Assembly: GCF_017921895.1 (NCBI RefSeq)
Contig: NZ_JAFIDN010000009.1
Location: 62,001 to 126,000 of the forward strand
Direction of reading: 5' to 3'
DNA length: 64,000 bases
From: Natronogracilivirga saccharolytica
Lineage (GTDB): Bacteria; Bacteroidota; Rhodothermia; Balneolales; Natronogracilivirgulaceae
Shown: positions 1-64,000 of the stretch, piece by piece
Layout of the letters: every line of letters starts with the position of its first letter
How positions within the stretch are numbered: position 1 is the first letter of the stretch
Position numbers and translations under genes: made by a program
The notes under the pieces: generated by a model
The model's database searches: none
The model's input: only the letters and a program-made list of their open reading frames with translations
Told to the model about the DNA's origin: nothing

Positions 1-234
1 ACCGTTGATGGTGACATGGTGCTTGCCACTGATACCGAAGAATCTGTCCTGGTTTACAGGAACAATCAGCTTGAAGAGCTGTATCCGGGAATTGTGCCGG
101 CTGGTGCCAGAGATTTTGCCGTCTCTTCGATTGATCCGACCCAACTGCTCGTCAATATCGTGAGCTCAGAGATGACAGAAATAATTATCCTCGAAATGGA
201 GCAGGAAATGGCGCAGATTTATGGTACCTTTTGA
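1..234 (+). CDS. C-terminal end of an unrecognised protein (partial)
   Basis: The frame is open from base 1 and ends at TGA 232-234, so 77 codons of a gene starting outside the window are visible. The residues alternate short hydrophobic strands with turns (ESVLVYR, QLLVNIV, TEIIILEM), as in a beta-sheet or beta-propeller repeat, but no family motif is recognisable. It does not end in a T9SS sorting domain, unlike the next gene. The 143-base gap that follows is A/T-rich and probably holds the promoter of the gene at 378. I cannot assign a function. Confidence 0.6.
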   Translation, partial: TVDGDMVLATDTEESVLVYRNNQLEELYPGIVPAGARDFAVSSIDPTQLLVNIVSSEMTEIIILEMEQEMAQIYGTF

Positions 235-377
235 TATTTTTTTACATATGTAATGTTTGTTGTTGCCAAGTTTGAATAATCAGTATATTATCAGAATATA
301 TATTGCCTGCGAAGCAATAGTTGAGTGTTGGCATTAAGCCTGCAAATAACATCACAAACAAATAACAGGAGACAACT

Positions 378-1751
378 ATGAAAAAGGTGTTACAAATACT
401 GGCAATTGCTATGCTTTTGCCAGTGTACGCAATAGCTCAGAGTTCCGACTGGGAGTTTCAAACGGTAATCCCGCCTGATACTTCCATCGACAACTCACAC
501 GGAGCGGCATTTGATGCTGCCGGAAATCTCTGGACAGCTCCGTATTACTCAAGTGCAACCGATGACGGGCCAAGAAACTTCGTTTACTGCTACGATACGG
601 AAGGCCAGCCTTGCGAGGACGTACCTTACGTTCACAGTGTAGCTGCCGGAGATTCAACTTTCTACTTTGCCCCCATAACCGGTCTGGCTGCTGATGAGAA
701 CGGTGATATCGTGATTTCTTCACACCGGTACCGCAATGCTGCCGGTGACTGGGTAGGTGAAGTAAGTGCCTATATCCTCAAAATTGATCATACCAATGGT
801 GAACTGCTTGACTACTATGAAGTCACCAGTGGCCAGGCACAACATATTGCAATCGATGGACAAGGGTATCTTTTCCATTCTGCTGTTTTCCCCGGCCATC
901 CTATTGGAATACTTGATCCTGATATGAATGAGCTTGCTGTAGTAACCGACAACAGATCAGGCTTTGCCAGAAATATTGTCGTTAACCGGGAGGGTACCCG
1001 CGTGTATCAACCCACCGATTTTTCCACTGAATTTGTTGACGGTGACGATACCACTACGGTCAGCGGAAGAGTCGAAGTGTATGAAGGTGACGTTTTCAGC
1101 GGGTATGCACTCATTGATACCATGAGATTCATCGGTATGGATCCCGGTGCAAGTGCTGTCTGTCCGCAGACTGGCGTTGTTTATTTTGCTGCTTCCGGTA
1201 CCGGAGGAGCGCCTTTGACGGATCCCGACAGATGGGACGCACTGACCGTTTATGGGTTTGCACCGGACGATCAGGGTGAATACCAGGTAGTTGATGAGGT
1301 AATGTGGCATTTTGGAGATGCAGATCCCTACAATCCGGTTTACAGAACAATGGCTATATCATCTGACGGATTTGGAATGGTATTGGGTGCTTTTGACCGG
1401 GGTGGTCTTCCCGGAATCCAGTACTTTGAACGGGATGAACTGCTTGTGATTGACACCAGTGTGGACGAAGTCCTTTCTGAAGTACCTGCTGGTTATGACC
1501 TTGGACAAAACTATCCGAATCCGTTCAACCCTGCAACTCAAATCAATTTTGAGATCGGGCAGTCCGGAATGGTTACTCTAAAAGTATATGATGTGCTTGG
1601 CCGTGAAGTTGCAACACTTGTAAATGACAACCTGCAGGCCGGAAGCCATACTGCTTCTTTTGATGCAACCAGTCTTTCCTCGGGTACCTATATATATACC
1701 CTTGAAGCCAACGACATCAGAATGTCACGCAAAATGATGCTGGTAAAATAA
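378..1751 (+). CDS. Secreted protein with T9SS type A sorting domain
   Basis: A 457-residue protein. Residues 1-20 form a Sec signal peptide (MKKVLQ start, cleavage after AIA). Residues about 25-370 contain repeated strand-turn units such as GLAADENGD and AIDGQGYLF, which look like NHL/beta-propeller blades, although no specific family is certain. The last 83 residues (375-457) are a type A T9SS sorting domain: it begins LGQNYPNPFNP, has VYDVLGREV in the middle and ends in basic MLVK. Such domains are removed as the protein is anchored at or released from the cell surface. A GGAGA ribosome site lies 7 bases before the ATG. The substrate or ligand is unknown. Confidence 0.85.
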   Translation: MKKVLQILAIAMLLPVYAIAQSSDWEFQTVIPPDTSIDNSHGAAFDAAGNLWTAPYYSSATDDGPRNFVYCYDTEGQPCEDVPYVHSVAAGDSTFYFAPITGLAADENGDIVISSHRYRNAAGDWVGEVSAYILKIDHTNGELLDYYEVTSGQAQHIAIDGQGYLFHSAVFPGHPIGILDPDMNELAVVTDNRSGFARNIVVNREGTRVYQPTDFSTEFVDGDDTTTVSGRVEVYEGDVFSGYALIDTMRFIGMDPGASAVCPQTGVVYFAASGTGGAPLTDPDRWDALTVYGFAPDDQGEYQVVDEVMWHFGDADPYNPVYRTMAISSDGFGMVLGAFDRGGLPGIQYFERDELLVIDTSVDEVLSEVPAGYDLGQNYPNPFNPATQINFEIGQSGMVTLKVYDVLGREVATLVNDNLQAGSHTASFDATSLSSGTYIYTLEANDIRMSRKMMLVK

Positions 1752-1792
1752 GGTGATTCTGCAAGGTTAGATCAATCCTGGCATCCTGATTT

Positions 1793-1832
1793 AAAGGGGG
1801 ATCCTGTTTTGAAACGGGGTGCCCCTTTTTTT
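1793..1832 (+). terminator. Rho-independent terminator candidate
   Basis: AAAGGGG at 1793-1799 pairs with CCCCTTT at 1822-1828 and is followed by a T-run. The loop is long, about 22 bases. It lies 42 bases after the stop of the T9SS protein. Confidence 0.6.
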
Positions 1833-1924
1833 ATATTTTTTTATGTCAAGATTTTACTTTTTTTTAAATCAGATTCTCTTATACTGTCAATTGGTAGCCC
1901 TTCCAGATTGCATGACAAAAGCTA

Positions 1925-1933
1925 CAGGGACTT
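1925..1933 (+). promoter_or_regulatory. CAGGGACTT, variant of the shared upstream motif
   Basis: Lies 80 bases before the ATG of the first GHL10 gene and points toward it. It differs from the common CAGGGACAT at one position. It is the weakest exact match of the set and is listed because position and orientation agree with the others. Confidence 0.35.
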
Positions 1934-2012
1934 CCTGAAGGGTATCTCATACCTTTCAGAACTAATAATAAAATGAAGCAATTCCATTCAGAAAAGTTGT
2001 AATTGAAAAACT

Positions 2013-3833
2013 ATGAAACACTATCTACTGCCGACTGCTGCTCTGATTCTGTGTTTAATGTTCTCATCAACGGTCACAGCTCAGAATGCAATTCAAAACG
2101 AATCACCTGAACCACCTAAAGAAGAATTTCGCTCGTACTGGCTGGCAACTGCTGCAGCCATGGACTGGCCGCCAAGAACCACCGATCCGGACGAGCAGAA
2201 AGATGCGTTGCGTGACATCATCCACAACACCAAGGAAATGGGTCTTAATGCGATCGTCTTTCAGGTGGTGCCCAGAGGCGATGCTTTTTACGAAAGCGAG
2301 CGACTTCCCTGGTCCAGCTGGCTGACCGGTCCGGAGCACCAGGGCACTCCCGGGGAAGACCCCGGATGGGATCCGCTTGCGTTTGCAATTGAAGAGTCTC
2401 ACAAATTGGGGCTGGAACTCCATGCCTGGTACAATGTCTACATGGTTAACCGGGCAGAATACGATCGCAGCCCGGACAGCGATCCCCCGCACGTATACTA
2501 TTCCAATCCGGAATGGATTGAGAAGGTGCCAACATATGATCAAACCTGGAGCTGGATCAACCCGGCCTTTCCCGATGCAAGAGAATGGATCGTCGGTAAC
2601 GTAGTCGAAATTGTCGAAAACTATGATGTGGACGGCATTCATTTCGATTTTATACGCTATGGGCAAAACTACGACCGGGATGACAGTCTGATGCAGGAAC
2701 ACAATCCGTCCGGCAAAGACAATATCAGTGATTGGCGGCGTGAGAATATCAACATCTTCGCCCGTGATGTATATGCTGCAGTAAAAGATGTCAAACCCTG
2801 GGTAAAAGTAGGCTCCACCCCAGTAGGCCACTATCGTCAATCAGGCGGTTGGGCGGCCGGCTACGGCTATTCCCAGTACTATCAGGATAGCCGAAGATGG
2901 GTTGAAGAAGAGGTGCATGATTATGTTGCACCTCAGCTTTACTGGGACATCGGAGCGCCGGGAGACGGTGGAGAACATGCCCCTCGTTTTGAGTGGCTTG
3001 TCGATGACTGGAGCAATGACATGAGGGGAAGGCATTATTATATCGGTACCGGACCTTACCGGGCCGAAATCAAACCAGAATTACAGGCTCAAATTGACAC
3101 CGTCCGCAACTCACCGGCCCCCGGACACATGCATTTCAGTTATAAGGACATTTCTGACAATCCGTTTGGTGATCGTTACCGGTCAAAGGCGATAGTACCG
3201 CCCATGCCATGGATGTCCATGCGCACTCCCGGAAGAGTCAACAACCTTTCGTATGATACAGAAGGCAACAGCGTGACGCTTTCCTGGGAGGAACCCGATC
3301 CCGGTAGAGGAGAAGACCATCCGTTTTTCCGGTATGTCGTTTACCGGGCCAAGGCCGGCGAGGTTATTTCCGATCAGGCAATCATTGATGACGCTGCCCG
3401 AATCGTAGAAATCACAGGTGAACGCGAATTTACGGATGAACCTGAAGTCGGGGCATCTGATGAAGACTATGTCTACTACGTTACCGCCATCAGTCGTAAT
3501 AATGTGGAGGGTGATTTCGAAAAGGCTGACATCACTCTGGTTTCGGCAGAAGATGACGGAATGGTAGCTCACCAGTTAGAGTTGGACCAAAACTATCCGA
3601 ATCCGTTCAACCCTACCACAGAGATCCGGTTTGAAGTTCCGTCGAACGATCATGTCCGTCTGACAGTATACGATCCGCTTGGCCGGCAGATCACCACACT
3701 GGTCAACGAAGAGCTGCCTTCCGGTTCACACGAGGTAACCTTTGACGGTACCGGGCTGTCGTCCGGCATGTATATCTACCGTCTTGAATCGGGGTCTCTG
3801 CAAATGACCCGCAAAATGATGCTTGTCAAATAG
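2013..3833 (+). CDS. Secreted GHL10 (DUF187) glycoside hydrolase-like protein 1, T9SS-targeted
   Basis: A 606-residue exported enzyme. Residues 1-23 are a signal peptide (cut before QNAIQ). Residues about 37-400 are a GHL10-type TIM-barrel domain: FRSYWLAT at the start, GLNAIVFQVVPRGDAFY, ELHAWYNVY, and the barrel motif GIHFDFIRYG with a likely catalytic Asp212. A fibronectin-III-like module follows (about 410-515), then an 83-residue T9SS sorting domain (524-606, NYPNPFNPTT). Characterised GHL10 relatives such as E. coli DigH cut peptide-free peptidoglycan glycan; applying that substrate here is inference. It is the first of three tandem paralogues, which probably arose by duplication. Confidence 0.85.
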   Translation: MKHYLLPTAALILCLMFSSTVTAQNAIQNESPEPPKEEFRSYWLATAAAMDWPPRTTDPDEQKDALRDIIHNTKEMGLNAIVFQVVPRGDAFYESERLPWSSWLTGPEHQGTPGEDPGWDPLAFAIEESHKLGLELHAWYNVYMVNRAEYDRSPDSDPPHVYYSNPEWIEKVPTYDQTWSWINPAFPDAREWIVGNVVEIVENYDVDGIHFDFIRYGQNYDRDDSLMQEHNPSGKDNISDWRRENINIFARDVYAAVKDVKPWVKVGSTPVGHYRQSGGWAAGYGYSQYYQDSRRWVEEEVHDYVAPQLYWDIGAPGDGGEHAPRFEWLVDDWSNDMRGRHYYIGTGPYRAEIKPELQAQIDTVRNSPAPGHMHFSYKDISDNPFGDRYRSKAIVPPMPWMSMRTPGRVNNLSYDTEGNSVTLSWEEPDPGRGEDHPFFRYVVYRAKAGEVISDQAIIDDAARIVEITGEREFTDEPEVGASDEDYVYYVTAISRNNVEGDFEKADITLVSAEDDGMVAHQLELDQNYPNPFNPTTEIRFEVPSNDHVRLTVYDPLGRQITTLVNEELPSGSHEVTFDGTGLSSGMYIYRLESGSLQMTRKMMLVK

Positions 3834-3853
3834 TATCGGCAAAAATTCACTTA

Positions 3854-3863
3854 CAGGGACATG
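3854..3863 (+). promoter_or_regulatory. Shared upstream motif CAGGGACAT(G)
   Basis: Exact copy, 94 bases before the chosen ATG of the second GHL10 gene, in sense orientation. It is followed at once by a small inverted repeat, ATCCGG-tttcgg-CCGGAT (3865-3882). Confidence 0.5.
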
Positions 3864-3891
3864 TATCCGGTTTCGGCCGGATGCAATATCG

Positions 3892-3923
3892 AACTGCGGA
3901 GGAGCAATGACTTCTCCGCAGTT
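3892..3923 (+). promoter_or_regulatory. Leader hairpin upstream of GHL10 gene 2
   Basis: AACTGCGGAG (3892-3901) and CTCCGCAGTT (3914-3923) form a perfect 10-bp stem with a 12-base loop. There is no T-run, so it is not an obvious terminator. It lies between the CAGGGACATG motif and the chosen start and supports reading 3861-3956 as untranslated leader. It could be a leader RNA structure or an operator. Confidence 0.45.
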
Positions 3924-3956
3924 TCCATATTACCAGCATCTACACAAACCCACGTT

Positions 3957-5750
3957 ATGAAATCACTGCGTCCAGCCATCTCTTTTTCACTGACTGGTGC
4001 ACTCATTGCACTGCTTTCTTTCTCTGCCGCCTATGCCAACCCCGGTGAGACGGAACACCCCAAATACGAATTCCGGAGTTCCTGGGTAACCACTGCGTGG
4101 GGACTCGACTGGCCGTCAGGCAACGATCCGTCATCCCAGCAGCAGCAAATGATCAATATTCTGGATCAGCTGCAGGATCAGAACATGAATGCCATTGTTT
4201 TCCAGGCTTCGGCGCGCGGTGACGCCTACTATCAGAGCGAACGCCTTCCGTGGGCCTACAACCTGACCGGCACTCCCGGAGAAGACCCCGGATGGGATCC
4301 GTTGCAGTTTGTCATTGACGAGGCGCGCAAGCGGGGTATGGAAGTGCATGCCTGGTTCAACGCATTTACAACCGCCTACGCGTCGGGAAACGACGCTACG
4401 GAAAGTGCGGATATTCCCAATGTACGCTTTACCAATCCGGAATGGATGGAGCACGAAGGCTGGATGAATCCCGGTTTCCCGGAAGCCCGCGAATGGCACG
4501 TGGAAAATGTGCTGGAAATGGTTGAAAACTATGATATCGATGCAGTGCATTTCGATCGAATCCGGTACCCGGGAGGGGCTTATAATCGTGATGATTCCCT
4601 GATGTCAGTCCACAACCCCGAAGATATTTCAGGAATTGACAACTGGCGGCGATACAATGTCACCGAGTTTGTAAGAAAGGTCCATGAGGGTATTCAGGAC
4701 CTGGGTGTGCCCGTGAAGGTTGGGGTCACACCAATTGGTCACTATGATGCCGGCAGCACGGACAGCTGGGGGGCACAGCTTGGGTACAACTCCGTATATC
4801 AGGACAGCCGCTACTGGGCCGAGCAGGGATATATTGACTACATCGCTCCTCAGGTATATTGGGATATCGGAGGGCCCGATGTAGGTGAAGATGATCCGGA
4901 TTATACCCACATCGTCAATGACTGGGTGCAAAACAAGCGAAACGACCGGCATATTTACGTTGGTCTGGCACCATATAAAAGTAATATAAGATCTGAGCTG
5001 GGCGCTCAGATAGATACAAGCCGCACAGCCGGAGCTGACGGCCAGCTCTATTTCCGCAATGACAACATCGCAACTTCCGGATTCAGCGGCCGCTATGACA
5101 GCAAGGCGCTGGTGCCTCCCATGCCATGGAGGAACATGACCGAACCCAATCGCGTGCGTGATCTGGCCTACGATAATGCAGGCAGTGAAATCACACTCTC
5201 ATGGGACAAGCCGGAGCCTCCCCGCGGGGAAGAGGACCCGCTCTACCGCTATCTTGTTTATCGTGTGGACAGGGTGAACGTTCTTGACGACAGCGGGGTG
5301 ATTGAGGACGCCGGAAATATTGTCGCAATCACCGGAGAACCGACATTCACTGATCAGATCAATCCGGACGAAGACGGCGACGAGTTTACCTATTATGTGA
5401 CGACAGCAAGCCGGAACAATGTTGAAGGCGATTTTGTGAAGGTGGAAGTCACCCCTGTTTCTTCCGAAGATGAGAGGCTGGTTGCAGAAGAGGTTTCTCT
5501 GGATCAGAACTATCCGAATCCGTTCAACCCGACGACCAGCATTTCCTTCTCACTGCCTCAGCAATCGCACGTCACCATTGAAATTTTTGATGTGACGGGA
5601 CGTTTGGTAGAGACAGTGGTTGACGAGCAAAAATCCGCAGGTTCACATTCCATCACCTGGGATGCAAGCGGAAACGCCTCCGGTGTCTATCTCTACAGAC
5701 TTCGGGCCGGAAATACCACGGAATCCAGATCCATGATATTGATGAAATAG
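3957..5750 (+). CDS. Secreted GHL10 (DUF187) glycoside hydrolase-like protein 2, T9SS-targeted
   Basis: A 597-residue protein. The ATG at 3957 is chosen over an in-frame ATG at 3861 because it places a clean signal peptide (MKSLRP...AAYA) at the N-terminus, and the upstream 32 codons run through a strong hairpin. The GHL10 barrel spans about 35-390 with NAIVFQASARGDAYY and AVHFDRIRYPG (likely catalytic Asp200). A fibronectin-III-like module follows, and the last 83 residues are a T9SS sorting domain (515-597). It is very similar in layout to its neighbours on both sides. It likely acts on extracellular or surface glycan; the exact bond is unknown. Confidence 0.85.
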   Translation: MKSLRPAISFSLTGALIALLSFSAAYANPGETEHPKYEFRSSWVTTAWGLDWPSGNDPSSQQQQMINILDQLQDQNMNAIVFQASARGDAYYQSERLPWAYNLTGTPGEDPGWDPLQFVIDEARKRGMEVHAWFNAFTTAYASGNDATESADIPNVRFTNPEWMEHEGWMNPGFPEAREWHVENVLEMVENYDIDAVHFDRIRYPGGAYNRDDSLMSVHNPEDISGIDNWRRYNVTEFVRKVHEGIQDLGVPVKVGVTPIGHYDAGSTDSWGAQLGYNSVYQDSRYWAEQGYIDYIAPQVYWDIGGPDVGEDDPDYTHIVNDWVQNKRNDRHIYVGLAPYKSNIRSELGAQIDTSRTAGADGQLYFRNDNIATSGFSGRYDSKALVPPMPWRNMTEPNRVRDLAYDNAGSEITLSWDKPEPPRGEEDPLYRYLVYRVDRVNVLDDSGVIEDAGNIVAITGEPTFTDQINPDEDGDEFTYYVTTASRNNVEGDFVKVEVTPVSSEDERLVAEEVSLDQNYPNPFNPTTSISFSLPQQSHVTIEIFDVTGRLVETVVDEQKSAGSHSITWDASGNASGVYLYRLRAGNTTESRSMILMK

Positions 5751-5836
5751 GTATATTATGTGATGTTTCTGAGTGCGGCCTGTCACGCAGCAACATTCAA
5801 AAAAAAACGAAAAAACAATCGACTATAAAATAAAGA

Positions 5837-7609
5837 ATGACAAGGTTACCGATCTTTTTTATTGCTGCCCTTCTGCTTGTATCGGCCGGGGCTAAGTCTG
5901 CAGAGGCAGGCGCACATGAAGCACCAAAACATGAATTCCGCGGAGTATGGGTGGCAACGGTTTACAGCGGCCTGGACTGGGGAGGGTCGGGCTGGCCTCC
6001 GCCCGAAGAGCGGATGGAAAACATTCTGAATCGCGCCGAGCGACTGGGCCTCAACGCGATAGTCCTGCAGGTAATCGGCCGGGGCGATGCCATGTACCAG
6101 AGTGAACGGCTCCCCTGGGCATACAACCTGACCGGTGAACCGGGAGAAGACCCGGGATGGGACCCGCTTCAGAAATGGATCGATGCCGCCCATGAACGGG
6201 GTATGGAACTGCATGCCTGGGTCAATATTTTCAATGTGGCTTACGGAAATGATAATGACAGCCAGAAAGAAGATCTGCCGCATGTCCGACACAGCAATCC
6301 CGAATGGATTGAGGATGATGTCTGGCTGAACCCCGGTATTCCCGAGGCGCGTGAATGGATGGTCGGAAATATCGTGGAACTTGTCGAGAATTATGACATC
6401 GATGCGATACATTATGACTACATCCGCTACAATCAGGGGGGATACACCAGCGATTCCGAAACCATGTCCGAGCACAACCCCGACGATATTTCCGGGCTGG
6501 ATAACTGGCGGCGTCATAACATCAATGAATTCGCAAAGGAAGTTCATGATGAGGTTAGCCGGATCAAACCCTGGATGAAAATTGGTGCGGCACCTGTGGG
6601 TCATTATGACCGTGGCAGTGCTGACGGATGGGGTGCTCTGTGGGGTTACAGCAGTGTCTATCAGGACAGTCGCCACTGGGCTGAAGAAGGACATATCGAT
6701 TATATCGCACCGCAAATTTACTGGACCATAGGTGATGCGCCACGGTTTGAATTTATTGTCAGCGACTGGGTTCAGAATCGCAAAAACGACCGGCATCTGT
6801 ATATCGGTACCAATCCGGCAAGCAGTGATGTCCGGCGCGAGATACACCGCCAAATCGATACCACCCGTACCCGTGGCGCCGAAGGGCAGATGTTTTTCCG
6901 GTATCAGAGTATTTCTGCAGACTGGGATATATTCACAAGCGGCGGTTATGACCGGTATGGAACAGAGGCCATTGTTCCGCCGATGCCCTGGCATGACATG
7001 GACGCCCCGAATCGGGCAAGAAATTTTGTTGTAAATCCCGGACACTACAGTGCCGAACTGGAGTGGGATGAACCGGACCCCGCCGGAAAAGATCATGCAC
7101 GATTCCGTTACGCCGTATACCGAACCGAAACGAATGATCGACGTACTGTGGAGGATATTCTTGCCGATCCGTCGCTCATCCGGATCGTAACCGGAAAAAC
7201 ATCATTTACCGATGAATTGTCTGAAGAAGATGCAGGCAAAGAATATCGTTATTTCGTTACAGCGCTAAGCCGGAATAACGTTGAGAGTGCTCCGGGGGAA
7301 GATCAGCTGGTGATTACATCATCTGATGAAGAGCCGCTTGTCAGCAGGGAGTTTGAACTGAAGCAAAATTATCCCAACCCGTTTAATCCGACAACCACGA
7401 TTTCTTTCCGGATGCCTGAGCATACGCATGCCCGTCTTGTCGTGTATGACCTGCTCGGCAGGGAAGTGGCTGTGCTGGTAGACGAGTCCCTTCAGGCCGG
7501 AACGCACAATGTACAGTTTGATGCCGGCAATCTGGCATCGGGTGTCTACATTTACCGGCTTACTGCAGGGAGCTACACGGAGACCAGGAAAATGATTTTC
7601 AATAAGTGA
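5837..7609 (+). CDS. Secreted GHL10 (DUF187) glycoside hydrolase-like protein 3, T9SS-targeted
   Basis: A 590-residue third tandem paralogue. Signal peptide about 1-25 (MTRLPIFFIAALLL). The GHL10 barrel shows FRGVWVATVY, NAIVLQVIGRGDAMY and AIHYDYIRYN, with likely catalytic Asp194. Here the usual HFD is HYD, a mild change also possible in active members. A fibronectin-III-like module is followed by the 83-residue sorting domain (508-590) that ends MIFNK. The 86-base gap from gene 2 has no clear terminator, so the two may be co-transcribed. The repeated core in three adjacent genes suggests expansion toward different glycan lengths or modifications, which is inference. Confidence 0.84.
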   Translation: MTRLPIFFIAALLLVSAGAKSAEAGAHEAPKHEFRGVWVATVYSGLDWGGSGWPPPEERMENILNRAERLGLNAIVLQVIGRGDAMYQSERLPWAYNLTGEPGEDPGWDPLQKWIDAAHERGMELHAWVNIFNVAYGNDNDSQKEDLPHVRHSNPEWIEDDVWLNPGIPEAREWMVGNIVELVENYDIDAIHYDYIRYNQGGYTSDSETMSEHNPDDISGLDNWRRHNINEFAKEVHDEVSRIKPWMKIGAAPVGHYDRGSADGWGALWGYSSVYQDSRHWAEEGHIDYIAPQIYWTIGDAPRFEFIVSDWVQNRKNDRHLYIGTNPASSDVRREIHRQIDTTRTRGAEGQMFFRYQSISADWDIFTSGGYDRYGTEAIVPPMPWHDMDAPNRARNFVVNPGHYSAELEWDEPDPAGKDHARFRYAVYRTETNDRRTVEDILADPSLIRIVTGKTSFTDELSEEDAGKEYRYFVTALSRNNVESAPGEDQLVITSSDEEPLVSREFELKQNYPNPFNPTTTISFRMPEHTHARLVVYDLLGREVAVLVDESLQAGTHNVQFDAGNLASGVYIYRLTAGSYTETRKMIFNK

Positions 7610-7698
7610 TCAGAACACGGGAGACAAAAAAAGTGCTTTTCTGTCCCATTTTCTCAAAGTTTTTTTTATATTTCCTGTTATAAATGTATACTTCATAA

Positions 7699-7707
7699 CA
7701 GGGACAT
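7699..7707 (+). promoter_or_regulatory. Shared upstream motif CAGGGACAT
   Basis: Exact copy 24 bases before the ATG of the DUF4397 lipoprotein, in sense orientation. It follows an A/T-rich stretch containing TATAAATGTATA that could be the promoter. Confidence 0.5.
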
Positions 7708-7731
7708 TTTTCCATCCAAATATCAATTATT

Positions 7732-8508
7732 ATGACACGATTGTTTCTCAATGCCATTGCAGTGGTTCTGCTGGTCTTTACATTGCATGCATGCGATATT
7801 TTTGAAGCCGATAACGAATATCCCGACGGCAAAGCTTCCGTAAGGGTTGTCAATATAGCCCCCGAGGCGGTTTCCCCGGTAAGCTATTTCCAGAAAGATG
7901 AAGTCGTATTCACCGGGCTTGAGTTTGGTGATATGACCGACTTTGCCGATGTTGCTGTCGGAAGAAATATTGACGGTTTTCTGGATGACCAGGGAGATAC
8001 CCTGATTGTCAGAGATGAAATGGCGGACAAGGAAAACGACATCCGTTTCTTCGATTTTGAGCGAAGCTTTACGGTATTTGCCATGCACGGTCCTGATTCC
8101 ACCGGCAATGTGCGCATCCGGAGCATGGAGATTGAGGATACACCCAACAGGGAAGGATATTCAAGAGTCAGGGTACTTCATGCCGTATCCGGTCTGGACG
8201 TTGTGGATGTTTATCTTACAGAGCCAAACGAGGGAATTGACCAGGAAAGCCTGTTTGCCTTTGATATAGGTTTTAACAATGAAGGTGGTTCGAGTGATCC
8301 GGATGACGGCTCGGCACCTGCCGAAATGCCGCTCTATAGTAATGTTGAACCCGGTGTATACAATTTAAAACTCACACTGGCAGATGACACCGATGTGATT
8401 TTTGAAGAAGAGGTTGAGTTCGATGAAAGCCGCAACTACACCATGGTGCTCTATCCAAACGAAGATAATGACGACATTGAGCGTGTCCTGTTAGTGGCTG
8501 ACAACTGA
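7732..8508 (+). CDS. DUF4397-domain lipoprotein
   Basis: A 258-residue lipoprotein. The signal peptide ends in the lipobox LHAC, so Cys21 would carry the lipid. Two DUF4397-like halves are visible: KASVRVVNIAPEA at about 35 and SRVRVLHAVSGLDVVDVYL at about 140. The second is close to the family signature of a strand followed by 'VDVYL'. DUF4397 proteins are envelope proteins without a settled function. The insert GGSSDPDDGSA is acidic and low-complexity. It sits between the secreted hydrolases and the AmpG-like permease, so a surface glycan-related role is possible but not shown. Confidence 0.75.
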   Translation: MTRLFLNAIAVVLLVFTLHACDIFEADNEYPDGKASVRVVNIAPEAVSPVSYFQKDEVVFTGLEFGDMTDFADVAVGRNIDGFLDDQGDTLIVRDEMADKENDIRFFDFERSFTVFAMHGPDSTGNVRIRSMEIEDTPNREGYSRVRVLHAVSGLDVVDVYLTEPNEGIDQESLFAFDIGFNNEGGSSDPDDGSAPAEMPLYSNVEPGVYNLKLTLADDTDVIFEEEVEFDESRNYTMVLYPNEDNDDIERVLLVADN

Positions 8509-8609
8509 TAAGCTTTCAAGCAGCTGAGAGCAACCGGCTGCTTTCAAAACCGGTATTTGACCGGTTTAACACCGGCCGGTTGTACATCTCCGAACTTTTC
8601 ACGGGTTGT

Positions 8610-8645
8610 AAAGCCATCTCGGTCTGCACGGGGTGGCTTTTTTTC
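8610..8645 (+). terminator. Rho-independent terminator
   Basis: AAAGCCA (8610-8616) pairs with TGGCTTT (8634-8640), with further pairing inside, and runs into T's. It is preceded by a nested ACCGG/CCGGT repeat region (about 8530-8585) that may also fold. It separates the DUF4397 gene from the permease gene. Confidence 0.7.
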
Positions 8646-8708
8646 TTAGATTTTCCCGGGTATTCTCCCGCCGGAACGTGTTAACTACAAGTTTTCAATA
8701 TATACAGT

Positions 8709-10634
8709 ATGTCGAACAGTAAACCGACTTATCGCAACCCCTGGGCGTGGATTCCCACGCTTTATTTCACGCAGGGGATACCTTATGTCATTGTAATGTT
8801 TGTCACCGTGGTGATGTATAACCGCCTCGGTGTGTCCAATACCGAAATCGCACTTTATACCAGCTGGCTATATCTGCCATGGGTTATCAAGCCGCTGTGG
8901 AGTCCGTTCGTAGATCTCATCAAAACCAAACGATGGTGGATTATAACCATGCAGCTGGTGATTGGTGTGGCTATGGCCGGTGTCGCTTTTTCAACACCAC
9001 TGCCCGGTTTTTTGCAAATGACACTCGCCTTTTTCTGGCTGATGGCTTTCAGCTCGGCAACCCATGATATCGCAGCCGACGGGTTGTACATGCTCGGACT
9101 TAGCAAACACGAACAGGCATGGTTTGTCGGTGTTCGAAGTACCTTCTACCGCATTGCCATGATGACCGGCCAGGGTGGACTTGTTATTGTAGCCGGCTTT
9201 ATTGAAAGTGTGACCGGGCTGGATGATGTCGATGTCCGTGCCTACTCCGCACCGGATAGGGAAATTACCGAGATTATGCATCCGCAGGATATGCAGGTCG
9301 AACGTGAACCGGGTGAACTGCGTCTGGTGGCAACTCCCACAGAGCTGGAAATCAGCACCGAAGGCAGAAAACGTGCGGAGGTCGATTCCATAATTGCATT
9401 TGCACAGCAATGGAACCTGGATCAGGGGTTCAATCCGGCACTTGAAGAGGATCTTGCCGAGGAAGAAGCCGAAGAAAAAGAGGACCCCGGGTGGTTGCGT
9501 CGTAATATCCTGCACCCATTTGAAGGATTCATCCAGGATACCTTCGGTCCGGCTGAGGATGTAGAGCTGGACACCGAATACACCGGCAACATAGGAGTTG
9601 TTTACTTTCACTTGTCCGACAAGCCCGAACCCGGTGAAGAAGTAGTGATGAATTTCGGGCGGGTACGCGGTGATAACAGTATCTCACTTGAGGAGGGCAG
9701 TTATTTCCGCTTTACAGAAGACAACTGGGATGTGCCCGGAATGGCGGTGATTCGAATCGATGAACAGCTCGATTTTGCCAGTTCTGCCGAGTTTCAGGTG
9801 CGATCGGGCAACATTCCGCTTGCCTGGTCTATCACCTTCTTCTTTCTGGCAGGACTGTTTGTGGTACTTTTTGTATATCACCGGTTCATGCTTCCTCATC
9901 CGACGGTGGATAAGCCTGCCACACGGGAACCCGGTCAGACTATCCTTGGTGAATTTCTCAAAACATTTGCCCTGTTCTTTAAAAAGGAGAAGATCGGAGC
10001 CATTCTGGCCTTCCTGCTGCTCTACCGGTTTGCAGAAGCACAAATTGTGCGACTGGCGTCACCATTCCTCCTGGATGCTCAGGAAATCGGGGGACTTGCG
10101 CTTACCACCGGTCAGGTCGGTATTGCGTATGGTACCGTAGGTCTTGCTGCGCTCACTGTTGGCGGGATCCTCGGGGGGATCATGGCAGCGCGTCACGGAC
10201 TCAAGTTCTGGCTGTGGCCGATGGTGTTTGCCATGAATATACCCAATCTCGTCTATATCTACTTATCACAATCCCTGCCCGACAGTTTTGTCGTGATCAG
10301 TGCTTCCATTGCCCTGGAACAGTTTGGCTACGGATTCGGATTCACCGCGTACATGCTGTTCATGATTTATGTGTCAGAGGGTGAACATAAAACTTCTCAC
10401 TTTGCCATAACCACAGGCTTCATGGCACTTGGAATGATGATTCCGGGTATGTTCAGCGGATGGATACAGGAACTGGTCGGCTATCCCAATTTCTTTATCT
10501 GGGTCATGATTGCCACCATTCCGGCCTTTATTGCCACTTATCTGATTCCGCTTGACAAGGATTTTGGAAAGAAGGATAATAATCACGGCGAAGAACCCGG
10601 AGACGGAGGCGGTGGAAAAGAGTCGGAATCCTGA
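8709..10634 (+). CDS. ampG: AmpG-like MFS muropeptide permease with large periplasmic insert
   Basis: A 641-residue inner-membrane transporter of the major facilitator type. The first five helices resemble AmpG: NPWAWIPTLYFTQGIPY, YLPWVIKPLWSPFVD, SSATHDIAADGLYM and FVGVRSTFYRIAMM. AmpG carries anhydro-muropeptides or GlcNAc-anhydroMurNAc into the cytoplasm for recycling. About 200 residues (168-368) are inserted between helices 5 and 6. By MFS topology this loop faces the periplasm; it has an acidic stretch and a beta-rich part (NIGVVYFHLSDKPEPGEE). Helices 6-12 follow. The C-terminus is acidic and Gly-rich. The neighbouring NamZ, NagZ and amidase genes support a role in glycan import. Confidence 0.82.
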   Translation: MSNSKPTYRNPWAWIPTLYFTQGIPYVIVMFVTVVMYNRLGVSNTEIALYTSWLYLPWVIKPLWSPFVDLIKTKRWWIITMQLVIGVAMAGVAFSTPLPGFLQMTLAFFWLMAFSSATHDIAADGLYMLGLSKHEQAWFVGVRSTFYRIAMMTGQGGLVIVAGFIESVTGLDDVDVRAYSAPDREITEIMHPQDMQVEREPGELRLVATPTELEISTEGRKRAEVDSIIAFAQQWNLDQGFNPALEEDLAEEEAEEKEDPGWLRRNILHPFEGFIQDTFGPAEDVELDTEYTGNIGVVYFHLSDKPEPGEEVVMNFGRVRGDNSISLEEGSYFRFTEDNWDVPGMAVIRIDEQLDFASSAEFQVRSGNIPLAWSITFFFLAGLFVVLFVYHRFMLPHPTVDKPATREPGQTILGEFLKTFALFFKKEKIGAILAFLLLYRFAEAQIVRLASPFLLDAQEIGGLALTTGQVGIAYGTVGLAALTVGGILGGIMAARHGLKFWLWPMVFAMNIPNLVYIYLSQSLPDSFVVISASIALEQFGYGFGFTAYMLFMIYVSEGEHKTSHFAITTGFMALGMMIPGMFSGWIQELVGYPNFFIWVMIATIPAFIATYLIPLDKDFGKKDNNHGEEPGDGGGGKESES

Positions 10635-10724
10635 CCTGACAACCCGGCCGGTCCGCCGGCCGGATACGGGGATACAGGGCATACTTCCGTTAAAGTAAAG
10701 CTTCTCCTGATTTCAGCTGACACT

Positions 10725-10764
10725 GCAAACAGCCGTCCGGATTAAAAACCGGTCGGCTGTTTGC
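10725..10764. terminator. Strong hairpin between convergent genes
   Basis: A 16-base stem with one mismatch (10725-10740 with 10749-10764) and loop ATTAAAAA. No T-run follows on either strand, so it may end transcription inefficiently or protect 3' ends. It lies 90 bases after the ampG-like stop. Confidence 0.5.
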
Positions 10765-10861
10765 GTTATGGCTCCTGGCTGATAATGGGTACTGCGGTTC
10801 ACCGGGGTCACAAGAAACTGGGCGCTCAGAGGAAGGGCTCAGGAAACCGGTTCAGAAAAGC

Positions 10862-10898
10862 AAAAAAAGGCGCCTGGAATTAATCCCGGGCGCCTTTT
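10862..10898. terminator. Bidirectional Rho-independent terminator
   Basis: AAAAGGCGCC and GGCGCCTTTT arms flank a short A/T loop with A-run before and T-run after, so it can work on both strands. It serves the convergent ampG-like (+) and NamZ-like (-) genes. In the 343-base gap 10635-10977 I see only this and the hairpin at 10725. Confidence 0.75.
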
Positions 10899-10977
10899 CA
10901 GTCTGTACAATATAACTGCAGCCTGAAAGTCTGCAATGCAAGATCAGTCAGACAGCTGTTTGGAAAAGGGTGAGGTG

Positions 10978-12243
10978 TTACTGGTACAGCCAGTATTGGC
11001 GAGACAACTCACGAAACGACTCAACATCTTTATTCAGGAAGTCGTGCAGGTCTTCATAGCGCATATTTTCCATAAAACGCTCACGGACTTTAGAGGTTCC
11101 GGCAACCCGGTCAAACATTCTGATTCTGTCATCCGTAGCCATCTCAAAGGGGTTTTTATCCGGGTAGAGTTCATTATGCACTTCAAGAAAGCGGAAACCC
11201 AGTGATGTCAGATCCAGCTCGGTGTAATCTGTGATATGAATCTGGACCCCGGTCAGCCGCTTTCCTTCATCCCTTCCGTAGAAAGCAGGCCAGGAGACCG
11301 GACGAAATATCACTCCCGGGAGTTCCAGCTTGTTCAGTTCGGCAGCCAATTTGTCCGGGTCGATCCATTCGGCTCCGAACACTTCAAAAGGCAGGGTATA
11401 ACCGACACCCTCGGAGAGTATCTGAAGCTCACCAAACATACCGGTAGCCACATAAAAAATGGGTGATCTGGCATGGGGGATGTGCGGCGAAGTAGGTACC
11501 CAGTGCAGTCCGGTATCCTCAAATGTCATGCTGCGCTCCCAGTTTTCCATGGGTACAACTTCAAGGTCTGTCTGTATCCCATTCTCAAGCATCTGCTCGC
11601 CATTGAGCATTTGGGCAAGTTCGGCAACGGTGAGACCATGAACGTAAGGGATCGGATACTGGCTCACAAAAGAGAAATATCCCTCCTCAGCAAGATTGCC
11701 TTCAATACGGTTTCCTCCAAGGGGATTGGGACGGTCAAGCACAACAACCTCAATGCCCTGCTCGGCGGCAGCTTCCATTACCAGTCCCATGGTACTGATA
11801 TAGGTGTAAGAGCGCACGCCGATATCCTGGATATCGTAAACCAGGACGTCAATATTCTGCAGCATATCCTCACCGGGCTTGCGTGTGGGCCCGTAAAGAG
11901 AGTATACCGGAAGACCCGTCCGTTCATCAGTATAGCTTTCAACATACTCCCCGGCGTCATAGTCCCCCCGGACACCGTGCTCAGGTCCGAAAAGGGCAAC
12001 AAGATTCACCTGTTCGGCATCATGGAAAATATCCACAATAGAAAGCAAATTACCGTCCACACCCGTGGCATTGGTAATGAGTCCGACCCTTTTGTCTTGC
12101 AGTACATCAAAGTCACGATCAATCAGAACTTCAAGTCCGGTCTTTACGCGCATATCTTGTTCTTCACCATGTGTGTTTTCACATCCGGAAAGTGCAGAAA
12201 ATGCAAGCAAACCGGACAAAATGATTATTGCTAACGATTTCAT
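10978..12243 (-). CDS. namZ: NamZ-type (DUF1343, GH171) exo-N-acetylmuramidase lipoprotein A
   Basis: A 421-residue lipoprotein; the lipobox is LSGC with Cys21. The DUF1343 fold is clear: KRVGLITNATG, then LVALFGPEHGVRGD with the conserved Glu88 of the PEHG motif, YSLYGPTRKP, and DIQDIGVRSYTYISTMG. Family members characterised as NamZ remove MurNAc from the non-reducing end of peptide-free peptidoglycan chains. This copy would work in the periplasm or on the outer membrane. Transcription comes from the long intergenic region at 12244-12696, which it shares with the divergent glycosyltransferase gene. Two more paralogues lie at 16291 and 22645. Confidence 0.85.
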   Translation of the reverse strand: MKSLAIIILSGLLAFSALSGCENTHGEEQDMRVKTGLEVLIDRDFDVLQDKRVGLITNATGVDGNLLSIVDIFHDAEQVNLVALFGPEHGVRGDYDAGEYVESYTDERTGLPVYSLYGPTRKPGEDMLQNIDVLVYDIQDIGVRSYTYISTMGLVMEAAAEQGIEVVVLDRPNPLGGNRIEGNLAEEGYFSFVSQYPIPYVHGLTVAELAQMLNGEQMLENGIQTDLEVVPMENWERSMTFEDTGLHWVPTSPHIPHARSPIFYVATGMFGELQILSEGVGYTLPFEVFGAEWIDPDKLAAELNKLELPGVIFRPVSWPAFYGRDEGKRLTGVQIHITDYTELDLTSLGFRFLEVHNELYPDKNPFEMATDDRIRMFDRVAGTSKVRERFMENMRYEDLHDFLNKDVESFRELSRQYWLYQ

Positions 12244-12402
12244 GTGTTTATAGTTTTTTGATTTTTAGGTCACAGGAACCGAAGGTCACGAAGTGAAATG
12301 ACATACCCGTATGTATTCCAGCCCCTGTGTGTGTCCGGGCGCCGGCCCGGTCATGGCTATTCACCTGTTTTGGTTTTGGATTACATCATTGATTAATAAT
12401 GC

Positions 12403-12429
12403 CACATGATGACATATGCCCATCATGTG
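12403..12429. promoter_or_regulatory. Perfect inverted repeat, operator candidate
   Basis: CACATGATG (12403-12411) and CATCATGTG (12421-12429) are perfect 9-base arms around a 9-base spacer. The size and symmetry fit a dimeric repressor site (LacI, GntR or similar). It lies 5 bases from the CAGGGACA motif at 12434. Confidence 0.55.
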
Positions 12430-12433
12430 TATG

Positions 12434-12441
12434 TGTCCCTG
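12434..12441 (-). promoter_or_regulatory. Shared upstream motif CAGGGACA (minus strand)
   Basis: Seen on the plus strand as TGTCCCTG. It reads in sense for the minus-strand namZ-like gene, 190 bases before its ATG, and is preceded in that direction by an A-run. Confidence 0.45.
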
Positions 12442-12696
12442 TTTTTTAGGTTAAAGTCACAATCTACGGATCAATTTTGAAAAATCATTTAATTTCGCCT
12501 GAAAATTTTCATAAACTTGCCATCTGATTCCGGTATTCTGACGGCGGGACGCAACGCACCAAAAACCTGACCGATGCTTTTGGCTTTCAGATTGTGATTG
12601 CGTAAATTTCCTACGCATAATATTACCAATACCGGCCGTTAAACCGGCCCGGATTGTTACAGGGATCAGATTCACTATTACCAAACCAAAACTTGT

Positions 12697-14166
12697 ATGT
12701 CAAATAATGTGACGTGTTTTCTTCCAAATCATGGCGGGAAACATACCGAAAAAACCATAGACGCTCTCCTTGCATCCGACAAAATCACCGAAATCGTATT
12801 GCTTGGTGATCAGCCCTCAGGTATTTCAAAAGAGAGGACAACAGATCTTCAGGTAGATGCACTCAAGAGCAGCAAGGCTTTTCGAGCCATATCAGAACAT
12901 GCTCAAAGTGATTACATCCTGTATCTGCTTACAGACACGCTGATCGATCCCGGACAGTTCTGCATTGACCGGATGGTTCAGGTGGCGGATGATACCGGGG
13001 CCGGAATCGTCTACTCCGATTACCGGGAAATTGAAGGCGACAAGACCACTGCGCATCCGGTTACCGACTACCAGTTCGGAAGCGTAAGAGATGATTTTGA
13101 TTTCGGTCCGCTTGTGTTGATCCGTTCCAAAGCACTCAGCGAAGCCGTTGCATCTTTTGAAAAGGATTTTTCTTTTGCCGGCTGGTATGATACACGCCTG
13201 CGCATATCACAAAATTACGAACTGTCTCGTATTTCCGAGTTTCTGTACAATACGGTGGCCACCGACACCCGCAAATCGGGCGAAAAAATGTTCGATTATG
13301 TCGATCCCAAAAACCGGGATGTCCAGATTGAAATGGAGGAGGCCTTTACAAGTCACCTCAAAGCCATCGGAGCCTATCTCAAGCCTGAATTTAAGGATGT
13401 CAGGGAGGAAGACAGACAATGGCCGGTCGAAGCATCGGTTGTCATCCCGGTCATGAACCGCGCACGTACCATTCGTGATGCCGTTGAATCGGTGCTTAAG
13501 CAGCAGACCGATTATGAGTTCAATCTGATAGTCGTGGACAATTACTCCACAGACGGTACCACCGAAATCCTTGAGGAGATTGCAGCAAAGGACAAGCGCC
13601 TGAAGCATATCATCCCTCAGCGAAAGGATCTGGGCATTGGCGGATGCTGGAACGAGGCCGTTCACAGCGAGTATTGCGGCAAGTATGCCATCCAGCTCGA
13701 CAGTGACGATATCTACAAAGATGAAACCACCATCACCCGTATTCTCGAAGTCTTCCATAAAGAAAAATGCGCCATGGTCGTCGGAAGCTACCAGATGACC
13801 GACATCGATCTGAATGAAATTCCGCCGGGTATTGTGGATCACCGTGAGTGGACTCCCGAAAACGGGCGCAACAACGCTATCAGAATCAACGGACTCGGAG
13901 CTCCGCGGGCGTTTTATACCCCCGTTCTGCGGCAAATCAAGATTCCGAATGTCAGTTACGGCGAAGATTACGCCGTGGGACTTGCCATCTCAAGAACCTA
14001 TCAGATCGGCCGGATTTACGATCCGATCTACTGCGTACGCCGGTGGGATGACAATACCGACGCCTCGCTTGACATCCCCAGGCAAAATGCACACAACGCA
14101 TACAAGGACAAGGTCCGGACATTCGAATTGAAAGCGCGTCAGCAAAAGAATGCGCAAAACGTCTGA
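12697..14166 (+). CDS. Family 2 glycosyltransferase with extra N-terminal domain
   Basis: A 489-residue soluble protein. Residues about 245-460 are a GT2 (GT-A fold) domain: [36 protein letters not shown] and the metal-binding QLDSDD (Asp335-Asp338). Residues 1-235 resemble a second, degenerate GT-A-like domain ([27 protein letters not shown]). There is no signal peptide and no membrane helix, so it acts in the cytoplasm. It is followed 14 bases later by a DUF4922 protein, an arrangement that suggests one pathway. The sugar donor and acceptor cannot be read from sequence. CAGGGATCA, close to the shared motif of this locus, lies 28 bases before the ATG. Confidence 0.8.
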
Positions 14167-14180
14167 AACCGGAGGAAAAG

Positions 14181-15272
14181 ATGAGCAGCAATGACAGTAA
14201 ACCGGCCAGCACAGACGCACCGGCCGGTCAGGCGGTGCCGTCCGGCCGCACACTGAGCAAGTCTGAAATGTCGGAGTTTCTTGATAACCGTGCATCCGGT
14301 GTCCCCGATAATCCCGCAGACCAGGCCAGGCTTCTGCTGCGCCATCAGCGCCGGAACTGGCCGATGCTGGCCAAAGGTGCTGAAAGTCTGGACTCTGTGC
14401 AGGTGCGCGAATTTGCGTTCGACGGATTCGGAATGAAAGTGCAGTTCAATCCCGGCCGCATCGTATCCAGTTCGGCCAAAGTTGACAAAAAATCGATCAA
14501 AGAGCGCAAATGCTTTTTGTGTCAGAAAAACCTGCCGCCTGAGCAGAAGGGGTTGATGCACGGCGATTACATGATCCTTGGAAATCCCTTTCCGATTTTC
14601 AACGAGCATTTTACCATCCCCCACATCCAGCATATTCCGCAGCTGATCAAAGATGCTTTTGATCCCATGCTCAGGCTGACCGAAGCTCTGGGAGACTACT
14701 ACACACTGTTCTATAACGGTCCCCGATGCGGAGCATCGGCCCCGGATCATTTGCATTTCCAGGGTGGCGAATACGGTTTCATGCCCATCGACAGCACCTG
14801 GCAAGAGCTGGCTGCACAGCACGGCCGGTGGGTGGTCGATGAAGACCGTTTCCGGATGGCCTGTGTTGATGACGGTCTGCGCCGTTACCTGATCATGGAT
14901 TCTGACGACCGGAAGCAGCTTCTCACGTGGTTCAACCGGGTATATCAGGCTTTTGACTCCGTCTCACGGCAGGCCGGATCAGAGGCACTGGATGACGAGG
15001 AGCCGATGCTCAACATCCTCACCGCCCGCGAAAACAATCGCTGGAGAGTAATCGCGTTTTTAAGAAAGAAACACCGGCCCGGCCGTTACTTTGCCGAGGG
15101 CGACGAAAAAATGGTGTTCAGTCCCGCTTCTGTTGATTTCGGCGGGATGTGCATCACACCCGTCGAACGTGACTTTCAGCGGATTACCGCCGATGATCTC
15201 AAATCCATGTTCAATGAAGTCTCGGCGACCCCTGAAGTACTCGATCGCGTGACGGAAAACGCAGTGGGCTGA
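14181..15272 (+). CDS. DUF4922 protein, HIT/GalT-like nucleotidyltransferase or phosphorylase fold
   Basis: A 363-residue cytoplasmic protein. It has a CFLC zinc-type pair (Cys111, Cys114) followed by KNLPPEQ, then FPIFNEHFTI, and the motif CGASAPDHLHFQ with His190, His192 and Gln194. That HxHxQ triad and the CxxC knuckle match GalT/HIT-like enzymes (such as ATP adenylyltransferase or GDP-hexose phosphorylase), which act through a covalent nucleotidyl-His intermediate. The ribosome site GGAGG lies 7 bases before ATG, and the gene follows the glycosyltransferase by 14 bases. A sugar-1-phosphate or nucleotide-sugar substrate is likely. A role in recycling amino sugars from peptidoglycan is inference from neighbours. 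Confidence 0.75.
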   Translation: MSSNDSKPASTDAPAGQAVPSGRTLSKSEMSEFLDNRASGVPDNPADQARLLLRHQRRNWPMLAKGAESLDSVQVREFAFDGFGMKVQFNPGRIVSSSAKVDKKSIKERKCFLCQKNLPPEQKGLMHGDYMILGNPFPIFNEHFTIPHIQHIPQLIKDAFDPMLRLTEALGDYYTLFYNGPRCGASAPDHLHFQGGEYGFMPIDSTWQELAAQHGRWVVDEDRFRMACVDDGLRRYLIMDSDDRKQLLTWFNRVYQAFDSVSRQAGSEALDDEEPMLNILTARENNRWRVIAFLRKKHRPGRYFAEGDEKMVFSPASVDFGGMCITPVERDFQRITADDLKSMFNEVSATPEVLDRVTENAVG

Positions 15273-15398
15273 CGTAACGGCCTGACCCTGGTGAAATCCC
15301 TTTCTGCCAACGGCTTGACTCCGGATTGCCTGCGGTTTGACTCTTATGCATTCTCATTGCGACAAATATAATCCGTGCTGACACAACCTCTGACTATT

Positions 15399-16283
15399 AT
15401 GAAAAATTCAGCAATTGCAATATCCCTTTGGCTTGTCATGTTTATGACGCCGGTTATTTCACCGGTTCCGGTGACAGCTGTAAATACCCACGGCCCGGGC
15501 AATGATACCGTAGCCGACACCATTGAAACCTGGCTGGATGAGGGATTTGCCTACTGGAATCAGGTTGAAGATGTTCCGGCACTGATACGCTTTTATGCCG
15601 AACGGCAGCTGGGGATCGATTACGAAGGCGGCCTGCTGGATGCTCCGGAGCACGAAGAGCTGGTAGTGACTCTGGATGGATCCGACTGTGTGATCTATGT
15701 GGAAATGAGCCTGGCCATGACCATGACAACACTGCAATTGCAGAAATCCTATGATGCGTTCCGCGAAAACCTCACATTCATACGCTACAGGGATGGTGAA
15801 ATCGACGGGTACCCAAGCCGTCTGCATTATTTCAGCGACTGGCTTCTGACCAACGAGGAGAAAGGACTGGTTTCGGTCAAATTTCAGGAAGAAGATCTCC
15901 CCGTCATCGAGCCTCCGGACTTTATGTCACAAAACAGGGAGGATTACCGGCACATCGCCGATGATGACAGCCTCTACCGGGAAATAAGTCGGATGGAAAA
16001 AGCCCTCGCCGATTATTCCCTTCGGTACATTCCGGAAGATGAGATTCCAGGTTACGAAGACCGTTTTGAAACAGGAGACGTGCTTGCCTTTGTGACTACC
16101 ATTGACGGGCTCGATATAACCCACACCGGCCTTGTCAGGATGGATGGAGACCGTGCAGGATTTTATCATGCCAGCATGACCGGAGCTGTAATTGAAGATC
16201 CGAACACTATTTACGAATACACAAAGGGTCGGGATAATGTCAAAGGTATTGTAATAGCCCGGCTTCGTTCTCCTCAAATGTAG
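15399..16283 (+). CDS. DUF1460 NlpC/P60-like amidase, exported
   Basis: A 294-residue protein. I chose ATG 15399 (MKNSAIAISLWLV) rather than 15375 because it begins a standard signal peptide. DUF1460 proteins are NlpC/P60-fold cysteine amidases that act on muropeptides. Visible here are the likely nucleophile Cys97 in GSDCVIYVEM and the likely His242 in DITHTGLVRMDG. Release of the stem peptide from MurNAc is the expected reaction. It heads a compact group with a cytoplasmic NamZ paralogue (7-base gap), NagZ and a beta-lactamase-like lipoprotein, so amidase and glycosidases are probably co-expressed. Confidence 0.8.
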   Translation: MKNSAIAISLWLVMFMTPVISPVPVTAVNTHGPGNDTVADTIETWLDEGFAYWNQVEDVPALIRFYAERQLGIDYEGGLLDAPEHEELVVTLDGSDCVIYVEMSLAMTMTTLQLQKSYDAFRENLTFIRYRDGEIDGYPSRLHYFSDWLLTNEEKGLVSVKFQEEDLPVIEPPDFMSQNREDYRHIADDDSLYREISRMEKALADYSLRYIPEDEIPGYEDRFETGDVLAFVTTIDGLDITHTGLVRMDGDRAGFYHASMTGAVIEDPNTIYEYTKGRDNVKGIVIARLRSPQM

Positions 16284-16290
16284 GTAACGC

Positions 16291-17571
16291 ATGTCTGAAC
16301 ATCAGTCCTCCCGAATACCTTATAAAGCATTAAGCAGCATCCGGTTCGGGGTTGATACAGCAATAAGCAACCTGTCAGGTGACCCCGGCGGAATATCAGA
16401 AGGCTCGTGGGGTATGGTGACCAATGACGCTGCACGTTCCGCATACGACAAGGATCTGCTCTCCCGCAGCGCACTGATAAAAGCGGGTGTCAGAATAACG
16501 CAGCTCTTCGCCCCGGAACACGGAATATCACGGTTTGGTGCCGACGGCAAACCAGTTGATGATGACACCGATCCGCAGACAGGCCTGCCTGTCTGCAGTC
16601 TGTATGGCAACAGAATGCGTCCGCCCGCCGGCATGCTCGAGCAGCTCGACGGTGTGCTGTTTGATATCCCCGATATAGGCAGCCGGTTTTATACCTACAT
16701 CTGGACCCTCTCGCACGTAATGGAAGCCTGCGCCGCTGCCGGTAAGCCTCTTGTTGTTCTTGACCGGATCAATCCGATTGGCGGAGAGATTGCTTCTGCC
16801 GAGGGCCCTTTGCTCGATACCCGCAATTGCAGCAGTTTCCTTGGCAGGGCTGCCATTCCTGTCCGACACAGTCTGACGGCCGGTGAATTTGCTCAGTGGC
16901 TGAATCATCACTGGAATCTGGATCTTGACCTTCGGATTATCAAAGCGGAGGGATGGCATCGCGGCATGCACTGGCCGGATACGCACCTTCCGTTTGTTCC
17001 CACATCACCTGCCATGCCTTCCTATGAATCAGCACTCTGCTATCCCGGAACCTGTCTGTTTGAAGCCACCAACCTGAGTGCGGGCCGGGGCACCGCGGTA
17101 CCATTCCGGTTCATCGGAGCCCCCTGGCTGGATCCGGACACTATCGTTGAAGCCGGAACCGGAAACGTTCGCGTGCTGAAAGCGGGCTCAAAACCATCCG
17201 GAACGCAAACCCTGACACTGCCGGGAGTTATGTTTCATACCGAAATAGCAGTTCCCGATGATCAGCCGTGGAAAGGTCAGTCATGCACCGGGATACGTAT
17301 CGAGGTTGCCGACAAAAACTGCTTCCGGCCGGTACGGACCGGTCTGGCTTTGCTTGCTGCAATCCGGAATTATCATTCGGATACATTCGAATGGAAGACG
17401 TATCCGACCGCTGCTAATCCGGAAGGGGAAGATCATTTTGAGCGTCTCATCGGGGTCCGGGATATGCGTCCGGCACTTGAAGCCGATCCTGCCGCTTTCC
17501 TGGAGTCTCTTCCGGACCGCCTGCAAGCCGCAGGCTGGAAAGAGTCGGTTTCTCCGCTTTTGTTGTATTAA
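16291..17571 (+). CDS. NamZ-type (DUF1343) protein B, no signal peptide
   Basis: A 426-residue DUF1343 protein with no signal peptide or lipobox, so it is predicted to be cytoplasmic, unlike the copies at 10978 and 22645. It keeps the core motifs: GMVTNDAAR, QLFAPEHGIS with Glu76, CSLYGNRMRP, and DIPDIGSRFYTYIW. Between PEHG and SLYG it departs from the usual GVRGD loop (ISRFGADGKP). It begins 7 bases after the amidase and is followed by NagZ, so a cytoplasmic job on imported disaccharides together with NagZ is likely. Activity has not been shown for cytoplasmic versions that I know of. Confidence 0.82.
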   Translation: MSEHQSSRIPYKALSSIRFGVDTAISNLSGDPGGISEGSWGMVTNDAARSAYDKDLLSRSALIKAGVRITQLFAPEHGISRFGADGKPVDDDTDPQTGLPVCSLYGNRMRPPAGMLEQLDGVLFDIPDIGSRFYTYIWTLSHVMEACAAAGKPLVVLDRINPIGGEIASAEGPLLDTRNCSSFLGRAAIPVRHSLTAGEFAQWLNHHWNLDLDLRIIKAEGWHRGMHWPDTHLPFVPTSPAMPSYESALCYPGTCLFEATNLSAGRGTAVPFRFIGAPWLDPDTIVEAGTGNVRVLKAGSKPSGTQTLTLPGVMFHTEIAVPDDQPWKGQSCTGIRIEVADKNCFRPVRTGLALLAAIRNYHSDTFEWKTYPTAANPEGEDHFERLIGVRDMRPALEADPAAFLESLPDRLQAAGWKESVSPLLLY

Positions 17572-17647
17572 AACTTACCGCAGGTTACATTCCTGTGATG
17601 CCTGCCGGAAGTGTAACCGATACATATAACACCAAATTTTCAAACCC

Positions 17648-18718
17648 ATGTCCATTGCCGAATCGTCATTGCCAGCCCTGAAGGACCTGTCACTTGAGCA
17701 AAAGCTTGGCCAGATGCTGCTGCTCGGATTCCGGGGCAAAGAGCTGAAACCGACCAACCCCATTGTAGCCGAAATAGAGGAATATCACATAGGCGGTGTC
17801 ATTTTATTTGACTATGACATCAAACTGCAGTCCGGAGACCGCAATATTGAATCGCCTGAGCAGGTGAAAGAGCTGACCACGGACCTCAAATCCCACGCCC
17901 GGATTCCCATGTTTGTCTCCATCGACCAGGAGGGCGGACTGGTGAACCGGCTTAAGCCCGAATTCGGCTTTCCTCCGACACTTTCTCATAAAGCGCTTGG
18001 GGAAAGAAATGATCTGGATTTCTCCCGGGAGCACGGCCGTGAGATCGCCCGGCTTGTGAAGCAAACCGGACACAACATGAACTTTGCTCCCTGCGTGGAT
18101 CTGGGCATCAATAAGGAGAACAAGGCGATTTACGGAAGAGAGCGCTGTTTTTCAGACGATCCGGAAGTGGTGGCACTGCATGCCAGTGCCTACGTCCGCG
18201 GGCACAAGGAAGAAGGTGTGCTCACTGCGCTCAAGCACTTTCCCGGCCACGGCAGCTCAAAAGAGGATACACATCTGGGGATGGCTGATGTAACCGAAAC
18301 CTGGCAGCAGCATGAAGTCCTGCCCTATCAGCGCGTTCTGGATGAGGGACTGTGTGACATGATCATGACCACACATATTTTCAACCGCAATCTGGATCCC
18401 GACTACCCCGCAACGTTGTCAGAATCCATTCTAAAAGGAATGCTGCGGGATCAAATGGGGTTTGAAGGTGTGATCATCAGCGATGATCTGCAAATGAAGG
18501 CCATTACAGCACATTTTGGGGTGGAGGATGTCATGAAGCAGGCACTGACTGCAGGTGTGGATATTCTGGCATATGGAAACAATCTCGATTTTGATCCGCG
18601 TATTGCCTCCAAATTTGTTCGTGTTGCGAAAGAGATGCTGCACGATGGTGACATAACCGAAGAACGAATCGACGAGTCTGTCGGACGCATATTGAAACTG
18701 AAAGAACAAATTTGTTGA
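17648..18718 (+). CDS. nagZ: Beta-N-acetylhexosaminidase NagZ (GH3), cytoplasmic
   Basis: A 356-residue single-domain GH3 enzyme without signal peptide. The signature KHFPGHGSSKEDTHLG carries the NagZ-type catalytic dyad (Asp207, His209), the nucleophile is Asp279 in IISDDLQMKAI, and substrate residues lie in SIDQEGGLVNR (Asp93). NagZ removes GlcNAc from GlcNAc-anhydroMurNAc (peptides) after AmpG import. The usual DSH of the dyad loop is DTH here, a conservative change. It lies 76 bases after the cytoplasmic NamZ paralogue and 29 bases before the beta-lactamase-like gene. Confidence 0.9.
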   Translation: MSIAESSLPALKDLSLEQKLGQMLLLGFRGKELKPTNPIVAEIEEYHIGGVILFDYDIKLQSGDRNIESPEQVKELTTDLKSHARIPMFVSIDQEGGLVNRLKPEFGFPPTLSHKALGERNDLDFSREHGREIARLVKQTGHNMNFAPCVDLGINKENKAIYGRERCFSDDPEVVALHASAYVRGHKEEGVLTALKHFPGHGSSKEDTHLGMADVTETWQQHEVLPYQRVLDEGLCDMIMTTHIFNRNLDPDYPATLSESILKGMLRDQMGFEGVIISDDLQMKAITAHFGVEDVMKQALTAGVDILAYGNNLDFDPRIASKFVRVAKEMLHDGDITEERIDESVGRILKLKEQIC

Positions 18719-18747
18719 ACAATTTGCAGAAACAAGAGATGTAAGTC

Positions 18748-19761
18748 ATGAAAACTCATACGGCAGGAACCATCTTCATATGTCTGATTGCTGCAGTGCT
18801 TTTCTTATCTGCAAGCTCCTGCCGGAGTCATGCCGGTTTGCCGGATACAAACGCAGCAGAACCGGCAGCAACTGACACCGCAGCAACTGGCACCGGTCCC
18901 GACTATGAAGCGGTCAGGGTGCAGGTGCTGGATGCGCTGAACGAGCAAATCGACGCTTTCAACGGTGATGTCGGCCTGCATCTGAAACACCTGCAGTCGG
19001 GCATGGAGATCGGAATCAATGAAGATGAACTGTTTCCGACCGCCAGCATGATCAAAGTACCGATCATGGTCAAGATTTTTCAGGATCTTGAGGATGGGAA
19101 ATACGGATTTCAGGATAAATTTTCCTATGACCCGGTTCATTCCTATCAGTATACTGATGATATGATCAATCAGATGGCACCCGGATCTGAAGTGGCACTG
19201 AGCAGGCTGCTGTATCTGATGATCAGCGTAAGTGACAACACGGCAAGCATCTGGAGTCAGGATATAGCCGGGGGCGGAAAGGAGATCAATGCCTGGTTTG
19301 ATGAGCACGGTTATAATGACATTCGTGTGAACTCCAGAACACGCGGGAGGGAAGAGGCTTTCAGCGAGTTCGGGTGGGGTCAGACCTCCCCCGCGGAGAT
19401 GTCACAGCTAATGACCGCCATTTTCAGAGGTGAGGTCATCAGCCGGGCGGCATCGGAGAAGATGTACCGGATCATGTCGGGAAGTCTGTGGGATGGAGAG
19501 GCACTGTCGCAGATTCCGCCATACGTAAATCACGCATCAAAACAGGGTGCGGTCAGGCAGTCACGGTCTGAAACTGCCGTAATCAATGCGCCGTCAGGTG
19601 ATTATGTGTTCACTGTAATTACCAAAAATCAGGAGGATGAAAGCTATGCCTTTGACAACGAAGGGTATGTGCTCATCCGAGAAATTTCATCCCTGATCTG
19701 GAATCACCTGGAACCGGAGGATGACTGGCAGCCCGATCCCGGCTTCGAAAAATACTGGTGA
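18748..19761 (+). CDS. Class A beta-lactamase-like serine hydrolase lipoprotein
   Basis: A 337-residue lipoprotein; lipobox SASSC with Cys25. It has the penicillin-binding fold motifs SMIK (Ser100, Lys103) and SDN (162-164). The third motif, usually KTG, appears as KQG (265-267). I do not see the RxxEPxLN-type omega loop with Glu166, so efficient antibiotic hydrolysis is doubtful. The placement beside amidase and NagZ genes suggests action on peptidoglycan peptides or sensing. An N-terminal Ala/Thr-rich linker (residues 36-50) tethers the domain to the membrane. It is the last gene of the 15399-19761 group. Confidence 0.75.
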   Translation: MKTHTAGTIFICLIAAVLFLSASSCRSHAGLPDTNAAEPAATDTAATGTGPDYEAVRVQVLDALNEQIDAFNGDVGLHLKHLQSGMEIGINEDELFPTASMIKVPIMVKIFQDLEDGKYGFQDKFSYDPVHSYQYTDDMINQMAPGSEVALSRLLYLMISVSDNTASIWSQDIAGGGKEINAWFDEHGYNDIRVNSRTRGREEAFSEFGWGQTSPAEMSQLMTAIFRGEVISRAASEKMYRIMSGSLWDGEALSQIPPYVNHASKQGAVRQSRSETAVINAPSGDYVFTVITKNQEDESYAFDNEGYVLIREISSLIWNHLEPEDDWQPDPGFEKYW

Positions 19762-19791
19762 TCACCTAATCGCTGCCTCACCTTTATGCTA

Positions 19792-19841
19792 CCTCACACC
19801 TCCGCAGCCTCACCCTTCCGTTGCCTCACACCTCCGCAGCC
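19792..19841. repeat. Two direct 18-base repeats after the lipoprotein gene
   Basis: CCTCACACCTCCGCAGCC occurs at 19792-19809 and again at 19824-19841 (32-base period). A weaker half copy, CTGCCTCACC, precedes them. This lies between convergent genes and encodes nothing visible. Confidence 0.6.
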
Positions 19842-19882
19842 GGGGCTTGATTCACCTTGAGTAATAAGTATGCGGTGAGAAG

Positions 19883-20731
19883 TTATGCGTTAAGTTCCCT
19901 GCCGTGGTACTCTCGCAGGCCCTGCATCGGGGTCTGTAAAAAACTGCCGGCTGCCAGTCCTTTTCTGGCAAGTGCCGCCCGGACCACCGCCTGGTTGTGG
20001 AATGCCACTGATCCGACAAAACCCACGGGTGTGTCCGGTCCGCAGTGATATTTGATGACATGCCGCTCGAGAAACTCGCTGATGCCCTCCTGAAGCAGTG
20101 CGATCACATAGGGATGATCGCTGAACTCGGCAAACAGCCGGGTAAACGAGGCGACAAAAGTGTTGAAATGGGGTTTTTTGTAAACGGATTCGAGAATGGC
20201 CGGCCGGGCCATATCATAGTGCTCCTCAAGCCAGCCACGCAGCTCCTCAGGCATTTCCCGGTAAAAATATCCCTGTAGTATTTTTCGGCCGAATGAACCC
20301 GCGCTGCCTTCATCGCCCAGAATAAATCCGAGAACCGGGACCTGGTCAATGATTTTTTCACCGTCATAATGACACGAGTTCGAGCCCGTGCCAAGAATAC
20401 AAGCCACGCCCTCCTCATGTCCGCAGATAGCACGGGCGGCACCAAGAAGGTCGGAATCCACCCCGACCTGCACCTCGCCGTATACCTTCTTCAGCGCTGC
20501 GGTCATCCGGCCGATAGCCTCCTCTCCGGCACACCCGGCACCATAGAAATATATCCGGTCAGCGGCAGGTATATCCGGTACCACCTCTTTGGTGATTTCG
20601 GCAGCTATCGTGTCGGCAGTGTGATAAAACGGGTTGAGTCCTGCGGAATAGCTTGTCACCGGACCGGCATCGGAAGTGATTAGGCACCATTCGGTTTTTG
20701 TCGATCCGCTGTCGGCAAGTAATATTTTCAT
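19883..20731 (-). CDS. Amino-sugar kinase of the BadF/BadG family (GlcNAc/MurNAc kinase-like)
   Basis: A 282-residue ASKHA-fold kinase. Phosphate-1 loop DSGSTKTEW at the N-terminus, GTGSNS near 118, and GDEGSAG near 140 identify the BadF/BadG/BcrA-type N-acetylglucosamine kinase group. Relatives called MurK phosphorylate GlcNAc and MurNAc released from cell wall. There is no signal peptide. The enzyme would trap monosaccharides produced by NamZ and NagZ. No MurNAc-6-phosphate etherase (murQ) or nagA/nagB is in the window, so later steps must be encoded elsewhere. The start ATG fits the conserved N-terminus exactly. It is divergent from the GHL10 lipoprotein gene at 20962. Confidence 0.82.
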   Translation of the reverse strand: MKILLADSGSTKTEWCLITSDAGPVTSYSAGLNPFYHTADTIAAEITKEVVPDIPAADRIYFYGAGCAGEEAIGRMTAALKKVYGEVQVGVDSDLLGAARAICGHEEGVACILGTGSNSCHYDGEKIIDQVPVLGFILGDEGSAGSFGRKILQGYFYREMPEELRGWLEEHYDMARPAILESVYKKPHFNTFVASFTRLFAEFSDHPYVIALLQEGISEFLERHVIKYHCGPDTPVGFVGSVAFHNQAVVRAALARKGLAAGSFLQTPMQGLREYHGRELNA

Positions 20732-20772
20732 GTCTGTACTATTAAAATATTTGGATTCTGACGTGGCTTGAG

Positions 20773-20781
20773 ATGTCCCTG
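20773..20781 (-). promoter_or_regulatory. Shared upstream motif CAGGGACAT (minus strand)
   Basis: Reads in sense for the kinase, 41 bases before its ATG (plus strand ATGTCCCTG). Confidence 0.5.
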
Positions 20782-20905
20782 CATCAAAGCTGTTGTGTGA
20801 GAAACTTGACCAAATATACGATTCACAGGTTTCGATTTCGATTTTTTTTACTATTATATTGCTCAGTGACTTAAGCTCCGGACAAATATCATTTCAAGCC
20901 GAAAA

Positions 20906-20914
20906 CAGGGACAT
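20906..20914 (+). promoter_or_regulatory. Shared upstream motif CAGGGACAT (plus strand)
   Basis: Reads in sense for the GHL10 lipoprotein, 47 bases before the ATG at 20962. The same 230-base divergent gap therefore carries one copy facing each gene. Confidence 0.5.
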
Positions 20915-20961
20915 GCCGGCTTTCACTGCACGGGGGCAGACACACTTTATTAAGACGAACA

Positions 20962-22617
20962 ATGAAAATCACTACTATATCTATATCTATGAAATCAGCA
21001 AGCTGCCTTATTCTGGCCATTTCCTGGCTGCTAATGTTTTCCGGATGCAAGACAGCCGAAACGGCAACCGGATTACTTGACGATTATGATCCACCCAAAG
21101 AGGACTTTCGCGGTGCGTGGCTGACCTCCGTTGTTAATCTCGACTGGCCTGTGTCAAATGAACAGCCGGTTGATGAGCAGAAAGCCGATGCCATTGCCAT
21201 GCTTGACAGCCTCAAGGATATCGGCATCAATGCCGTACTGTTTCAGGTTCGCGGGGAATCCGATGCACTGTATGCCTCAGCCTATGACCCATGGTCTTAC
21301 TGGCTGACCGGTGAGCAGGGGCGGGCGCCGGAACCGTTTTATGATCCGCTCTCCTTCATGGTAAGCGAAGCTCACAAGCGGGGAATGGAGCTGCATGCCT
21401 GGCTGAATCCCTACCGGGTTGAACGGATCAAGGGCAAATATGATCTGGCAGGTTCAAATATCAGCCGCCGTGAACCGGAGTGGATTCTCGAATTTGCAAG
21501 CGGAGAGGACCAGTACTACACCATGCTCAACCCCGGACTGCCGGAGGTTCGTGACTATGTGACCAATGTCGTGGTGGATATCATCAGCCGCTATGATGTG
21601 GATGGAGTCCATTTTGACGACTATTTCTATCCATATTCGCCGGTGACCGACGAAGACTCGCTTACCTGGGAGGAGCACCACAGCGGTATCGAAGACATCG
21701 AGGATTGGCGCCGGCACAATGTGAATGAGCTGGTGGCCCAGGTGCACGACAGCATCCAGGCACTGGACCCTGATATCAATTTCGGTATCAGTCCGTTTGC
21801 CATCCGAAAAAACGAAGATGCCGGAACCGATGCCTTTGAAGGCTATTACCGACTTTATGCTGACGGACAGGCATGGCTGGAAGAGCAGACGATTGATTAT
21901 ATCAACCCGCAGCTCTATTTCGAACTGGAACACCCCCGAGCTCCATACGCTCCGCTGCTTGAATACTGGACCAGAGTGGCTTACGAAAACGGGCGGCATA
22001 TGTACGCAGGACTCGCGCCGTACAAAATTTTTCCGCCGACGGACTGGACCCTTGAGCAGGCACTTGACCAGCTTCTGCTCAATCTCGAAAACGGGAAGGT
22101 TCACGGAAATATCTATTTCAGAACCGAGCATATGATCGGCAATCCAAAAGGATACACAGACTTTGTCCGGGATGAACTCTACCGGTATCCGGCTCTCACG
22201 CCATCCATGCCATGGAAAAGTCAGGCCAGACCACCGGAAGTGCAAAAACTTTCAGCCTCCTGGAGCGGCGACGGCCGTATGATCCTCACCTGGGCAGACC
22301 GGTACCCGGAAAGCGGAGAAGCTGATCCGCTTCGTTATGCTGTTTACAAAATTGCTTCCGGTGCGGATGAATACGACCAGCTGGCCACTGCGGAAAACCC
22401 GGCCCTTTCCGCTAATGATGAACTGGCTGATGAGGTTCTGAAAGCAGAAAACATGATCGGCCTGACGGGTGAGAATCAGTTTGTCGATCAGTGGCCTGAA
22501 GGACGGGACGAAGCCATATATCTGATAACTTCGGTAAGCAGAAACAGCAGGGAAAGTGAGCCGGTAATGATCAGGACCAGCAGGGATGGTGACCGGTTTA
22601 CGTATGATGCCATGTAA
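20962..22617 (+). CDS. GHL10 (DUF187) glycoside hydrolase-like lipoprotein, DigH-type
   Basis: A 551-residue lipoprotein; lipobox FSGC with Cys29 (Cys19 if the second ATG at 20992 is used, which gives a more usual signal length). The barrel has FRGAWLTSVVNLDWP, NAVLFQVRGESDALY, ELHAWLNPYRV and GVHFDDYFYP (Asp219, Asp220), which is closer to E. coli DigH than the three copies at 2013-7609. A C-terminal fibronectin-III-like region follows (about 425-540), but there is no T9SS domain, so it stays lipid-anchored. DigH-type enzymes cut peptide-free glycan. A NamZ paralogue follows 27 bases later, suggesting sequential endo- then exo-cleavage. Confidence 0.86.
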   Translation: MKITTISISMKSASCLILAISWLLMFSGCKTAETATGLLDDYDPPKEDFRGAWLTSVVNLDWPVSNEQPVDEQKADAIAMLDSLKDIGINAVLFQVRGESDALYASAYDPWSYWLTGEQGRAPEPFYDPLSFMVSEAHKRGMELHAWLNPYRVERIKGKYDLAGSNISRREPEWILEFASGEDQYYTMLNPGLPEVRDYVTNVVVDIISRYDVDGVHFDDYFYPYSPVTDEDSLTWEEHHSGIEDIEDWRRHNVNELVAQVHDSIQALDPDINFGISPFAIRKNEDAGTDAFEGYYRLYADGQAWLEEQTIDYINPQLYFELEHPRAPYAPLLEYWTRVAYENGRHMYAGLAPYKIFPPTDWTLEQALDQLLLNLENGKVHGNIYFRTEHMIGNPKGYTDFVRDELYRYPALTPSMPWKSQARPPEVQKLSASWSGDGRMILTWADRYPESGEADPLRYAVYKIASGADEYDQLATAENPALSANDELADEVLKAENMIGLTGENQFVDQWPEGRDEAIYLITSVSRNSRESEPVMIRTSRDGDRFTYDAM

Positions 22618-22644
22618 TTATTCACTACTCAAAAGATGTGACTT

Positions 22645-23928
22645 ATGACTTTTATGAAACGGATGACCGTTATTATCTCCATGACAATCATGTCGTTGGG
22701 CATGTATGCATGCGGAAACGGAAATGCTGACAACGACAGGCAGGCGGAAGACATAAAAAGCGGAGCTCAGCGGCTCGCAGAGCAGAACTTTGAGATCATT
22801 GACGGTATGAACGCCGGCGTGATTACCAATCACAGCGCCGTGGTCGGCGAACAGCATCTTGTGGATGTTCTTGACGATGCGGAGAATGTCGAGGTCAGGG
22901 CACTTTTCGGACCGGAACATGGTATCCGCGGTGATGCCGATGCGGGAGAAGTGATTGAGGATGGTATTGATGAACAGACCGGAGCTCCTGTATACAGCCT
23001 CTACGGAGAAACCCGAAAACCCACCCCGGAGATGCTCGAAGATCTCGATGTACTCATATTTGATATCCAGGACATCGGTGCCCGTTTCTATACCTATATC
23101 AGCACCATGGGACTGGCCATGGAGGCGGCTGCTGAACATGACCTGAAGTTTGTAGTTCTTGACCGCATCAATCCCCTTGGCGGTGAAAAGACGGAAGGCT
23201 TTGTTCTGGAACCGGAGTTCGAGTCGTTTGTCGGGCAGTTTCCCATTCCCGTAACACACGGAATGACCGTAGGCGAACTTGCGCTGATGATCCGGTCGGA
23301 GGATATGATGGTGGATGTAGACGGTATCGATCTGCATGTGGTGGAAGTAAGCGGGTGGAGCCGCGACCAGTTGTGGAGTGATACCGGTCTGGAATGGATT
23401 CCCCCAAGTCCGAATATCCCGGATTTTGAAACGGCACTGGTTTATCCCGGATCCTGCTATTTCGAGGCCACCAATGCAAGTGAGGGACGCGGAACGTATG
23501 AACCGTTTCTGCAGGTTGGCGCTCCCTGGGCTGACGGAGAAGCCATTGCCGAAGAGCTCAACAACAGGGGGCTGCCCGGACTGCGGTTTGAACCTGTGGT
23601 TTTTACCCCGGAAAGTATTGAAGGAATGTCCTCAAGTCCCAAACTGCTGGGAGAAGAGCTCGGCGGAATAAAGTATGTAGTCGAAGACCCTCATGCCGTA
23701 GAGCCAGTTGCAGCAGGAATGCATATCCTTGAAGTGTTTTTTGCCATGGCTCCGGACGAAGAACGCGAAGAGCTCTTTGACAGGGCCCGCTTTGCCCGGC
23801 TTGGCGGTACTCACCGCATGTATGACATGCTGACTCAGGGGGCAATGGCTGAAGAGGTCATCGAGGCATGGCAGGAGGAAGTGGAAGAATTCCGCCAAAA
23901 ACGGTCGTTGTATCTCATATACGATTGA
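22645..23928 (+). CDS. namZ: NamZ-type (DUF1343, GH171) exo-N-acetylmuramidase lipoprotein C
   Basis: A 427-residue lipoprotein; the signal peptide ends MYAC with Cys23. Core motifs are VRALFGPEHGIRGD (Glu91), YSLYGETRKPTPEM, DIQDIGARFYTYISTMG and LVYPGSCYFEATNASEGRGT. It is a typical NamZ-type protein and close in layout to the copy at 10978. It is co-oriented with, and 27 bases after, the DigH-type lipoprotein, so both enzymes should be made together at the same membrane. A strong terminator follows. Confidence 0.86.
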   Translation: MTFMKRMTVIISMTIMSLGMYACGNGNADNDRQAEDIKSGAQRLAEQNFEIIDGMNAGVITNHSAVVGEQHLVDVLDDAENVEVRALFGPEHGIRGDADAGEVIEDGIDEQTGAPVYSLYGETRKPTPEMLEDLDVLIFDIQDIGARFYTYISTMGLAMEAAAEHDLKFVVLDRINPLGGEKTEGFVLEPEFESFVGQFPIPVTHGMTVGELALMIRSEDMMVDVDGIDLHVVEVSGWSRDQLWSDTGLEWIPPSPNIPDFETALVYPGSCYFEATNASEGRGTYEPFLQVGAPWADGEAIAEELNNRGLPGLRFEPVVFTPESIEGMSSSPKLLGEELGGIKYVVEDPHAVEPVAAGMHILEVFFAMAPDEEREELFDRARFARLGGTHRMYDMLTQGAMAEEVIEAWQEEVEEFRQKRSLYLIYD

Positions 23929-23952
23929 ACAATGTAATCTGTATTCTGAGGC

Positions 23953-24003
23953 GGGATCGTCATGCAGAGATAACCTTTCCCTGCATGACGATCCCTTTTT
24001 TTT
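23953..24003 (+). terminator. Strong Rho-independent terminator
   Basis: GGGATCGTCATGCAG (23953-23967) pairs perfectly with CTGCATGACGATCCC (23981-23995), followed by eight T's. It ends the GHL10-NamZ transcript. Confidence 0.9.
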
Positions 24004-24063
24004 ACGCATCGCAATCCACACCTGTGATTATTTTAGGGCAACCGCCTTGAAACAGAAGCTGAA

Positions 24064-26274
24064 TCAAGGCAGTGTTTCGGGCGATGACTGTACCTTGTCC
24101 ACCTTGAATGTCACCGTTGCATCCTGAAGTGTTTCACGGTCCCCGGTTATCCGGAAGCCGTTGAACTGGTTTTCTTCGCGGGTCAGTTCACCGTTGCCGT
24201 TCAGATACCCTTCGAAGTGCTTATTTGCCAGTTCGGTCTGAATCCACTTCCATTCCCCCGGTGTTAATCTGCCGGCCGGACCGGCTTCCAGCTGGCCGTC
24301 TCCGTCGCGGATCACCAGCTGCATGTAAATATCGCCGGGGGCATCATCAGCAAGGTAAACCCGGGCACCGAGATGAGTGCCGTAAAGCATGTCGCCAAGC
24401 TCATCCCGCAGCTGCCTCGTAATTCGTATGTCCCAGTCCTCCTTTGATTCCGGATCATCAACGAATGTCCAGACGCCATGGTTGTCCCTGGTCTGCAATG
24501 ATGAAGCCGACGGATCCACTCCCAGAATCTGCGAGCGGTGCGTTTGCGCCGGTGACATCCAGCCGGACAGCTCACCGGTGAAGTCTTCCAACGCAGTCTT
24601 TTTGATCCCGCCTTCGATAGTCCATGGAACAGTTGCAGAAAGCTCTCCGGCCTCAAATATAATTTTGCCGCTTCCTTCTGCCCATGCATACACGCGTCCG
24701 CTGCTTGACAGATACAATTCCTCTCCGTCAGAGGCAAAATCTATGCGATCAAGCGGGATTTCCCGGCGATCATCGCCGTCAGTGACGCCGAACAAGGTAA
24801 TTTCTCCTGATGCTCCGGGCTCAAGACGTAATTCCTCACGGTCTGGTTCAAGAGCGGTGATGTGATGGACCCGTACCTGTGCCGAATCTTTGATATCACC
24901 GTGGCGGATTGCAATATATCCGGATGTGTCCGTATTTCCGGGGTAAAACACACCGTTTTCGATGTTTCCCAGTGCGGGATCGGTCTGCCATTCAATTTCA
25001 TCCGGGACATCGACCGGATTCCGGAATGTGTCGAATGCGCTGATTTCTGGCCGCTTGGATTCATGCGGGTAGAGGTCGAAGGAATCGGGCTTTATGCTAA
25101 GAGAGGCAGCTTCACCCGGCGGGGCAGTGCTGACAAGCTGCAGCGAATTGGCCACCTTGCGCTCGCCTCCGGGATCAGACGGCGAGTTGACAACCTCATG
25201 GCGAACCACCATCGTTGTCGATCCGCCTCCATCCAGATTGACCGCATCCCAGGCGCCAAGTCCGAGCAGCACATCCGCCATTTCCCGGTAGCTCATCCCG
25301 ATGCTCGAAGTCTGTCTGCCGTCAACGGTGCACAAAAACAGTGTGGTTGTGTCGCGGTCAATGGCAGCAAAGGTGCGGGGATGGCGTGCCTCGTTGTCAC
25401 CGCTGTAGGGTTCGCCCTGATCCAGAATGCGCACACCGCCTCCCATGACATCGGTGATTCCCTGATGATCTGGCTTGAATCCAAGCTCAAGAGTAACCCG
25501 GTCGCGGCGGGCAATATGCTCTGCCGCGCGTTCAGACAGCGATTTGTCCCGGATGCGCAGCACGAATCCGTCTTCCGGCACGGCGTTGCCTCCCGAGCTG
25601 CGGATATCATCCACCATCACGGTGACAGGGTGCCGGGAGCCTTGCATGGGTTCATCATCAACAGTTTTTAAAATCAGTTCGAGAACTTCGGAATCCTGCG
25701 GGGTCTGAGCGCCATAGTAGCGGTTGAACAAGGTGGTTTCGGCATCGGAACCGATGTGATTCAGATCACCGACAGGAAAGGATTCGCCGTCATCCGTAAC
25801 AAGTGATCCGCGGAATGACAGCGCGTCCAGAAACGGACGGCCTTCCCGGTCGAATGCGACATGGTACCGGCCTTCCGCCGGTACTCCGTGGACAAAATCC
25901 CCCCTTATCATCTGGTTCCCGATCGGCCAGTCGGTGTCAAAACTGAAAAAATCACCGTTTACAGCAGCCACGACACGATGCCCTTTGCGATCGTTTTGTT
26001 TTGCCTGAGCCGTGGTCCGGGTCAGGCTGTCTGTACCGGCTGTTTGAAAGTGGAGGTACGGCTCGTCCAGATCGATGGCAATGATATTCAGAATATTTGG
26101 TCCGTCAGCAAGATACCTGCTGTGTACGACGCCGTAGGTCAGTTCTTCGGTGTGAAGTGTGTCCCGGATGGATACATCGGATGATTGAAATGCGGCTTTT
26201 GCATCGGTGTAAAGAAAGAAAAGTCCGAACAGAAAAATCAGAATATATGTTGTCTTTTGACTGAAGTTAGTCAT
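24064..26274 (-). CDS. Large secreted phosphodiester glycosidase (NAGPA-domain) protein
   Basis: A 736-residue exported protein. Signal peptide about 1-28. Residues about 50-385 hold a NAGPA/DUF2233 domain: VVAAVNGDFFSF, ARHPRTFAAIDRD, TLFLCTVDGRQ and WDAVNLDGGGSTTMV, the hallmark Asp-Gly-Gly-Gly-Ser region. This family includes the human uncovering enzyme, which removes GlcNAc from a phosphodiester, and bacterial phosphodiester alpha-GlcNAcases. Two Ig-like segments (about 390-550) and a C-terminal beta-sandwich that looks like a carbohydrate-binding module (about 560-730) follow. It may remove sugar-phosphate decorations such as wall teichoic acid; this is inference. It faces the NamZ gene tail to tail. 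Confidence 0.82.
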   Translation of the reverse strand: MTNFSQKTTYILIFLFGLFFLYTDAKAAFQSSDVSIRDTLHTEELTYGVVHSRYLADGPNILNIIAIDLDEPYLHFQTAGTDSLTRTTAQAKQNDRKGHRVVAAVNGDFFSFDTDWPIGNQMIRGDFVHGVPAEGRYHVAFDREGRPFLDALSFRGSLVTDDGESFPVGDLNHIGSDAETTLFNRYYGAQTPQDSEVLELILKTVDDEPMQGSRHPVTVMVDDIRSSGGNAVPEDGFVLRIRDKSLSERAAEHIARRDRVTLELGFKPDHQGITDVMGGGVRILDQGEPYSGDNEARHPRTFAAIDRDTTTLFLCTVDGRQTSSIGMSYREMADVLLGLGAWDAVNLDGGGSTTMVVRHEVVNSPSDPGGERKVANSLQLVSTAPPGEAASLSIKPDSFDLYPHESKRPEISAFDTFRNPVDVPDEIEWQTDPALGNIENGVFYPGNTDTSGYIAIRHGDIKDSAQVRVHHITALEPDREELRLEPGASGEITLFGVTDGDDRREIPLDRIDFASDGEELYLSSSGRVYAWAEGSGKIIFEAGELSATVPWTIEGGIKKTALEDFTGELSGWMSPAQTHRSQILGVDPSASSLQTRDNHGVWTFVDDPESKEDWDIRITRQLRDELGDMLYGTHLGARVYLADDAPGDIYMQLVIRDGDGQLEAGPAGRLTPGEWKWIQTELANKHFEGYLNGNGELTREENQFNGFRITGDRETLQDATVTFKVDKVQSSPETLP

Positions 26275-26280
26275 GGTAAC

Positions 26281-26289
26281 ATGTCCCTG
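26281..26289 (-). promoter_or_regulatory. Shared upstream motif CAGGGACAT (minus strand), at the start codon
   Basis: Ends 7 bases before the ATG of the phosphodiester glycosidase gene, where a ribosome site would normally be. No GGAGG-type site is present, so the motif might affect translation as well as transcription. Confidence 0.5.
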
Positions 26290-26411
26290 GTTTAATGGAA
26301 AAATAATTATTCATGGCAGGTAGTGCAGGTAGTTGCAGCATGGTAAAATATAATAAAGAACGCACAACAGGGTCCAAAAGCGGCAGCAGATTTTTAATCC
26401 GGCAAGAAAAG

Positions 26412-26428
26412 AATTATATTCTATAATT
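26412..26428. promoter_or_regulatory. A/T-rich palindrome upstream of TetR gene
   Basis: AATTATA-TTC-TATAATT is a perfect 7+3+7 palindrome, 45 bases before the TetR start. It shares the TTCTAT half with the palindrome at 27292, so autoregulation is plausible. Confidence 0.4.
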
Positions 26429-26472
26429 ACACATGCACACTTGTACGCTCCTGCTGAGTTGCCGGGGCCGTC

Positions 26473-27195
26473 ATGCAAGTCAACAGCAAAATCTACAGAA
26501 ACCGGACTATGGCGTATCGCAGATCAGCTTTTATGGAAGAACGGGTTTCCAGGAGAAAACGGCAAATGATCAAAGCCGCCGAGGAACTCATCAGCGAAAA
26601 CGGCTACAAGGCAACGACCATGCAGGATGTGGCCAGAAAAGCGGGGACTTCCATCGGGAATGTCTATTTTTATTTCTCCAACAAGGATGAGATGGTCATG
26701 GAAGTGATTGACCATCTGTGTGAGGAGATCTGGGCTGAAGATGATCTCGAAAAGCTGGATCTGGAGGCCTATCCGCACTACTCCATTGAAGCTCTCGATG
26801 ATTATCTGAAGATCACGGCCCTGTTCAAAAAGAAACATTTTGCCCGGGCCATTCTGGGAGGAGCGACCTATCCGGGTTTCCGTGACAGGATTATTCGCTT
26901 CTTTGAGGAAAAAGCAGTCGACAGGTATTCGAAGTATTCCGATTTTTACAAGGGAGTTGACCGGGAGTTGGCGTTTGCATGCCATTTTGGTTCGGTAGTG
27001 AACGTGATGATGAAAGTGCTGCAGGAGGAACTGGACCGGAGTCCGCAGGAAGTAGGCAAGTTTCTTGCACGCTGGAAGCTTCAGGCCCGGGGCCTGCAGG
27101 CCGATGTTGTTGACCGCGCCATGAACGACCTGGAAACATTAATTTTGCAGATTGAATCTTCCCGGAAAGCGCCTGTGACATCATCATCAGAATAA
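26473..27195 (+). CDS. TetR/AcrR-family transcriptional regulator
   Basis: A 240-residue regulator. The N-terminal helix-turn-helix spans about residues 28-75: KRQMIKAAEELISENGYKAT, TMQDVARKAGTS and IGNVYFYFSNKDEM, a textbook TetR signature. The C-terminal two thirds are helical and would bind an inducer. In-frame ATGs at 26509 and 26533 are alternative starts; the first is uncertain because no good ribosome site is seen. It precedes a TolC-HlyD-permease set and is likely its local repressor. The palindromes at 26412 and 27292 are candidate binding sites. Confidence 0.85.
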   Translation: MQVNSKIYRNRTMAYRRSAFMEERVSRRKRQMIKAAEELISENGYKATTMQDVARKAGTSIGNVYFYFSNKDEMVMEVIDHLCEEIWAEDDLEKLDLEAYPHYSIEALDDYLKITALFKKKHFARAILGGATYPGFRDRIIRFFEEKAVDRYSKYSDFYKGVDRELAFACHFGSVVNVMMKVLQEELDRSPQEVGKFLARWKLQARGLQADVVDRAMNDLETLILQIESSRKAPVTSSSE

Positions 27196-27282
27196 AAAGT
27201 ATTTGAAAAGGGAGTGGGAGGGGTTTTTATGTTACTGATATTAATGTATTTATGTATATTATAGAATTTCGTTCGATTTTTA

Positions 27283-27311
27283 TTGACAAGAATAGAATTA
27301 AGTTCTATATT
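27283..27311 (+). promoter_or_regulatory. Promoter upstream of the efflux genes
   Basis: TTGACA (27283-27288), a 17-base spacer and TATATT (27306-27311), running into TTTG. It fits a classical housekeeping promoter and also resembles the Bacteroidota TAnnTTTG element. The spacer contains the palindrome at 27292. Confidence 0.6.
27292..27308. promoter_or_regulatory. TetR operator candidate
   Basis: ATAGAA-TTAAG-TTCTAT, 6-base arms with a 5-base spacer, lies inside the promoter spacer where a repressor would block RNA polymerase. Related half sites (TAGAATTTCGTTC, GAACGTGATTCTA) flank it. Confidence 0.55.
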
Positions 27312-27417
27312 TTGAATGTCGAACGTGATTCTATATTTGAGAAGGTCGGAGGAAAGTTAACCGCATCTATCTCAGTACACAGTTTTTAAGACTATTACCC
27401 AACATAAACCCCACTAC

Positions 27418-27451
27418 AGGGTCCCGCTTGAATGCGGGGCCTTGTTTTTTT
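27418..27451 (+). terminator. Terminator-like hairpin in the leader of the TolC gene
   Basis: Ten-base stem (27418-27427 with 27434-27443, two G-T wobbles), loop TTGAAT, then G and seven T's. It lies after the promoter at 27283 and 61 bases before the TolC-like ATG, so it would end a leader RNA of about 130 bases unless read through. The remainder of the 316-base gap 27196-27511 holds no reading frame of note. Confidence 0.6.
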
Positions 27452-27511
27452 AAGCCCTTGCAAGTAATCCGTGGGTGAGGTGCGTCTTGAAGACAAAAAG
27501 AATATCAAATT

Positions 27512-28861
27512 ATGAAAACTGAATTTTTAAAATACACGGGGCTGACCATTGTCATCTTACTGATGGTGGTTGATTCAGGAGCTGAGGCGCGCCCGCCGCT
27601 TCAGACGGTTCTGGAAGAGGCTGCCGGAAAAAGCCATACATTGAATATCGGCCGGGCTGAACTGGATAAGGCTCAATTCAAAAGGCATATGGTATATCAG
27701 ACTTACCTGCCAAACGTAGAGTTCAATACAAGTTTCCGGTCTCTGGATGAGAGGATTCAGTTTCAGGCAGATCCGGTATCGTTTCCGCTGCCCGGAGGAA
27801 ACGATTTGCAGGTTCAGGTACCACCCGTCACCCTGCAGGACCGCAACACATTCAGAGCCAATGTAGAGGTAACACAGGTTTTATTTACGGGATTCAAGGT
27901 TCCACGATTGGGCCGGGCGGCACGGCACGGAGAGCAGGCTGCAGAATGGAGCATGGAAGCAGACAAGCAGGAGCTTCTGAAGGAGGTAACAGAGGCCTAT
28001 GACAAACTCGCACTCCTGGATCAGTCGCTGAAGGTGATAGACCGCGCCGATGAGCGCCTTGAAGAAGAACAGCGGGTTGCCGACCAGGCATACGAAGAGG
28101 GGCTGATCCCCGCATTTGATCTGACCCGCCTGCGCATTGCACAGCGGGATCTGGAAAAGCAGCGGATTGGCATTGAAGGCAAAAGAGAGCTTGCCGCGCG
28201 AAATCTGGAGCATCTGAGCGGGATTGGATGGGAGCAATTTCTGGAAGATACTTCGGAACTGTCCCTCATTGCCATTGACCCGGCTAATCTCAAACCGGAC
28301 AACAGGCCGGAAATAAAGGCACTTGAAGAAGCAGGCCGTGCAGCTGACCAGAAATACCGCGCTGCGAGATCAGATTACCTGCCGGAAGTTTACGCCTTTT
28401 TCCGGCAGGAATTGTATGAGGATGACCTCTCCGTCCTGGAACCCACCAGGGCAATGGGTGTGGGACTCCGCTGGAATGTGTTCGACGGATTCAACCGGTC
28501 CAGAAAAGTTCAGAAGGCAGAACGCGACCGGATTATTGCCCGGGAGCGTCTGGAAGAGGTCACTTCGTTGTCGTCACTGGATCAGAAGCAGGCTGAGGTA
28601 AAGTTTTCGGTGGCAGATCAGCAGCTGCGGGTTTCGGAAGAAACATTGAAGGATGCCCGCACATCACTCCGTCTTTCCCGGGAGCGCTACCGCCTGGGAC
28701 TGGGTCCGGTTTCCGAGCAGCTGGAAGCGGAAACCGATTATCAGAAAGCAGAACTGGACTGGCTGGAGGCTGTTTATGACCAGCGCAGGGCGGCCATCGA
28801 CCTGCTTCGGGCCTCCGGCACCATGTCTGTCGATCGCATTGTGATGCTGGAACAAAACTAA
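27512..28861 (+). CDS. TolC-family outer-membrane efflux channel
   Basis: A 449-residue exported protein. Signal peptide 1-26. It shows the long alternating coiled-coil helices and two-fold repeat of outer-membrane factors: AELDKAQFKRHM, then EVTEAYDKLALLDQSLKVID in the first half and LRLSRERYRLGLGPVSEQLEAETDYQKAE in the second (quoted in parts). A trimer would form the channel through the outer membrane and periplasm. It is followed by a HlyD-type adaptor and an ABC-2 permease, giving a three-part exporter. The gene is likely controlled by the TetR protein upstream. Confidence 0.86.
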   Translation: MKTEFLKYTGLTIVILLMVVDSGAEARPPLQTVLEEAAGKSHTLNIGRAELDKAQFKRHMVYQTYLPNVEFNTSFRSLDERIQFQADPVSFPLPGGNDLQVQVPPVTLQDRNTFRANVEVTQVLFTGFKVPRLGRAARHGEQAAEWSMEADKQELLKEVTEAYDKLALLDQSLKVIDRADERLEEEQRVADQAYEEGLIPAFDLTRLRIAQRDLEKQRIGIEGKRELAARNLEHLSGIGWEQFLEDTSELSLIAIDPANLKPDNRPEIKALEEAGRAADQKYRAARSDYLPEVYAFFRQELYEDDLSVLEPTRAMGVGLRWNVFDGFNRSRKVQKAERDRIIARERLEEVTSLSSLDQKQAEVKFSVADQQLRVSEETLKDARTSLRLSRERYRLGLGPVSEQLEAETDYQKAELDWLEAVYDQRRAAIDLLRASGTMSVDRIVMLEQN

Positions 28862-28903
28862 CTCGTTCATTCAAATTCAGAATAAAACCCGGGAGAACGT
28901 ATC

Positions 28904-29902
28904 GTGAATAGAAAAAAAATTATCATAGCAATTCTTGCAGTTGTCATTATTGTTTCGGGAGTTTCACTTGCGGTAATGGCAGGCAGACAGTATGAAAAAG
29001 ACCGTGAAGGTCCGCTGGAAGGAAAAGTCAAGCTGGAGTCTGTATATCTTGCTCCCAAAGTGCCCGGACGCATTGAATCGGTTGCGGTTCGGGAAGGAGA
29101 GCAGGTGGATGAAGGGGACACGCTGCTGATCATTGATGTCCCTGAAATAGAAGCCAGACTCGACCAGGCCCGGGGCGCGCTGTCATCGGCCAGAGCGCAG
29201 TACCAGAAGGCGAAAAGCGGGGCAACCGAATTTGACCGCCGGAGGGTTCAGGCCAAAGTTGATGCGGCAGAGTCTCAGTACTCATTTGCCAAAGCAAGTT
29301 ACCGCCGGATGGAAAACATGTTCAACGACTCGCTTATCGCAGCACAGGAATACGATAAAATCCGTTCGAAATATGAATCCGCCCGGTCGCAGCTTGAAGC
29401 GGCTGAAGCAAAAAAGGAAGATGTGGATACCGGTGTCCGTTCGGAAAAAATCGAGATGGCACGTGGTGACTATGAGCGGGCCAAAGCGGCATTCCGGGAG
29501 GCTGAAACCGCATATGACGACAGGGTCATAACGGCCCCGAAACCGATGCGGATCCAGTCCGTAATGCTTCAAAGGGGTGAACTGGCCACTCCGGGGTACA
29601 ATCTCTTTTCAGGATACGATACTGAGTCCACCAAAATCCGGTTTACCGTGCCGGAATCGAAAATGAACGAATTTGAAGTCGGACAGACCCACAGTATGGA
29701 GGCTCCTTTTGACAGCAGAACTTTCAGGGTGACGCTCGATCGCATCCAGCCGCTGCCGGACTATGCCTCAATCACTTCCATGTATCCCCGGCATGAACTT
29801 GGCGAAACGGTGTACGAACTCTATTTCCGTCCGGTTCCCGGCGAATCAACGGGTGAGCTGCATCACAATATGACGTTTCTGCTGAAAGGGGCGGGCGAGT
29901 GA
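28904..29902 (+). CDS. HlyD-family membrane fusion protein
   Basis: A 332-residue adaptor that starts at GTG 28904, supported by a GGGAG ribosome site 9 bases upstream and an N-terminal membrane helix (residues 4-27). It has a biotinyl-lipoyl-like half VAVREGEQVDEGDTLLII, a coiled-coil hairpin (about 85-190) and the second half VITAPKPMRIQSVMLQRGE, closed by a beta-barrel. It would link the inner-membrane permease to the TolC-like channel. The nearest style is E. coli YhiI/YbhG. Confidence 0.85.
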   Translation: MNRKKIIIAILAVVIIVSGVSLAVMAGRQYEKDREGPLEGKVKLESVYLAPKVPGRIESVAVREGEQVDEGDTLLIIDVPEIEARLDQARGALSSARAQYQKAKSGATEFDRRRVQAKVDAAESQYSFAKASYRRMENMFNDSLIAAQEYDKIRSKYESARSQLEAAEAKKEDVDTGVRSEKIEMARGDYERAKAAFREAETAYDDRVITAPKPMRIQSVMLQRGELATPGYNLFSGYDTESTKIRFTVPESKMNEFEVGQTHSMEAPFDSRTFRVTLDRIQPLPDYASITSMYPRHELGETVYELYFRPVPGESTGELHHNMTFLLKGAGE

Positions 29903-30029
29903 TGCTGTCCGGATTCTGTGGAGGCTGCTGTTTCTTCCCCGGAATCCGCATCGCATCCTGAGCACAAAAAAGCAATCAGAACACTTCACCGGCCTGACAG
30001 AAATGGTCTGACAGGCAAACTTTGTAATC

Positions 30030-31232
30030 ATGTCGTTTTTCCGAATTTTCTTCAATATAGTGATCCGCGAGTTTCATAAGTTCTCCAGGAACTCGGTGGC
30101 ACTGGCTATCTTTCTGGGAGCGCCGCTGCTCTATGGCCCGTTGTTCGGTATGCTGTACAAGGATGCGCAGCTGTATGACACACCCATAGCCGTTGTCAAT
30201 GAAGACGGCGGCATTCTTGCCGACCGGATCATTGACGCGCTTGATGACAATGAAAATATTAGGGTCAGCGGAGTTTACGGCGATGAATCAGGTTTGAACG
30301 ATGCATTCATCACGGGTGATGTTTATGCGATTGTGACCATTCCCCGCAATTTTGAGTCGGACGTTCAGCACAGCAGGGGGGCCGAAGTGCATGTGAATAT
30401 GAATGCGATGAACATGGTTGTGACCAACTACACCAGCAGGGCGATTCAGCAGGTCCTTGCAACCATGGATGCCGGTGTCAGGATCGAATCGCTGAGAAAG
30501 TCCGGTGTACCCGCGCAGTTGGCCGAAAAGCAGCACAGTGCCTTTTCAACAACGTTCAGCCGCTACTTCAACCCGTCAAACAACTATCTGATTTTTTTAC
30601 TTCCCGGTCTGCTCGGGATGGTCCTGCAGCAGGTGTTCCTGCTGGTTCTGGCCATTGCCTTCAGCCAGGAATTTGAAGAGAACACGTTTATAGAGCTGGT
30701 AGGGCAGACGCGATCTACATTTCTGATTCTTCTTGCCAAGTCGTTTCCGTACTGGATCATGGGTATGCTCATGTGGCTGTTCAGTCTTCACGGAATAATG
30801 CAGGCGTTTGATATCCCGATTGACGGGCGTCTCTGGGGGATTTACCTGTTCTCCTTCCTGTTCGTGATGGCCATGAGCAGCATCGGCATCATGGTCAGCG
30901 CGGCGATTCCCTCACAGCTCAAAGCCACTGAAGTACTCATGGTAATTGCAGCACCGGCATTCCTTGTCAGCGGTTTTACCTGGCCGCTGTATCAGATGCC
31001 GGGAACGGTGCAGGCTATCGCGCATCTGATTCCCACCACGCATTTCCTGGAGGGATTCCGGAAAATGATCCTGGCCGGTGCCCAGCTTGAGCATCTGCAA
31101 AATGAGGTTCTCTGGCTGGTAATGCTCACACTTATACCCTATTTCCTTACACTGCTCATTATCAAGAGACGTGTCCGCATTACGGAAGAGCACTATGCCG
31201 CCCAGCTGAGCATTCAGGGAAGTGAAAGCTGA
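30030..31232 (+). CDS. ABC-2 type permease (YhhJ/YbhR-like)
   Basis: A 400-residue inner-membrane protein. One N-terminal helix (residues 22-42) is followed by a large periplasmic domain (about 45-180) and five or six C-terminal helices (about 185-385). It includes FVMAMSSIGIMVSA and PAFLVSGFTWPLYQMP, typical of ABC-2 permeases of drug or lipid exporters. Such systems usually need a separate ATPase gene, and none is seen from 26275 to 33619. Either the ATPase is elsewhere or this permease works with another partner. The gene is 127 bases after the adaptor, a gap with no terminator. Confidence 0.83.
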   Translation: MSFFRIFFNIVIREFHKFSRNSVALAIFLGAPLLYGPLFGMLYKDAQLYDTPIAVVNEDGGILADRIIDALDDNENIRVSGVYGDESGLNDAFITGDVYAIVTIPRNFESDVQHSRGAEVHVNMNAMNMVVTNYTSRAIQQVLATMDAGVRIESLRKSGVPAQLAEKQHSAFSTTFSRYFNPSNNYLIFLLPGLLGMVLQQVFLLVLAIAFSQEFEENTFIELVGQTRSTFLILLAKSFPYWIMGMLMWLFSLHGIMQAFDIPIDGRLWGIYLFSFLFVMAMSSIGIMVSAAIPSQLKATEVLMVIAAPAFLVSGFTWPLYQMPGTVQAIAHLIPTTHFLEGFRKMILAGAQLEHLQNEVLWLVMLTLIPYFLTLLIIKRRVRITEEHYAAQLSIQGSES

Positions 31233-31303
31233 ACGCGGAGTGGTTAAAGCTGAATCCGGCGATCTGTCACGTGCGGTGACAGCAGCAAGGTAAGTCTGAA
31301 ATC

Positions 31304-31343
31304 AAAAAAAAAGGATCATCCGGTTGAGGATGATCCTTTTTTT
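31304..31343. terminator. Bidirectional Rho-independent terminator
   Basis: GGATCATCC and GGATGATCC form a 9-base stem with A9 before and T7 after, so it works for the permease (+) and the M3 peptidase (-). Immediately after, TTTTTGAATCTGGTGC is tandemly repeated twice (31339-31370) with a partial third copy. Confidence 0.85.
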
Positions 31344-31405
31344 GAATCTGGTGCTTTTTGAATCTGGTGCTTTTTGAAACTGATGTTTCAGGAAACTTTC
31401 GCGGT

Positions 31406-33619
31406 TCAGGGTTTTACTTCCAGTCCGCGGCGCCGGAGCAGTGCTTCAACACCGGGTTCTTCACCGCGGAAGTCAAGGTACAAGTCCATTGCTTCCCTGC
31501 TGCCGCCACGCGACAGGATGGTTTCACGGTAGTGGTCGCCGTTCTCGCGGGTGAGTCCGCCCCGCTCCTGAATATATTCAAAGGCGTCAGCCGCCAGTAC
31601 TTCACTCCAGATATAGGCATAGTAGTTGGCCGAGTATCCGCCTGAAAAAATGTGCGCAAAATAGGGTGATTTGTATCGCGGCGGAACCGGCTTGTAATCA
31701 AGGTCATATTTGGCCATGGCCTGGTTTTCGAAAGCAATGACGTCGTCCGGTATTTCATCCGGCGGGAGTGTGTGCCACTCCATGTCGATCATGGTTGCCG
31801 CGAGGTACTCCTGGGTCTCAAAGCCCTGGTTGAACTCTCTGGCAGCAATCACACGATCAAGAAGGTCTTCTGGAATCTGCTCACCGGTTTCATAGTGAAT
31901 GGCATAGTTGGCCAGCACTTCCGGATGAATCGCCCAGTCTTCTTCAAAAGTGGATGGAAATTCGACAAAATCACGGGGTACCGATGTCATCGCCTGCGAG
32001 GGATACTTCACATCCGAAAACAGGCCGTGCACGCCGTGGCCCATCTCGTGGAAAAGCGTGGTGACATTGTCAAAACTGATCAGTGCCGGCTCGCCTTCTG
32101 CCGGACGCGATATGTTCAGTACATTAACAATTACCGGCTTTTTGTCATGAAGGTGTGACTGTCCGACGAACGAGCTCATCCAGGCACCGCCACGCTTGGA
32201 ATCCCTTTCGAAGTAATCGGCATAAAACAGACCGAGCTGTTCGCCGTCCTCATCATACACATTAAACACCCGCACATCTTCGTGATAGACGGGCAGGTCG
32301 AACCGTTCTTCAAAAGAGATGCCGTACAGGCGGTTCATCGTGTAAAAAACGCCATCCTCAAGCACTCTGTTCAGTTCGAAATAGGGTCGTACCTCTTCAT
32401 CATCAATGTCGTATTCGGATTCACGGACGCGTTCTGCATAATACTCCCAGTCCCACGGCATGACCTCGTCATCGATGCCGTCTTCCAGCATTTTCTGACG
32501 TATCATCTCCGCTTCGCGCTCGGTATTGGCCCGGACGGACGGGATCAGGTCCGTAAGCATATCAAGAACATTGCCCGGGGTTTCTGCAGTTTGCGGGTCG
32601 ATGGCATATTCAGCGTAGTTTTCGTATCCGAGCAGCTGCGCCCGCTCTGCACGAAGCTCAGCCAGGCGGAGGACCATCGGCCGTGTATCGATACCGTCAT
32701 TTTCACCGGTACCGCGGTTAGCAGAAGCCTCCCAGACGCGTCGCCGCACATCACGGTCTTTCAGGCTGGTGAGGATGGGTACCCGGGTCGTATTGGTGAT
32801 CGAAAGCAGGTATTTTCCTTCGTGGTCACGATCTGCTGCAGCTTCTCTGGCAGCGGCAATCCGGTCGGAACTGAGTCCCTCCAGGTCGCTTTCATCCTCA
32901 ATGATAACCGCCCGCTCACTGGTCATGGCCAGAAGTTTTTCCTGAAACTCGGTGGTCAGTGAGGAGAGTTCGCTGTTGATTTCCCGGATGCGTTTCTGCT
33001 CCTCTTCGTCCAGCAGGGCGCCGGCACGCACAAACTGGCGGTGGGTGTCTTTCAGGAGTTTTTCGGATGCCTCATCAAGGCCGAGATCCTCTTTTTGCTC
33101 ATAGAGCGTTTCGATACGCCCGAACAAATCGCTGTTGAGCCGGATATTATCGGAATGGTCGGAAAACTTCGGAGCCATTTCCGACTGGATCTCCTGGATC
33201 TTTTCATTGGTATGGGAAGATGTCATATTGAAAAACACACGCTGCACACGGGTAAGCAGCTCACCGCTGTGTTCCATCGCAACGATGGTATTTTCAAATG
33301 TCGGCGGCTCCGGGTTGCCGGCGATCGCTTCTATCTCTTCCATTTGCTGCGCCATCCCGGCCTCCATTGCCGGCTGATAGTGCTTCTCACTTATCGATTT
33401 GAAATCAGGTGCTTCAAAGGGGAGTGAGCTCGGTTTTGAAAAGGGGTTGTCTTCTGAAAGCATGGCTTCGGAGGAATATTCCACTGTATCTAGAATGTGT
33501 GTGTGATCGGTGTCAGCCCGGGGTTCGCCGGTGTCGGCAACGGGCTCCCCGGCATCCGGTGAGCAGGCAGCAGCCCACATCAGCCCGCCGAGAAGAAATA
33601 CGGTCAATAGGTTTTTCAT
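31406..33619 (-). CDS. dcp: M3-family metallopeptidase lipoprotein (peptidyl-dipeptidase Dcp-like)
   Basis: A 737-residue zinc peptidase. The lipobox AAAC with Cys19 predicts lipid anchoring, followed by an acidic linker. The thimet/Dcp catalytic domain has HEMGH (His524, Glu525, His528), with downstream FVEFPSTFEEDWA for the third zinc ligand region. The C-terminal PRYKSPYFAHIFSGGYSANYYAYIWS is characteristic of the dipeptidyl carboxypeptidase branch (quoted in parts). It removes C-terminal dipeptides from short peptides. Envelope location suggests nutrition or signal-peptide and muropeptide stem trimming. It is transcribed away from alaS. Confidence 0.9.
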   Translation of the reverse strand: MKNLLTVFLLGGLMWAAACSPDAGEPVADTGEPRADTDHTHILDTVEYSSEAMLSEDNPFSKPSSLPFEAPDFKSISEKHYQPAMEAGMAQQMEEIEAIAGNPEPPTFENTIVAMEHSGELLTRVQRVFFNMTSSHTNEKIQEIQSEMAPKFSDHSDNIRLNSDLFGRIETLYEQKEDLGLDEASEKLLKDTHRQFVRAGALLDEEEQKRIREINSELSSLTTEFQEKLLAMTSERAVIIEDESDLEGLSSDRIAAAREAAADRDHEGKYLLSITNTTRVPILTSLKDRDVRRRVWEASANRGTGENDGIDTRPMVLRLAELRAERAQLLGYENYAEYAIDPQTAETPGNVLDMLTDLIPSVRANTEREAEMIRQKMLEDGIDDEVMPWDWEYYAERVRESEYDIDDEEVRPYFELNRVLEDGVFYTMNRLYGISFEERFDLPVYHEDVRVFNVYDEDGEQLGLFYADYFERDSKRGGAWMSSFVGQSHLHDKKPVIVNVLNISRPAEGEPALISFDNVTTLFHEMGHGVHGLFSDVKYPSQAMTSVPRDFVEFPSTFEEDWAIHPEVLANYAIHYETGEQIPEDLLDRVIAAREFNQGFETQEYLAATMIDMEWHTLPPDEIPDDVIAFENQAMAKYDLDYKPVPPRYKSPYFAHIFSGGYSANYYAYIWSEVLAADAFEYIQERGGLTRENGDHYRETILSRGGSREAMDLYLDFRGEEPGVEALLRRRGLEVKP

Positions 33620-33937
33620 GATAATTGTAGCGTTATTGTTGAATATTTTGACATGTGCAAAACAATCTTGTCAATATACGAAATGCTTTGCGTGATTCAC
33701 TACCATTGCAGCCGCAAATAAATTATCCGTGTGGCTTGCAATGTGTGCAATATCTCAATGAAAGCTTGTTATGCAATGCTGTCTCATGAAGGACCGGCTG
33801 CCTTTTACATACTCAGCTTCAAGCATATATCACCAGTATTTATTATCTTATCAGGCTTTACACATATCGTTCTGAAGATGCGTGCAGGCTGATAAACGCA
33901 TCCAGAAAACCTAATAACAAACGAAACTGAGTACTGA
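33620..33937. other. Divergent promoter region of the M3 peptidase and alaS
   Basis: 318 bases without a supported gene. On the minus strand a TTGACA (plus-strand TGTCAA at 33672-33677) points toward the peptidase gene. The alaS side is A/T-rich, but I cannot place a promoter confidently and see no T-box-like terminator. Confidence 0.4.
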
Positions 33938-36622
33938 ATGTCCGTTCGCAGCTCACACCAGATCCGCCGGGATTTTTTCGAGTTTTTCCGTGAAAAAAAA
34001 CACATCATCGTGGAAAGTGCGCCGGTTGTGCCGGAGAATGATCCGACACTGCTGTTTATCAACGCCGGAATGAACCCCTTCAAACCCATCTTCCTTGGTG
34101 AAGAGCAGGGGCTTAAGCGCTCCGGAAAGCAGTGGCAGCGCGCAGCCAACACCCAGAAATGCATCCGTGTCAGCGGCAAGCACAACGATCTGGATGAGGT
34201 GGGTCACGATACCTATCACCATACGCTCTTCGAAATGCTCGGCAACTGGTCATTTGGCGACTATTTCAAAAAGGAAGCAATTGCCTGGGCTTGGGAGCTG
34301 CTGGTTGACCGGTGGGGACTGGAGCCCGACCGGCTTTATGCCACGGTTTTCGAGGGCGATGACAGAGACGGCCTGCCTGCCGATGAAGAGGCTGCAGGGT
34401 TGTGGGCATCCGAAACGCCCATAGCCAAAGATCACATTCTCAAGTACGGCAAAGCCGATAATTTCTGGGAAATGGGAGATACCGGTCCGTGCGGACCCTG
34501 CTCCGAGGTGCACATTGACCTGCGTCCGGATGCCGAACGCAAGAAGGTGGACGGTGCCACACTTGTCAACCAGGATGATCCCAGGGTTATGGAGATCTGG
34601 AATCTGGTTTTTATTCAGTTCAACCGGCAGAAAGACGGTTCGCTGAATCCGCTGCCGGCCCGGCACGTTGATACGGGAATGGGCTTCGAGCGGATCGTCG
34701 CCGTACTGCAGGGCAAGCGCTCCAATTACGACACAGACATTTTTACTCCGCTTCTGGATGCCATCAGCAAACGGGCCGGGGTTGCATACGGCAAGGCTGA
34801 GCAGACCGATATTGCCATGAGAGTGGTGGCCGACCATATTCGGGCCGTCAGTTTTGCCGTGGCCGACGGGGCTGCGCCCAGCAACGAAGACCGTGGATAT
34901 GTGATCCGCCGGATTCTGAGACGCGCAAGCCGCTATGCCTGGGACCGGCTCAATATCCGCGAAGCGTTCATGGCTGAACTCGTGGACGTCCTTGCAGAGC
35001 AGTTTGCCGATGTGTTTCCCGAACTCAAGGAAAAAAAGCGCCACGTTACAAAGGTCGTGACCTCCGAAGAGACTTCTTTCCTTCGCACGCTCGACCAGGG
35101 GATCGCTTACTTCAATCAGATGACAGAGAGCATGTCCGGCGGGCAGTCGGTGATTTCCGGTGATGATGCATTCAAGCTGCACGATACCTACGGGTTTCCT
35201 ATCGATCTCACGGAGCTGATGGCCCGCGAGCGGGGGCTGAAAGTCGATCATGAGCGGTTCCATGAGCTGATGGAAGAGCAGAAAGACCGTGCCCGCAAGG
35301 CCGGCAAATTCAAATCCGGCGAGGATGATGACCAGCCCGACCTGTCGCGGCACTTTTCCACTTCAGCAGGAACAGGCTCCGAGTTCACCGGATACGATGA
35401 ACGCAAGTCGACGTGCCGCATACTGGAAGTACAGGATGTGAACGGCAGGACAGCTGTGCTGCTTGACCGTACTCCGTTTTATGCTGAGAGCGGGGGACAG
35501 ATCTCCGACACGGGTGTGCTTGCCAATCCGGATAGCGGTGTCACCCTGAATGTAAAAGATGTGGCCGACATTGCCGGTCACCGGGTGCATTTTGTCGACA
35601 AGATGCCTGACAGCCGGGAAGGAACCTGGATAGCGGCTGTTGATGCCGACCGTCGTGCGGAAATCGAGCGTCACCACACGGCCACGCATCTGCTGCATGC
35701 CGCCTTGCGTGAGACACTGGGCAATCATGTGGCTCAGCGCGGGTCACTTGTGGCGCCGGACCGTCTTCGCTTTGATTTCTCGCACTATGAGCCGGTGACT
35801 CAGGAGCAGCTGGATGAGATTGAGCAGCGGGTGAATGAGAAGGTCAGGCAGAATATTCCGATGGAGGAGGAGCGGGACGTTCCCATTGACGAGGCGAAAA
35901 AGCGCGGGGCGATGATGTTGTTCGGGGAGAAGTACGGAGAAAGGGTGCGGATTGTAACGTTTGATCCCGATTATTCCGTCGAACTCTGCGGAGGAACGCA
36001 TGTGGATGCCACCGGAAAGGTCGGTTATCTGCGTCTGGTTTCCGAGTCATCCGTAGCCGCGGGAATCCGGCGCCTGGAGGCGGTGAGCGGATCGGTCGCC
36101 GATACGTATCTCCGGAGTGAAAAACATATGCTGCAGAACATACGCCGTCAGATCGGTACTTCCGGGCAGCCGGATAAGGAAATTGAGCGGCTGATGGAAG
36201 AGCGGAAGCAGCTTGAAAAGGAGTTGTCCCGGATGAACCGCCTTAAAGCCGGATTGCGGTTTGATGAACTGCTCTCCGGGGCGGAGGCTACTGAAGGCGG
36301 TATCCGGCTGGTTGCCGGTGAAATTGAAGATGCCGATATGAATACCCTCAAACAGCTTGGTTATGACGGGCTGGATAAGGCCGGCGAAAAAACTGTGATT
36401 GTGCTTGGAGCCCGTGATGAGGAAAAAGGAAAGGCGTTCCTGATGGCAGCAGTAACAGACGATCTGATTGCTTCCGGTATAAAAGCCGGCGAGCTGGTCG
36501 GAAAACTTGCCAAAACGGTAGGCGGCGGCGGTGGTGGTCAGCCCAACCTGGCAACCGCCGGCGGAAAAAAGCCGGATCAGCTGCAAAAGGTTTTCGATCA
36601 GGCAAAAGACGAGCTCGGCTGA
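33938..36622 (+). CDS. alaS: Alanyl-tRNA synthetase
   Basis: An 894-residue full-length enzyme. The class II core opens with SSHQIRRDFFEFF and contains TLLFINAGMNPFKPIF and the motif FERIVAVLQ. The editing domain has HHTATHLLHA (about residue 578) and CGGTHV (about 683), which supply zinc ligands for clearing Ser/Gly mischarged tRNA. The C-terminal domain ends in the GGGGGGQPNLATAGG motif typical of AlaRS. The usual family length is about 870-900 residues, so nothing is missing. It charges tRNA-Ala in the cytoplasm. Confidence 0.97.
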   Translation: MSVRSSHQIRRDFFEFFREKKHIIVESAPVVPENDPTLLFINAGMNPFKPIFLGEEQGLKRSGKQWQRAANTQKCIRVSGKHNDLDEVGHDTYHHTLFEMLGNWSFGDYFKKEAIAWAWELLVDRWGLEPDRLYATVFEGDDRDGLPADEEAAGLWASETPIAKDHILKYGKADNFWEMGDTGPCGPCSEVHIDLRPDAERKKVDGATLVNQDDPRVMEIWNLVFIQFNRQKDGSLNPLPARHVDTGMGFERIVAVLQGKRSNYDTDIFTPLLDAISKRAGVAYGKAEQTDIAMRVVADHIRAVSFAVADGAAPSNEDRGYVIRRILRRASRYAWDRLNIREAFMAELVDVLAEQFADVFPELKEKKRHVTKVVTSEETSFLRTLDQGIAYFNQMTESMSGGQSVISGDDAFKLHDTYGFPIDLTELMARERGLKVDHERFHELMEEQKDRARKAGKFKSGEDDDQPDLSRHFSTSAGTGSEFTGYDERKSTCRILEVQDVNGRTAVLLDRTPFYAESGGQISDTGVLANPDSGVTLNVKDVADIAGHRVHFVDKMPDSREGTWIAAVDADRRAEIERHHTATHLLHAALRETLGNHVAQRGSLVAPDRLRFDFSHYEPVTQEQLDEIEQRVNEKVRQNIPMEEERDVPIDEAKKRGAMMLFGEKYGERVRIVTFDPDYSVELCGGTHVDATGKVGYLRLVSESSVAAGIRRLEAVSGSVADTYLRSEKHMLQNIRRQIGTSGQPDKEIERLMEERKQLEKELSRMNRLKAGLRFDELLSGAEATEGGIRLVAGEIEDADMNTLKQLGYDGLDKAGEKTVIVLGARDEEKGKAFLMAAVTDDLIASGIKAGELVGKLAKTVGGGGGGQPNLATAGGKKPDQLQKVFDQAKDELG

Positions 36623-36669
36623 GCGCGACCGGAAACCCGGATCGCTGAAATTGTTCAAAGACCGTTGCC

Positions 36670-36698
36670 GGCCTGAATTTTTCAGAATGATTCAGGCC
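36670..36698 (+). terminator. Hairpin after alaS
   Basis: GGCCTGAAT (36670-36678) pairs with ATTCAGGCC (36690-36698). It lies 47 bases after the stop; the T-rich tract is in the loop, not after the stem, so termination is uncertain. Confidence 0.4.
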
Positions 36699-36863
36699 AC
36701 TTGCGTGTTAATAGAGCTCAGAAAGCTCAACTATTTTCTGTATATTTGCAAGCGAAAATTAAGACGGATTCATCCGAAATACGGGATCCGCACAGAAACA
36801 TGAGTTCAGATCTCAATCAGTACAGAGAAATAAATTACATCAGTAAAATATATCAGAATCTCA

Positions 36864-37940
36864 ATGTCTAATAACAGTAAAGAGAACATTAAAAGCAAAA
36901 CAGCGTCCATAATAAGGGCAACCGATCTTCCAAAGGCGACACAGAAGACGCATAAGGGGCTGAACATTTCCGAAGATGAATTGCTGGAACTCTACAAATC
37001 CATGTATCTGCAGCGGCGCTTCGAGGAGCGGTCCATGCAGATGTACCAAAAAGGCAAATTCGGAGGATTCCTTCATTTGTACATTGGTCAGGAAGCCGTT
37101 TCTACCGGATCAGCATTTGCTCTCAGGGAAGATGATGACTTCATAACGGCATACCGCGATCATGGCATGGGACTGGTAAAAGGGATTACTCCCAACGAAG
37201 CCATGGCCGAACTGTTCGGTAAAAAGGACGGATGCAGCAGGGGCAAGGGCGGATCCATGCACTATTTCAAGCCGGAAAAACACTTCTGGGGTGGTCATGC
37301 CATTGTCGGTGCTCATCTGCCGCTGGCTGCCGGCATTGCGTTTGCCAACAAGTACAAAGAAAATGACCGTGTTACCATCTGTTTCTTCGGTGACGGTGCC
37401 GTTGACCAGGGTTCGCTGAATGAAAGCTTCAACCTGGCCCAGCTCTGGAAGCTGCCGGTTATTTACGTCGTGGAAAACAACGGCTATTCGATGGGAACTG
37501 CCGTGCAGCGGCACAGTGCCGGCGATCTGGCCGACCGCGCTCTTCCATATGGAATGAAATTTGACAAAGTGAACGGAATGGACCTGTTCAGCATGATCGA
37601 AAAGATCCGGGAAGTCGGCGAGGAAGTCCGCAAGACTCAGGAACCCTATTTCCTGGAAGTGGTCACCTATCGCTATCGGGGACACTCCATGAGTGATCCG
37701 GCCAATTATCGTACGAAGGAAGAGCTCGATGAGTACAAGAAAATTGATCCCATCGAACGTCTCAAAACATACGTCCTCAAAAAGGATATCGCCACTGAAG
37801 ATGACCTCAAGGCCATCGATGAGGAGGTTGAAAATACCGTGCTTGAGGCTGTTGAGTTTGCCGACAGCAACGAGTTTCCGCCGGTTGAAGAGTTGTACAA
37901 AGATGTCTATGCCGAAGACGATTTCCCGTATCTCACCTGA
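36864..37940 (+). CDS. pdhA: Pyruvate dehydrogenase E1 component, alpha subunit
   Basis: A 358-residue thiamine-diphosphate enzyme subunit. It contains YIGQEAVSTGSAFAL, the GDG-start cofactor motif FFGDGAVDQGSLNE near residue 176 ending at ENNGYSMGT, and the phosphorylation-loop equivalent YRYRGHSMSDPANYR. It pairs with the beta subunit encoded next to decarboxylate pyruvate and acetylate the E2 lipoyl group. A low-complexity, basic N-terminus of about 30 residues precedes the conserved start (LYKSMYLQRRFEERS). The three genes at 36864-40419 form a probable operon, but E3 (lpd) is not in the window. Confidence 0.95.
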   Translation: MSNNSKENIKSKTASIIRATDLPKATQKTHKGLNISEDELLELYKSMYLQRRFEERSMQMYQKGKFGGFLHLYIGQEAVSTGSAFALREDDDFITAYRDHGMGLVKGITPNEAMAELFGKKDGCSRGKGGSMHYFKPEKHFWGGHAIVGAHLPLAAGIAFANKYKENDRVTICFFGDGAVDQGSLNESFNLAQLWKLPVIYVVENNGYSMGTAVQRHSAGDLADRALPYGMKFDKVNGMDLFSMIEKIREVGEEVRKTQEPYFLEVVTYRYRGHSMSDPANYRTKEELDEYKKIDPIERLKTYVLKKDIATEDDLKAIDEEVENTVLEAVEFADSNEFPPVEELYKDVYAEDDFPYLT

Positions 37941-38019
37941 TTACGTGTCAGGCAGGAACCGGCATTACACAAAACAGGAACAGATCAGAATCTAACAGAA
38001 ATTCAGTAACAGTATTACC

Positions 38020-39000
38020 ATGGCGCAACAACAATTCAGAGAAGTAATCCGCGATGCCATCCGTGAAGAGATGGAGCGCGATGAAAATGTCTTTATCATG
38101 GGTGAGGAGGTAGCCGAATATAACGGCGCCTATAAGGCCACGCAGGGGTTGCTCGACCAGTTCGGGTACAAGCGGGTCATAGATACCCCGATTTCAGAGC
38201 TTGGTTTTTCCGGACTCGGGGTCGGAGCGGCTATGAACGGTCTGCGGCCTATTGTCGAGTTCATGACGTTCAACTTTGCGGTCGTGGGGATGGATCAGCT
38301 CATAAACAACGCTGCCAAAATCCGGCACATGAGTGGCGGACAGGTAAAGATTCCCATCGTATTCCGCGGACCGAACGGATCGGCCGGTCAGCTCGCAGCC
38401 ACCCACTCGGTGTCCTATGAAAGCCTTTACGCCCACTTTCCCGGACTCATAACCATACATCCGTCAGAGCCGTACGATGCCAAAGGACTGCTGAAAGCTG
38501 CCATCCGGGATGACAATCCCGTCATTTTCCTTGAGTCGGAGCAAATGTACGGACTCAAGCAGGAGATTCCTGAGGAGGAGTATCTGCTGCCCATAGGCAA
38601 GGCCGAAATTAAAAGAGAAGGATCGGATGTTACCGTTGTAGCTGACGGCAAAATGTATCATATTGCCAAACAGGCTGCGGAGCAGTTGTCCAAAGATGGT
38701 GTCGAGGCGGAAATTATTGATCCCCGGACCATCAAACCGTTTGATATGGAGACCGTGATTGCATCGGTCAAAAAGACCAACCGCTGTGTGGTGGTTGATG
38801 AATCACATCCCTTCGGTGGTGTGGCTTCCGAAGTCGGCTTTCAGATCCAGCGGGATGCCTTTGACTATCTGGATGCTCCCGTTCAGCGGGTCACGATCCC
38901 GGATGTGCCAGCTCCGTTCTCCAAACAGCTGTTTGATGCCTGGCTGCCCGGACCCAAACAGGTTATTGATGCTGTCAACACCGTAACCTACAGAAATTAA
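38020..39000 (+). CDS. pdhB: Pyruvate dehydrogenase E1 component, beta subunit
   Basis: A 326-residue transketolase-like subunit of normal length. Motifs are VFIMGEEVAEYNGAYK, RVIDTPISELGFSGLGVGAA, EFMTFNFA and GPNGSAGQLAATHS, and VVVDESHPFGGVASEV. It completes the alpha2beta2 E1 with the gene upstream (79-base gap). The next gene (E2) begins 24 bases later with GAGGAA before its ATG. Confidence 0.95.
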   Translation: MAQQQFREVIRDAIREEMERDENVFIMGEEVAEYNGAYKATQGLLDQFGYKRVIDTPISELGFSGLGVGAAMNGLRPIVEFMTFNFAVVGMDQLINNAAKIRHMSGGQVKIPIVFRGPNGSAGQLAATHSVSYESLYAHFPGLITIHPSEPYDAKGLLKAAIRDDNPVIFLESEQMYGLKQEIPEEEYLLPIGKAEIKREGSDVTVVADGKMYHIAKQAAEQLSKDGVEAEIIDPRTIKPFDMETVIASVKKTNRCVVVDESHPFGGVASEVGFQIQRDAFDYLDAPVQRVTIPDVPAPFSKQLFDAWLPGPKQVIDAVNTVTYRN

Positions 39001-39024
39001 CGACACAATATTTGAGGAAGCATT

Positions 39025-40419
39025 ATGGCAACGATAATTGACATGCCCAAGCTCAGTGACACGATGGAAGAGGGCACCATCTCCAAATGGAACATTAAGG
39101 AAGGCGATAAAGTGGAAGCCGGTGACATCGTGGCGGAAGTGGAAACCGACAAGGCTACCATGCAGCTCGAGGCATTTGATCCCGGAACCGTACTGAAGAT
39201 TCTTGTCAATGAAGGAGATGCCGTTCCACTGGGCGCCAAACTGGTGATACTTGGCGAAGAAGGGGAAGATATTTCCGGAATGGTGGATGGAGAAAGTTCC
39301 GATGCTGGTGCTGATACTGCAGAGAAGGACGAGCAGGATCAGAAAGACAAGGAAGGTGATGATGCCGGAGAAGAGGATCAGAAAGCCGATGAGTCCGGAG
39401 CTGAGAAAAAGAAGGGTTCCGGCAAGGATTTTGACCCGCTGTTCGGCGACCTGAAAAAAGAGAAGAAAGCCGGTGGCAACGGAGAGTCCGGGGATGACCG
39501 CAAAGATGACGGCCGTATCAAAGTTTCCCCGCTGGCAAGAAAAATGGCGGAAGAACGCGGAATTGACCTGGGTAAAGTCCGGGGTTCCGGTCCGCATGGA
39601 CGCATTGTCAAGGATGATATCGAGAACTTCAAGGATGAGGCTCCGGCCAAAGAATCCGCCGCTGCTCAGCCGGACGAAAAGCAGGAAGACAAAAAAGCTG
39701 CAGAGGCTCCAAAACCCTCTGTTTCCGGTACCAGCCTGCGCGAGGATGAAGACATCAAGGTCTCACAGATGCGCAAGACTATCGGAAAGCGTTTGGCCGA
39801 GAGCAAATTTACCTATCCGCATTTCTATGAAACCGTGGATATCGACATGAAACGGGCTATTGAAGTCCGTGCTTCTCTGAATGAAGTCAGCGATGTCAAA
39901 ATCAGCTTTAACGACCTGGTTGTCAAGTCAGTGTCGGTTGCATTGCGCCGCCACCCGTGGATTAACTCATCCTGGCTGGGTGATGTGATTCGCCTGCATG
40001 GAGATGTCAATGTTGCCGTTGCCGTGGCTGTGGATGAAGGGCTTCTCACACCGGTCATCCGGCATACCGATCAGAAAGGTTTGCGGGACATATCGGCAGA
40101 GACCAAAGACTTTGCCGCACGGGCACGTGACAAAAAGCTTCAGCCCGAGGATTGGGAGGGAAGCACCTTTACAGTAAGCAATCTGGGTATGTTCGGCATT
40201 GAAGAATTCACAGCGATTATCAATCCGCCGAATGCCTGTATCCTTGCGATCGGTGCCATTCGTGATGTACCGGTAGTGGAAAATGGCGAAGTGGTACCCG
40301 GAAAGCGCATGAAAGTGACGCTCTCCAGCGATCACCGCGTGGTAGACGGCGCCAAAGCTGCCGAGTTTCTGAGCACACTTCGCAACCTGCTTGAGAATCC
40401 GACATCCATGCTGTTGTGA
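39025..40419 (+). CDS. pdhC: Pyruvate dehydrogenase E2, dihydrolipoamide acetyltransferase
   Basis: A 464-residue E2. One N-terminal lipoyl domain with the lipoylated lysine in VETDKATMQ (about Lys43), a very acidic Glu/Asp/Lys-rich linker (about 85-155), an E3/E1-binding domain (SPLARKMAEERGIDL, GSGPHGRIVKDDI), a second linker, and the catalytic domain ending in the active-site motif SSDHRVVDGAKAAEFL (His about 437). It transfers acetyl to CoA. The charged linker is more acidic than the Ala/Pro linkers of proteobacteria, which fits a salt-adapted organism, although this is only suggestive. Confidence 0.95.
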   Translation: MATIIDMPKLSDTMEEGTISKWNIKEGDKVEAGDIVAEVETDKATMQLEAFDPGTVLKILVNEGDAVPLGAKLVILGEEGEDISGMVDGESSDAGADTAEKDEQDQKDKEGDDAGEEDQKADESGAEKKKGSGKDFDPLFGDLKKEKKAGGNGESGDDRKDDGRIKVSPLARKMAEERGIDLGKVRGSGPHGRIVKDDIENFKDEAPAKESAAAQPDEKQEDKKAAEAPKPSVSGTSLREDEDIKVSQMRKTIGKRLAESKFTYPHFYETVDIDMKRAIEVRASLNEVSDVKISFNDLVVKSVSVALRRHPWINSSWLGDVIRLHGDVNVAVAVAVDEGLLTPVIRHTDQKGLRDISAETKDFAARARDKKLQPEDWEGSTFTVSNLGMFGIEEFTAIINPPNACILAIGAIRDVPVVENGEVVPGKRMKVTLSSDHRVVDGAKAAEFLSTLRNLLENPTSMLL

Positions 40420-40503
40420 CAGCCGGCAGTTTGTGCGGTATTCTGTATTCTGAACACTGTCGTCACTGGTGACTTTGGTCGGTCACAATCGTGGCATTCA
40501 CTT

Positions 40504-41208
40504 TCAGGTCATAGAGCGGGAGAGTGCAGTCGCATAGCCGTCTGCATACTCCTGCATTCTTTTCGACCGGTACTGCACTACAAAACGCGGATGGTCAAGC
40601 GGGACGACCTCCCCGAACCATCCGTTTTTTTTGTTCAATGCATTGAGATATTTGAAATTTTTTCCGCGCCCCATGCAAAAGCACAAATCGGTTGCCGCAC
40701 CGAAACCGATCTGTCGCTCTATGCACTCTTCGATAAACGGGGTAACCGCCTCCTGGAGCTGCCGGTCATCGTAAAAATTGTAGTTTACCTCATTTCCCTT
40801 CTCATTCCGGCGTGTGAATCCGAGCGGACAGACCGAATTGATGTAAAACCGGCTGTAAAAGGTATCCGGACCGCCCAGCGCATCGATCACTTCATACACG
40901 AAAACCGATGAAGGTTCATGTGTGGGATCGATGGCGATGTCAATGCCGCAGACGTCTCTCATGCGCTTTGTGTCGGTAAACGGCACACCGGTCACTCCGG
41001 CACCAAATCTTCCGGGATTAATGCCAAGAATCAGGTGACGCGGCCGGTTGTCGGAGTAGAACTTGCGGTAAAACCGGGAGGTGACATCCCGGATGGTATC
41101 GGCATGCTCCCCGCGGAAAGGGTTCATTACGGAAATCCTGTCCGGCAGCAAAGCCTCATCCAGTTCCAGCTGCTCGTTAAAAGCCAGTATTTGTTCGGCA
41201 ATAGTCAT
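40504..41208 (-). CDS. SMUG2-like uracil-DNA glycosylase family protein (DUF4918-type)
   Basis: A 234-residue cytoplasmic protein. The uracil-DNA-glycosylase fold is suggested by HLILGINPGRFGAGVTGVPFTD (motif 1, quoted as a whole it is short of the active-site loop) and by a late HPRFV (motif 2 region). The intermediate FYINSVCPLGFTRR fits SMUG2-type proteins. It would remove uracil or similar bases from DNA. The neighbours are unrelated, so this looks like a stand-alone repair gene. The call to this subfamily rests on motif resemblance only. Confidence 0.75.
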   Translation of the reverse strand: MTIAEQILAFNEQLELDEALLPDRISVMNPFRGEHADTIRDVTSRFYRKFYSDNRPRHLILGINPGRFGAGVTGVPFTDTKRMRDVCGIDIAIDPTHEPSSVFVYEVIDALGGPDTFYSRFYINSVCPLGFTRRNEKGNEVNYNFYDDRQLQEAVTPFIEECIERQIGFGAATDLCFCMGRGKNFKYLNALNKKNGWFGEVVPLDHPRFVVQYRSKRMQEYADGYATALSRSMT

Positions 41209-41273
41209 TTAAAAGTTCCGAAAATGCATTATGTTACGATTGGTAGTGTACGGTGGATCAAATATACAACCCG

Positions 41274-41810
41274 ATGAGCAGATTGCACAGTTTTCTGACG
41301 CTGATTTTCAGCATCCTGATCGCCCAGTCCGCCGGTCTGATTGGGTCCGTCGCCACGCGGCCCAATATTGATACCTGGTACCGCACCATTGCAAAGCCGG
41401 ACTTCACGCCACCTGACTGGGTGTTCCCGGTAGTCTGGCCCACACTTTTTCTGCTTATGGGCATAGCTGCCTGGCTGGTGTACCGTTCCGGGGCCCGGAC
41501 CAGCGGTTATTACAGCGGAAGAACGGCGTCCTATGAAAACATGCTGCTGAGAAAAGCGGTATCGCCATGGCTGGCCCTTTCCGTATACGGAGTTCATCTG
41601 CTGTTCAACGTGCTCTGGTCATTCCTCTTTTTCGAATGGCAGCTCCTTGGCCTGGCTTTTATCGAGGTGCTGTTCCTTCTGGCTCTGATCATCATCACGG
41701 CCAGGCTGTTTTACCTCATCCGTCCGCTGGCCGGATACCTGATGATTCCGTACATTTTTTGGGTCAGCTATGCATCGGTTCTGAACGGAACCATCTGGTG
41801 GATAAATTAA
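41274..41810 (+). CDS. tspO: TspO/MBR family membrane protein
   Basis: A 178-residue protein with five membrane helices. It shows WYRTIAKPDFTPPDWVFPVVWPTLF (helix 1-2 loop and helix 2, quoted in parts as AKPDFTPPDWVF and VVWPTLF), LLFNVLWSFLFF and NGTIWWIN, all TspO signatures. I chose ATG 41274 over an in-frame GTG at 41253, because helix 1 begins immediately after. TspO proteins bind tetrapyrroles and are implicated in their handling or in stress responses. It is divergent from the DNA glycosylase gene, with the two start regions only about 45 bases apart. Confidence 0.88.
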   Translation: MSRLHSFLTLIFSILIAQSAGLIGSVATRPNIDTWYRTIAKPDFTPPDWVFPVVWPTLFLLMGIAAWLVYRSGARTSGYYSGRTASYENMLLRKAVSPWLALSVYGVHLLFNVLWSFLFFEWQLLGLAFIEVLFLLALIIITARLFYLIRPLAGYLMIPYIFWVSYASVLNGTIWWIN

Positions 41811-42010
41811 AGCGCATCAGATTATTCAATCTTGTGCACAATAGAACGGGCTTGACAACTTTATCTGAATACCATCCGGAAATTTCACAGAACGCATCCG
41901 GAATCACATAAAAATTCATGAGCAATTACACTTTTTCCCGAAATATTATGAATAACATTCCCTGGAAACACGCACGTGAGATCATGAATCTGACCGCACG
42001 CCGCATTGCA

Positions 42011-42796
42011 ATGCCGCAAGGAATAACGAAATTCAAAAAAGCATGGGCTGTGCCGCTGTGCATTTTGATGCTTGTCCTTGTGCTGCCTGCCGGTGCCGGT
42101 GAATCGCTCCTGTCCGCACAAACGAGCATTGCCGGGGAACGGGGTTCCGGAGCGGACGAAGACAGATTTGCCAGCCAGCGTGAACAGATGGTGGAACAGC
42201 AAATAGCCGGCCGGGGAATCGACAACAGCGAGACACTTGAAGCAATGCGGAATGTGCCGCGTCATCTTTTTGTGCGCTCATCCGACCAGCGCAGGGCGTA
42301 TTCCGACGGACCCATGCCCATCGGCCACGGACAAACCATTTCACAACCCTATATTGTGGCCTACATGACTCAGCTCATCGAGCCGAAACCGGACATGAAT
42401 GTGCTTGAGATCGGAACCGGATCCGGTTACCAGGCTGCCGTTCTTGCCGAAATAACGGATAACGTATTCACCATTGAAATTATCGGTGATCTTGCGGAAT
42501 GGGGCGGACAGAACCTTCAAGAAGCCGGTTATGATCATGTTCAGGTCAAGCACGCCGACGGCTATTACGGATGGGAAGAGCATGCCCCGTTTGATGCCAT
42601 TGTGGTGACCGCTGCCGCCGATCACATCCCATCCCCGCTGGTGGAGCAGCTGAAGGATGGCGGACGCATGATTATTCCGGTCGGGTCGCCGTTTCAGACC
42701 CAGAATCTGATGCTGGTCCAGAAAGATGGCGATGATGTCCGGACCCGCAACCTGATGCCGGTCCGTTTCGTGCCATTCACCAGGGAAGAAGAGTAG
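42011..42796 (+). CDS. pcm: Exported protein-L-isoaspartate O-methyltransferase
   Basis: A PCMT of 261 residues from ATG 42011. Its body has MVEQQIAGRGI, VPRHLFV, QTISQPYIVAYMTQL, the SAM-binding VLEIGTGSGYQAAVLAE and DAIVVTAA. The N-terminus is a signal peptide (AWAVPLCILMLVLVLPAGAG) instead of the usual cytoplasmic start, so the enzyme would be periplasmic. Upstream in-frame ATGs at 41918, 41948 and 41984 only lengthen the pre-signal region. The enzyme repairs isoaspartyl residues and needs SAM, whose presence outside the cytoplasm is unusual. The next gene begins 4 bases after the stop. Confidence 0.85.
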   Translation: MPQGITKFKKAWAVPLCILMLVLVLPAGAGESLLSAQTSIAGERGSGADEDRFASQREQMVEQQIAGRGIDNSETLEAMRNVPRHLFVRSSDQRRAYSDGPMPIGHGQTISQPYIVAYMTQLIEPKPDMNVLEIGTGSGYQAAVLAEITDNVFTIEIIGDLAEWGGQNLQEAGYDHVQVKHADGYYGWEEHAPFDAIVVTAAADHIPSPLVEQLKDGGRMIIPVGSPFQTQNLMLVQKDGDDVRTRNLMPVRFVPFTREEE

Positions 42797-42800
42797 GCGA

Positions 42801-45209
42801 ATGACTTTTCGCAGTGTCGGCATAGCCCTTCGCAATATCAGTATTCCGCTTTCTGTTGGTGTCGCCTCGGTATCGGTGATTTCATTTCAGCTGGTGATCA
42901 TGCAGATTCTGTCGATCACCCAGTGGCACCATTTCGCCTATATGGTCATATCCATGGCCATGCTGGGCTTCGGGGCTGCCGGAACAGTGCTGGCCCTGTT
43001 CAGAGAGTGGATGAAATCGCACTTTGAGGTGCTGCTGCCGGTATTGTACCTGCTGTCAGGCATTTCGATGGCCGGAACCGCCTGGATGGTTGGTATATTT
43101 GGTGATTTTGACGCCTTTCTTCTCTTCTTCGAGCGGGCACAGATTGGCCTGATGGTCTTCTCATATCTGATTTACTGCCTGCCCTTCTTTTTCAGCGGCC
43201 TTGCCATCACACTGGTTTTTTATTGCAAGGTGGATGAGATCAGCAAACTCTATTTCTTCAATCTGGCAGGATCTGCAGCCGGCGCCCTGTTTGTTATCCT
43301 GCTCTTCTGGATACTTCCGCTCGGATATGTTGCCTCTGTTCTGGCGCTTCTGCCACTGACTGCCGCCTGGCTTGTACGGCCGGATTCGCTGCCCGTCCGC
43401 TCACTTACCATAGCCGGACTTCTGTTTCCTGCAGCCGGGCTTCTCTTTCCTGTTACTCCCGAAACATCGGAATACAAAGCGATATATGCAGCCAGACAGC
43501 TCCCCGATGCCGAAATCGTTCACGAAACATCCAGTCCCTACGGTTTGCTGCAGGTAGTCAGTGCCCCCGCTCAGCGATTTGCTCCGGCGCTCAGCCTGCA
43601 GCACCGTGGAGAGCCGCCCGTCCGTGATGTCATGTTCAACAACGGTGAGTATTTCGGGACACTGCTGGGAATCCTCGATCCTGAGGATGGTCCGCACATT
43701 CTGGACTACACCACACGCGGGCTGCCTTTTGCCCTGCGTGATCAAAAATCGATGCTGGTTCTCAAAGCCGGCACCGGAACCGACGTTTCGCAAGGCGTCT
43801 ACCACGATGTGGAGCAGATTACGGTGGTCGAGCCGCACCGGCAGTCCAACCGGTTGCTGATCCGGGATCATCCGGAATGGATCGATTCGCTGTACCGTCA
43901 TCCCGCAGTGAATGTTTACGGCAACAGTGTGCGGACCTGGCTTGCAGGTTCTGATAAACAGAAAATGGATTTGGTGGTGCTTCCGGTTCTTGGTGCTTTC
44001 GGCGGAACCTCGGGGGTGCATGCGTTGCAGGAGCAGTACCATCTGACACACGAGGCCTTTGAAGCGTACTGGGAACAGCTGGCCCCCGACGGCATGATTT
44101 CCGTTACCGCATGGGATGAGCACCCGCCCCGGACATCGCTGAAGCTGCTTGCGACCTGGCGGTCAATGCTGGATACGCATGGCAAGGATGAACCAGCCGA
44201 TCACATCATGGCCGTCAGAAACTGGGGGACGATAACATTTCTGATGAGCCGGTCGCCCTTTACATCAGCCGAACGGGATAAGGCACGCGAATTTTCACGG
44301 GACCGGTCGTTTGATCCGCTCGTGATGTCGGACATCCGCGCCGAAGAGCGCGAGCGCTTCAACGAAACCGAAGATCCCGGATTTTTCGACTATGTGGATA
44401 CCCTTGTATTCGGCAAACCGGAGCGGTTCCTTGAGGGCTACACTTTTGACATTTCTCCGGCAACCGACAACCGGCCGTTTTTCTCCCATTTCATGACGCT
44501 CGAAAGCATTCCGGAGCTGCGTGAGATGTACGGGGATGATCAAATCCCGTATATGGAGCTTGGCTTTGTAATGGCCTGGGCAACGCTTGTGCAAATTGTG
44601 GTCGCTTCCATTGTGCTGATCATATTGCCGCTGTTCCGGGTTGGATGGAAGGGAACCCGCCGCCGGTGGACATTTCTCTATTTCAGTGGTATCGGTACAG
44701 GGTTCATGTTTTTCGAGATGGTTCTGATACAGAAGCTTGTGCTATATCTCGGTCAGCCGGTTTATGCCACAGCCGCGGTTCTGGCTGCGCTGCTGCTGTT
44801 TTCCGGTATCGGCAGCCGGTTCTCATCCAGGCTTCCGGCAAACAGAACGGCACTTGTCCGGACGGGACTGACCGTAGTTGCCCTGATCGTTTTATACACA
44901 TTCCTGCTGATGCCGCTGCTGAGTGTGACGATGTCCTGGCCGGTATTTGGCAAGGTGCTGACCGTGGCCCTGCTGCTGGCGCCCCCGGCATTTTTCATGG
45001 GTATGATGTTTCCCTTTGGTCTGCGGCGCCTCTCCGGCAGCAATGACACCCAGATCCCGTGGGCATGCGGAATTGACAGCTGCCTGTCGGTATCGGCTAC
45101 AGCGCTGGCCACAGTTGTGGCGCTGGGATCGGGATTTGGCCTGGTGATGGGCATCGCTGCGGCAGCATACGGGCTGACGACACTGGCCGCACTGCGGATG
45201 GGAGAGTGA
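42801..45209 (+). CDS. Polytopic membrane protein with spermidine-synthase-like domain
   Basis: An 802-residue protein. Residues 1-225 hold about seven membrane helices, with LYFFNLAGSAAGAL, a motif common in membrane-fused spermidine-synthase-like proteins. Residues about 230-590 are a soluble domain with a Rossmann methyltransferase/aminopropyltransferase pattern (ILDYTTRGLPF, LVLKAGTGTDVSQG, NVYGNSVRTWL), where the usual DGG-type glycine loop is degenerate. Residues about 595-802 add more helices. The substrate is unknown. It is 4 bases after the exported PCMT, so they are almost certainly co-translated, and both domains are SAM- or decarboxy-SAM-type. Confidence 0.75.
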   Translation: MTFRSVGIALRNISIPLSVGVASVSVISFQLVIMQILSITQWHHFAYMVISMAMLGFGAAGTVLALFREWMKSHFEVLLPVLYLLSGISMAGTAWMVGIFGDFDAFLLFFERAQIGLMVFSYLIYCLPFFFSGLAITLVFYCKVDEISKLYFFNLAGSAAGALFVILLFWILPLGYVASVLALLPLTAAWLVRPDSLPVRSLTIAGLLFPAAGLLFPVTPETSEYKAIYAARQLPDAEIVHETSSPYGLLQVVSAPAQRFAPALSLQHRGEPPVRDVMFNNGEYFGTLLGILDPEDGPHILDYTTRGLPFALRDQKSMLVLKAGTGTDVSQGVYHDVEQITVVEPHRQSNRLLIRDHPEWIDSLYRHPAVNVYGNSVRTWLAGSDKQKMDLVVLPVLGAFGGTSGVHALQEQYHLTHEAFEAYWEQLAPDGMISVTAWDEHPPRTSLKLLATWRSMLDTHGKDEPADHIMAVRNWGTITFLMSRSPFTSAERDKAREFSRDRSFDPLVMSDIRAEERERFNETEDPGFFDYVDTLVFGKPERFLEGYTFDISPATDNRPFFSHFMTLESIPELREMYGDDQIPYMELGFVMAWATLVQIVVASIVLIILPLFRVGWKGTRRRWTFLYFSGIGTGFMFFEMVLIQKLVLYLGQPVYATAAVLAALLLFSGIGSRFSSRLPANRTALVRTGLTVVALIVLYTFLLMPLLSVTMSWPVFGKVLTVALLLAPPAFFMGMMFPFGLRRLSGSNDTQIPWACGIDSCLSVSATALATVVALGSGFGLVMGIAAAAYGLTTLAALRMGE

Positions 45210-45395
45210 ACGGATTACCGCTGTTTTCGGCGGAATTGACAGACCACATTGGTAATCAAGCCGAAAAAATTGTTAAATTCCCGTCGAATTCCCGCGAACG
45301 GACCAAGTCATCATTTAGAACGAATTAGAACGAAATCAACCGCTATCCGGAAACTTCTGGTCAAAACCGGGAGAGGCCCGGCAAATCAAAACGAC

Positions 45396-45974
45396 ATGAT
45401 TACGAAATATACCCGCTGTTTTCTCATTCTTCCTCTGCTCCTGGCCACAATGACCATGACTTCATGCAACGATTCTGCAGAAGATGGACGTCAGTTTCTC
45501 GAAAACCTGAGCCAGTATTGCGGATACGCCTATGAGGGACGGACCACGGAATTTGCCCTGGGAACCGGTGATGACGACCATCCGCTGGAAGACCCGCGCA
45601 TGCTCATGATTCTCGAGGATTGCTCCGAAGAGGAAATCCGTATTCCCTTCCATGTCGATGACGACACTTCACGGACATGGATTCTGGAAATGAGGGACGG
45701 CACGCTGCATCTGAGCCATGATCACCGCTATCCCGACGGGACCGAATATGATCAGAACATGTACGGCGGATATTCCGACGCGCGCGCTTCCGATGTCAAG
45801 CATTTTTTTCCGGCTGATGAGTTTACCATCGCCGAGCGTCCTCAGCGGGAAATAAATGTCTGGTCCAAGGAAATCGATACGGAAAACGACGTCTATTATT
45901 ACCGGCTTTACCTGGACGGCGAGCTCAGTTTTGAAGCCACTTTCGACCTGGGTGATCCGCTTCCCGTTCCCTGA
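45396..45974 (+). CDS. Small lipoprotein of unknown function
   Basis: A 192-residue lipoprotein from ATG 45396 (MITKYTRCFLILPLLL...TSC, lipobox Cys24). A longer frame from 45249 is rejected because the extra residues are basic and non-signal-like. The mature part contains CGYAYEGRT, EDCSEEEIRIPFHVDDD and HLSHDHRYPDGT, and is acidic. No family is recognised with confidence. It is followed 2 bases after its stop by the AEC carrier gene, which suggests co-transcription. Confidence 0.75.
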   Translation: MITKYTRCFLILPLLLATMTMTSCNDSAEDGRQFLENLSQYCGYAYEGRTTEFALGTGDDDHPLEDPRMLMILEDCSEEEIRIPFHVDDDTSRTWILEMRDGTLHLSHDHRYPDGTEYDQNMYGGYSDARASDVKHFFPADEFTIAERPQREINVWSKEIDTENDVYYYRLYLDGELSFEATFDLGDPLPVP

Positions 45975-45976
45975 TC

Positions 45977-46891
45977 ATGGATCCTTTAGCACCGGCTTTT
46001 TTACTTATTGCAAGCCTGCTGATCGGAGTAATTCTTCAGTTTGTCAAGGCGTTTCCCGATAACAGCTATCTGGTTCTCAATCAGTATGTGATTTATGTCG
46101 CTCTTCCGGCTGTGGGACTCATACATATCCCGGAAATCGAGATTCAGACAGATTTGCTCTACCCGGTTGCAAGCGCCTGGATTATCTTTTTCATGGCCAT
46201 CGTCCTGATCAACATGGCAGGCCGGTGGCTGAGCTGGTCACGACAAACCATAGGATGCATCATTCTGACGGGCGGACTGGGCAACACCCTTTTTATCGGT
46301 TACCCTGTCGCTGAAACCCTTTTCGGCCAGGAGGGACTGAGCATGGCATTGCTGATGGATCAGTCGGGATCGTTTGTCATTGTCAGCACCATCGGTATAG
46401 CAGTAGCCGGAATTTATGCAGCAGGTAAGACAAAAAAACGGGCCCTGCTCCGGCAGGTGGTTACCTTTCCGCCTTTCATTGTATTCATACTGGCTATCAT
46501 TATGAATATTGCAGGAGTAACCACCGGGGGTATTGTTTTGGATGTGCTTGATGTATTTGCAACAACACTGGCACCTGTGGCACTGATATCGGTGGGAATG
46601 CAGCTGAAATTCAGGCAGCGCGGGTATGATTTGCAGCCGATGTCTGTCGGGTTGATATACAAGCTTCTGATTGCACCGGCAATACTGTTTGTGATCTATG
46701 TTTTGATCACCGGCGGTGAAGGTGTTGCCGTGCAGGCAAGCATTATCCAGGCAGCAACTCCACCCAACATAACCGGCTCCATATTGGCAACAACCTACGG
46801 ACTCAATCCGCGTCTCGCATCCCAGATGGTCAGCGTGGGAATTCCGGTTTCCGTTCTTACGATGGCGTTCTGGTACGTGATTATTGCCTGA
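45977..46891 (+). CDS. AEC (auxin efflux carrier) family transporter
   Basis: A 304-residue polytopic inner-membrane protein with about ten helices. Motifs are NQYVIYVALPAVGLIHI, GGLGNTLFIGYPV near helix 4, and ATPPNITGSILATTYGLN near the C-terminal repeat, which match the AEC/PIN-like N-P and GN motifs. Bacterial members carry malate, malonate or other organic acids; the substrate here cannot be inferred. The two-repeat topology is visible. It overlaps transcriptionally with the lipoprotein gene upstream. Confidence 0.85.
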   Translation: MDPLAPAFLLIASLLIGVILQFVKAFPDNSYLVLNQYVIYVALPAVGLIHIPEIEIQTDLLYPVASAWIIFFMAIVLINMAGRWLSWSRQTIGCIILTGGLGNTLFIGYPVAETLFGQEGLSMALLMDQSGSFVIVSTIGIAVAGIYAAGKTKKRALLRQVVTFPPFIVFILAIIMNIAGVTTGGIVLDVLDVFATTLAPVALISVGMQLKFRQRGYDLQPMSVGLIYKLLIAPAILFVIYVLITGGEGVAVQASIIQAATPPNITGSILATTYGLNPRLASQMVSVGIPVSVLTMAFWYVIIA

Positions 46892-46931
46892 CCTTCGCTG
46901 CCGGCCAGGCAGGTATTTTGTAGCACATACC

Positions 46932-46990
46932 AATTCAGCCCGGCAAGTATTAGTGGGGTCAGAATAATCCAGGCTAATTCAGCCCGGCAA
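46932..46990. repeat. Direct 15-base repeat downstream of the AEC gene
   Basis: AATTCAGCCCGGCAA at 46932-46946 and again at 46976-46990 (44-base period) in the gap between two convergent genes. A GCCGGCCAGGC element at about 46902 precedes them. Confidence 0.6.
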
Positions 46991-47029
46991 CCAGTGTGTG
47001 GCGCATAGTGAAATGCCTGCTTTACAGCC

Positions 47030-47554
47030 TTACCGGATCATCGCCTTGATGATTTCACGGCAGAAAGCGGGGAGATCATTCGGGTTGCGGCTGCTGATCT
47101 GATTGCGGTCCACCACGACCTCCTGATCGACCCATTCCGCTCCGGCATTCTTCAGGTCATCCTTGATTCCGGGGGTGGATGTACAGCGGAATCCATCCAT
47201 CACACCGGCTGATATGGTGATCCATCCTGCATGACAAATATGAGCCAGCGGCTTTCCGGCTTCATGAATCTCCCTGGTGAGCTGGAGTACACGCGGATCC
47301 CGCCGCAGTTTGTCCGGCGCAAAACCTCCCGGAATGACAAGAGCTTCAAAATCACCGGATTCCATTTCGTTGATAGCGGCATCAGACCGGCACGGGTAGC
47401 CGTGCTTGCCGGTATAAACAACCCCTTCTTCGGGGCCGGCTACTACAACTTCAGCACCCTCCTCAGTCAGCCGGAGTTTCGGGTACCAGAGTTCAAGATC
47501 TTCATATACATGATCAACGAACATCAATACGCGCTTTCCATTCAGTGTGCTCAT
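47030..47554 (-). CDS. DJ-1/PfpI family protein (type 1 glutamine amidotransferase-like)
   Basis: A 174-residue protein from ATG 47554 (MSTLNGKRVLMFVD), preferred over a longer frame starting at 47602. The nucleophile elbow IPGGFAPDKLRRD and the Cys in HICHAGW, about residue 104, identify the PfpI group. Related proteins act as general-stress chaperone or deglycase/holdase enzymes or as peptidases. It has no signal peptide. It stands alone, divergent in orientation from the AEC gene. Confidence 0.88.
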   Translation of the reverse strand: MSTLNGKRVLMFVDHVYEDLELWYPKLRLTEEGAEVVVAGPEEGVVYTGKHGYPCRSDAAINEMESGDFEALVIPGGFAPDKLRRDPRVLQLTREIHEAGKPLAHICHAGWITISAGVMDGFRCTSTPGIKDDLKNAGAEWVDQEVVVDRNQISSRNPNDLPAFCREIIKAMIR

Positions 47555-47726
47555 AGTTTCTGGATTTAGTAAATATTGGAATGTGGGCAGGACTATCTGC
47601 AACTACTTGGACAACAATGTGACGCGCTGCTTCATTCGGTTTGCGGGTTAGCAGATTGGTAAACAGGATGAACTTTCAAAAAAAATAGCGGCATGCGAAG
47701 CCGGCCGGATAAACGCGACGGGCGCA

Positions 47727-49247
47727 TCAAAATAATGCCGATAACGTCAGTTGAAGTCCGAGGTTGTTTTTATAGACATCCCCGAAGTCGGCAGCAAGAC
47801 TTACCGCCGCAGTATAATCATCACCCAGCCTGGTTTCCAGATCCAGTAAAAAAGACCATTGATCTTTGCGGTCGAAAAAATTGTTGAATCGCACGCCGTC
47901 CGGACGGTCAACGCGCTGTGCTCCGTAATTTCTGCTGTAAGTGGCATATGTGCGGTAATGAACCGGGCCGATATATCCTTTAATTGCCAGATGGTGCCCC
48001 AGCAGCTTGTTGTTGGATACCCCGAGATACTGATCCTCGCTGAAATAGAGCGGGTTTCCGATAGCTCTGCCATAGTAAGTCCAGCCACCGCGATAGGCGT
48101 AGTGATTGTAGTAGTTGACGTAGGCGGGCTCCCAGTCGCGGTTGCCGGTCAGATGGTAACGTGTACTGAGATATTCGTATGAAACGGCCTTGATCAACGG
48201 CCTTTCGGCACCGTTGCGTCGCAGATATCCGCCCCAGAGCCCGTCGCGCAGGCCCGCAAAACGGGCGTTTGGAGTGTCTTCAAGGATGATCTGCCAGATG
48301 AGCCCGAGCTGATAGCCACTGATATTGCTCACTATGGAGAAGTCATAGCTGCCGATGTGGTTCTGAAATGCGTTCGGGGTCTCTCCGCCGCCAATGACCT
48401 CTTTCGAATCTGAGGCGCGCCCGAAAAAAACATCCAGATAATTGCTGAAACTTTCCGGTGCCTGACCGAAGATGGGTGAATATCCGCCCCACTGGGCGAA
48501 ATGAACAAGTCCGCCGTGCAGCTCCACAGGCGCATCTTCGGAAAAAATCCGCAGGTAAAGGTGTTTTTGGTGCAGCTTGACTCCGTCCACAAAACGGTAT
48601 CTGGGAAGCAGTTCGTCATCCACATACCGGTACTCGTCGTCATCCATCCATCCATGGGCAAGCGACGCATTGTAGTACAAAAATCCTGCGGTGCCCGGAA
48701 CCGTTTGATATCCGTCGGTGGAAAAAGTGATTTTGGGCATCGGCCGTGCATTTTTTGATGCGATCAGTGATCCGACCGACATGTCATGATGAACCAGGCC
48801 GAAGGTTTCTCTCTTGCGTCCGGCGGTGAGTTTGAAGTGGCCGTATCCCGCCTGGAAATATGACTCCTGGAAACGGGCGTCAGGTTCGCCTGATGCTCTT
48901 GTCAGAAGGTCGGCTCCGGCAGATAGGGCGATTCCCGATTCGAATCGGTAATTCCATGTCCCGTATAGATTAATAGCAGCGTTTTGACTGCCTTTTTCAA
49001 GCTCACCATACTGATTGGAATGGAACCAGAAGGGCATGTTTCCGGACGTGCCTGCCGCGGCTCTCACCTGCCAGCCCAGTGCAACGTCACCATCGAAAGG
49101 AAATCCCGAAGCAGATGCATCCGGGGCATCGTGTGAGCTGCCGGACAGGGCAGAGGCCTGGCAGTGTGAGAACTGCCACACTGACAGCTGCCAGCCCGAG
49201 AGCAGCAAAACAAACCCTATGATATAACAGATGAAACGGATCATCAT
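47727..49247 (-). CDS. Wzi-like capsule-assembly outer-membrane protein
   Basis: A 506-residue exported protein. Signal peptide about 1-28. The rest is a run of amphipathic strands ending in the aromatic-rich final strand LQLTLSALF, as in outer-membrane barrels. The motif pattern GRKRETFGLVHHDMSVGSL, with later WGGYSPIFG, matches the capsule assembly Wzi family of Bacteroidota. In E. coli Wzi anchors capsule at the surface. Its ATG overlaps the stop of the HD-hydrolase gene upstream by 4 bases (ATGA), indicating translational coupling. No other capsule genes are near. Confidence 0.75.
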   Translation of the reverse strand: MMIRFICYIIGFVLLLSGWQLSVWQFSHCQASALSGSSHDAPDASASGFPFDGDVALGWQVRAAAGTSGNMPFWFHSNQYGELEKGSQNAAINLYGTWNYRFESGIALSAGADLLTRASGEPDARFQESYFQAGYGHFKLTAGRKRETFGLVHHDMSVGSLIASKNARPMPKITFSTDGYQTVPGTAGFLYYNASLAHGWMDDDEYRYVDDELLPRYRFVDGVKLHQKHLYLRIFSEDAPVELHGGLVHFAQWGGYSPIFGQAPESFSNYLDVFFGRASDSKEVIGGGETPNAFQNHIGSYDFSIVSNISGYQLGLIWQIILEDTPNARFAGLRDGLWGGYLRRNGAERPLIKAVSYEYLSTRYHLTGNRDWEPAYVNYYNHYAYRGGWTYYGRAIGNPLYFSEDQYLGVSNNKLLGHHLAIKGYIGPVHYRTYATYSRNYGAQRVDRPDGVRFNNFFDRKDQWSFLLDLETRLGDDYTAAVSLAADFGDVYKNNLGLQLTLSALF

Positions 49248-49783
49248 GAATTTTCAAAGACCTTCGCCAGAAATACGATGTGATCGCCAAGGTCGGTTTC
49301 GATCAGCCCGGCACCTTTGTGGATATCATCCCGGTTAACATTGGCGGCAAATCGCTTGTCTTTCATCTTTTTGGTCACGGATTTGGCTTTCATTCCCCTG
49401 AATCCTTCAGGGCGCATCAGCGCAACAGCGTGCATGAAACCGCTGATCTCGTCACACGCATACAGATACCGTGCTATTTCCGACTCGGGTTCTGCACCGG
49501 TGCGTTCCGGGGCATGAGCGCGGATAGCTTCTATAACTTCCTCGTCCAGACCGGTATCCGGGAAAATGTGATCAAGAGCATAATTGGGATGCTCGTCCGG
49601 CTTCTTTTCCCAGTCAAGGTCATGAAGCAGTCCGGCCAGCCACCAGTTTTCCGTAGTCCGGGTGTCCTTGCCGAGTTTCCGGGCATAGGCCTCCATTGCC
49701 GAAGCTACCATGTGACAATGCCGCTGCAGGTTTTCGTTGGGTATCCACTCCTCAAGAAGTGCCGTTGCTTCGTTCCTGTCCAT
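49244..49783 (-). CDS. HD-domain phosphohydrolase
   Basis: A 179-residue cytoplasmic protein. The HD motif is LLHDLDW (His-Asp, about residue 54) with upstream HCHMVASAMEAYA and downstream HAPERTG and ACDEISGF. It is a small stand-alone HD hydrolase, a type found acting on nucleotides or signalling molecules, with metal ligands visible. It is translationally coupled to the Wzi-like gene by ATGA overlap. The substrate is unknown. Confidence 0.82.
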   Translation of the reverse strand: MDRNEATALLEEWIPNENLQRHCHMVASAMEAYARKLGKDTRTTENWWLAGLLHDLDWEKKPDEHPNYALDHIFPDTGLDEEVIEAIRAHAPERTGAEPESEIARYLYACDEISGFMHAVALMRPEGFRGMKAKSVTKKMKDKRFAANVNRDDIHKGAGLIETDLGDHIVFLAKVFENS

Positions 49784-49830
49784 GCTGTTACCCTTTTGAA
49801 TTATTCTGATTTGATATTCCGTTCTGTCAG

Positions 49831-51048
49831 TCAGTTTTTCTGTTTTCGGGATGTGAATCCGGACAGCTTTTCAGCCAGTGCATTGGTACTTCGCAGTATG
49901 ACCTTTTTTTCATCCGGAACCGGACGAAGTTTTGACGCTTTCCTGGCTACGTCCAGGGCACAACCCCAGGAAAGACCGACACCGGACCCGCCATGTCCGT
50001 AATTATGAATGACCGGTTTTCCGCTGACATTTTTCTGATCGGTTTCGAGACGAAGCCCACCGGGAGTATCTCTTGTGAACCGGTATCCGAAAATGACTTC
50101 TCCTCCGAGCGCCTCAATATTTTTCCCGTATGTATTCATGAAAATATCGCGGTTGATCGAAACCAGCCTGGCGGGGATGGCATTTCCGTTGACCGAGATC
50201 AGTTCGTCATTGTACCATCTGCGAATGTGGGAACGGTCTTCCGGCCGTTGTACACGAAACCGGCTTCCACCGAAAATCAAACCATCCGCGCGCGGATAAA
50301 AATAAAGGTCCATAGGCTTTCCGTGCCGGTCGCAGTACACATCCGCGTCGGGTGTGTATGTATATGAAGGAAAAGGCCCTCCAAATCCATCCGGCAAATT
50401 GCGTCGGGGAATATGAAACAAATGACCGGCAATGTAGACCGGGTCGGCGGGATCATCGAACAGATCGATGCCCGCAGCACCGCTGCAGTTTACGATCATA
50501 TCGCAGGGGAGGGTTTTCAGGCGCTCTCTGTGGAGCTTGATTTTTTCAAAACTGCCTCCGGCCTTTTCGTACATCCCGGCCAGTTCTCTGGTATAAGAGG
50601 GCATTTCAGCAAAATAGTAATCGAATTTCCATCCCTTGACGGTGGCTTCGCTTCGTTTCGGCACCCAATCATCCATTTCATTGACCGTAACCACATTTTT
50701 CATCAGCTCCAGATAGTCCGGCTGAAGACTTTCCGCCTCGGCTCCTCTGGTTTCGGTAATCTCAAAGTGCGTGTTTTTACTGACGGGCAGGATGTCGTTT
50801 TGATGCAGCTTGCCGAAAATGCCGATAGACTTTCGGAAAACGGGATACAGAGTATGGCTGTCAAGATTTCTGGGGATAACGGATGCAGCGGGATAAAGAC
50901 TTGAAAACATCGGATCGGATGTGTCCGCAGGATAATCCGCCCTGTCGTTAGCATAAATGCGCGTCTTGTATCCCATCAATTGCAGGATCAGGGCCGAGGT
51001 GAACCCGTTTATTCCGGCACCAATGACTGCAATGTCGTGTTTTTCCAT
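49831..51048 (-). CDS. D-amino-acid-oxidase-like FAD-dependent oxidoreductase
   Basis: A 405-residue protein. It opens with the FAD-binding IAVIGAGINGFTSALIL and ends with HNYGHGGSGVGLSWGCA, the classical DAAO C-terminal FAD motif. Between them is MIVNCSGAAG. D-amino-acid oxidases deaminate D-amino acids such as D-Ala and D-Asp, making H2O2. In bacteria of this type D-Ala from cell wall is a plausible substrate, which would fit the peptidoglycan locus elsewhere in the window, but the genes are 23 kb apart. It is not a predicted membrane protein. Confidence 0.8.
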   Translation of the reverse strand: MEKHDIAVIGAGINGFTSALILQLMGYKTRIYANDRADYPADTSDPMFSSLYPAASVIPRNLDSHTLYPVFRKSIGIFGKLHQNDILPVSKNTHFEITETRGAEAESLQPDYLELMKNVVTVNEMDDWVPKRSEATVKGWKFDYYFAEMPSYTRELAGMYEKAGGSFEKIKLHRERLKTLPCDMIVNCSGAAGIDLFDDPADPVYIAGHLFHIPRRNLPDGFGGPFPSYTYTPDADVYCDRHGKPMDLYFYPRADGLIFGGSRFRVQRPEDRSHIRRWYNDELISVNGNAIPARLVSINRDIFMNTYGKNIEALGGEVIFGYRFTRDTPGGLRLETDQKNVSGKPVIHNYGHGGSGVGLSWGCALDVARKASKLRPVPDEKKVILRSTNALAEKLSGFTSRKQKN

Positions 51049-51313
51049 CGTGGTTGCGTTTGATGTTATTTTTCAGGTATCGGGATTGCCAATTCTTCTT
51101 GCCTGTTAAAGTTTCCTGATACATATTAATGGCTTCGGGGGCTCAACGCAATAAAAATGTAAGGCCGCACGCCGGTGCACGAAGCAGGTGCGGCTGGATA
51201 TCATTTGTTTGTCGCTGTTGCAATCACTGAATTTTAATTATATATTATATAGATATATAAATATATATAAACGAATTGTACTAACCAGTCAAGGTTGATA
51301 AAAGGCAAGAGGT

Positions 51314-53107
51314 ATGGATGCTGATATTCTGATTGTACTGACCATTACGGGGCTGACGATCATCATGCTTGTAACGGAGGTGGTCCGGATCGATGTCACG
51401 GCGTTGCTGGCGATGCTGGCCTTGAGCTGGACCGGCATTCTTTCCACAAGTGAGGCGCTGTCAGGTTTTTCGAGCAATGCGGTGGTAGCCATGATAGCGG
51501 TCATGATTATGGGCGAAGGAATTGCGCGGACCGGAATGATGGCGCGTTTTTCCAAAGCATTGTTGCGCAAGGTCGGAACAAAAAAAACAGGGATTCTGGG
51601 CACACTGTCGCTCTCTGTCGGCACACTTTCCGGTGTGATTCAGAACATAGGAGCAGCCGCGCTGTTTCTTCCGAGTATCCTGGATATTGCCCGGCGCATC
51701 AAAATATCCGCCTCTGAGCTTATCATGCCGATTGGTTTTGCCGCAATCATAGGCGGGACGCTCACCATGGTTGGCTCGGGACACCTCATACTGACCAATG
51801 ATCTTCTGGAAAGTGCAGACCTGGAGCCTTACGGACTTTTTGCGGTTACGCCGGTCGGAATCGCATTGCTTCTGGCCGCGATAGTATTCTTTCTGTTGTT
51901 TGGCAAATATGTGCTTCCGCAGGGAAGCAGCGAAGCCCGCCAGGATTTGACTGAGCAGGAGAAACTGATCGAAGCGTTCAACCTGGATCAGAAAATCAGG
52001 TATTACCGCATTCCTCAGGGGAGTCCGCTGATTGACAAAACTGTTGAGGGATCCGGTGTCTGGAATACTTACCATATCAACATACTTGCGCTGTCCCATG
52101 ATCAGTATGCCGATTACGCCCCGTGGCGCGAAACCCATTTTGAAGAGGGACAGGTGCTGGCACTGTATGGCGACCAGGATAAAATCCAAAAGTATGTATC
52201 CGACTATAAGCTGAAAGAAACCGAAGACCATCACATGTTTCAGGGGCTGGATGACCCGGATGAGTCCGGATTTGTCGAGGTGATTGTTCCTCCGAGATCC
52301 GAACTGGTCGGTCAGACGATCCGGAAGTTTTCCATGCGCAAGCGTTATGCTGTGGAACCACTGATGATTTTCAGTCAGGGAGAGCGTATTGAAGGTGATA
52401 TATCCGACCATGAGATCCGCGCTGGCGATACATTTATTATTTATGGTCCCTGGTCACATATCAAGGAGCTTCAGAACAGTGATCCGTTTGTTGTGGCTAC
52501 TCCGTTTGATGTTGAACCGAGGGACCGGTCCAAAACCTGGCACGCAGCCGGCAGTTTTCTGCTTGCCATAGCCCTGGCCATGTCCGGGTTTTCCATCTCC
52601 ATCGCATTTCTGACCGGTGCCGTTGCCATGATCCTGACCCGGGTAATGTCCATTCAGGATGCATACAAAGCCATTGAATGGAAGGTGGTTTTCCTTCTTG
52701 TAGGACTCATTCCACTCGGAGTGGCAATGCAAAATTCCGGTGCTGCAGAATTTCTTGCCCGGAGTGTTATGGGTGTGGTCGAGGGAAGTCCGCTTTATGT
52801 GCTTCTGCTGACCGTAGCCGTTATTTCCACAGTTTTTTCACTGGTGATGTCCAATGTGGGTGCTGTCGTGGTACTGGCCCCGCTTGTAGTAAGTATCGGT
52901 ACCCTTGCCGGCGTGGACCCGCGGCCGCTTGTTCTGCTTGCTGCCGTATCGGCCGGTAACTCGTTTGTACTTCCCACGCATCAGGTAAATGCGCTGCTGA
53001 TGACGGCCGGAGGTTACCGGACAAAAGACTATTTCAAGGCCGGGGGTGGCATGACACTGGTATTTCTTGCTGTTGCGGTGACATTCTTTTATTTCGCATT
53101 TTTCTGA
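51314..53107 (+). CDS. SLC13-family permease with two RCK_C (TrkA-C) domains
   Basis: A 597-residue membrane transporter. Two blocks of helices (about 3-195 and 415-597) enclose two cytosolic TrkA-C-like domains (about 215-295 and 320-400), with IPQGSPLIDKTVEGSGVW and VIVPPRSELVGQTIRKF as the strand-rich hallmarks. The re-entrant GTLTMVGSGHLIL and SNVGAVVVLAP resemble the SNT-type substrate loops of SLC13, but are degenerate. Such bacterial proteins carry anions such as sulfate or dicarboxylates. An A/T-rich 265-base gap (51049-51313) precedes it. Confidence 0.85.
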   Translation: MDADILIVLTITGLTIIMLVTEVVRIDVTALLAMLALSWTGILSTSEALSGFSSNAVVAMIAVMIMGEGIARTGMMARFSKALLRKVGTKKTGILGTLSLSVGTLSGVIQNIGAAALFLPSILDIARRIKISASELIMPIGFAAIIGGTLTMVGSGHLILTNDLLESADLEPYGLFAVTPVGIALLLAAIVFFLLFGKYVLPQGSSEARQDLTEQEKLIEAFNLDQKIRYYRIPQGSPLIDKTVEGSGVWNTYHINILALSHDQYADYAPWRETHFEEGQVLALYGDQDKIQKYVSDYKLKETEDHHMFQGLDDPDESGFVEVIVPPRSELVGQTIRKFSMRKRYAVEPLMIFSQGERIEGDISDHEIRAGDTFIIYGPWSHIKELQNSDPFVVATPFDVEPRDRSKTWHAAGSFLLAIALAMSGFSISIAFLTGAVAMILTRVMSIQDAYKAIEWKVVFLLVGLIPLGVAMQNSGAAEFLARSVMGVVEGSPLYVLLLTVAVISTVFSLVMSNVGAVVVLAPLVVSIGTLAGVDPRPLVLLAAVSAGNSFVLPTHQVNALLMTAGGYRTKDYFKAGGGMTLVFLAVAVTFFYFAFF

Positions 53108-53255
53108 AACATGTCGAAAATCAGTCCATTTCGGGTTTTCTGAACGGTCATTGCCGGTTTATTTTGCATGTATCTAAATTGGATAGAAAGGTGATATCGT
53201 CCCGTCAATAACTTATCTTTACAGACTGTCAGATAAATCAGAACAGGACTGTCAG

Positions 53256-54083
53256 ATGAAAGAGAAAAAACCGGTAATTGTAGTAAAATATGGCGGCAAC
53301 GCCATGACCGACGATGTGCTCAAGCAGCAGGTTGTCAAGAATATCTGTCTGCTTCAAAACTATGGGTACAATGTGGTTATCGCTCACGGCGGCGGTCCTT
53401 TCATCAAGCAGGCACTTCTTCAGGCAAACATTGAGTCCGAGTTTATTGACGGACACCGTGTGACCACGCCCGAAGCGTATGAGCATGTGGAAAAGGCTTT
53501 AAAGGGTCAGGTTAACGGCACACTGGTAAAGCTGATCAATCAGTCCGGATACAGAGGGGTCGGGCTTTCAGGGAAGGACGGTAAAATTGCCACTGCCATC
53601 AAACGGCTGCATAAAAAGGAGGTTGACGGTCATGTCGAGGAGTACGATCTGGGACAGGTCGGCGATGTTGTAAGCATCGATACGCAGCTGCTGGATTTAC
53701 TTTTGGAGCATGAGTTTATCCCGGTTCTGGCCTGCCTGGCCGCTGATGTGGACAGCAATGAGTACAACGTGAATGCCGATATGTTTGCCGGACACCTTGC
53801 CGGAGCTTTGAAGGCAGAAAAGTTTGTCGTTCTCACGGATGTTGACGGTTTGATGCGCGATATTGATGATCCCGCTTCACTGGTCTCAGAGCTTCAGATA
53901 TCTGATATTTCATCACTGAAAGATAAGCAGGTCATCCGGGGGGGAATGATACCAAAAACCGAAGCCTGTGAAATAGCGCTGAAAAATGGCGCTGCCGCCG
54001 CAGTAATTATTAACGGAACCGATCCCGACCAGCTGCTTTCTGTTGGCAGAAGGGAACCGGTTGGAACAACCATAGTCTCCTGA
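53256..54083 (+). CDS. argB: Acetylglutamate kinase
   Basis: A 275-residue amino-acid kinase. VVKYGGNAM at the N-terminus, AHGGGPFIKQ, and a C-terminal RGGMIPKTEACEIAL followed by AAVIINGTDP match ArgB. It phosphorylates N-acetylglutamate, the second step of arginine synthesis. It starts a group with argC (3-base gap) and argJ. The length is slightly below the usual 290-300, and there is no clear N-terminal arginine-sensing extension, so it may be insensitive to arginine feedback. Confidence 0.95.
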   Translation: MKEKKPVIVVKYGGNAMTDDVLKQQVVKNICLLQNYGYNVVIAHGGGPFIKQALLQANIESEFIDGHRVTTPEAYEHVEKALKGQVNGTLVKLINQSGYRGVGLSGKDGKIATAIKRLHKKEVDGHVEEYDLGQVGDVVSIDTQLLDLLLEHEFIPVLACLAADVDSNEYNVNADMFAGHLAGALKAEKFVVLTDVDGLMRDIDDPASLVSELQISDISSLKDKQVIRGGMIPKTEACEIALKNGAAAAVIINGTDPDQLLSVGRREPVGTTIVS

Positions 54084-54086
54084 CTT

Positions 54087-55163
54087 ATGCAAAAAATTAA
54101 AACCGCAGTTGTCGGAGCCACCGGCTATACCGGCTCTGAAATTGTTCGTATTCTCTCGCAACATCCCCGTGTGGAGCTTTCTCTGATTACTTCAGAATCC
54201 CGCGCCGGAGAAATGTTTTCTGACATACATCCCTTCTTTGCAGGGATAGTTGATCAAAAACTGGAAAAAGCCGAAAAGGTCGCGCAAACGGATCTGGATG
54301 TGGTGTTTCTGGCATTGCCGCATGGTGTTTCCATGGACTATGTAAAACAGTTTGCCGGACAAGATTTCCGGATTGTTGACTTTTCAGGTGATTTCCGGCT
54401 TCCAACTCCCGAAATCTATGAGCAGTGGTACCCCAAACAGCACAGTTATCCGGAGGGTTTTCCGAATGCTGTTTACGGATTGCCGGAGCTTTACGCTGAC
54501 CGTATCCGCAACGCCGGCCTGGTTGCCAATCCGGGTTGTTTCCCGACCGGAGCCATTCTTGCCCTGGCGCCTCTGGTGCAAAAGGGGATCATAAAAAAGG
54601 ACGGCATCATTATTGATTCCAAAACCGGGGTTACCGGAGCCGGGATCAAGGCCTCGGCCACCAATATGTTCTCCAATGTGAATGACAATTTTAAAGCCTA
54701 TGGTGTAAAGAAGCATCGCCATACCATTGAAATTCAAAGTGTACTGGAGGATGTCGGAGGTGCTCTCGGACCAGTGCAGTTTACACCTCATCTGTTACCT
54801 GTAGACCGTGGAATTTTGTCAACGGTTTACTTGCGTCCAGACAGCACCGGAAGGAAGCTGCTCGATGACAACAAGGGAAAAGACGAGACCGGGAAACAAC
54901 TACTGGAAAGTATTTTTAAAGAGTTCTACAAAGGCAAGACGTTTGTCCGTATGTGTGGGCAACCTCCGGCACTCAAGGATGTCCGTGCCACCAATTATTG
55001 CAATATATATGTTGATTATGATGACCGAACCGGTAATATCATGGTCATCAGTGCCATTGACAACCTGGTCAAGGGTGCTGCCGGACTTGCCGTGCAGAAC
55101 ATGAATGTTATGTTTGAACTCGATGAAACCTCCGGCCTGACCCATATACCGGTTAACCCCTGA
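54087..55163 (+). CDS. argC: N-acetyl-gamma-glutamyl-phosphate reductase
   Basis: A 358-residue NADP reductase. It starts with the Rossmann motif AVVGATGYTGSEIVRIL, has the nucleophile Cys in ANPGCFPTGAILAL, and the late HRHTIEIQ. It follows argB by 3 bases, so translation is likely coupled. It makes N-acetylglutamate semialdehyde. Its TGA stop lies inside the first unit of an 11-base repeat array (55160 onward). Confidence 0.95.
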   Translation: MQKIKTAVVGATGYTGSEIVRILSQHPRVELSLITSESRAGEMFSDIHPFFAGIVDQKLEKAEKVAQTDLDVVFLALPHGVSMDYVKQFAGQDFRIVDFSGDFRLPTPEIYEQWYPKQHSYPEGFPNAVYGLPELYADRIRNAGLVANPGCFPTGAILALAPLVQKGIIKKDGIIIDSKTGVTGAGIKASATNMFSNVNDNFKAYGVKKHRHTIEIQSVLEDVGGALGPVQFTPHLLPVDRGILSTVYLRPDSTGRKLLDDNKGKDETGKQLLESIFKEFYKGKTFVRMCGQPPALKDVRATNYCNIYVDYDDRTGNIMVISAIDNLVKGAAGLAVQNMNVMFELDETSGLTHIPVNP

Positions 55164-55280
55164 TGGTTTCCTGATGAATCTCTGATGGATCCCTGATTAA
55201 CCCCTGATGGTTTCCTGATGAATCTCTGATGGATCCCTGATTAATCCCTGATTAATCCTTGATGGTTCTCTGATAAATCT
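55160..55280. repeat. 11-base tandem array between argC and argJ
   Basis: Eleven consecutive 11-base units of the type CTGATnnnnYC (for example CTGATGGTTTC, CTGATGAATCT, CTGATGGATCC, CTGATTAACCC). The first four form a 44-base block repeated once at 55204. A truncated unit follows at 55281. The period equals about one DNA helix turn, and each unit carries TGA, giving stops in all frames. The array includes the argC stop codon. It lies within a 185-base gap before argJ. Confidence 0.85.
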
Positions 55281-55348
55281 CTGACTTCCCGGACATTGAG
55301 CTGATGATGTAATTACCGGTTTACAGCGAATTCAAAACAGTAAATATC

Positions 55349-56560
55349 ATGATTAAAAATATTACCAATGTCAGAGGGTTTACTTGCTGGGGTGCCCACT
55401 CCGGAGTAAAATCTCTGCGCAGAGATCTTGCAATCATTTATTCTGAAGTTCCGGCCAGTATCGGAGCGGTATTCACGCAAAACCAGGTTGTAGCCGAACC
55501 GATAAAAGTCTCCAGGGAACATGCGAAAAACGGCCTTGCTCAGGCTATTGTAATCAATGCCGGTAATGCCAATGCCTGTACAGGTGAGCAGGGCTACGAA
55601 GGAGCAATGGCAATGGTCAAAGCCACAGCCGAGACGCTGAAGATTGATGAGGAACTGGTGATCGTATCTTCCACCGGTGTCATCGGTGAGCCGTTTCCTA
55701 CCGAAGATATTGTTGAGGGAATAAAAGAAAATGCCCCCAAGGTGACCAGCCGGTCCTCTGCCGGCTCATTTGCTGCAAATGCAATTCTGACAACGGACAC
55801 CTTTGCAAAGGAAGGTTTTCTTGAATTTTCCGTTGACGGACGAGAGGTTAATTTGGCAGGAATTGCCAAGGGATCAGGAATGATACATCCCAATATGGCG
55901 ACCATGCTTGCCTTTATAGTTACCGACGTCGATATCGAACCGGCTTTGCTGCAGAAGGCAGTTTCAGAAACGGTTGATGATACGTTCAATATGATTACTG
56001 TTGACGGGGACACATCTACCAACGATATGGTTGCTGTTATGGCGAACGGAAAAGCAGGTAACGAGCGCCTGACCAGTGAAAAAAGCAAAGATTACAAAGT
56101 GTTCCGGAATCATCTGCAAAAGATGATGCAGCATCTTGCGAAGCTGATTGTATCCGATGGTGAGGGCTCTTCCAAATTTGTGGAGTACCGGGTGGAAAAC
56201 GCACCGGACAAGACGGTTGCCAGGAAACTGGCACGTGCCATTTCAAGTTCCAACCTGGTAAAGACGGCCATGTTTGGCCGGGACCCCAACTGGGGAAGAA
56301 TTGTATCAGCGGCCGGAAATGCGGGAGTAACTTTTGATTACACAGGCGTTGATCTTTACCTGGGCAATGAAAAAGAACGGGTCAAGGTTCTGGAAAAGGG
56401 TAAACCTGTCAATTACGACCGGAATTTCATGAAAAAACTCCTGCGGGAATCGCATATAAGCGTCAAAATGGACATGTGCGATGGAGAGGCAAAAGCTGTT
56501 GCCTGGGGGTCTGATCTGACAACAGATTATGTACTCTTCAATTCCGTTTATACTACCTGA
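55349..56560 (+). CDS. argJ: Bifunctional glutamate N-acetyltransferase / N-acetylglutamate synthase
   Basis: A 403-residue ornithine acetyltransferase. The self-cleavage and nucleophile motif IHPNMATMLAFIVTD and NGDTSTND-type VDGDTSTNDM are present, with GKAGNERL and AMFGRDPNWGRI. ArgJ moves the acetyl group from acetylornithine to glutamate. Presence of ArgJ means the acetyl cycle is likely used. It is separated from argC by the 11-base array and ends one base before the convergent small-membrane-protein gene. Confidence 0.95.
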   Translation: MIKNITNVRGFTCWGAHSGVKSLRRDLAIIYSEVPASIGAVFTQNQVVAEPIKVSREHAKNGLAQAIVINAGNANACTGEQGYEGAMAMVKATAETLKIDEELVIVSSTGVIGEPFPTEDIVEGIKENAPKVTSRSSAGSFAANAILTTDTFAKEGFLEFSVDGREVNLAGIAKGSGMIHPNMATMLAFIVTDVDIEPALLQKAVSETVDDTFNMITVDGDTSTNDMVAVMANGKAGNERLTSEKSKDYKVFRNHLQKMMQHLAKLIVSDGEGSSKFVEYRVENAPDKTVARKLARAISSSNLVKTAMFGRDPNWGRIVSAAGNAGVTFDYTGVDLYLGNEKERVKVLEKGKPVNYDRNFMKKLLRESHISVKMDMCDGEAKAVAWGSDLTTDYVLFNSVYTT

Positions 56561-56561
56561 T

Positions 56562-56750
56562 CTATGAATCCGGTTTATTTTTTTTCTCTTCTTTTACGGT
56601 CAGGTACACAACAAAAATACTGCCGATGATTATGGCAAAGGTGACTTCAAGAAAGGTACCGGCGTCGAAATCGTTTTTGCTTTGTGACCAGAGATAATGA
56701 AGTAGCAAGTAGCCGGCCATAGGCGACAGACGAAACAGGATTTTCTTCAT
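56562..56750 (-). CDS. Small two-helix membrane protein, possible immunity factor
   Basis: A 62-residue protein from ATG 56750 (an ATG at 56765 adds five residues; no strong ribosome site for either). Two hydrophobic stretches (about residues 6-22 and 33-52) are joined by the polar SKNDFDAG, and the C-terminus is Lys/Glu-rich. It is the last gene downstream of the two leader-peptide precursors, the place where small immunity proteins of class II bacteriocins usually lie. No sequence family is recognised. The stop lies one base from the convergent argJ stop. Confidence 0.55.
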   Translation of the reverse strand: MKKILFRLSPMAGYLLLHYLWSQSKNDFDAGTFLEVTFAIIIGSIFVVYLTVKEEKKNKPDS

Positions 56751-56781
56751 AATTGTATTACTCATTAACGTTAAAAGAGTA

Positions 56782-56805
56782 GGGGTGCGCCCGAAAACGC
56801 ACCCC
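56782..56805 (-). terminator. Hairpin after the second peptide gene
   Basis: GGGGTGCG (56782-56789) and CGCACCCC (56798-56805) form a perfect 8-base stem. In the direction of the operon it is followed by TACTCTTTTA, a weak T-tract. It could partly terminate or process the message between the peptides and the small membrane protein. Confidence 0.5.
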
Positions 56806-56814
56806 CTGTGATAC

Positions 56815-57021
56815 TTACGTGCAGACTCCGTGTCTGCGGCTGTATGTTTCATCTTCGCCACAGCGTCCGGATTCATCGTCAGTAACCCTTCTGTAAGAGC
56901 CCCAAATAGCTCCCAGGAGCCAGATGGTACTTTCCAGTATCACGTCTCCGGCAGTGATATCCCTCATTTCCTGCTGATTCAACGGAGTAAGTGTACCTTG
57001 CGGGTAAGATATACTTTTCAT
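56815..57021 (-). CDS. Double-glycine-type leader peptide precursor B
   Basis: A 68-residue precursor. The first 25 residues look like a C39-peptidase leader (LTPLNQQEMRDITAG), with Leu, Glu, Met and Ile at the usual spaced positions and cleavage after a Gly-Ala-Gly-like TAG. The mature part of 43 residues begins DVILESTIWLLGAIWG, amphipathic to hydrophobic, then a polar tail with two Cys (RCGEDETYSRRHGVC) that may form one disulfide. A strong AGGGAGG ribosome site precedes ATG. It is 18 bases after precursor A and has the same length. No modification-enzyme gene is adjacent. Confidence 0.75.
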   Translation of the reverse strand: MKSISYPQGTLTPLNQQEMRDITAGDVILESTIWLLGAIWGSYRRVTDDESGRCGEDETYSRRHGVCT

Positions 57022-57039
57022 TTTGCGTGCCTCCCTTGA

Positions 57040-57246
57040 TTAGTCATCTGTGCTGCCATAACCGGCTTCGTATCCGGAGTTCCAGGCATCCACAAGATTT
57101 TGTCCGCCTGAATTCCAGATACTGCTTATTTCATTATACAGCAGGGTAACACCCACCGGAATCAGCCAATGAGGTGCACCTCCCGTGACTGCTTTTTGTT
57201 CGACAGAACTGAGCATTTCAAACGGTAAACCTTTTCTTTCTTTCAT
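57040..57246 (-). CDS. Double-glycine leader peptide precursor A
   Basis: A 68-residue precursor. Its leader FEMLSSVEQKAVTGG is a standard double-glycine (GG) type with cleavage after residue 23. The mature 45 residues begin APHWLIPVGVTLLYNEISSIW, hydrophobic and aromatic, followed by a Gly/Asn/Tyr/Asp-rich tail. There is no Cys in the mature part, so no lanthionine or disulfide can form. A GAGAGG ribosome site precedes the ATG. Together with precursor B and the C39-ABC exporter it resembles a two-peptide class II bacteriocin or a peptide pheromone. The activity is not known. Confidence 0.8.
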   Translation of the reverse strand: MKERKGLPFEMLSSVEQKAVTGGAPHWLIPVGVTLLYNEISSIWNSGGQNLVDAWNSGYEAGYGSTDD

Positions 57247-57302
57247 AGCAGTACCTCTCGAGTTAAGTTATGGGTTTGGGGTTAAGTGCAAGTTATTGCT
57301 GA

Positions 57303-57620
57303 TCACTGTATATATAAATACATTGAATGCAAAAGATGTCCCCCATTTGTGCTCTTCAGGCTTTTTATATCAAGCTCGGCCTCATTCAGGAAGCCGATCA
57401 TTACTTTTCCGGGCTTTTCGTACTCATAGCTGCGTCTGAGCCGGTTATAACGGATCGGACAGTCGAGCTCCTCCCTTATTTCATCCAAAAGGTGGAAAAG
57501 CCATCGCTCCGAAATCCCAAGCTTTTCAGCCAGCTCTTTCGGCGATCCCGTGCTTTTTTTCCTGATGAGAATGTCCAGTCTTTGAATTCTGCTCAGATAC
57601 AAGTTTAATGCCATGATCAT
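57303..57620 (-). CDS. Small HTH-domain protein in the peptide-export operon
   Basis: A 105-residue protein from ATG 57620, chosen because that ATG overlaps the ABC-exporter stop (ATGA), a sign of translational coupling. It contains a helix-turn-helix SPKELAEKLGISERWLFHLLDEIREEL (positions about 27-53, quoted in parts: KELAEKLGISERWLFHLL), followed by a basic wing-like YNRLRRSYEYEK. It is probably a DNA-binding regulator of the peptide genes downstream. Similar small HTH proteins sit beside bacteriocin-like genes in Bacteroidota; I recall this only as a general pattern. Confidence 0.75.
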   Translation of the reverse strand: MIMALNLYLSRIQRLDILIRKKSTGSPKELAEKLGISERWLFHLLDEIREELDCPIRYNRLRRSYEYEKPGKVMIGFLNEAELDIKSLKSTNGGHLLHSMYLYIQ

Positions 57621-59818
57621 ATCCTGTTTATATATGTTTCCGGTTTGTGGGGAAATCCGTTTTGCCCCGGCATCTGTTGCTGCCATAATCTGAAGTATTG
57701 TTTTTTCCTTACAATGAGATCCTCATGTGAACCCTCTTCCACCAATTCTCCGTTTTCAAGCACACATATTTTGTCGGACTGTATGACTGTACTCAACCTG
57801 TGTGCAATAAGTATGACGGTTTTGTTTTGCGAACGGAAGTGCATTAATGCCTGCTGAACATACCGCTCCGACTCGGAGTCGAGCGAGGAGGTGGCTTCAT
57901 CCAGGATGAGTATTTCGGGATCCCTGTACAAAGCGCGGGCAATTGCAATACGCTGTTTCTGGCCGCCGGACAGGGTGGCACCGTTTTCTCCCAGATGTGT
58001 TTCAAATCCGTGCGGAAGCTGTTCAATAAACGGAAGGAGCCCGATTTTTCCGCATATATCGACTACCTTCTCAAAATCGGGGTGAAATTCACCCACGGCA
58101 ATGTTTTCAATGATGTTGCCTGAGAACAGGTCAATTTTCTGAGGCACAACAGAAATGAATTGCCTCAGACTGTGCGTCTCGATGTGATTGATGTCATATT
58201 GGCCGATCGTGACACGCCCGGATGTGACCGGATACATCTTTTGCAGAATACTTGTCAGAGTGGTTTTACCTGAACCGCTTTCTCCCACAAACGCAGTCAT
58301 TTTTCCTACCGGAATGACGATGCTCAACCCACGGAATACATCTGCACGGCTGCCGTACCTGAAGTGAAGATTTTCAATACGGATATCGCCGGCCATATCC
58401 TTGTTCAGCACAATCTTCTGACCTGCCTCCTCCTTGTCAATATCCATTATCTCGAACAGACGGTCAGCTGCAATCAATGCATCCTGAATGGTCTTGTTCA
58501 TACCGATTAGTTCATTGACCGGACCGGTGAAGTATCCTGTGATCGCATAAAAAGACAACAGTTCACCCGGTGTCAGTGCACCCTGAAGTACAAAGTAGGC
58601 ACCTGCCCACAGGACAATAATCGTAAACGATCGCGATGTCAGTTTTGAAGCATTACCTGAGAAAACCGAGTTGAGTCCGGAGCGGTAAATGGTCTTGAGA
58701 AGCCGGATAAACCTTGTTTCGGTGCGGATATTGGCGAAATCCTCCAGTCCGAACTGTTTGATGGTGGAAACCGAGTTCAGCGATTCAACCAGCTGCGCCT
58801 CAAGATCGGCGGCATCTTCCATCAGCTTTCGCTGCGTCTTTTTGTTCAGCCAGTTTGTGATGACATAGACCAGCAGATAAGTCGGAATGATTGCCAGCAT
58901 CAGAAGGCCTAGTTTCCAGTAATAGGTGAACATCAGTCCGAATGAGAACAAAACGATGAAAACGTTGACCAGAATGGTTATGGCAGTGTCATTGATAAAT
59001 GCCCGGATTTTCACGGCATCACCGATCCGTGAGGTAATTTCTCCCACTCGCATTGTGTCGAAAAAATGCTGAGGCAGCGAGAGCAGATGCTTGTAATACC
59101 CGAGAATGAGACGGGCATCAATGAGCTGACCTGTTTTCAGGGTGAGTACCGTCTTTATGACGCCGGTTGTTAACTGAAGCAGCAGGAGCATTAGCATTGC
59201 GATGCCCAGAAGATGCAGCAGATTCCTGTTACCGTCCGGCAGGACATGGTCCACAATGAGCTGAACGTAAATGGCTGTAGATAGACCAATAAGGGTGAAT
59301 AAGGCGGCACCCAGGGTCGCCTGCAGCAGTATGCTGCGATGCGGCTTGAGCAGATACCAGAGCCTTCCGGCAATTGAGGTCTTGTAATTACCCTGCTCAA
59401 ACGACTCACCGGGCATGATCAGTACAAGTACACCGGTCCACTCTTCCAGAAAATCTTTACGCGGTTTTTTTATCAGATTGCCCTCAGCGGGATCCATTAT
59501 GACAATGTATCGCTGCGTAACCTTGTAAATAACCACATAATGGAATATCGTTTTTTTGATGCATACATGGGCTATTGCGGGCACGGGAAGCTCCGAAAGG
59601 CTCTCAGGACCTCCTTTGACTCCCTTGGCAGTCAAGCCCAGCTTTCCGGCCGCCTCGATCAGCCCCAGGATATTGGTTCCTTTTTTGTCCGTCGAAGCAA
59701 ACTGCCGGATTTTGGAAACAGGCATATCCAGCCCGAAATGCCCGGAAACCGAAGCCAGACAGGCGGCGCCGCAGTCGGTTATGTCGCGCTGTTTAATTCT
59801 TATGTTTCTGCCTGACAT
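57617..59818 (-). CDS. C39-peptidase ABC exporter (bacteriocin/GG-peptide processing transporter)
   Basis: A 733-residue fused peptidase-exporter. The N-terminal C39 peptidase has Gln10 and the catalytic Cys16 in DCGAACLASVSGHFGLD, His93 in FHYVVIYKV and Asp109 in MDPAEG, so it looks intact. Six membrane helices follow (about 160-440). The ATPase has Walker A GESGSGKTTL (about 511), signature LSGGQKQRIAIARAL (about 615) and Walker B ILILDEATSSLD. The family cleaves double-glycine leaders and exports the mature peptide. It starts 12 bases after the HlyD gene and overlaps the HTH gene. Confidence 0.93.
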   Translation of the reverse strand: MSGRNIRIKQRDITDCGAACLASVSGHFGLDMPVSKIRQFASTDKKGTNILGLIEAAGKLGLTAKGVKGGPESLSELPVPAIAHVCIKKTIFHYVVIYKVTQRYIVIMDPAEGNLIKKPRKDFLEEWTGVLVLIMPGESFEQGNYKTSIAGRLWYLLKPHRSILLQATLGAALFTLIGLSTAIYVQLIVDHVLPDGNRNLLHLLGIAMLMLLLLQLTTGVIKTVLTLKTGQLIDARLILGYYKHLLSLPQHFFDTMRVGEITSRIGDAVKIRAFINDTAITILVNVFIVLFSFGLMFTYYWKLGLLMLAIIPTYLLVYVITNWLNKKTQRKLMEDAADLEAQLVESLNSVSTIKQFGLEDFANIRTETRFIRLLKTIYRSGLNSVFSGNASKLTSRSFTIIVLWAGAYFVLQGALTPGELLSFYAITGYFTGPVNELIGMNKTIQDALIAADRLFEIMDIDKEEAGQKIVLNKDMAGDIRIENLHFRYGSRADVFRGLSIVIPVGKMTAFVGESGSGKTTLTSILQKMYPVTSGRVTIGQYDINHIETHSLRQFISVVPQKIDLFSGNIIENIAVGEFHPDFEKVVDICGKIGLLPFIEQLPHGFETHLGENGATLSGGQKQRIAIARALYRDPEILILDEATSSLDSESERYVQQALMHFRSQNKTVILIAHRLSTVIQSDKICVLENGELVEEGSHEDLIVRKKQYFRLWQQQMPGQNGFPHKPETYINRI

Positions 59819-59830
59819 TGTATCTGATGT

Positions 59831-61018
59831 TTAATTTTCTGGTGTGTTATCCTGCGTCGTGTCGTACCAGATGGGGTTAATCCAGTCGTCAATGCTGTCA
59901 TGAAGCAGCTGCAACAGGCTCCTGCGGGTGACAATGAACCTTGCCTGCACCGTCATACCCTTTTTGATATTTCTGCGGATGCCGTTTGCCAGCTCCAGGT
60001 AGTCCCGGTCGAGTGTGCAGCGCAGGGTGAAGAAGAGCCGGCCGTCACTTATCTGAACGTCTTCCGATATAGATGAGACGGTTCCGTGCAGCAGTCCCCA
60101 TTCATGGTGGTTGAATGCATCCACCTGCAGGCGGACAGACATACCTTCCCTCAGCAGTCCGATATCTGCTGATGCAACATGCACTTCGGCGATCAAGGCC
60201 GTGTCGGGTGAAATCTCTGCCAGCACCTGGCTGTTGTGCACAAAGCTGTCGTGAAAAGCGCCGAGGACATTTTGCAGGGTTCCGGAGACAGGGGAGCGGA
60301 TGCGGTGCTGCTTTTTCTCAGTCAGCAGCTGATCATATTCGGAATCAAGCTGGTCTTTTTCCTCAATGAGCATTTCGCGGTCCGAGCTCCAGCGCTGCCG
60401 CTGCTGTTTGATGAAAAGCTTGTGCCGGGCTTTGCTGTTATCCCGCTCGCTGCAAACAGCTTCTGCTTCGGTTTTGCTTGCCGCTGCCACTGCAAAGAGC
60501 TCCTTTTTCCGGTTGCATCGGTTTTGCAGGTTATCCGTGACCAGCTGCTGCAGAACAAGCTGTTGTCTGAGCTCTTCCAGGGATTGCTGATACCGGGGTG
60601 TCACTAACCCGGCAGGTTGTATGGCAGGAATTTGCTGCCGGTCAATCAACAGTGTGAGGTCATCTATGAATGCGGCAACCCGTTTCCTGCGCAATCGATT
60701 TGCCCTGATGCGCTCCCTGATAACCGGCGATTCAAGCACCGCTATGATGTCGCCTTTTCCGACACGGCTGTTTTCGTAGATCTCCCATTTCCGGACATAT
60801 CCCGGGACAGGCGAATAGACCGGTACGATATCCATTACCGGGCGTATCATGCCGTGCCCGCGCACTCCTACATCTACCTTTATCAATGGCAGTAAACCCA
60901 GTCCGGCGAACGCTATCGCCAGCAAAAACACATAAAACACACGTGTGCCGGTGCCATGGCGTGAAAAATTATTCTCCTGACTGTTTTCGATGATCTCTTT
61001 CGGAAATAGCTGACTCAT
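59831..61018 (-). CDS. HlyD-family secretion adaptor of the peptide exporter
   Basis: A 395-residue membrane-fusion protein. One N-terminal helix (about 27-48), a short lipoyl-like strand (VYSPVPGYVRKWEIYENSR), a long coiled coil (about 100-245, rich in Arg, Gln and Glu), and the closing RSPVSGTLQNVLG and beta-barrel. It belongs to the HlyD/LcnD group that works with C39-type ABC exporters to cross the envelope. It is the first gene of the operon. No TolC partner is nearby; the TolC-like gene at 27512 belongs to another set. Confidence 0.88.
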   Translation of the reverse strand: MSQLFPKEIIENSQENNFSRHGTGTRVFYVFLLAIAFAGLGLLPLIKVDVGVRGHGMIRPVMDIVPVYSPVPGYVRKWEIYENSRVGKGDIIAVLESPVIRERIRANRLRRKRVAAFIDDLTLLIDRQQIPAIQPAGLVTPRYQQSLEELRQQLVLQQLVTDNLQNRCNRKKELFAVAAASKTEAEAVCSERDNSKARHKLFIKQQRQRWSSDREMLIEEKDQLDSEYDQLLTEKKQHRIRSPVSGTLQNVLGAFHDSFVHNSQVLAEISPDTALIAEVHVASADIGLLREGMSVRLQVDAFNHHEWGLLHGTVSSISEDVQISDGRLFFTLRCTLDRDYLELANGIRRNIKKGMTVQARFIVTRRSLLQLLHDSIDDWINPIWYDTTQDNTPEN

Positions 61019-61101
61019 GTTATGATCCGGGTCGTATCAGGCCTTAAATCACATTTTTCACCGTTATTTCGGTAAACCGGATAACCGAAGCCTGATCAGT
61101 T

Positions 61102-61137
61102 AGGGTTGCACTCTGTATTTGAGTTACAGAGAACCCT
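61102..61137. promoter_or_regulatory. Extended inverted repeat upstream of the peptide-export operon
   Basis: AGGGTT-gca-CTCTGTA (61102-61117) and TACAGAG-AACCCT (61125-61137) form a 13-base-pair stem with a 3-base bulge around loop TTTGAGT. It lies 84-119 bases before the HlyD ATG on the minus strand. It may be an operator or a leader RNA structure; no T-run follows. The rest of the gap 61019-61298 is A/T-rich. Confidence 0.5.
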
Positions 61138-61298
61138 GGGACCAAATCATTTCTATTAAAAAAAATTAATTTATCTCTCTTTTATTAGTCGAAGCCAGCA
61201 GAGAGAGGGGAGACAGGAGTCCCGGGAGTCTTTTGATGTAACATTGTTTGGATCAGTGTGCGGACAGAATTCGGACGGAATTGACATCAGGGATGACA

Positions 61299-61616
61299 TC
61301 AGGTCTGCTCATCCAGTATATCCTTAACCCAGGTCATGGCAGCCATCATGGAGGGCATTCCAAGCGTTGGAAGCGTAAGAAGGATTACTTGCAGAATTTC
61401 CTCTTTTGCCGCCCCGGCTTCAAGTGCCTTGCGTGTGTGCGAATGAACGGCACCTTCCTTTTGCGCTCCTGAAGAGATTCCAAGCTTGATTAACTCTCTC
61501 GTTTTTTTGTCTATCGGGCCGGCCTGATGCACGGCATCTCCCAGGTTTTCATAGGCTTTATTTATTTCCGGATAGGTCTCAGTGAACTCCCGGAATTTTG
61601 CAGGTTTTCTGGGCAT
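61299..61616 (-). CDS. AhpD-like/carboxymuconolactone decarboxylase family protein lacking the Cys pair
   Basis: A 105-residue protein of the CMD/AhpD helical fold: KTRELIKLGISSGA and AVHSHTRKALEAGAAKEEILQV are typical. The usual redox CxxC (as in AhpD) is absent: there is no Cys in the whole protein, and the position of the expected first Cys reads GAQKEGA. It cannot be a classical thiol peroxidase partner and may be structural or act on a small metabolite. It lies 20 bases after the stop of a TorD-like gene, in a group with a molybdopterin oxidoreductase. Confidence 0.85.
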   Translation of the reverse strand: MPRKPAKFREFTETYPEINKAYENLGDAVHQAGPIDKKTRELIKLGISSGAQKEGAVHSHTRKALEAGAAKEEILQVILLTLPTLGMPSMMAAMTWVKDILDEQT

Positions 61617-61636
61617 GGCAAAATCGTCTTAAAGTT

Positions 61637-62317
61637 TTAATAGTTCTGTTTTCTTAGTTCTTCCAGATCCCTGAGTACAAAACGGCCGGTTAGCTGTCCC
61701 AGGAGGTTGTACAACGTGGTTTCAGCTCCATTACAAACTTTTTTCTCAAAACCGGCAATCCACAAACCCGGATGATGCTCCAGAAACTGCCGCTGCTTTT
61801 TTCTCCCGATGTCCCGTGATCCGTTTTCCGATTCAATTCCATTCATGATCAAAAAAAACATGAATTCCAGTTCAATCCGGATATGATCCGGAACTTCCCT
61901 GACAGCAACTTCCATTCCTTCCGACTCATACCATTGCAAAGCGTTCATTGACGAATCGGTCATCAACTGCTCATTCTGATCCAGATACATGGAACCATAC
62001 GGAGGAGCAAGCAGTGAGAAGGGGCCGACAAACAGCCGGGCATGATCTGTTTTGAGTTTTTCCAGATCGTCAGGACCTTCCAGATTCCCGATTGTTCCGG
62101 TCCCGGAAGAGTCTGATGATCCCTTATTTTCTTCCCGTCCGGATTGGATGTCAGACCGGATATCCGGATAGGCTTCCAGTACCGCATCGTGCAATGTTGC
62201 AATATGTTCAGGGATTTCTTTATCCGGTGGCCGGTATGCGTCAGACAATCCCTTGTAGACAGCAGCCCGCAGTTCATCTTGTTCTTTTTCCATTGTTACG
62301 TAATATGGTCCGTACAA
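61637..62317 (-). CDS. TorD/DmsD-like molybdoenzyme chaperone
   Basis: A 226-residue helical protein. The core DHARLFVGPFSLLAPPYGSMYLD and IELEFMFFLI (quoted in parts) fits the TorD family of cytoplasmic chaperones that hold the molybdopterin enzyme during maturation. A TTG start at 62317 has a GGAG site 5 bases upstream; an in-frame ATG at 62293 has none, so the longer form is annotated with reservation. It follows the molybdopterin oxidoreductase gene (80-base gap) and is its likely dedicated chaperone. Confidence 0.8.
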   Translation of the reverse strand: MYGPYYVTMEKEQDELRAAVYKGLSDAYRPPDKEIPEHIATLHDAVLEAYPDIRSDIQSGREENKGSSDSSGTGTIGNLEGPDDLEKLKTDHARLFVGPFSLLAPPYGSMYLDQNEQLMTDSSMNALQWYESEGMEVAVREVPDHIRIELEFMFFLIMNGIESENGSRDIGRKKQRQFLEHHPGLWIAGFEKKVCNGAETTLYNLLGQLTGRFVLRDLEELRKQNY

Positions 62318-62397
62318 AGTTTCTCCGGGGACATCATAATATCCCGATACCGGCTACGGGTAATATAGCTTGTTCCGGCAGTGATGCAAACATCTGA

Positions 62398-64000
62398 TTA
62401 CGCCTTGCTTACACGCACCCGGACCGTAGCGTAATAGGCGGAGGTTCCGGTAAGCCGGTCGTATTCTGCAGGAATGATCTCATTGTTGTTTCCGCCCCGC
62501 GCTTTCTTTCCGAACTCAAGCGAAGCCCTGCGTCCGAAGGCCCAGTGTCCCTGTCCGTAGCTTTTGGCCACAGTACCGGGCCGCACACCTTCCCACAGCC
62601 TGGCTTTGCAAGTAATGCTGTTCTCCTTGAAGGACATCACGATGTCATCTCCCTCGGATATTCCAAGCCTGCGTGCATCCTTCGGATTGATTTTCGCAAC
62701 GTCCTGATTCGCAACATCACCGGGATCAACATCCTTGAACTCATAATACCAGGGACTGTTCGCCGAGCGTCCCTCCCGGTTGAGCCTGGATTTGTGATCA
62801 ACCAGAATCAGTCCGTCATTGTTGCCTTCATCTATAATCACAGGGGGCTCATAATGCGGAATGAATGCCTGCTCTCCGCGCGCTACATAATTGGCTGATT
62901 CCATAACCTGGTCGGTAGTAAGCCCGTGCTTTTCGGCATGCTGAGTAATAGCCCGTTTGAGGGGTTCGGAATAGAATTCAAACTTGCCGGATTCCGTCGG
63001 CATGTTACCCCATCGCCGTTTGAGCACGTAAGGGTCTGAATTCCATACACCGGTATTGTAAAATGACTCCCAGCTTTCGAATTTGTCCCCACCGCGGTGC
63101 CGGTCCGGATTCCAGTAATTCTGAGTGATATGTTTGGTCGCAAAGAGCTCCAGTTCCTCACCGTTCTGAGGTTCGGCACCGGTTTCCGGATCACGATACG
63201 TCTTGTAATGATCCAGAAGATTGGGAAACCCTTTTTCGGCCAGTTTTTCGGCAATCATCCACGGAACTTCGGTTTCATCTGATTTGACATTCCAGAGCCG
63301 GTCCACGACACGCCGGTGGAGTGTGACGTGCCGGTGCCTGTTGCCGTGCCGGACGACCGGAGCGTTTTTTTCAAACATTCCGTTAGCGGCCGGAAGCACG
63401 ATGTCTGCAAACCAGCTGACCTCGGAAGGGTGGGTGTTGATGTCGACATAGAACGGAATGGATCCAAGTGCTTTTTCCCACCGCCGGGCTCCGGGTGCGG
63501 AGAATGCAAAGTTTCCGTAATAACTGATGGCTACTTTGATTTCATTCGGATCTTTATCAATGACACCGTCAGCAGCCTTGTTTGAAACCATTCCGGTACC
63601 TGCCTGGTTCTGAAAAATAGCAGGCAGATCAAGGCGGCCGCGCTGGTCAATGGTTGGATGGCCAAGTCCGTTTTTTGCCGTCTGGTCTAGGTAGTCGTCC
63701 GGGCCGGGAAGGGGTTCATTGAAGAAAGGGTTGCCGGACATATTACCGCCTTCCGTTCCCACGGCTCCCACAAGTCCCACAAGTGCATTTCCGGCAAGTG
63801 CGTTATATGATCCCCGAGGCTGGGCGACCGGTCCCCGTCCTACCATACTGATGGCCTGCGATCCGGCGCGGCCAAAGTCAATGGCTACGCGCTCAATCTG
63901 TTCTGCCGGAATACCGGCCCTTTCGGCGGCCCACTCCGGGGTCCGGTCCTTGAGCTCCAGGTTCCACCACTTAATGACACCCTTGGTGAGTTTTTCATCA
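62398..64000 (-). CDS. Molybdopterin-dependent oxidoreductase of the DMSO-reductase family (partial, C-terminal)
   Basis: The frame is open from the right edge to the stop at 62398-62400, giving 534 visible residues of a protein starting outside the window. It has VGRGPVAQPRGSYNALAGNALVG, then SEVSWFADIVLPAANGMFEKNA, VRHGNRHRHVTLHRRVVD, and the C-terminal molybdopterin-binding domain RLGISEGDDIVMSFKENSITCKARL and GQGHWAFGRRA (quoted in parts). This fits the polysulfide/thiosulfate/tetrathionate reductase-like branch. The Fe-S N-terminus, FeS subunit and membrane anchor are not seen. The TorD-like gene downstream supports this. The actual substrate cannot be decided. Confidence 0.88.
   Translation of the reverse strand, partial: DEKLTKGVIKWWNLELKDRTPEWAAERAGIPAEQIERVAIDFGRAGSQAISMVGRGPVAQPRGSYNALAGNALVGLVGAVGTEGGNMSGNPFFNEPLPGPDDYLDQTAKNGLGHPTIDQRGRLDLPAIFQNQAGTGMVSNKAADGVIDKDPNEIKVAISYYGNFAFSAPGARRWEKALGSIPFYVDINTHPSEVSWFADIVLPAANGMFEKNAPVVRHGNRHRHVTLHRRVVDRLWNVKSDETEVPWMIAEKLAEKGFPNLLDHYKTYRDPETGAEPQNGEELELFATKHITQNYWNPDRHRGGDKFESWESFYNTGVWNSDPYVLKRRWGNMPTESGKFEFYSEPLKRAITQHAEKHGLTTDQVMESANYVARGEQAFIPHYEPPVIIDEGNNDGLILVDHKSRLNREGRSANSPWYYEFKDVDPGDVANQDVAKINPKDARRLGISEGDDIVMSFKENSITCKARLWEGVRPGTVAKSYGQGHWAFGRRASLEFGKKARGGNNNEIIPAEYDRLTGTSAYYATVRVRVSKA

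Follow-up and report, generated by a model that had tools for sequence, protein, structure and literature searches.

A candidate two-peptide, class-IIb-like bacteriocin regulon of Balneolales-type Bacteroidota, with a putative regulator that may be recognised by its own exporter

The systems closest to the locus described here are the class IIb bacteriocins (lactococcin G type; lactobin A/cerein 7B, TIGR03949), with which it shares two adjacent precursors carrying double-glycine (GG) leaders, a C39-peptidase ABC exporter (PCAT) with an accessory protein, a small membrane protein, an enrichment of the GxxxG motif across the family and two sibling peptides able to pass a class II cutoff. It differs from them in that the host is a Gram-negative member of the Bacteroidota, the regulator is of another kind, the pair encoded in the window (i.e. 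the whole stretch of 64,000 nt that was analysed) passes no model and the cores are mostly anionic. Typical class IIb peptides are cationic. The class II microcins of the microcin V/ColV export type are also similar, being Gram-negative systems with a GG leader and a PCAT assisted by a HlyD-type adaptor; unlike them, the locus has a two-peptide format, and its peptides show no similarity to known microcins, MccV included, in Pfam and NCBIfam.

Pneumococcal loci of the blp/com/rtg type rely on two-component regulation, unlike the wHTH gene found here. They resemble the locus in combining multiple GG peptides, PCAT export and coordinated regulation, according to the text available for PMC7018657; in the present case, however, the regulator would be a small one-domain wHTH protein with a C-terminal GG leader, and not of the Rgg/SHP type treated in that text. 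Bacteroidetocins belong to the same phylum and have a GG precursor and a PCAT with a C39 domain, but, as far as the accessible part of PMC6671954 describes them, they are class IIa-like single peptides that come with a thiol oxidoreductase plus a five-TM protein and lack self-immunity; that part of the text never uses the word 'regulator'. A HTH gene is reported in a Bacteroidales cluster, and the portion of PMC10352776 at hand describes no C-terminal leader for it. Literature searches for bacteriocins in Balneolota returned no paper.

The locus is composed of the following elements, all on the minus strand and transcribed in the order HlyD, PCAT, wHTH, A, B, 62-residue membrane protein.

59831..61018, minus strand: HlyD-family adaptor of the exporter (PF13437, 3.8e-15)
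57617..59818, minus strand: PCAT, the C39-peptidase ABC exporter (PF03412, 2e-33; ABC_membrane; ABC_tran)
57303..57614, minus strand: wHTH gene, putative regulator (conserved start MALN at 57614, stop at 57303)
57339..57386, minus strand: C39-type leader NEAELDIKSLKSTNGG near the wHTH C-terminus (PSSM score 21.5)
57303..57326, minus strand: 24-bp inverted repeat TCAATGTATTTATATATACAGTGA, candidate operator/promoter element (10/12 pairs complementary)
57040..57246, minus strand: precursor A of 68 aa, with a GG leader (residues 1-23) and a Cys-free core of 45 residues
56815..57021, minus strand: precursor B of 68 aa, with an AG leader (residues 1-25) and a core of 43 residues containing two Cys
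56562..56750, minus strand: 62-residue membrane protein, candidate immunity protein (49% identical homologue in the same place in genome G007)

The exporter contains all three expected domains (peptidase C39, ABC membrane and ABC ATPase) and scores 518.9 bits against model TIGR01193, 5 bits short of the cutoff of 523.85. The wHTH reading frame is open as far as 57686 (127 aa), and the inverted repeat overlaps its stop codon. A and B are separated by 18 nt, with a purine-rich ribosome site close to the 5' side of each. The gene position suggests an immunity role for the 62-residue membrane protein. Elsewhere in the window, between argC-like and argJ-like genes, a minisatellite-like array is found at 55153-55284, with period 44 (2.3 copies, 98% matches) and 11-bp units.

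Both precursors are real reading frames of equal length, as originally predicted from the sequence, and the cysteine pattern also agrees with that prediction: A is Cys-free, while B contains Cys54 and Cys67, 13 positions apart (core positions 29 and 42). The hydrophobic first half attributed to both is correct for their mature part, because the mean Kyte-Doolittle value of the core drops from the first half to the second, from +0.56 to -0.93 in A and from +0.61 to -1.58 in B. The leaders end with TGG in A and TAG in B and both fit the family leader pattern; A and B are, like class IIb precursors, adjacent genes with double-glycine leaders. The net charge of the core is -5 for A and -3 for B, and the majority of family cores are anionic. 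No bacteriocin family, nor any other usable match, was found for either peptide in Pfam and NCBIfam, and the monomer structure modelled for A is of poor quality (pLDDT 53.6).

Amphipathicity and GxxxG-like contacts had been proposed as signs of a two-peptide complex. In the A/B pair alone neither rises above shuffled sequences: A and B contain one GxxxG each (p 0.50 and 0.38), and the moments give p 0.09-0.54. Across the family GxxxG is enriched, occurring in 28/45 cores versus 14.3 +/- 2.8 in shuffles, the sequences being related to each other. Equal length was considered as a meaningful feature and discarded: the two lengths coincide in 4 of the 22 tabulated pairs described below, where random pairing would give 6.6%, and the lengths in G007 are 66/68. 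The cysteine asymmetry is not general either, since the Cys pair of B is kept in G007 only; in the remaining tabulated pairs Cys residues are absent, or found in one peptide, or in both. The idea that a disulfide structures one partner of a pore-forming pair, and so accounts for the asymmetry, gains no support from a Cys pair shared with the nearest relative alone.

Relatives of the pair were searched at several levels. Among 20 genomes of the same family, one strong relative of A was found outside the window's own genome (G000), in G007, where the full wHTH-A-B-membrane protein cluster is present with its order kept and HlyD and PCAT upstream. Identities to the G007 homologues are 53% for A, 46% for B, 53% for wHTH and 49% for the membrane protein, and the B homologue retains the CGEDxTxSRRHGVC motif. 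When profiles of A and B were run against 128 genomes of the order, strong matches were confined to G000 and G007, and weak matches to both coincide in G085, within a decayed cluster. In the latter (locus L034) the wHTH gene is internally deleted and the exporter is partial, but an A-like precursor and the repeat can still be read; by eye, it adjoins two metC/metB-like sequences. Absence of A and B together from other genomes had been named as the observation that would count against the original prediction; it was not what was seen, because G007 has the entire cluster in the same order. As for class IIb peptides, which are always found together, A accompanies B in G000 and in G007, and nearly all the relatives tabulated below have two precursors.

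A table of 22 non-redundant relatives, all from one Bacteroidota order, was compiled from the DNA downstream of wHTH loci and from orphan repeat sites, retaining loci with at least two precursors. Two loci reaching contig ends (L039, L045), the degenerate L034, L113 with one precursor, L109 with none scoring and L054, L056 and L057 with none were left out. Two precursors are present in 21/22 loci, and three in the remaining one (L037). Covariation of the cores, also proposed beforehand, is evident: the similarity matrices of peptide 1 and peptide 2 correlate with r=0.79 over the 21 two-peptide loci (after swapping the peptide order at L066), the best of 5,000 permutations reaching 0.46. The correlation is 0.60 when near-duplicates are removed (17 loci), and the partial correlation given wHTH is 0.89 (14 loci), whereas wHTH similarity predicts the cargo poorly (0.22 and 0.27). 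Pairs are therefore swapped as a whole, while the regulator and exporter stay the same. Co-occurrence, fixed order and a covariation independent of the neighbouring regulator are all in line with the view of A and B as one unit.

These data bear on the reading of A and B as one-peptide bacteriocins that act independently on separate targets, linked by nothing but a shared exporter and promoter. The two cores are indeed dissimilar, and the number of peptides is not constant, given the three at L037 and the one at L113. Most of the sibling precursors tested also fall below class II cutoffs: the second peptide of L029 narrowly passes the class IIb model TIGR03949 (21.8 vs 21.5) and the first peptide of L048 narrowly passes PF10439 (27.4 vs 27.1), the others scoring lower. 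Independent peptides are nevertheless at odds with the exact number of two in nearly all tabulated loci, with the strong covariation that persists after control for wHTH and with the single small membrane protein accompanying each pair in the window and in G007. This reading is accordingly considered unlikely, although it is the best of the alternatives to a two-peptide bacteriocin.

The wHTH protein proved a better search anchor than A or B. A genome-contig scan detected nine Balneolales-type loci; in 244 genomes of the class, a match was found in 23, 22 of them at E<=1e-15 and all in the same order, and a phylum-wide search of 395 genomes revealed relatives in other families too. Two loci belong to named strains, Rhodohalobacter sulfatireducens WB101 and Fodinibius sediminis DSM 21194, which makes tests practical; the latter has four cassettes, three of them orphan and one at its wHTH locus. 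The model of the wHTH protein is confident over approximately residues 21-90, with a helix-helix-helix-strand-strand fold, while residues 100-127, leader included, have pLDDT <50. Foldseek found nothing at E<=0.001; 1j5y (TM1602), a transcriptional regulator, was retrieved with rmsd 2.1 and E 0.13, and Pfam HTH matches remained under cutoff.

The C-terminus of the wHTH protein fits the pattern of the precursor leaders. In the precursors, hydrophobic residues occur mostly at positions -15, -12, -7 and -4, often with E/Q at -8; positions -4, -7, -12 and -15 are those contacted by C39 domains, as stated in the parts of PMC7018657 and PMC6363468 available. The wHTH C-terminus has hydrophobic residues at -4, -7 and -12 ahead of GG/AG. 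A leader PSSM was trained on the 45 downstream precursors only, and evaluated on 18,560 control windows from 43 long ORFs of the 64,000-nt stretch, the maximum score being 7.1. The leader exceeds all control windows in 16 of the 17 intact wHTH members of the order, with the best-scoring site always the same, 11-39 residues before the C-terminus, and scores of 9.4-24.4. L041 is an intact protein with SGG and a leader score of only 0.6. The wHTH gene is truncated in L034 and L054. In L047 (G095) an in-frame TAG is located just before the leader, yet leader and GG are readable beyond it and the cassette looks intact; this locus is a natural tail-less variant.

Outside the order, a C-terminal GG/AG is found in 12 of the 18 wHTH proteins examined, and the leader score is above all controls in 10 of these 12, L074 and L079 being the exceptions. 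When loci with enough sequence are considered (L078, where the contig ends, was dropped), precursors accompany 10/11 GG-tailed wHTH genes versus 1/6 tail-less ones (one-sided Fisher p=0.005). L079 has a GG tail and no precursors were found there; at L085, where the wHTH protein has no tail, precursors are located about 0.9-1.1 kb off. As a separate observation, at L056 and L057 a wHTH gene with a C-terminal GG-like motif lies directly behind the exporter, and a multi-pass membrane protein, CAAX-type protease-like by eye, occupies the place where precursors would be.

Within the order, the codons following GG overlap an inverted repeat of the CACTGTATnTATnnGTnCAGTG type, which marks the 3' end of the wHTH gene and is also found 5' of orphan cassettes containing A- and B-type peptides. 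The 19 sites collected have, on average, complementary bases in 6.1 of 11 symmetric pairs, against 2.9 +/- 0.3 in shuffles. Thirteen loci of the order both fit the repeat pattern and have GG, and in them the repeat is read in frames 0, 1 and 2 in 6, 6 and 1 cases, respectively. Four loci of one clade (L033, L046, L049, L053) miss the pattern, with 6-7 mismatches at best, and appear to hold a repeat variant. A different repeat, TTCCGTC-N11-GACGGAA, is found in the tail codons of another family. At L083 the protein ends right at GG, and the repeat DNA is still present downstream. What follows GG in the wHTH gene is thus probably a DNA element rather than a peptide.

Two alternative views of the wHTH gene are affected by these data. 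According to the first, the tail beyond GG is a secreted pheromone and the gene a fusion of signal and regulator. This would suit the short hydrophobic or aromatic tails behind a good leader, nearly identical in four genomes of one family (RPxxLDGxxIxL). It is disfavoured because, within the order, the repeat supplies the tail codons in each of the three reading frames and L083 lacks the tail; no receptor gene was seen either, and the pheromone is thus held to be quite improbable. According to the second, wHTH is not a regulator but another precursor beside A and B, its leader being a folded domain of the nitrile-hydratase type. The protein does consist of a folded domain with GG and a short tail behind it, and the available text of PMC6363468 reports that a C39 protease can cut after such leaders; this view is rated very improbable, as the tail is not conserved as a peptide and is missing in L083, and the inverted repeat co-occurs both with the wHTH gene and with distant cassettes.

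The distribution of the repeat suggests a regulon that extends beyond the wHTH locus. Allowing at most one mismatch, the repeat is found at 23 sites in 16 of the 128 genomes of the order, while a reversed control pattern gave none. It is present in 13/22 genomes with wHTH versus 3/106 others, a comparison that is partly circular because wHTH loci served to derive the pattern. Free of this circularity are the orphan sites, located away from an intact wHTH locus and with at least 500 nt downstream; the leaders of the locus tested were excluded from training. In genomes with wHTH, precursors follow 5 of 6 orphan sites, as a pair at L095, L097, L112 and L115 and as a single peptide at L113; the sixth, L109, has the repeat and no scoring precursor behind it. 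In genomes lacking wHTH, none of the 3 repeat sites has precursors behind, and the upstream and antisense controls contained none. At L095 a weak remnant of a wHTH gene is still visible. At L115, beside an Ala/Gly-rich pair, a DUF3267 putative zincin peptidase (PF11667, 1.4e-16) is encoded at 591-1181 past the site; L029 (7818-8402) and L047 (2358-2957) have DUF3267-like sequences by eye, also beside Ala/Gly-rich pairs, and these neighbours possibly constitute a different immunity or processing type.

In the window's own genome, the repeat occurs at up to three mismatches in five places, i.e. the window, two places without a cassette and the two orphan cassettes below, neither of which has an exporter or regulator nearby.

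L065, 5707-6567: orphan cassette C6, with an A-like and a B-like peptide, a 77-aa membrane protein and the repeat
L066, 3601-4353: orphan cassette C2, with two GG peptides, a 72-aa membrane protein and the repeat

It could also be supposed that A and B are signalling rather than killing peptides, since their cores are anionic and GG peptides also act as pheromones (text available for PMC7018657); the presence of two unlike, covarying peptides with an exchangeable membrane protein, together with the fit of sibling cassettes to bacteriocin models, makes this very unlikely.

The sequences establish the A/B pair and its joint inheritance, together with the leaders and the repeat with the orphan cassettes linked to it, and the explanation regarded as probable is a two-peptide, class-IIb-like bacteriocin regulon, the wHTH regulator of which is itself recognised by the exporter. 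In this model A and B would together make up one class-IIb-like bacteriocin of a Balneolales-type member of the Bacteroidota. Both would be cut behind GG/AG and leave the cell through the neighbouring PCAT-HlyD pair, with the 62-aa membrane protein protecting the producer. The wHTH protein would bind the inverted repeat in which its own gene ends, controlling A, B and the immunity gene, as well as the orphan two-peptide cassettes of the same genome carrying the same repeat, the peptides of which would share the exporter. The most likely use of the wHTH leader would be exporter sensing: the leader may dock on the C39 domain, or be cut by it, and promoter control would therefore depend on the state of the exporter, being tied to its presence and to its free capacity, i.e. 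to its not being saturated by precursors. The broader proposal that the C39 domain directly reads or edits the leader-tagged regulator, that control is coupled to export over several Bacteroidota families and that the scattered two-peptide cassettes form a regulon is evenly balanced between being right and wrong.

If the model is correct, two-peptide class-IIb-like bacteriocins would be extended to a Gram-negative lineage, the Balneolales. Among the titles and abstract openings searched, none dealt with a regulator carrying a GG leader at its C-terminus, and a regulator tagged for its own exporter would be a control mechanism absent from the literature found. The inverted repeat can serve to find peptide pairs that lack annotation, because orphan cassettes sit away from any exporter. 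For the organism, an export tag shared by the regulator and its cargo could let the cell tie bacteriocin production to its ability to export.
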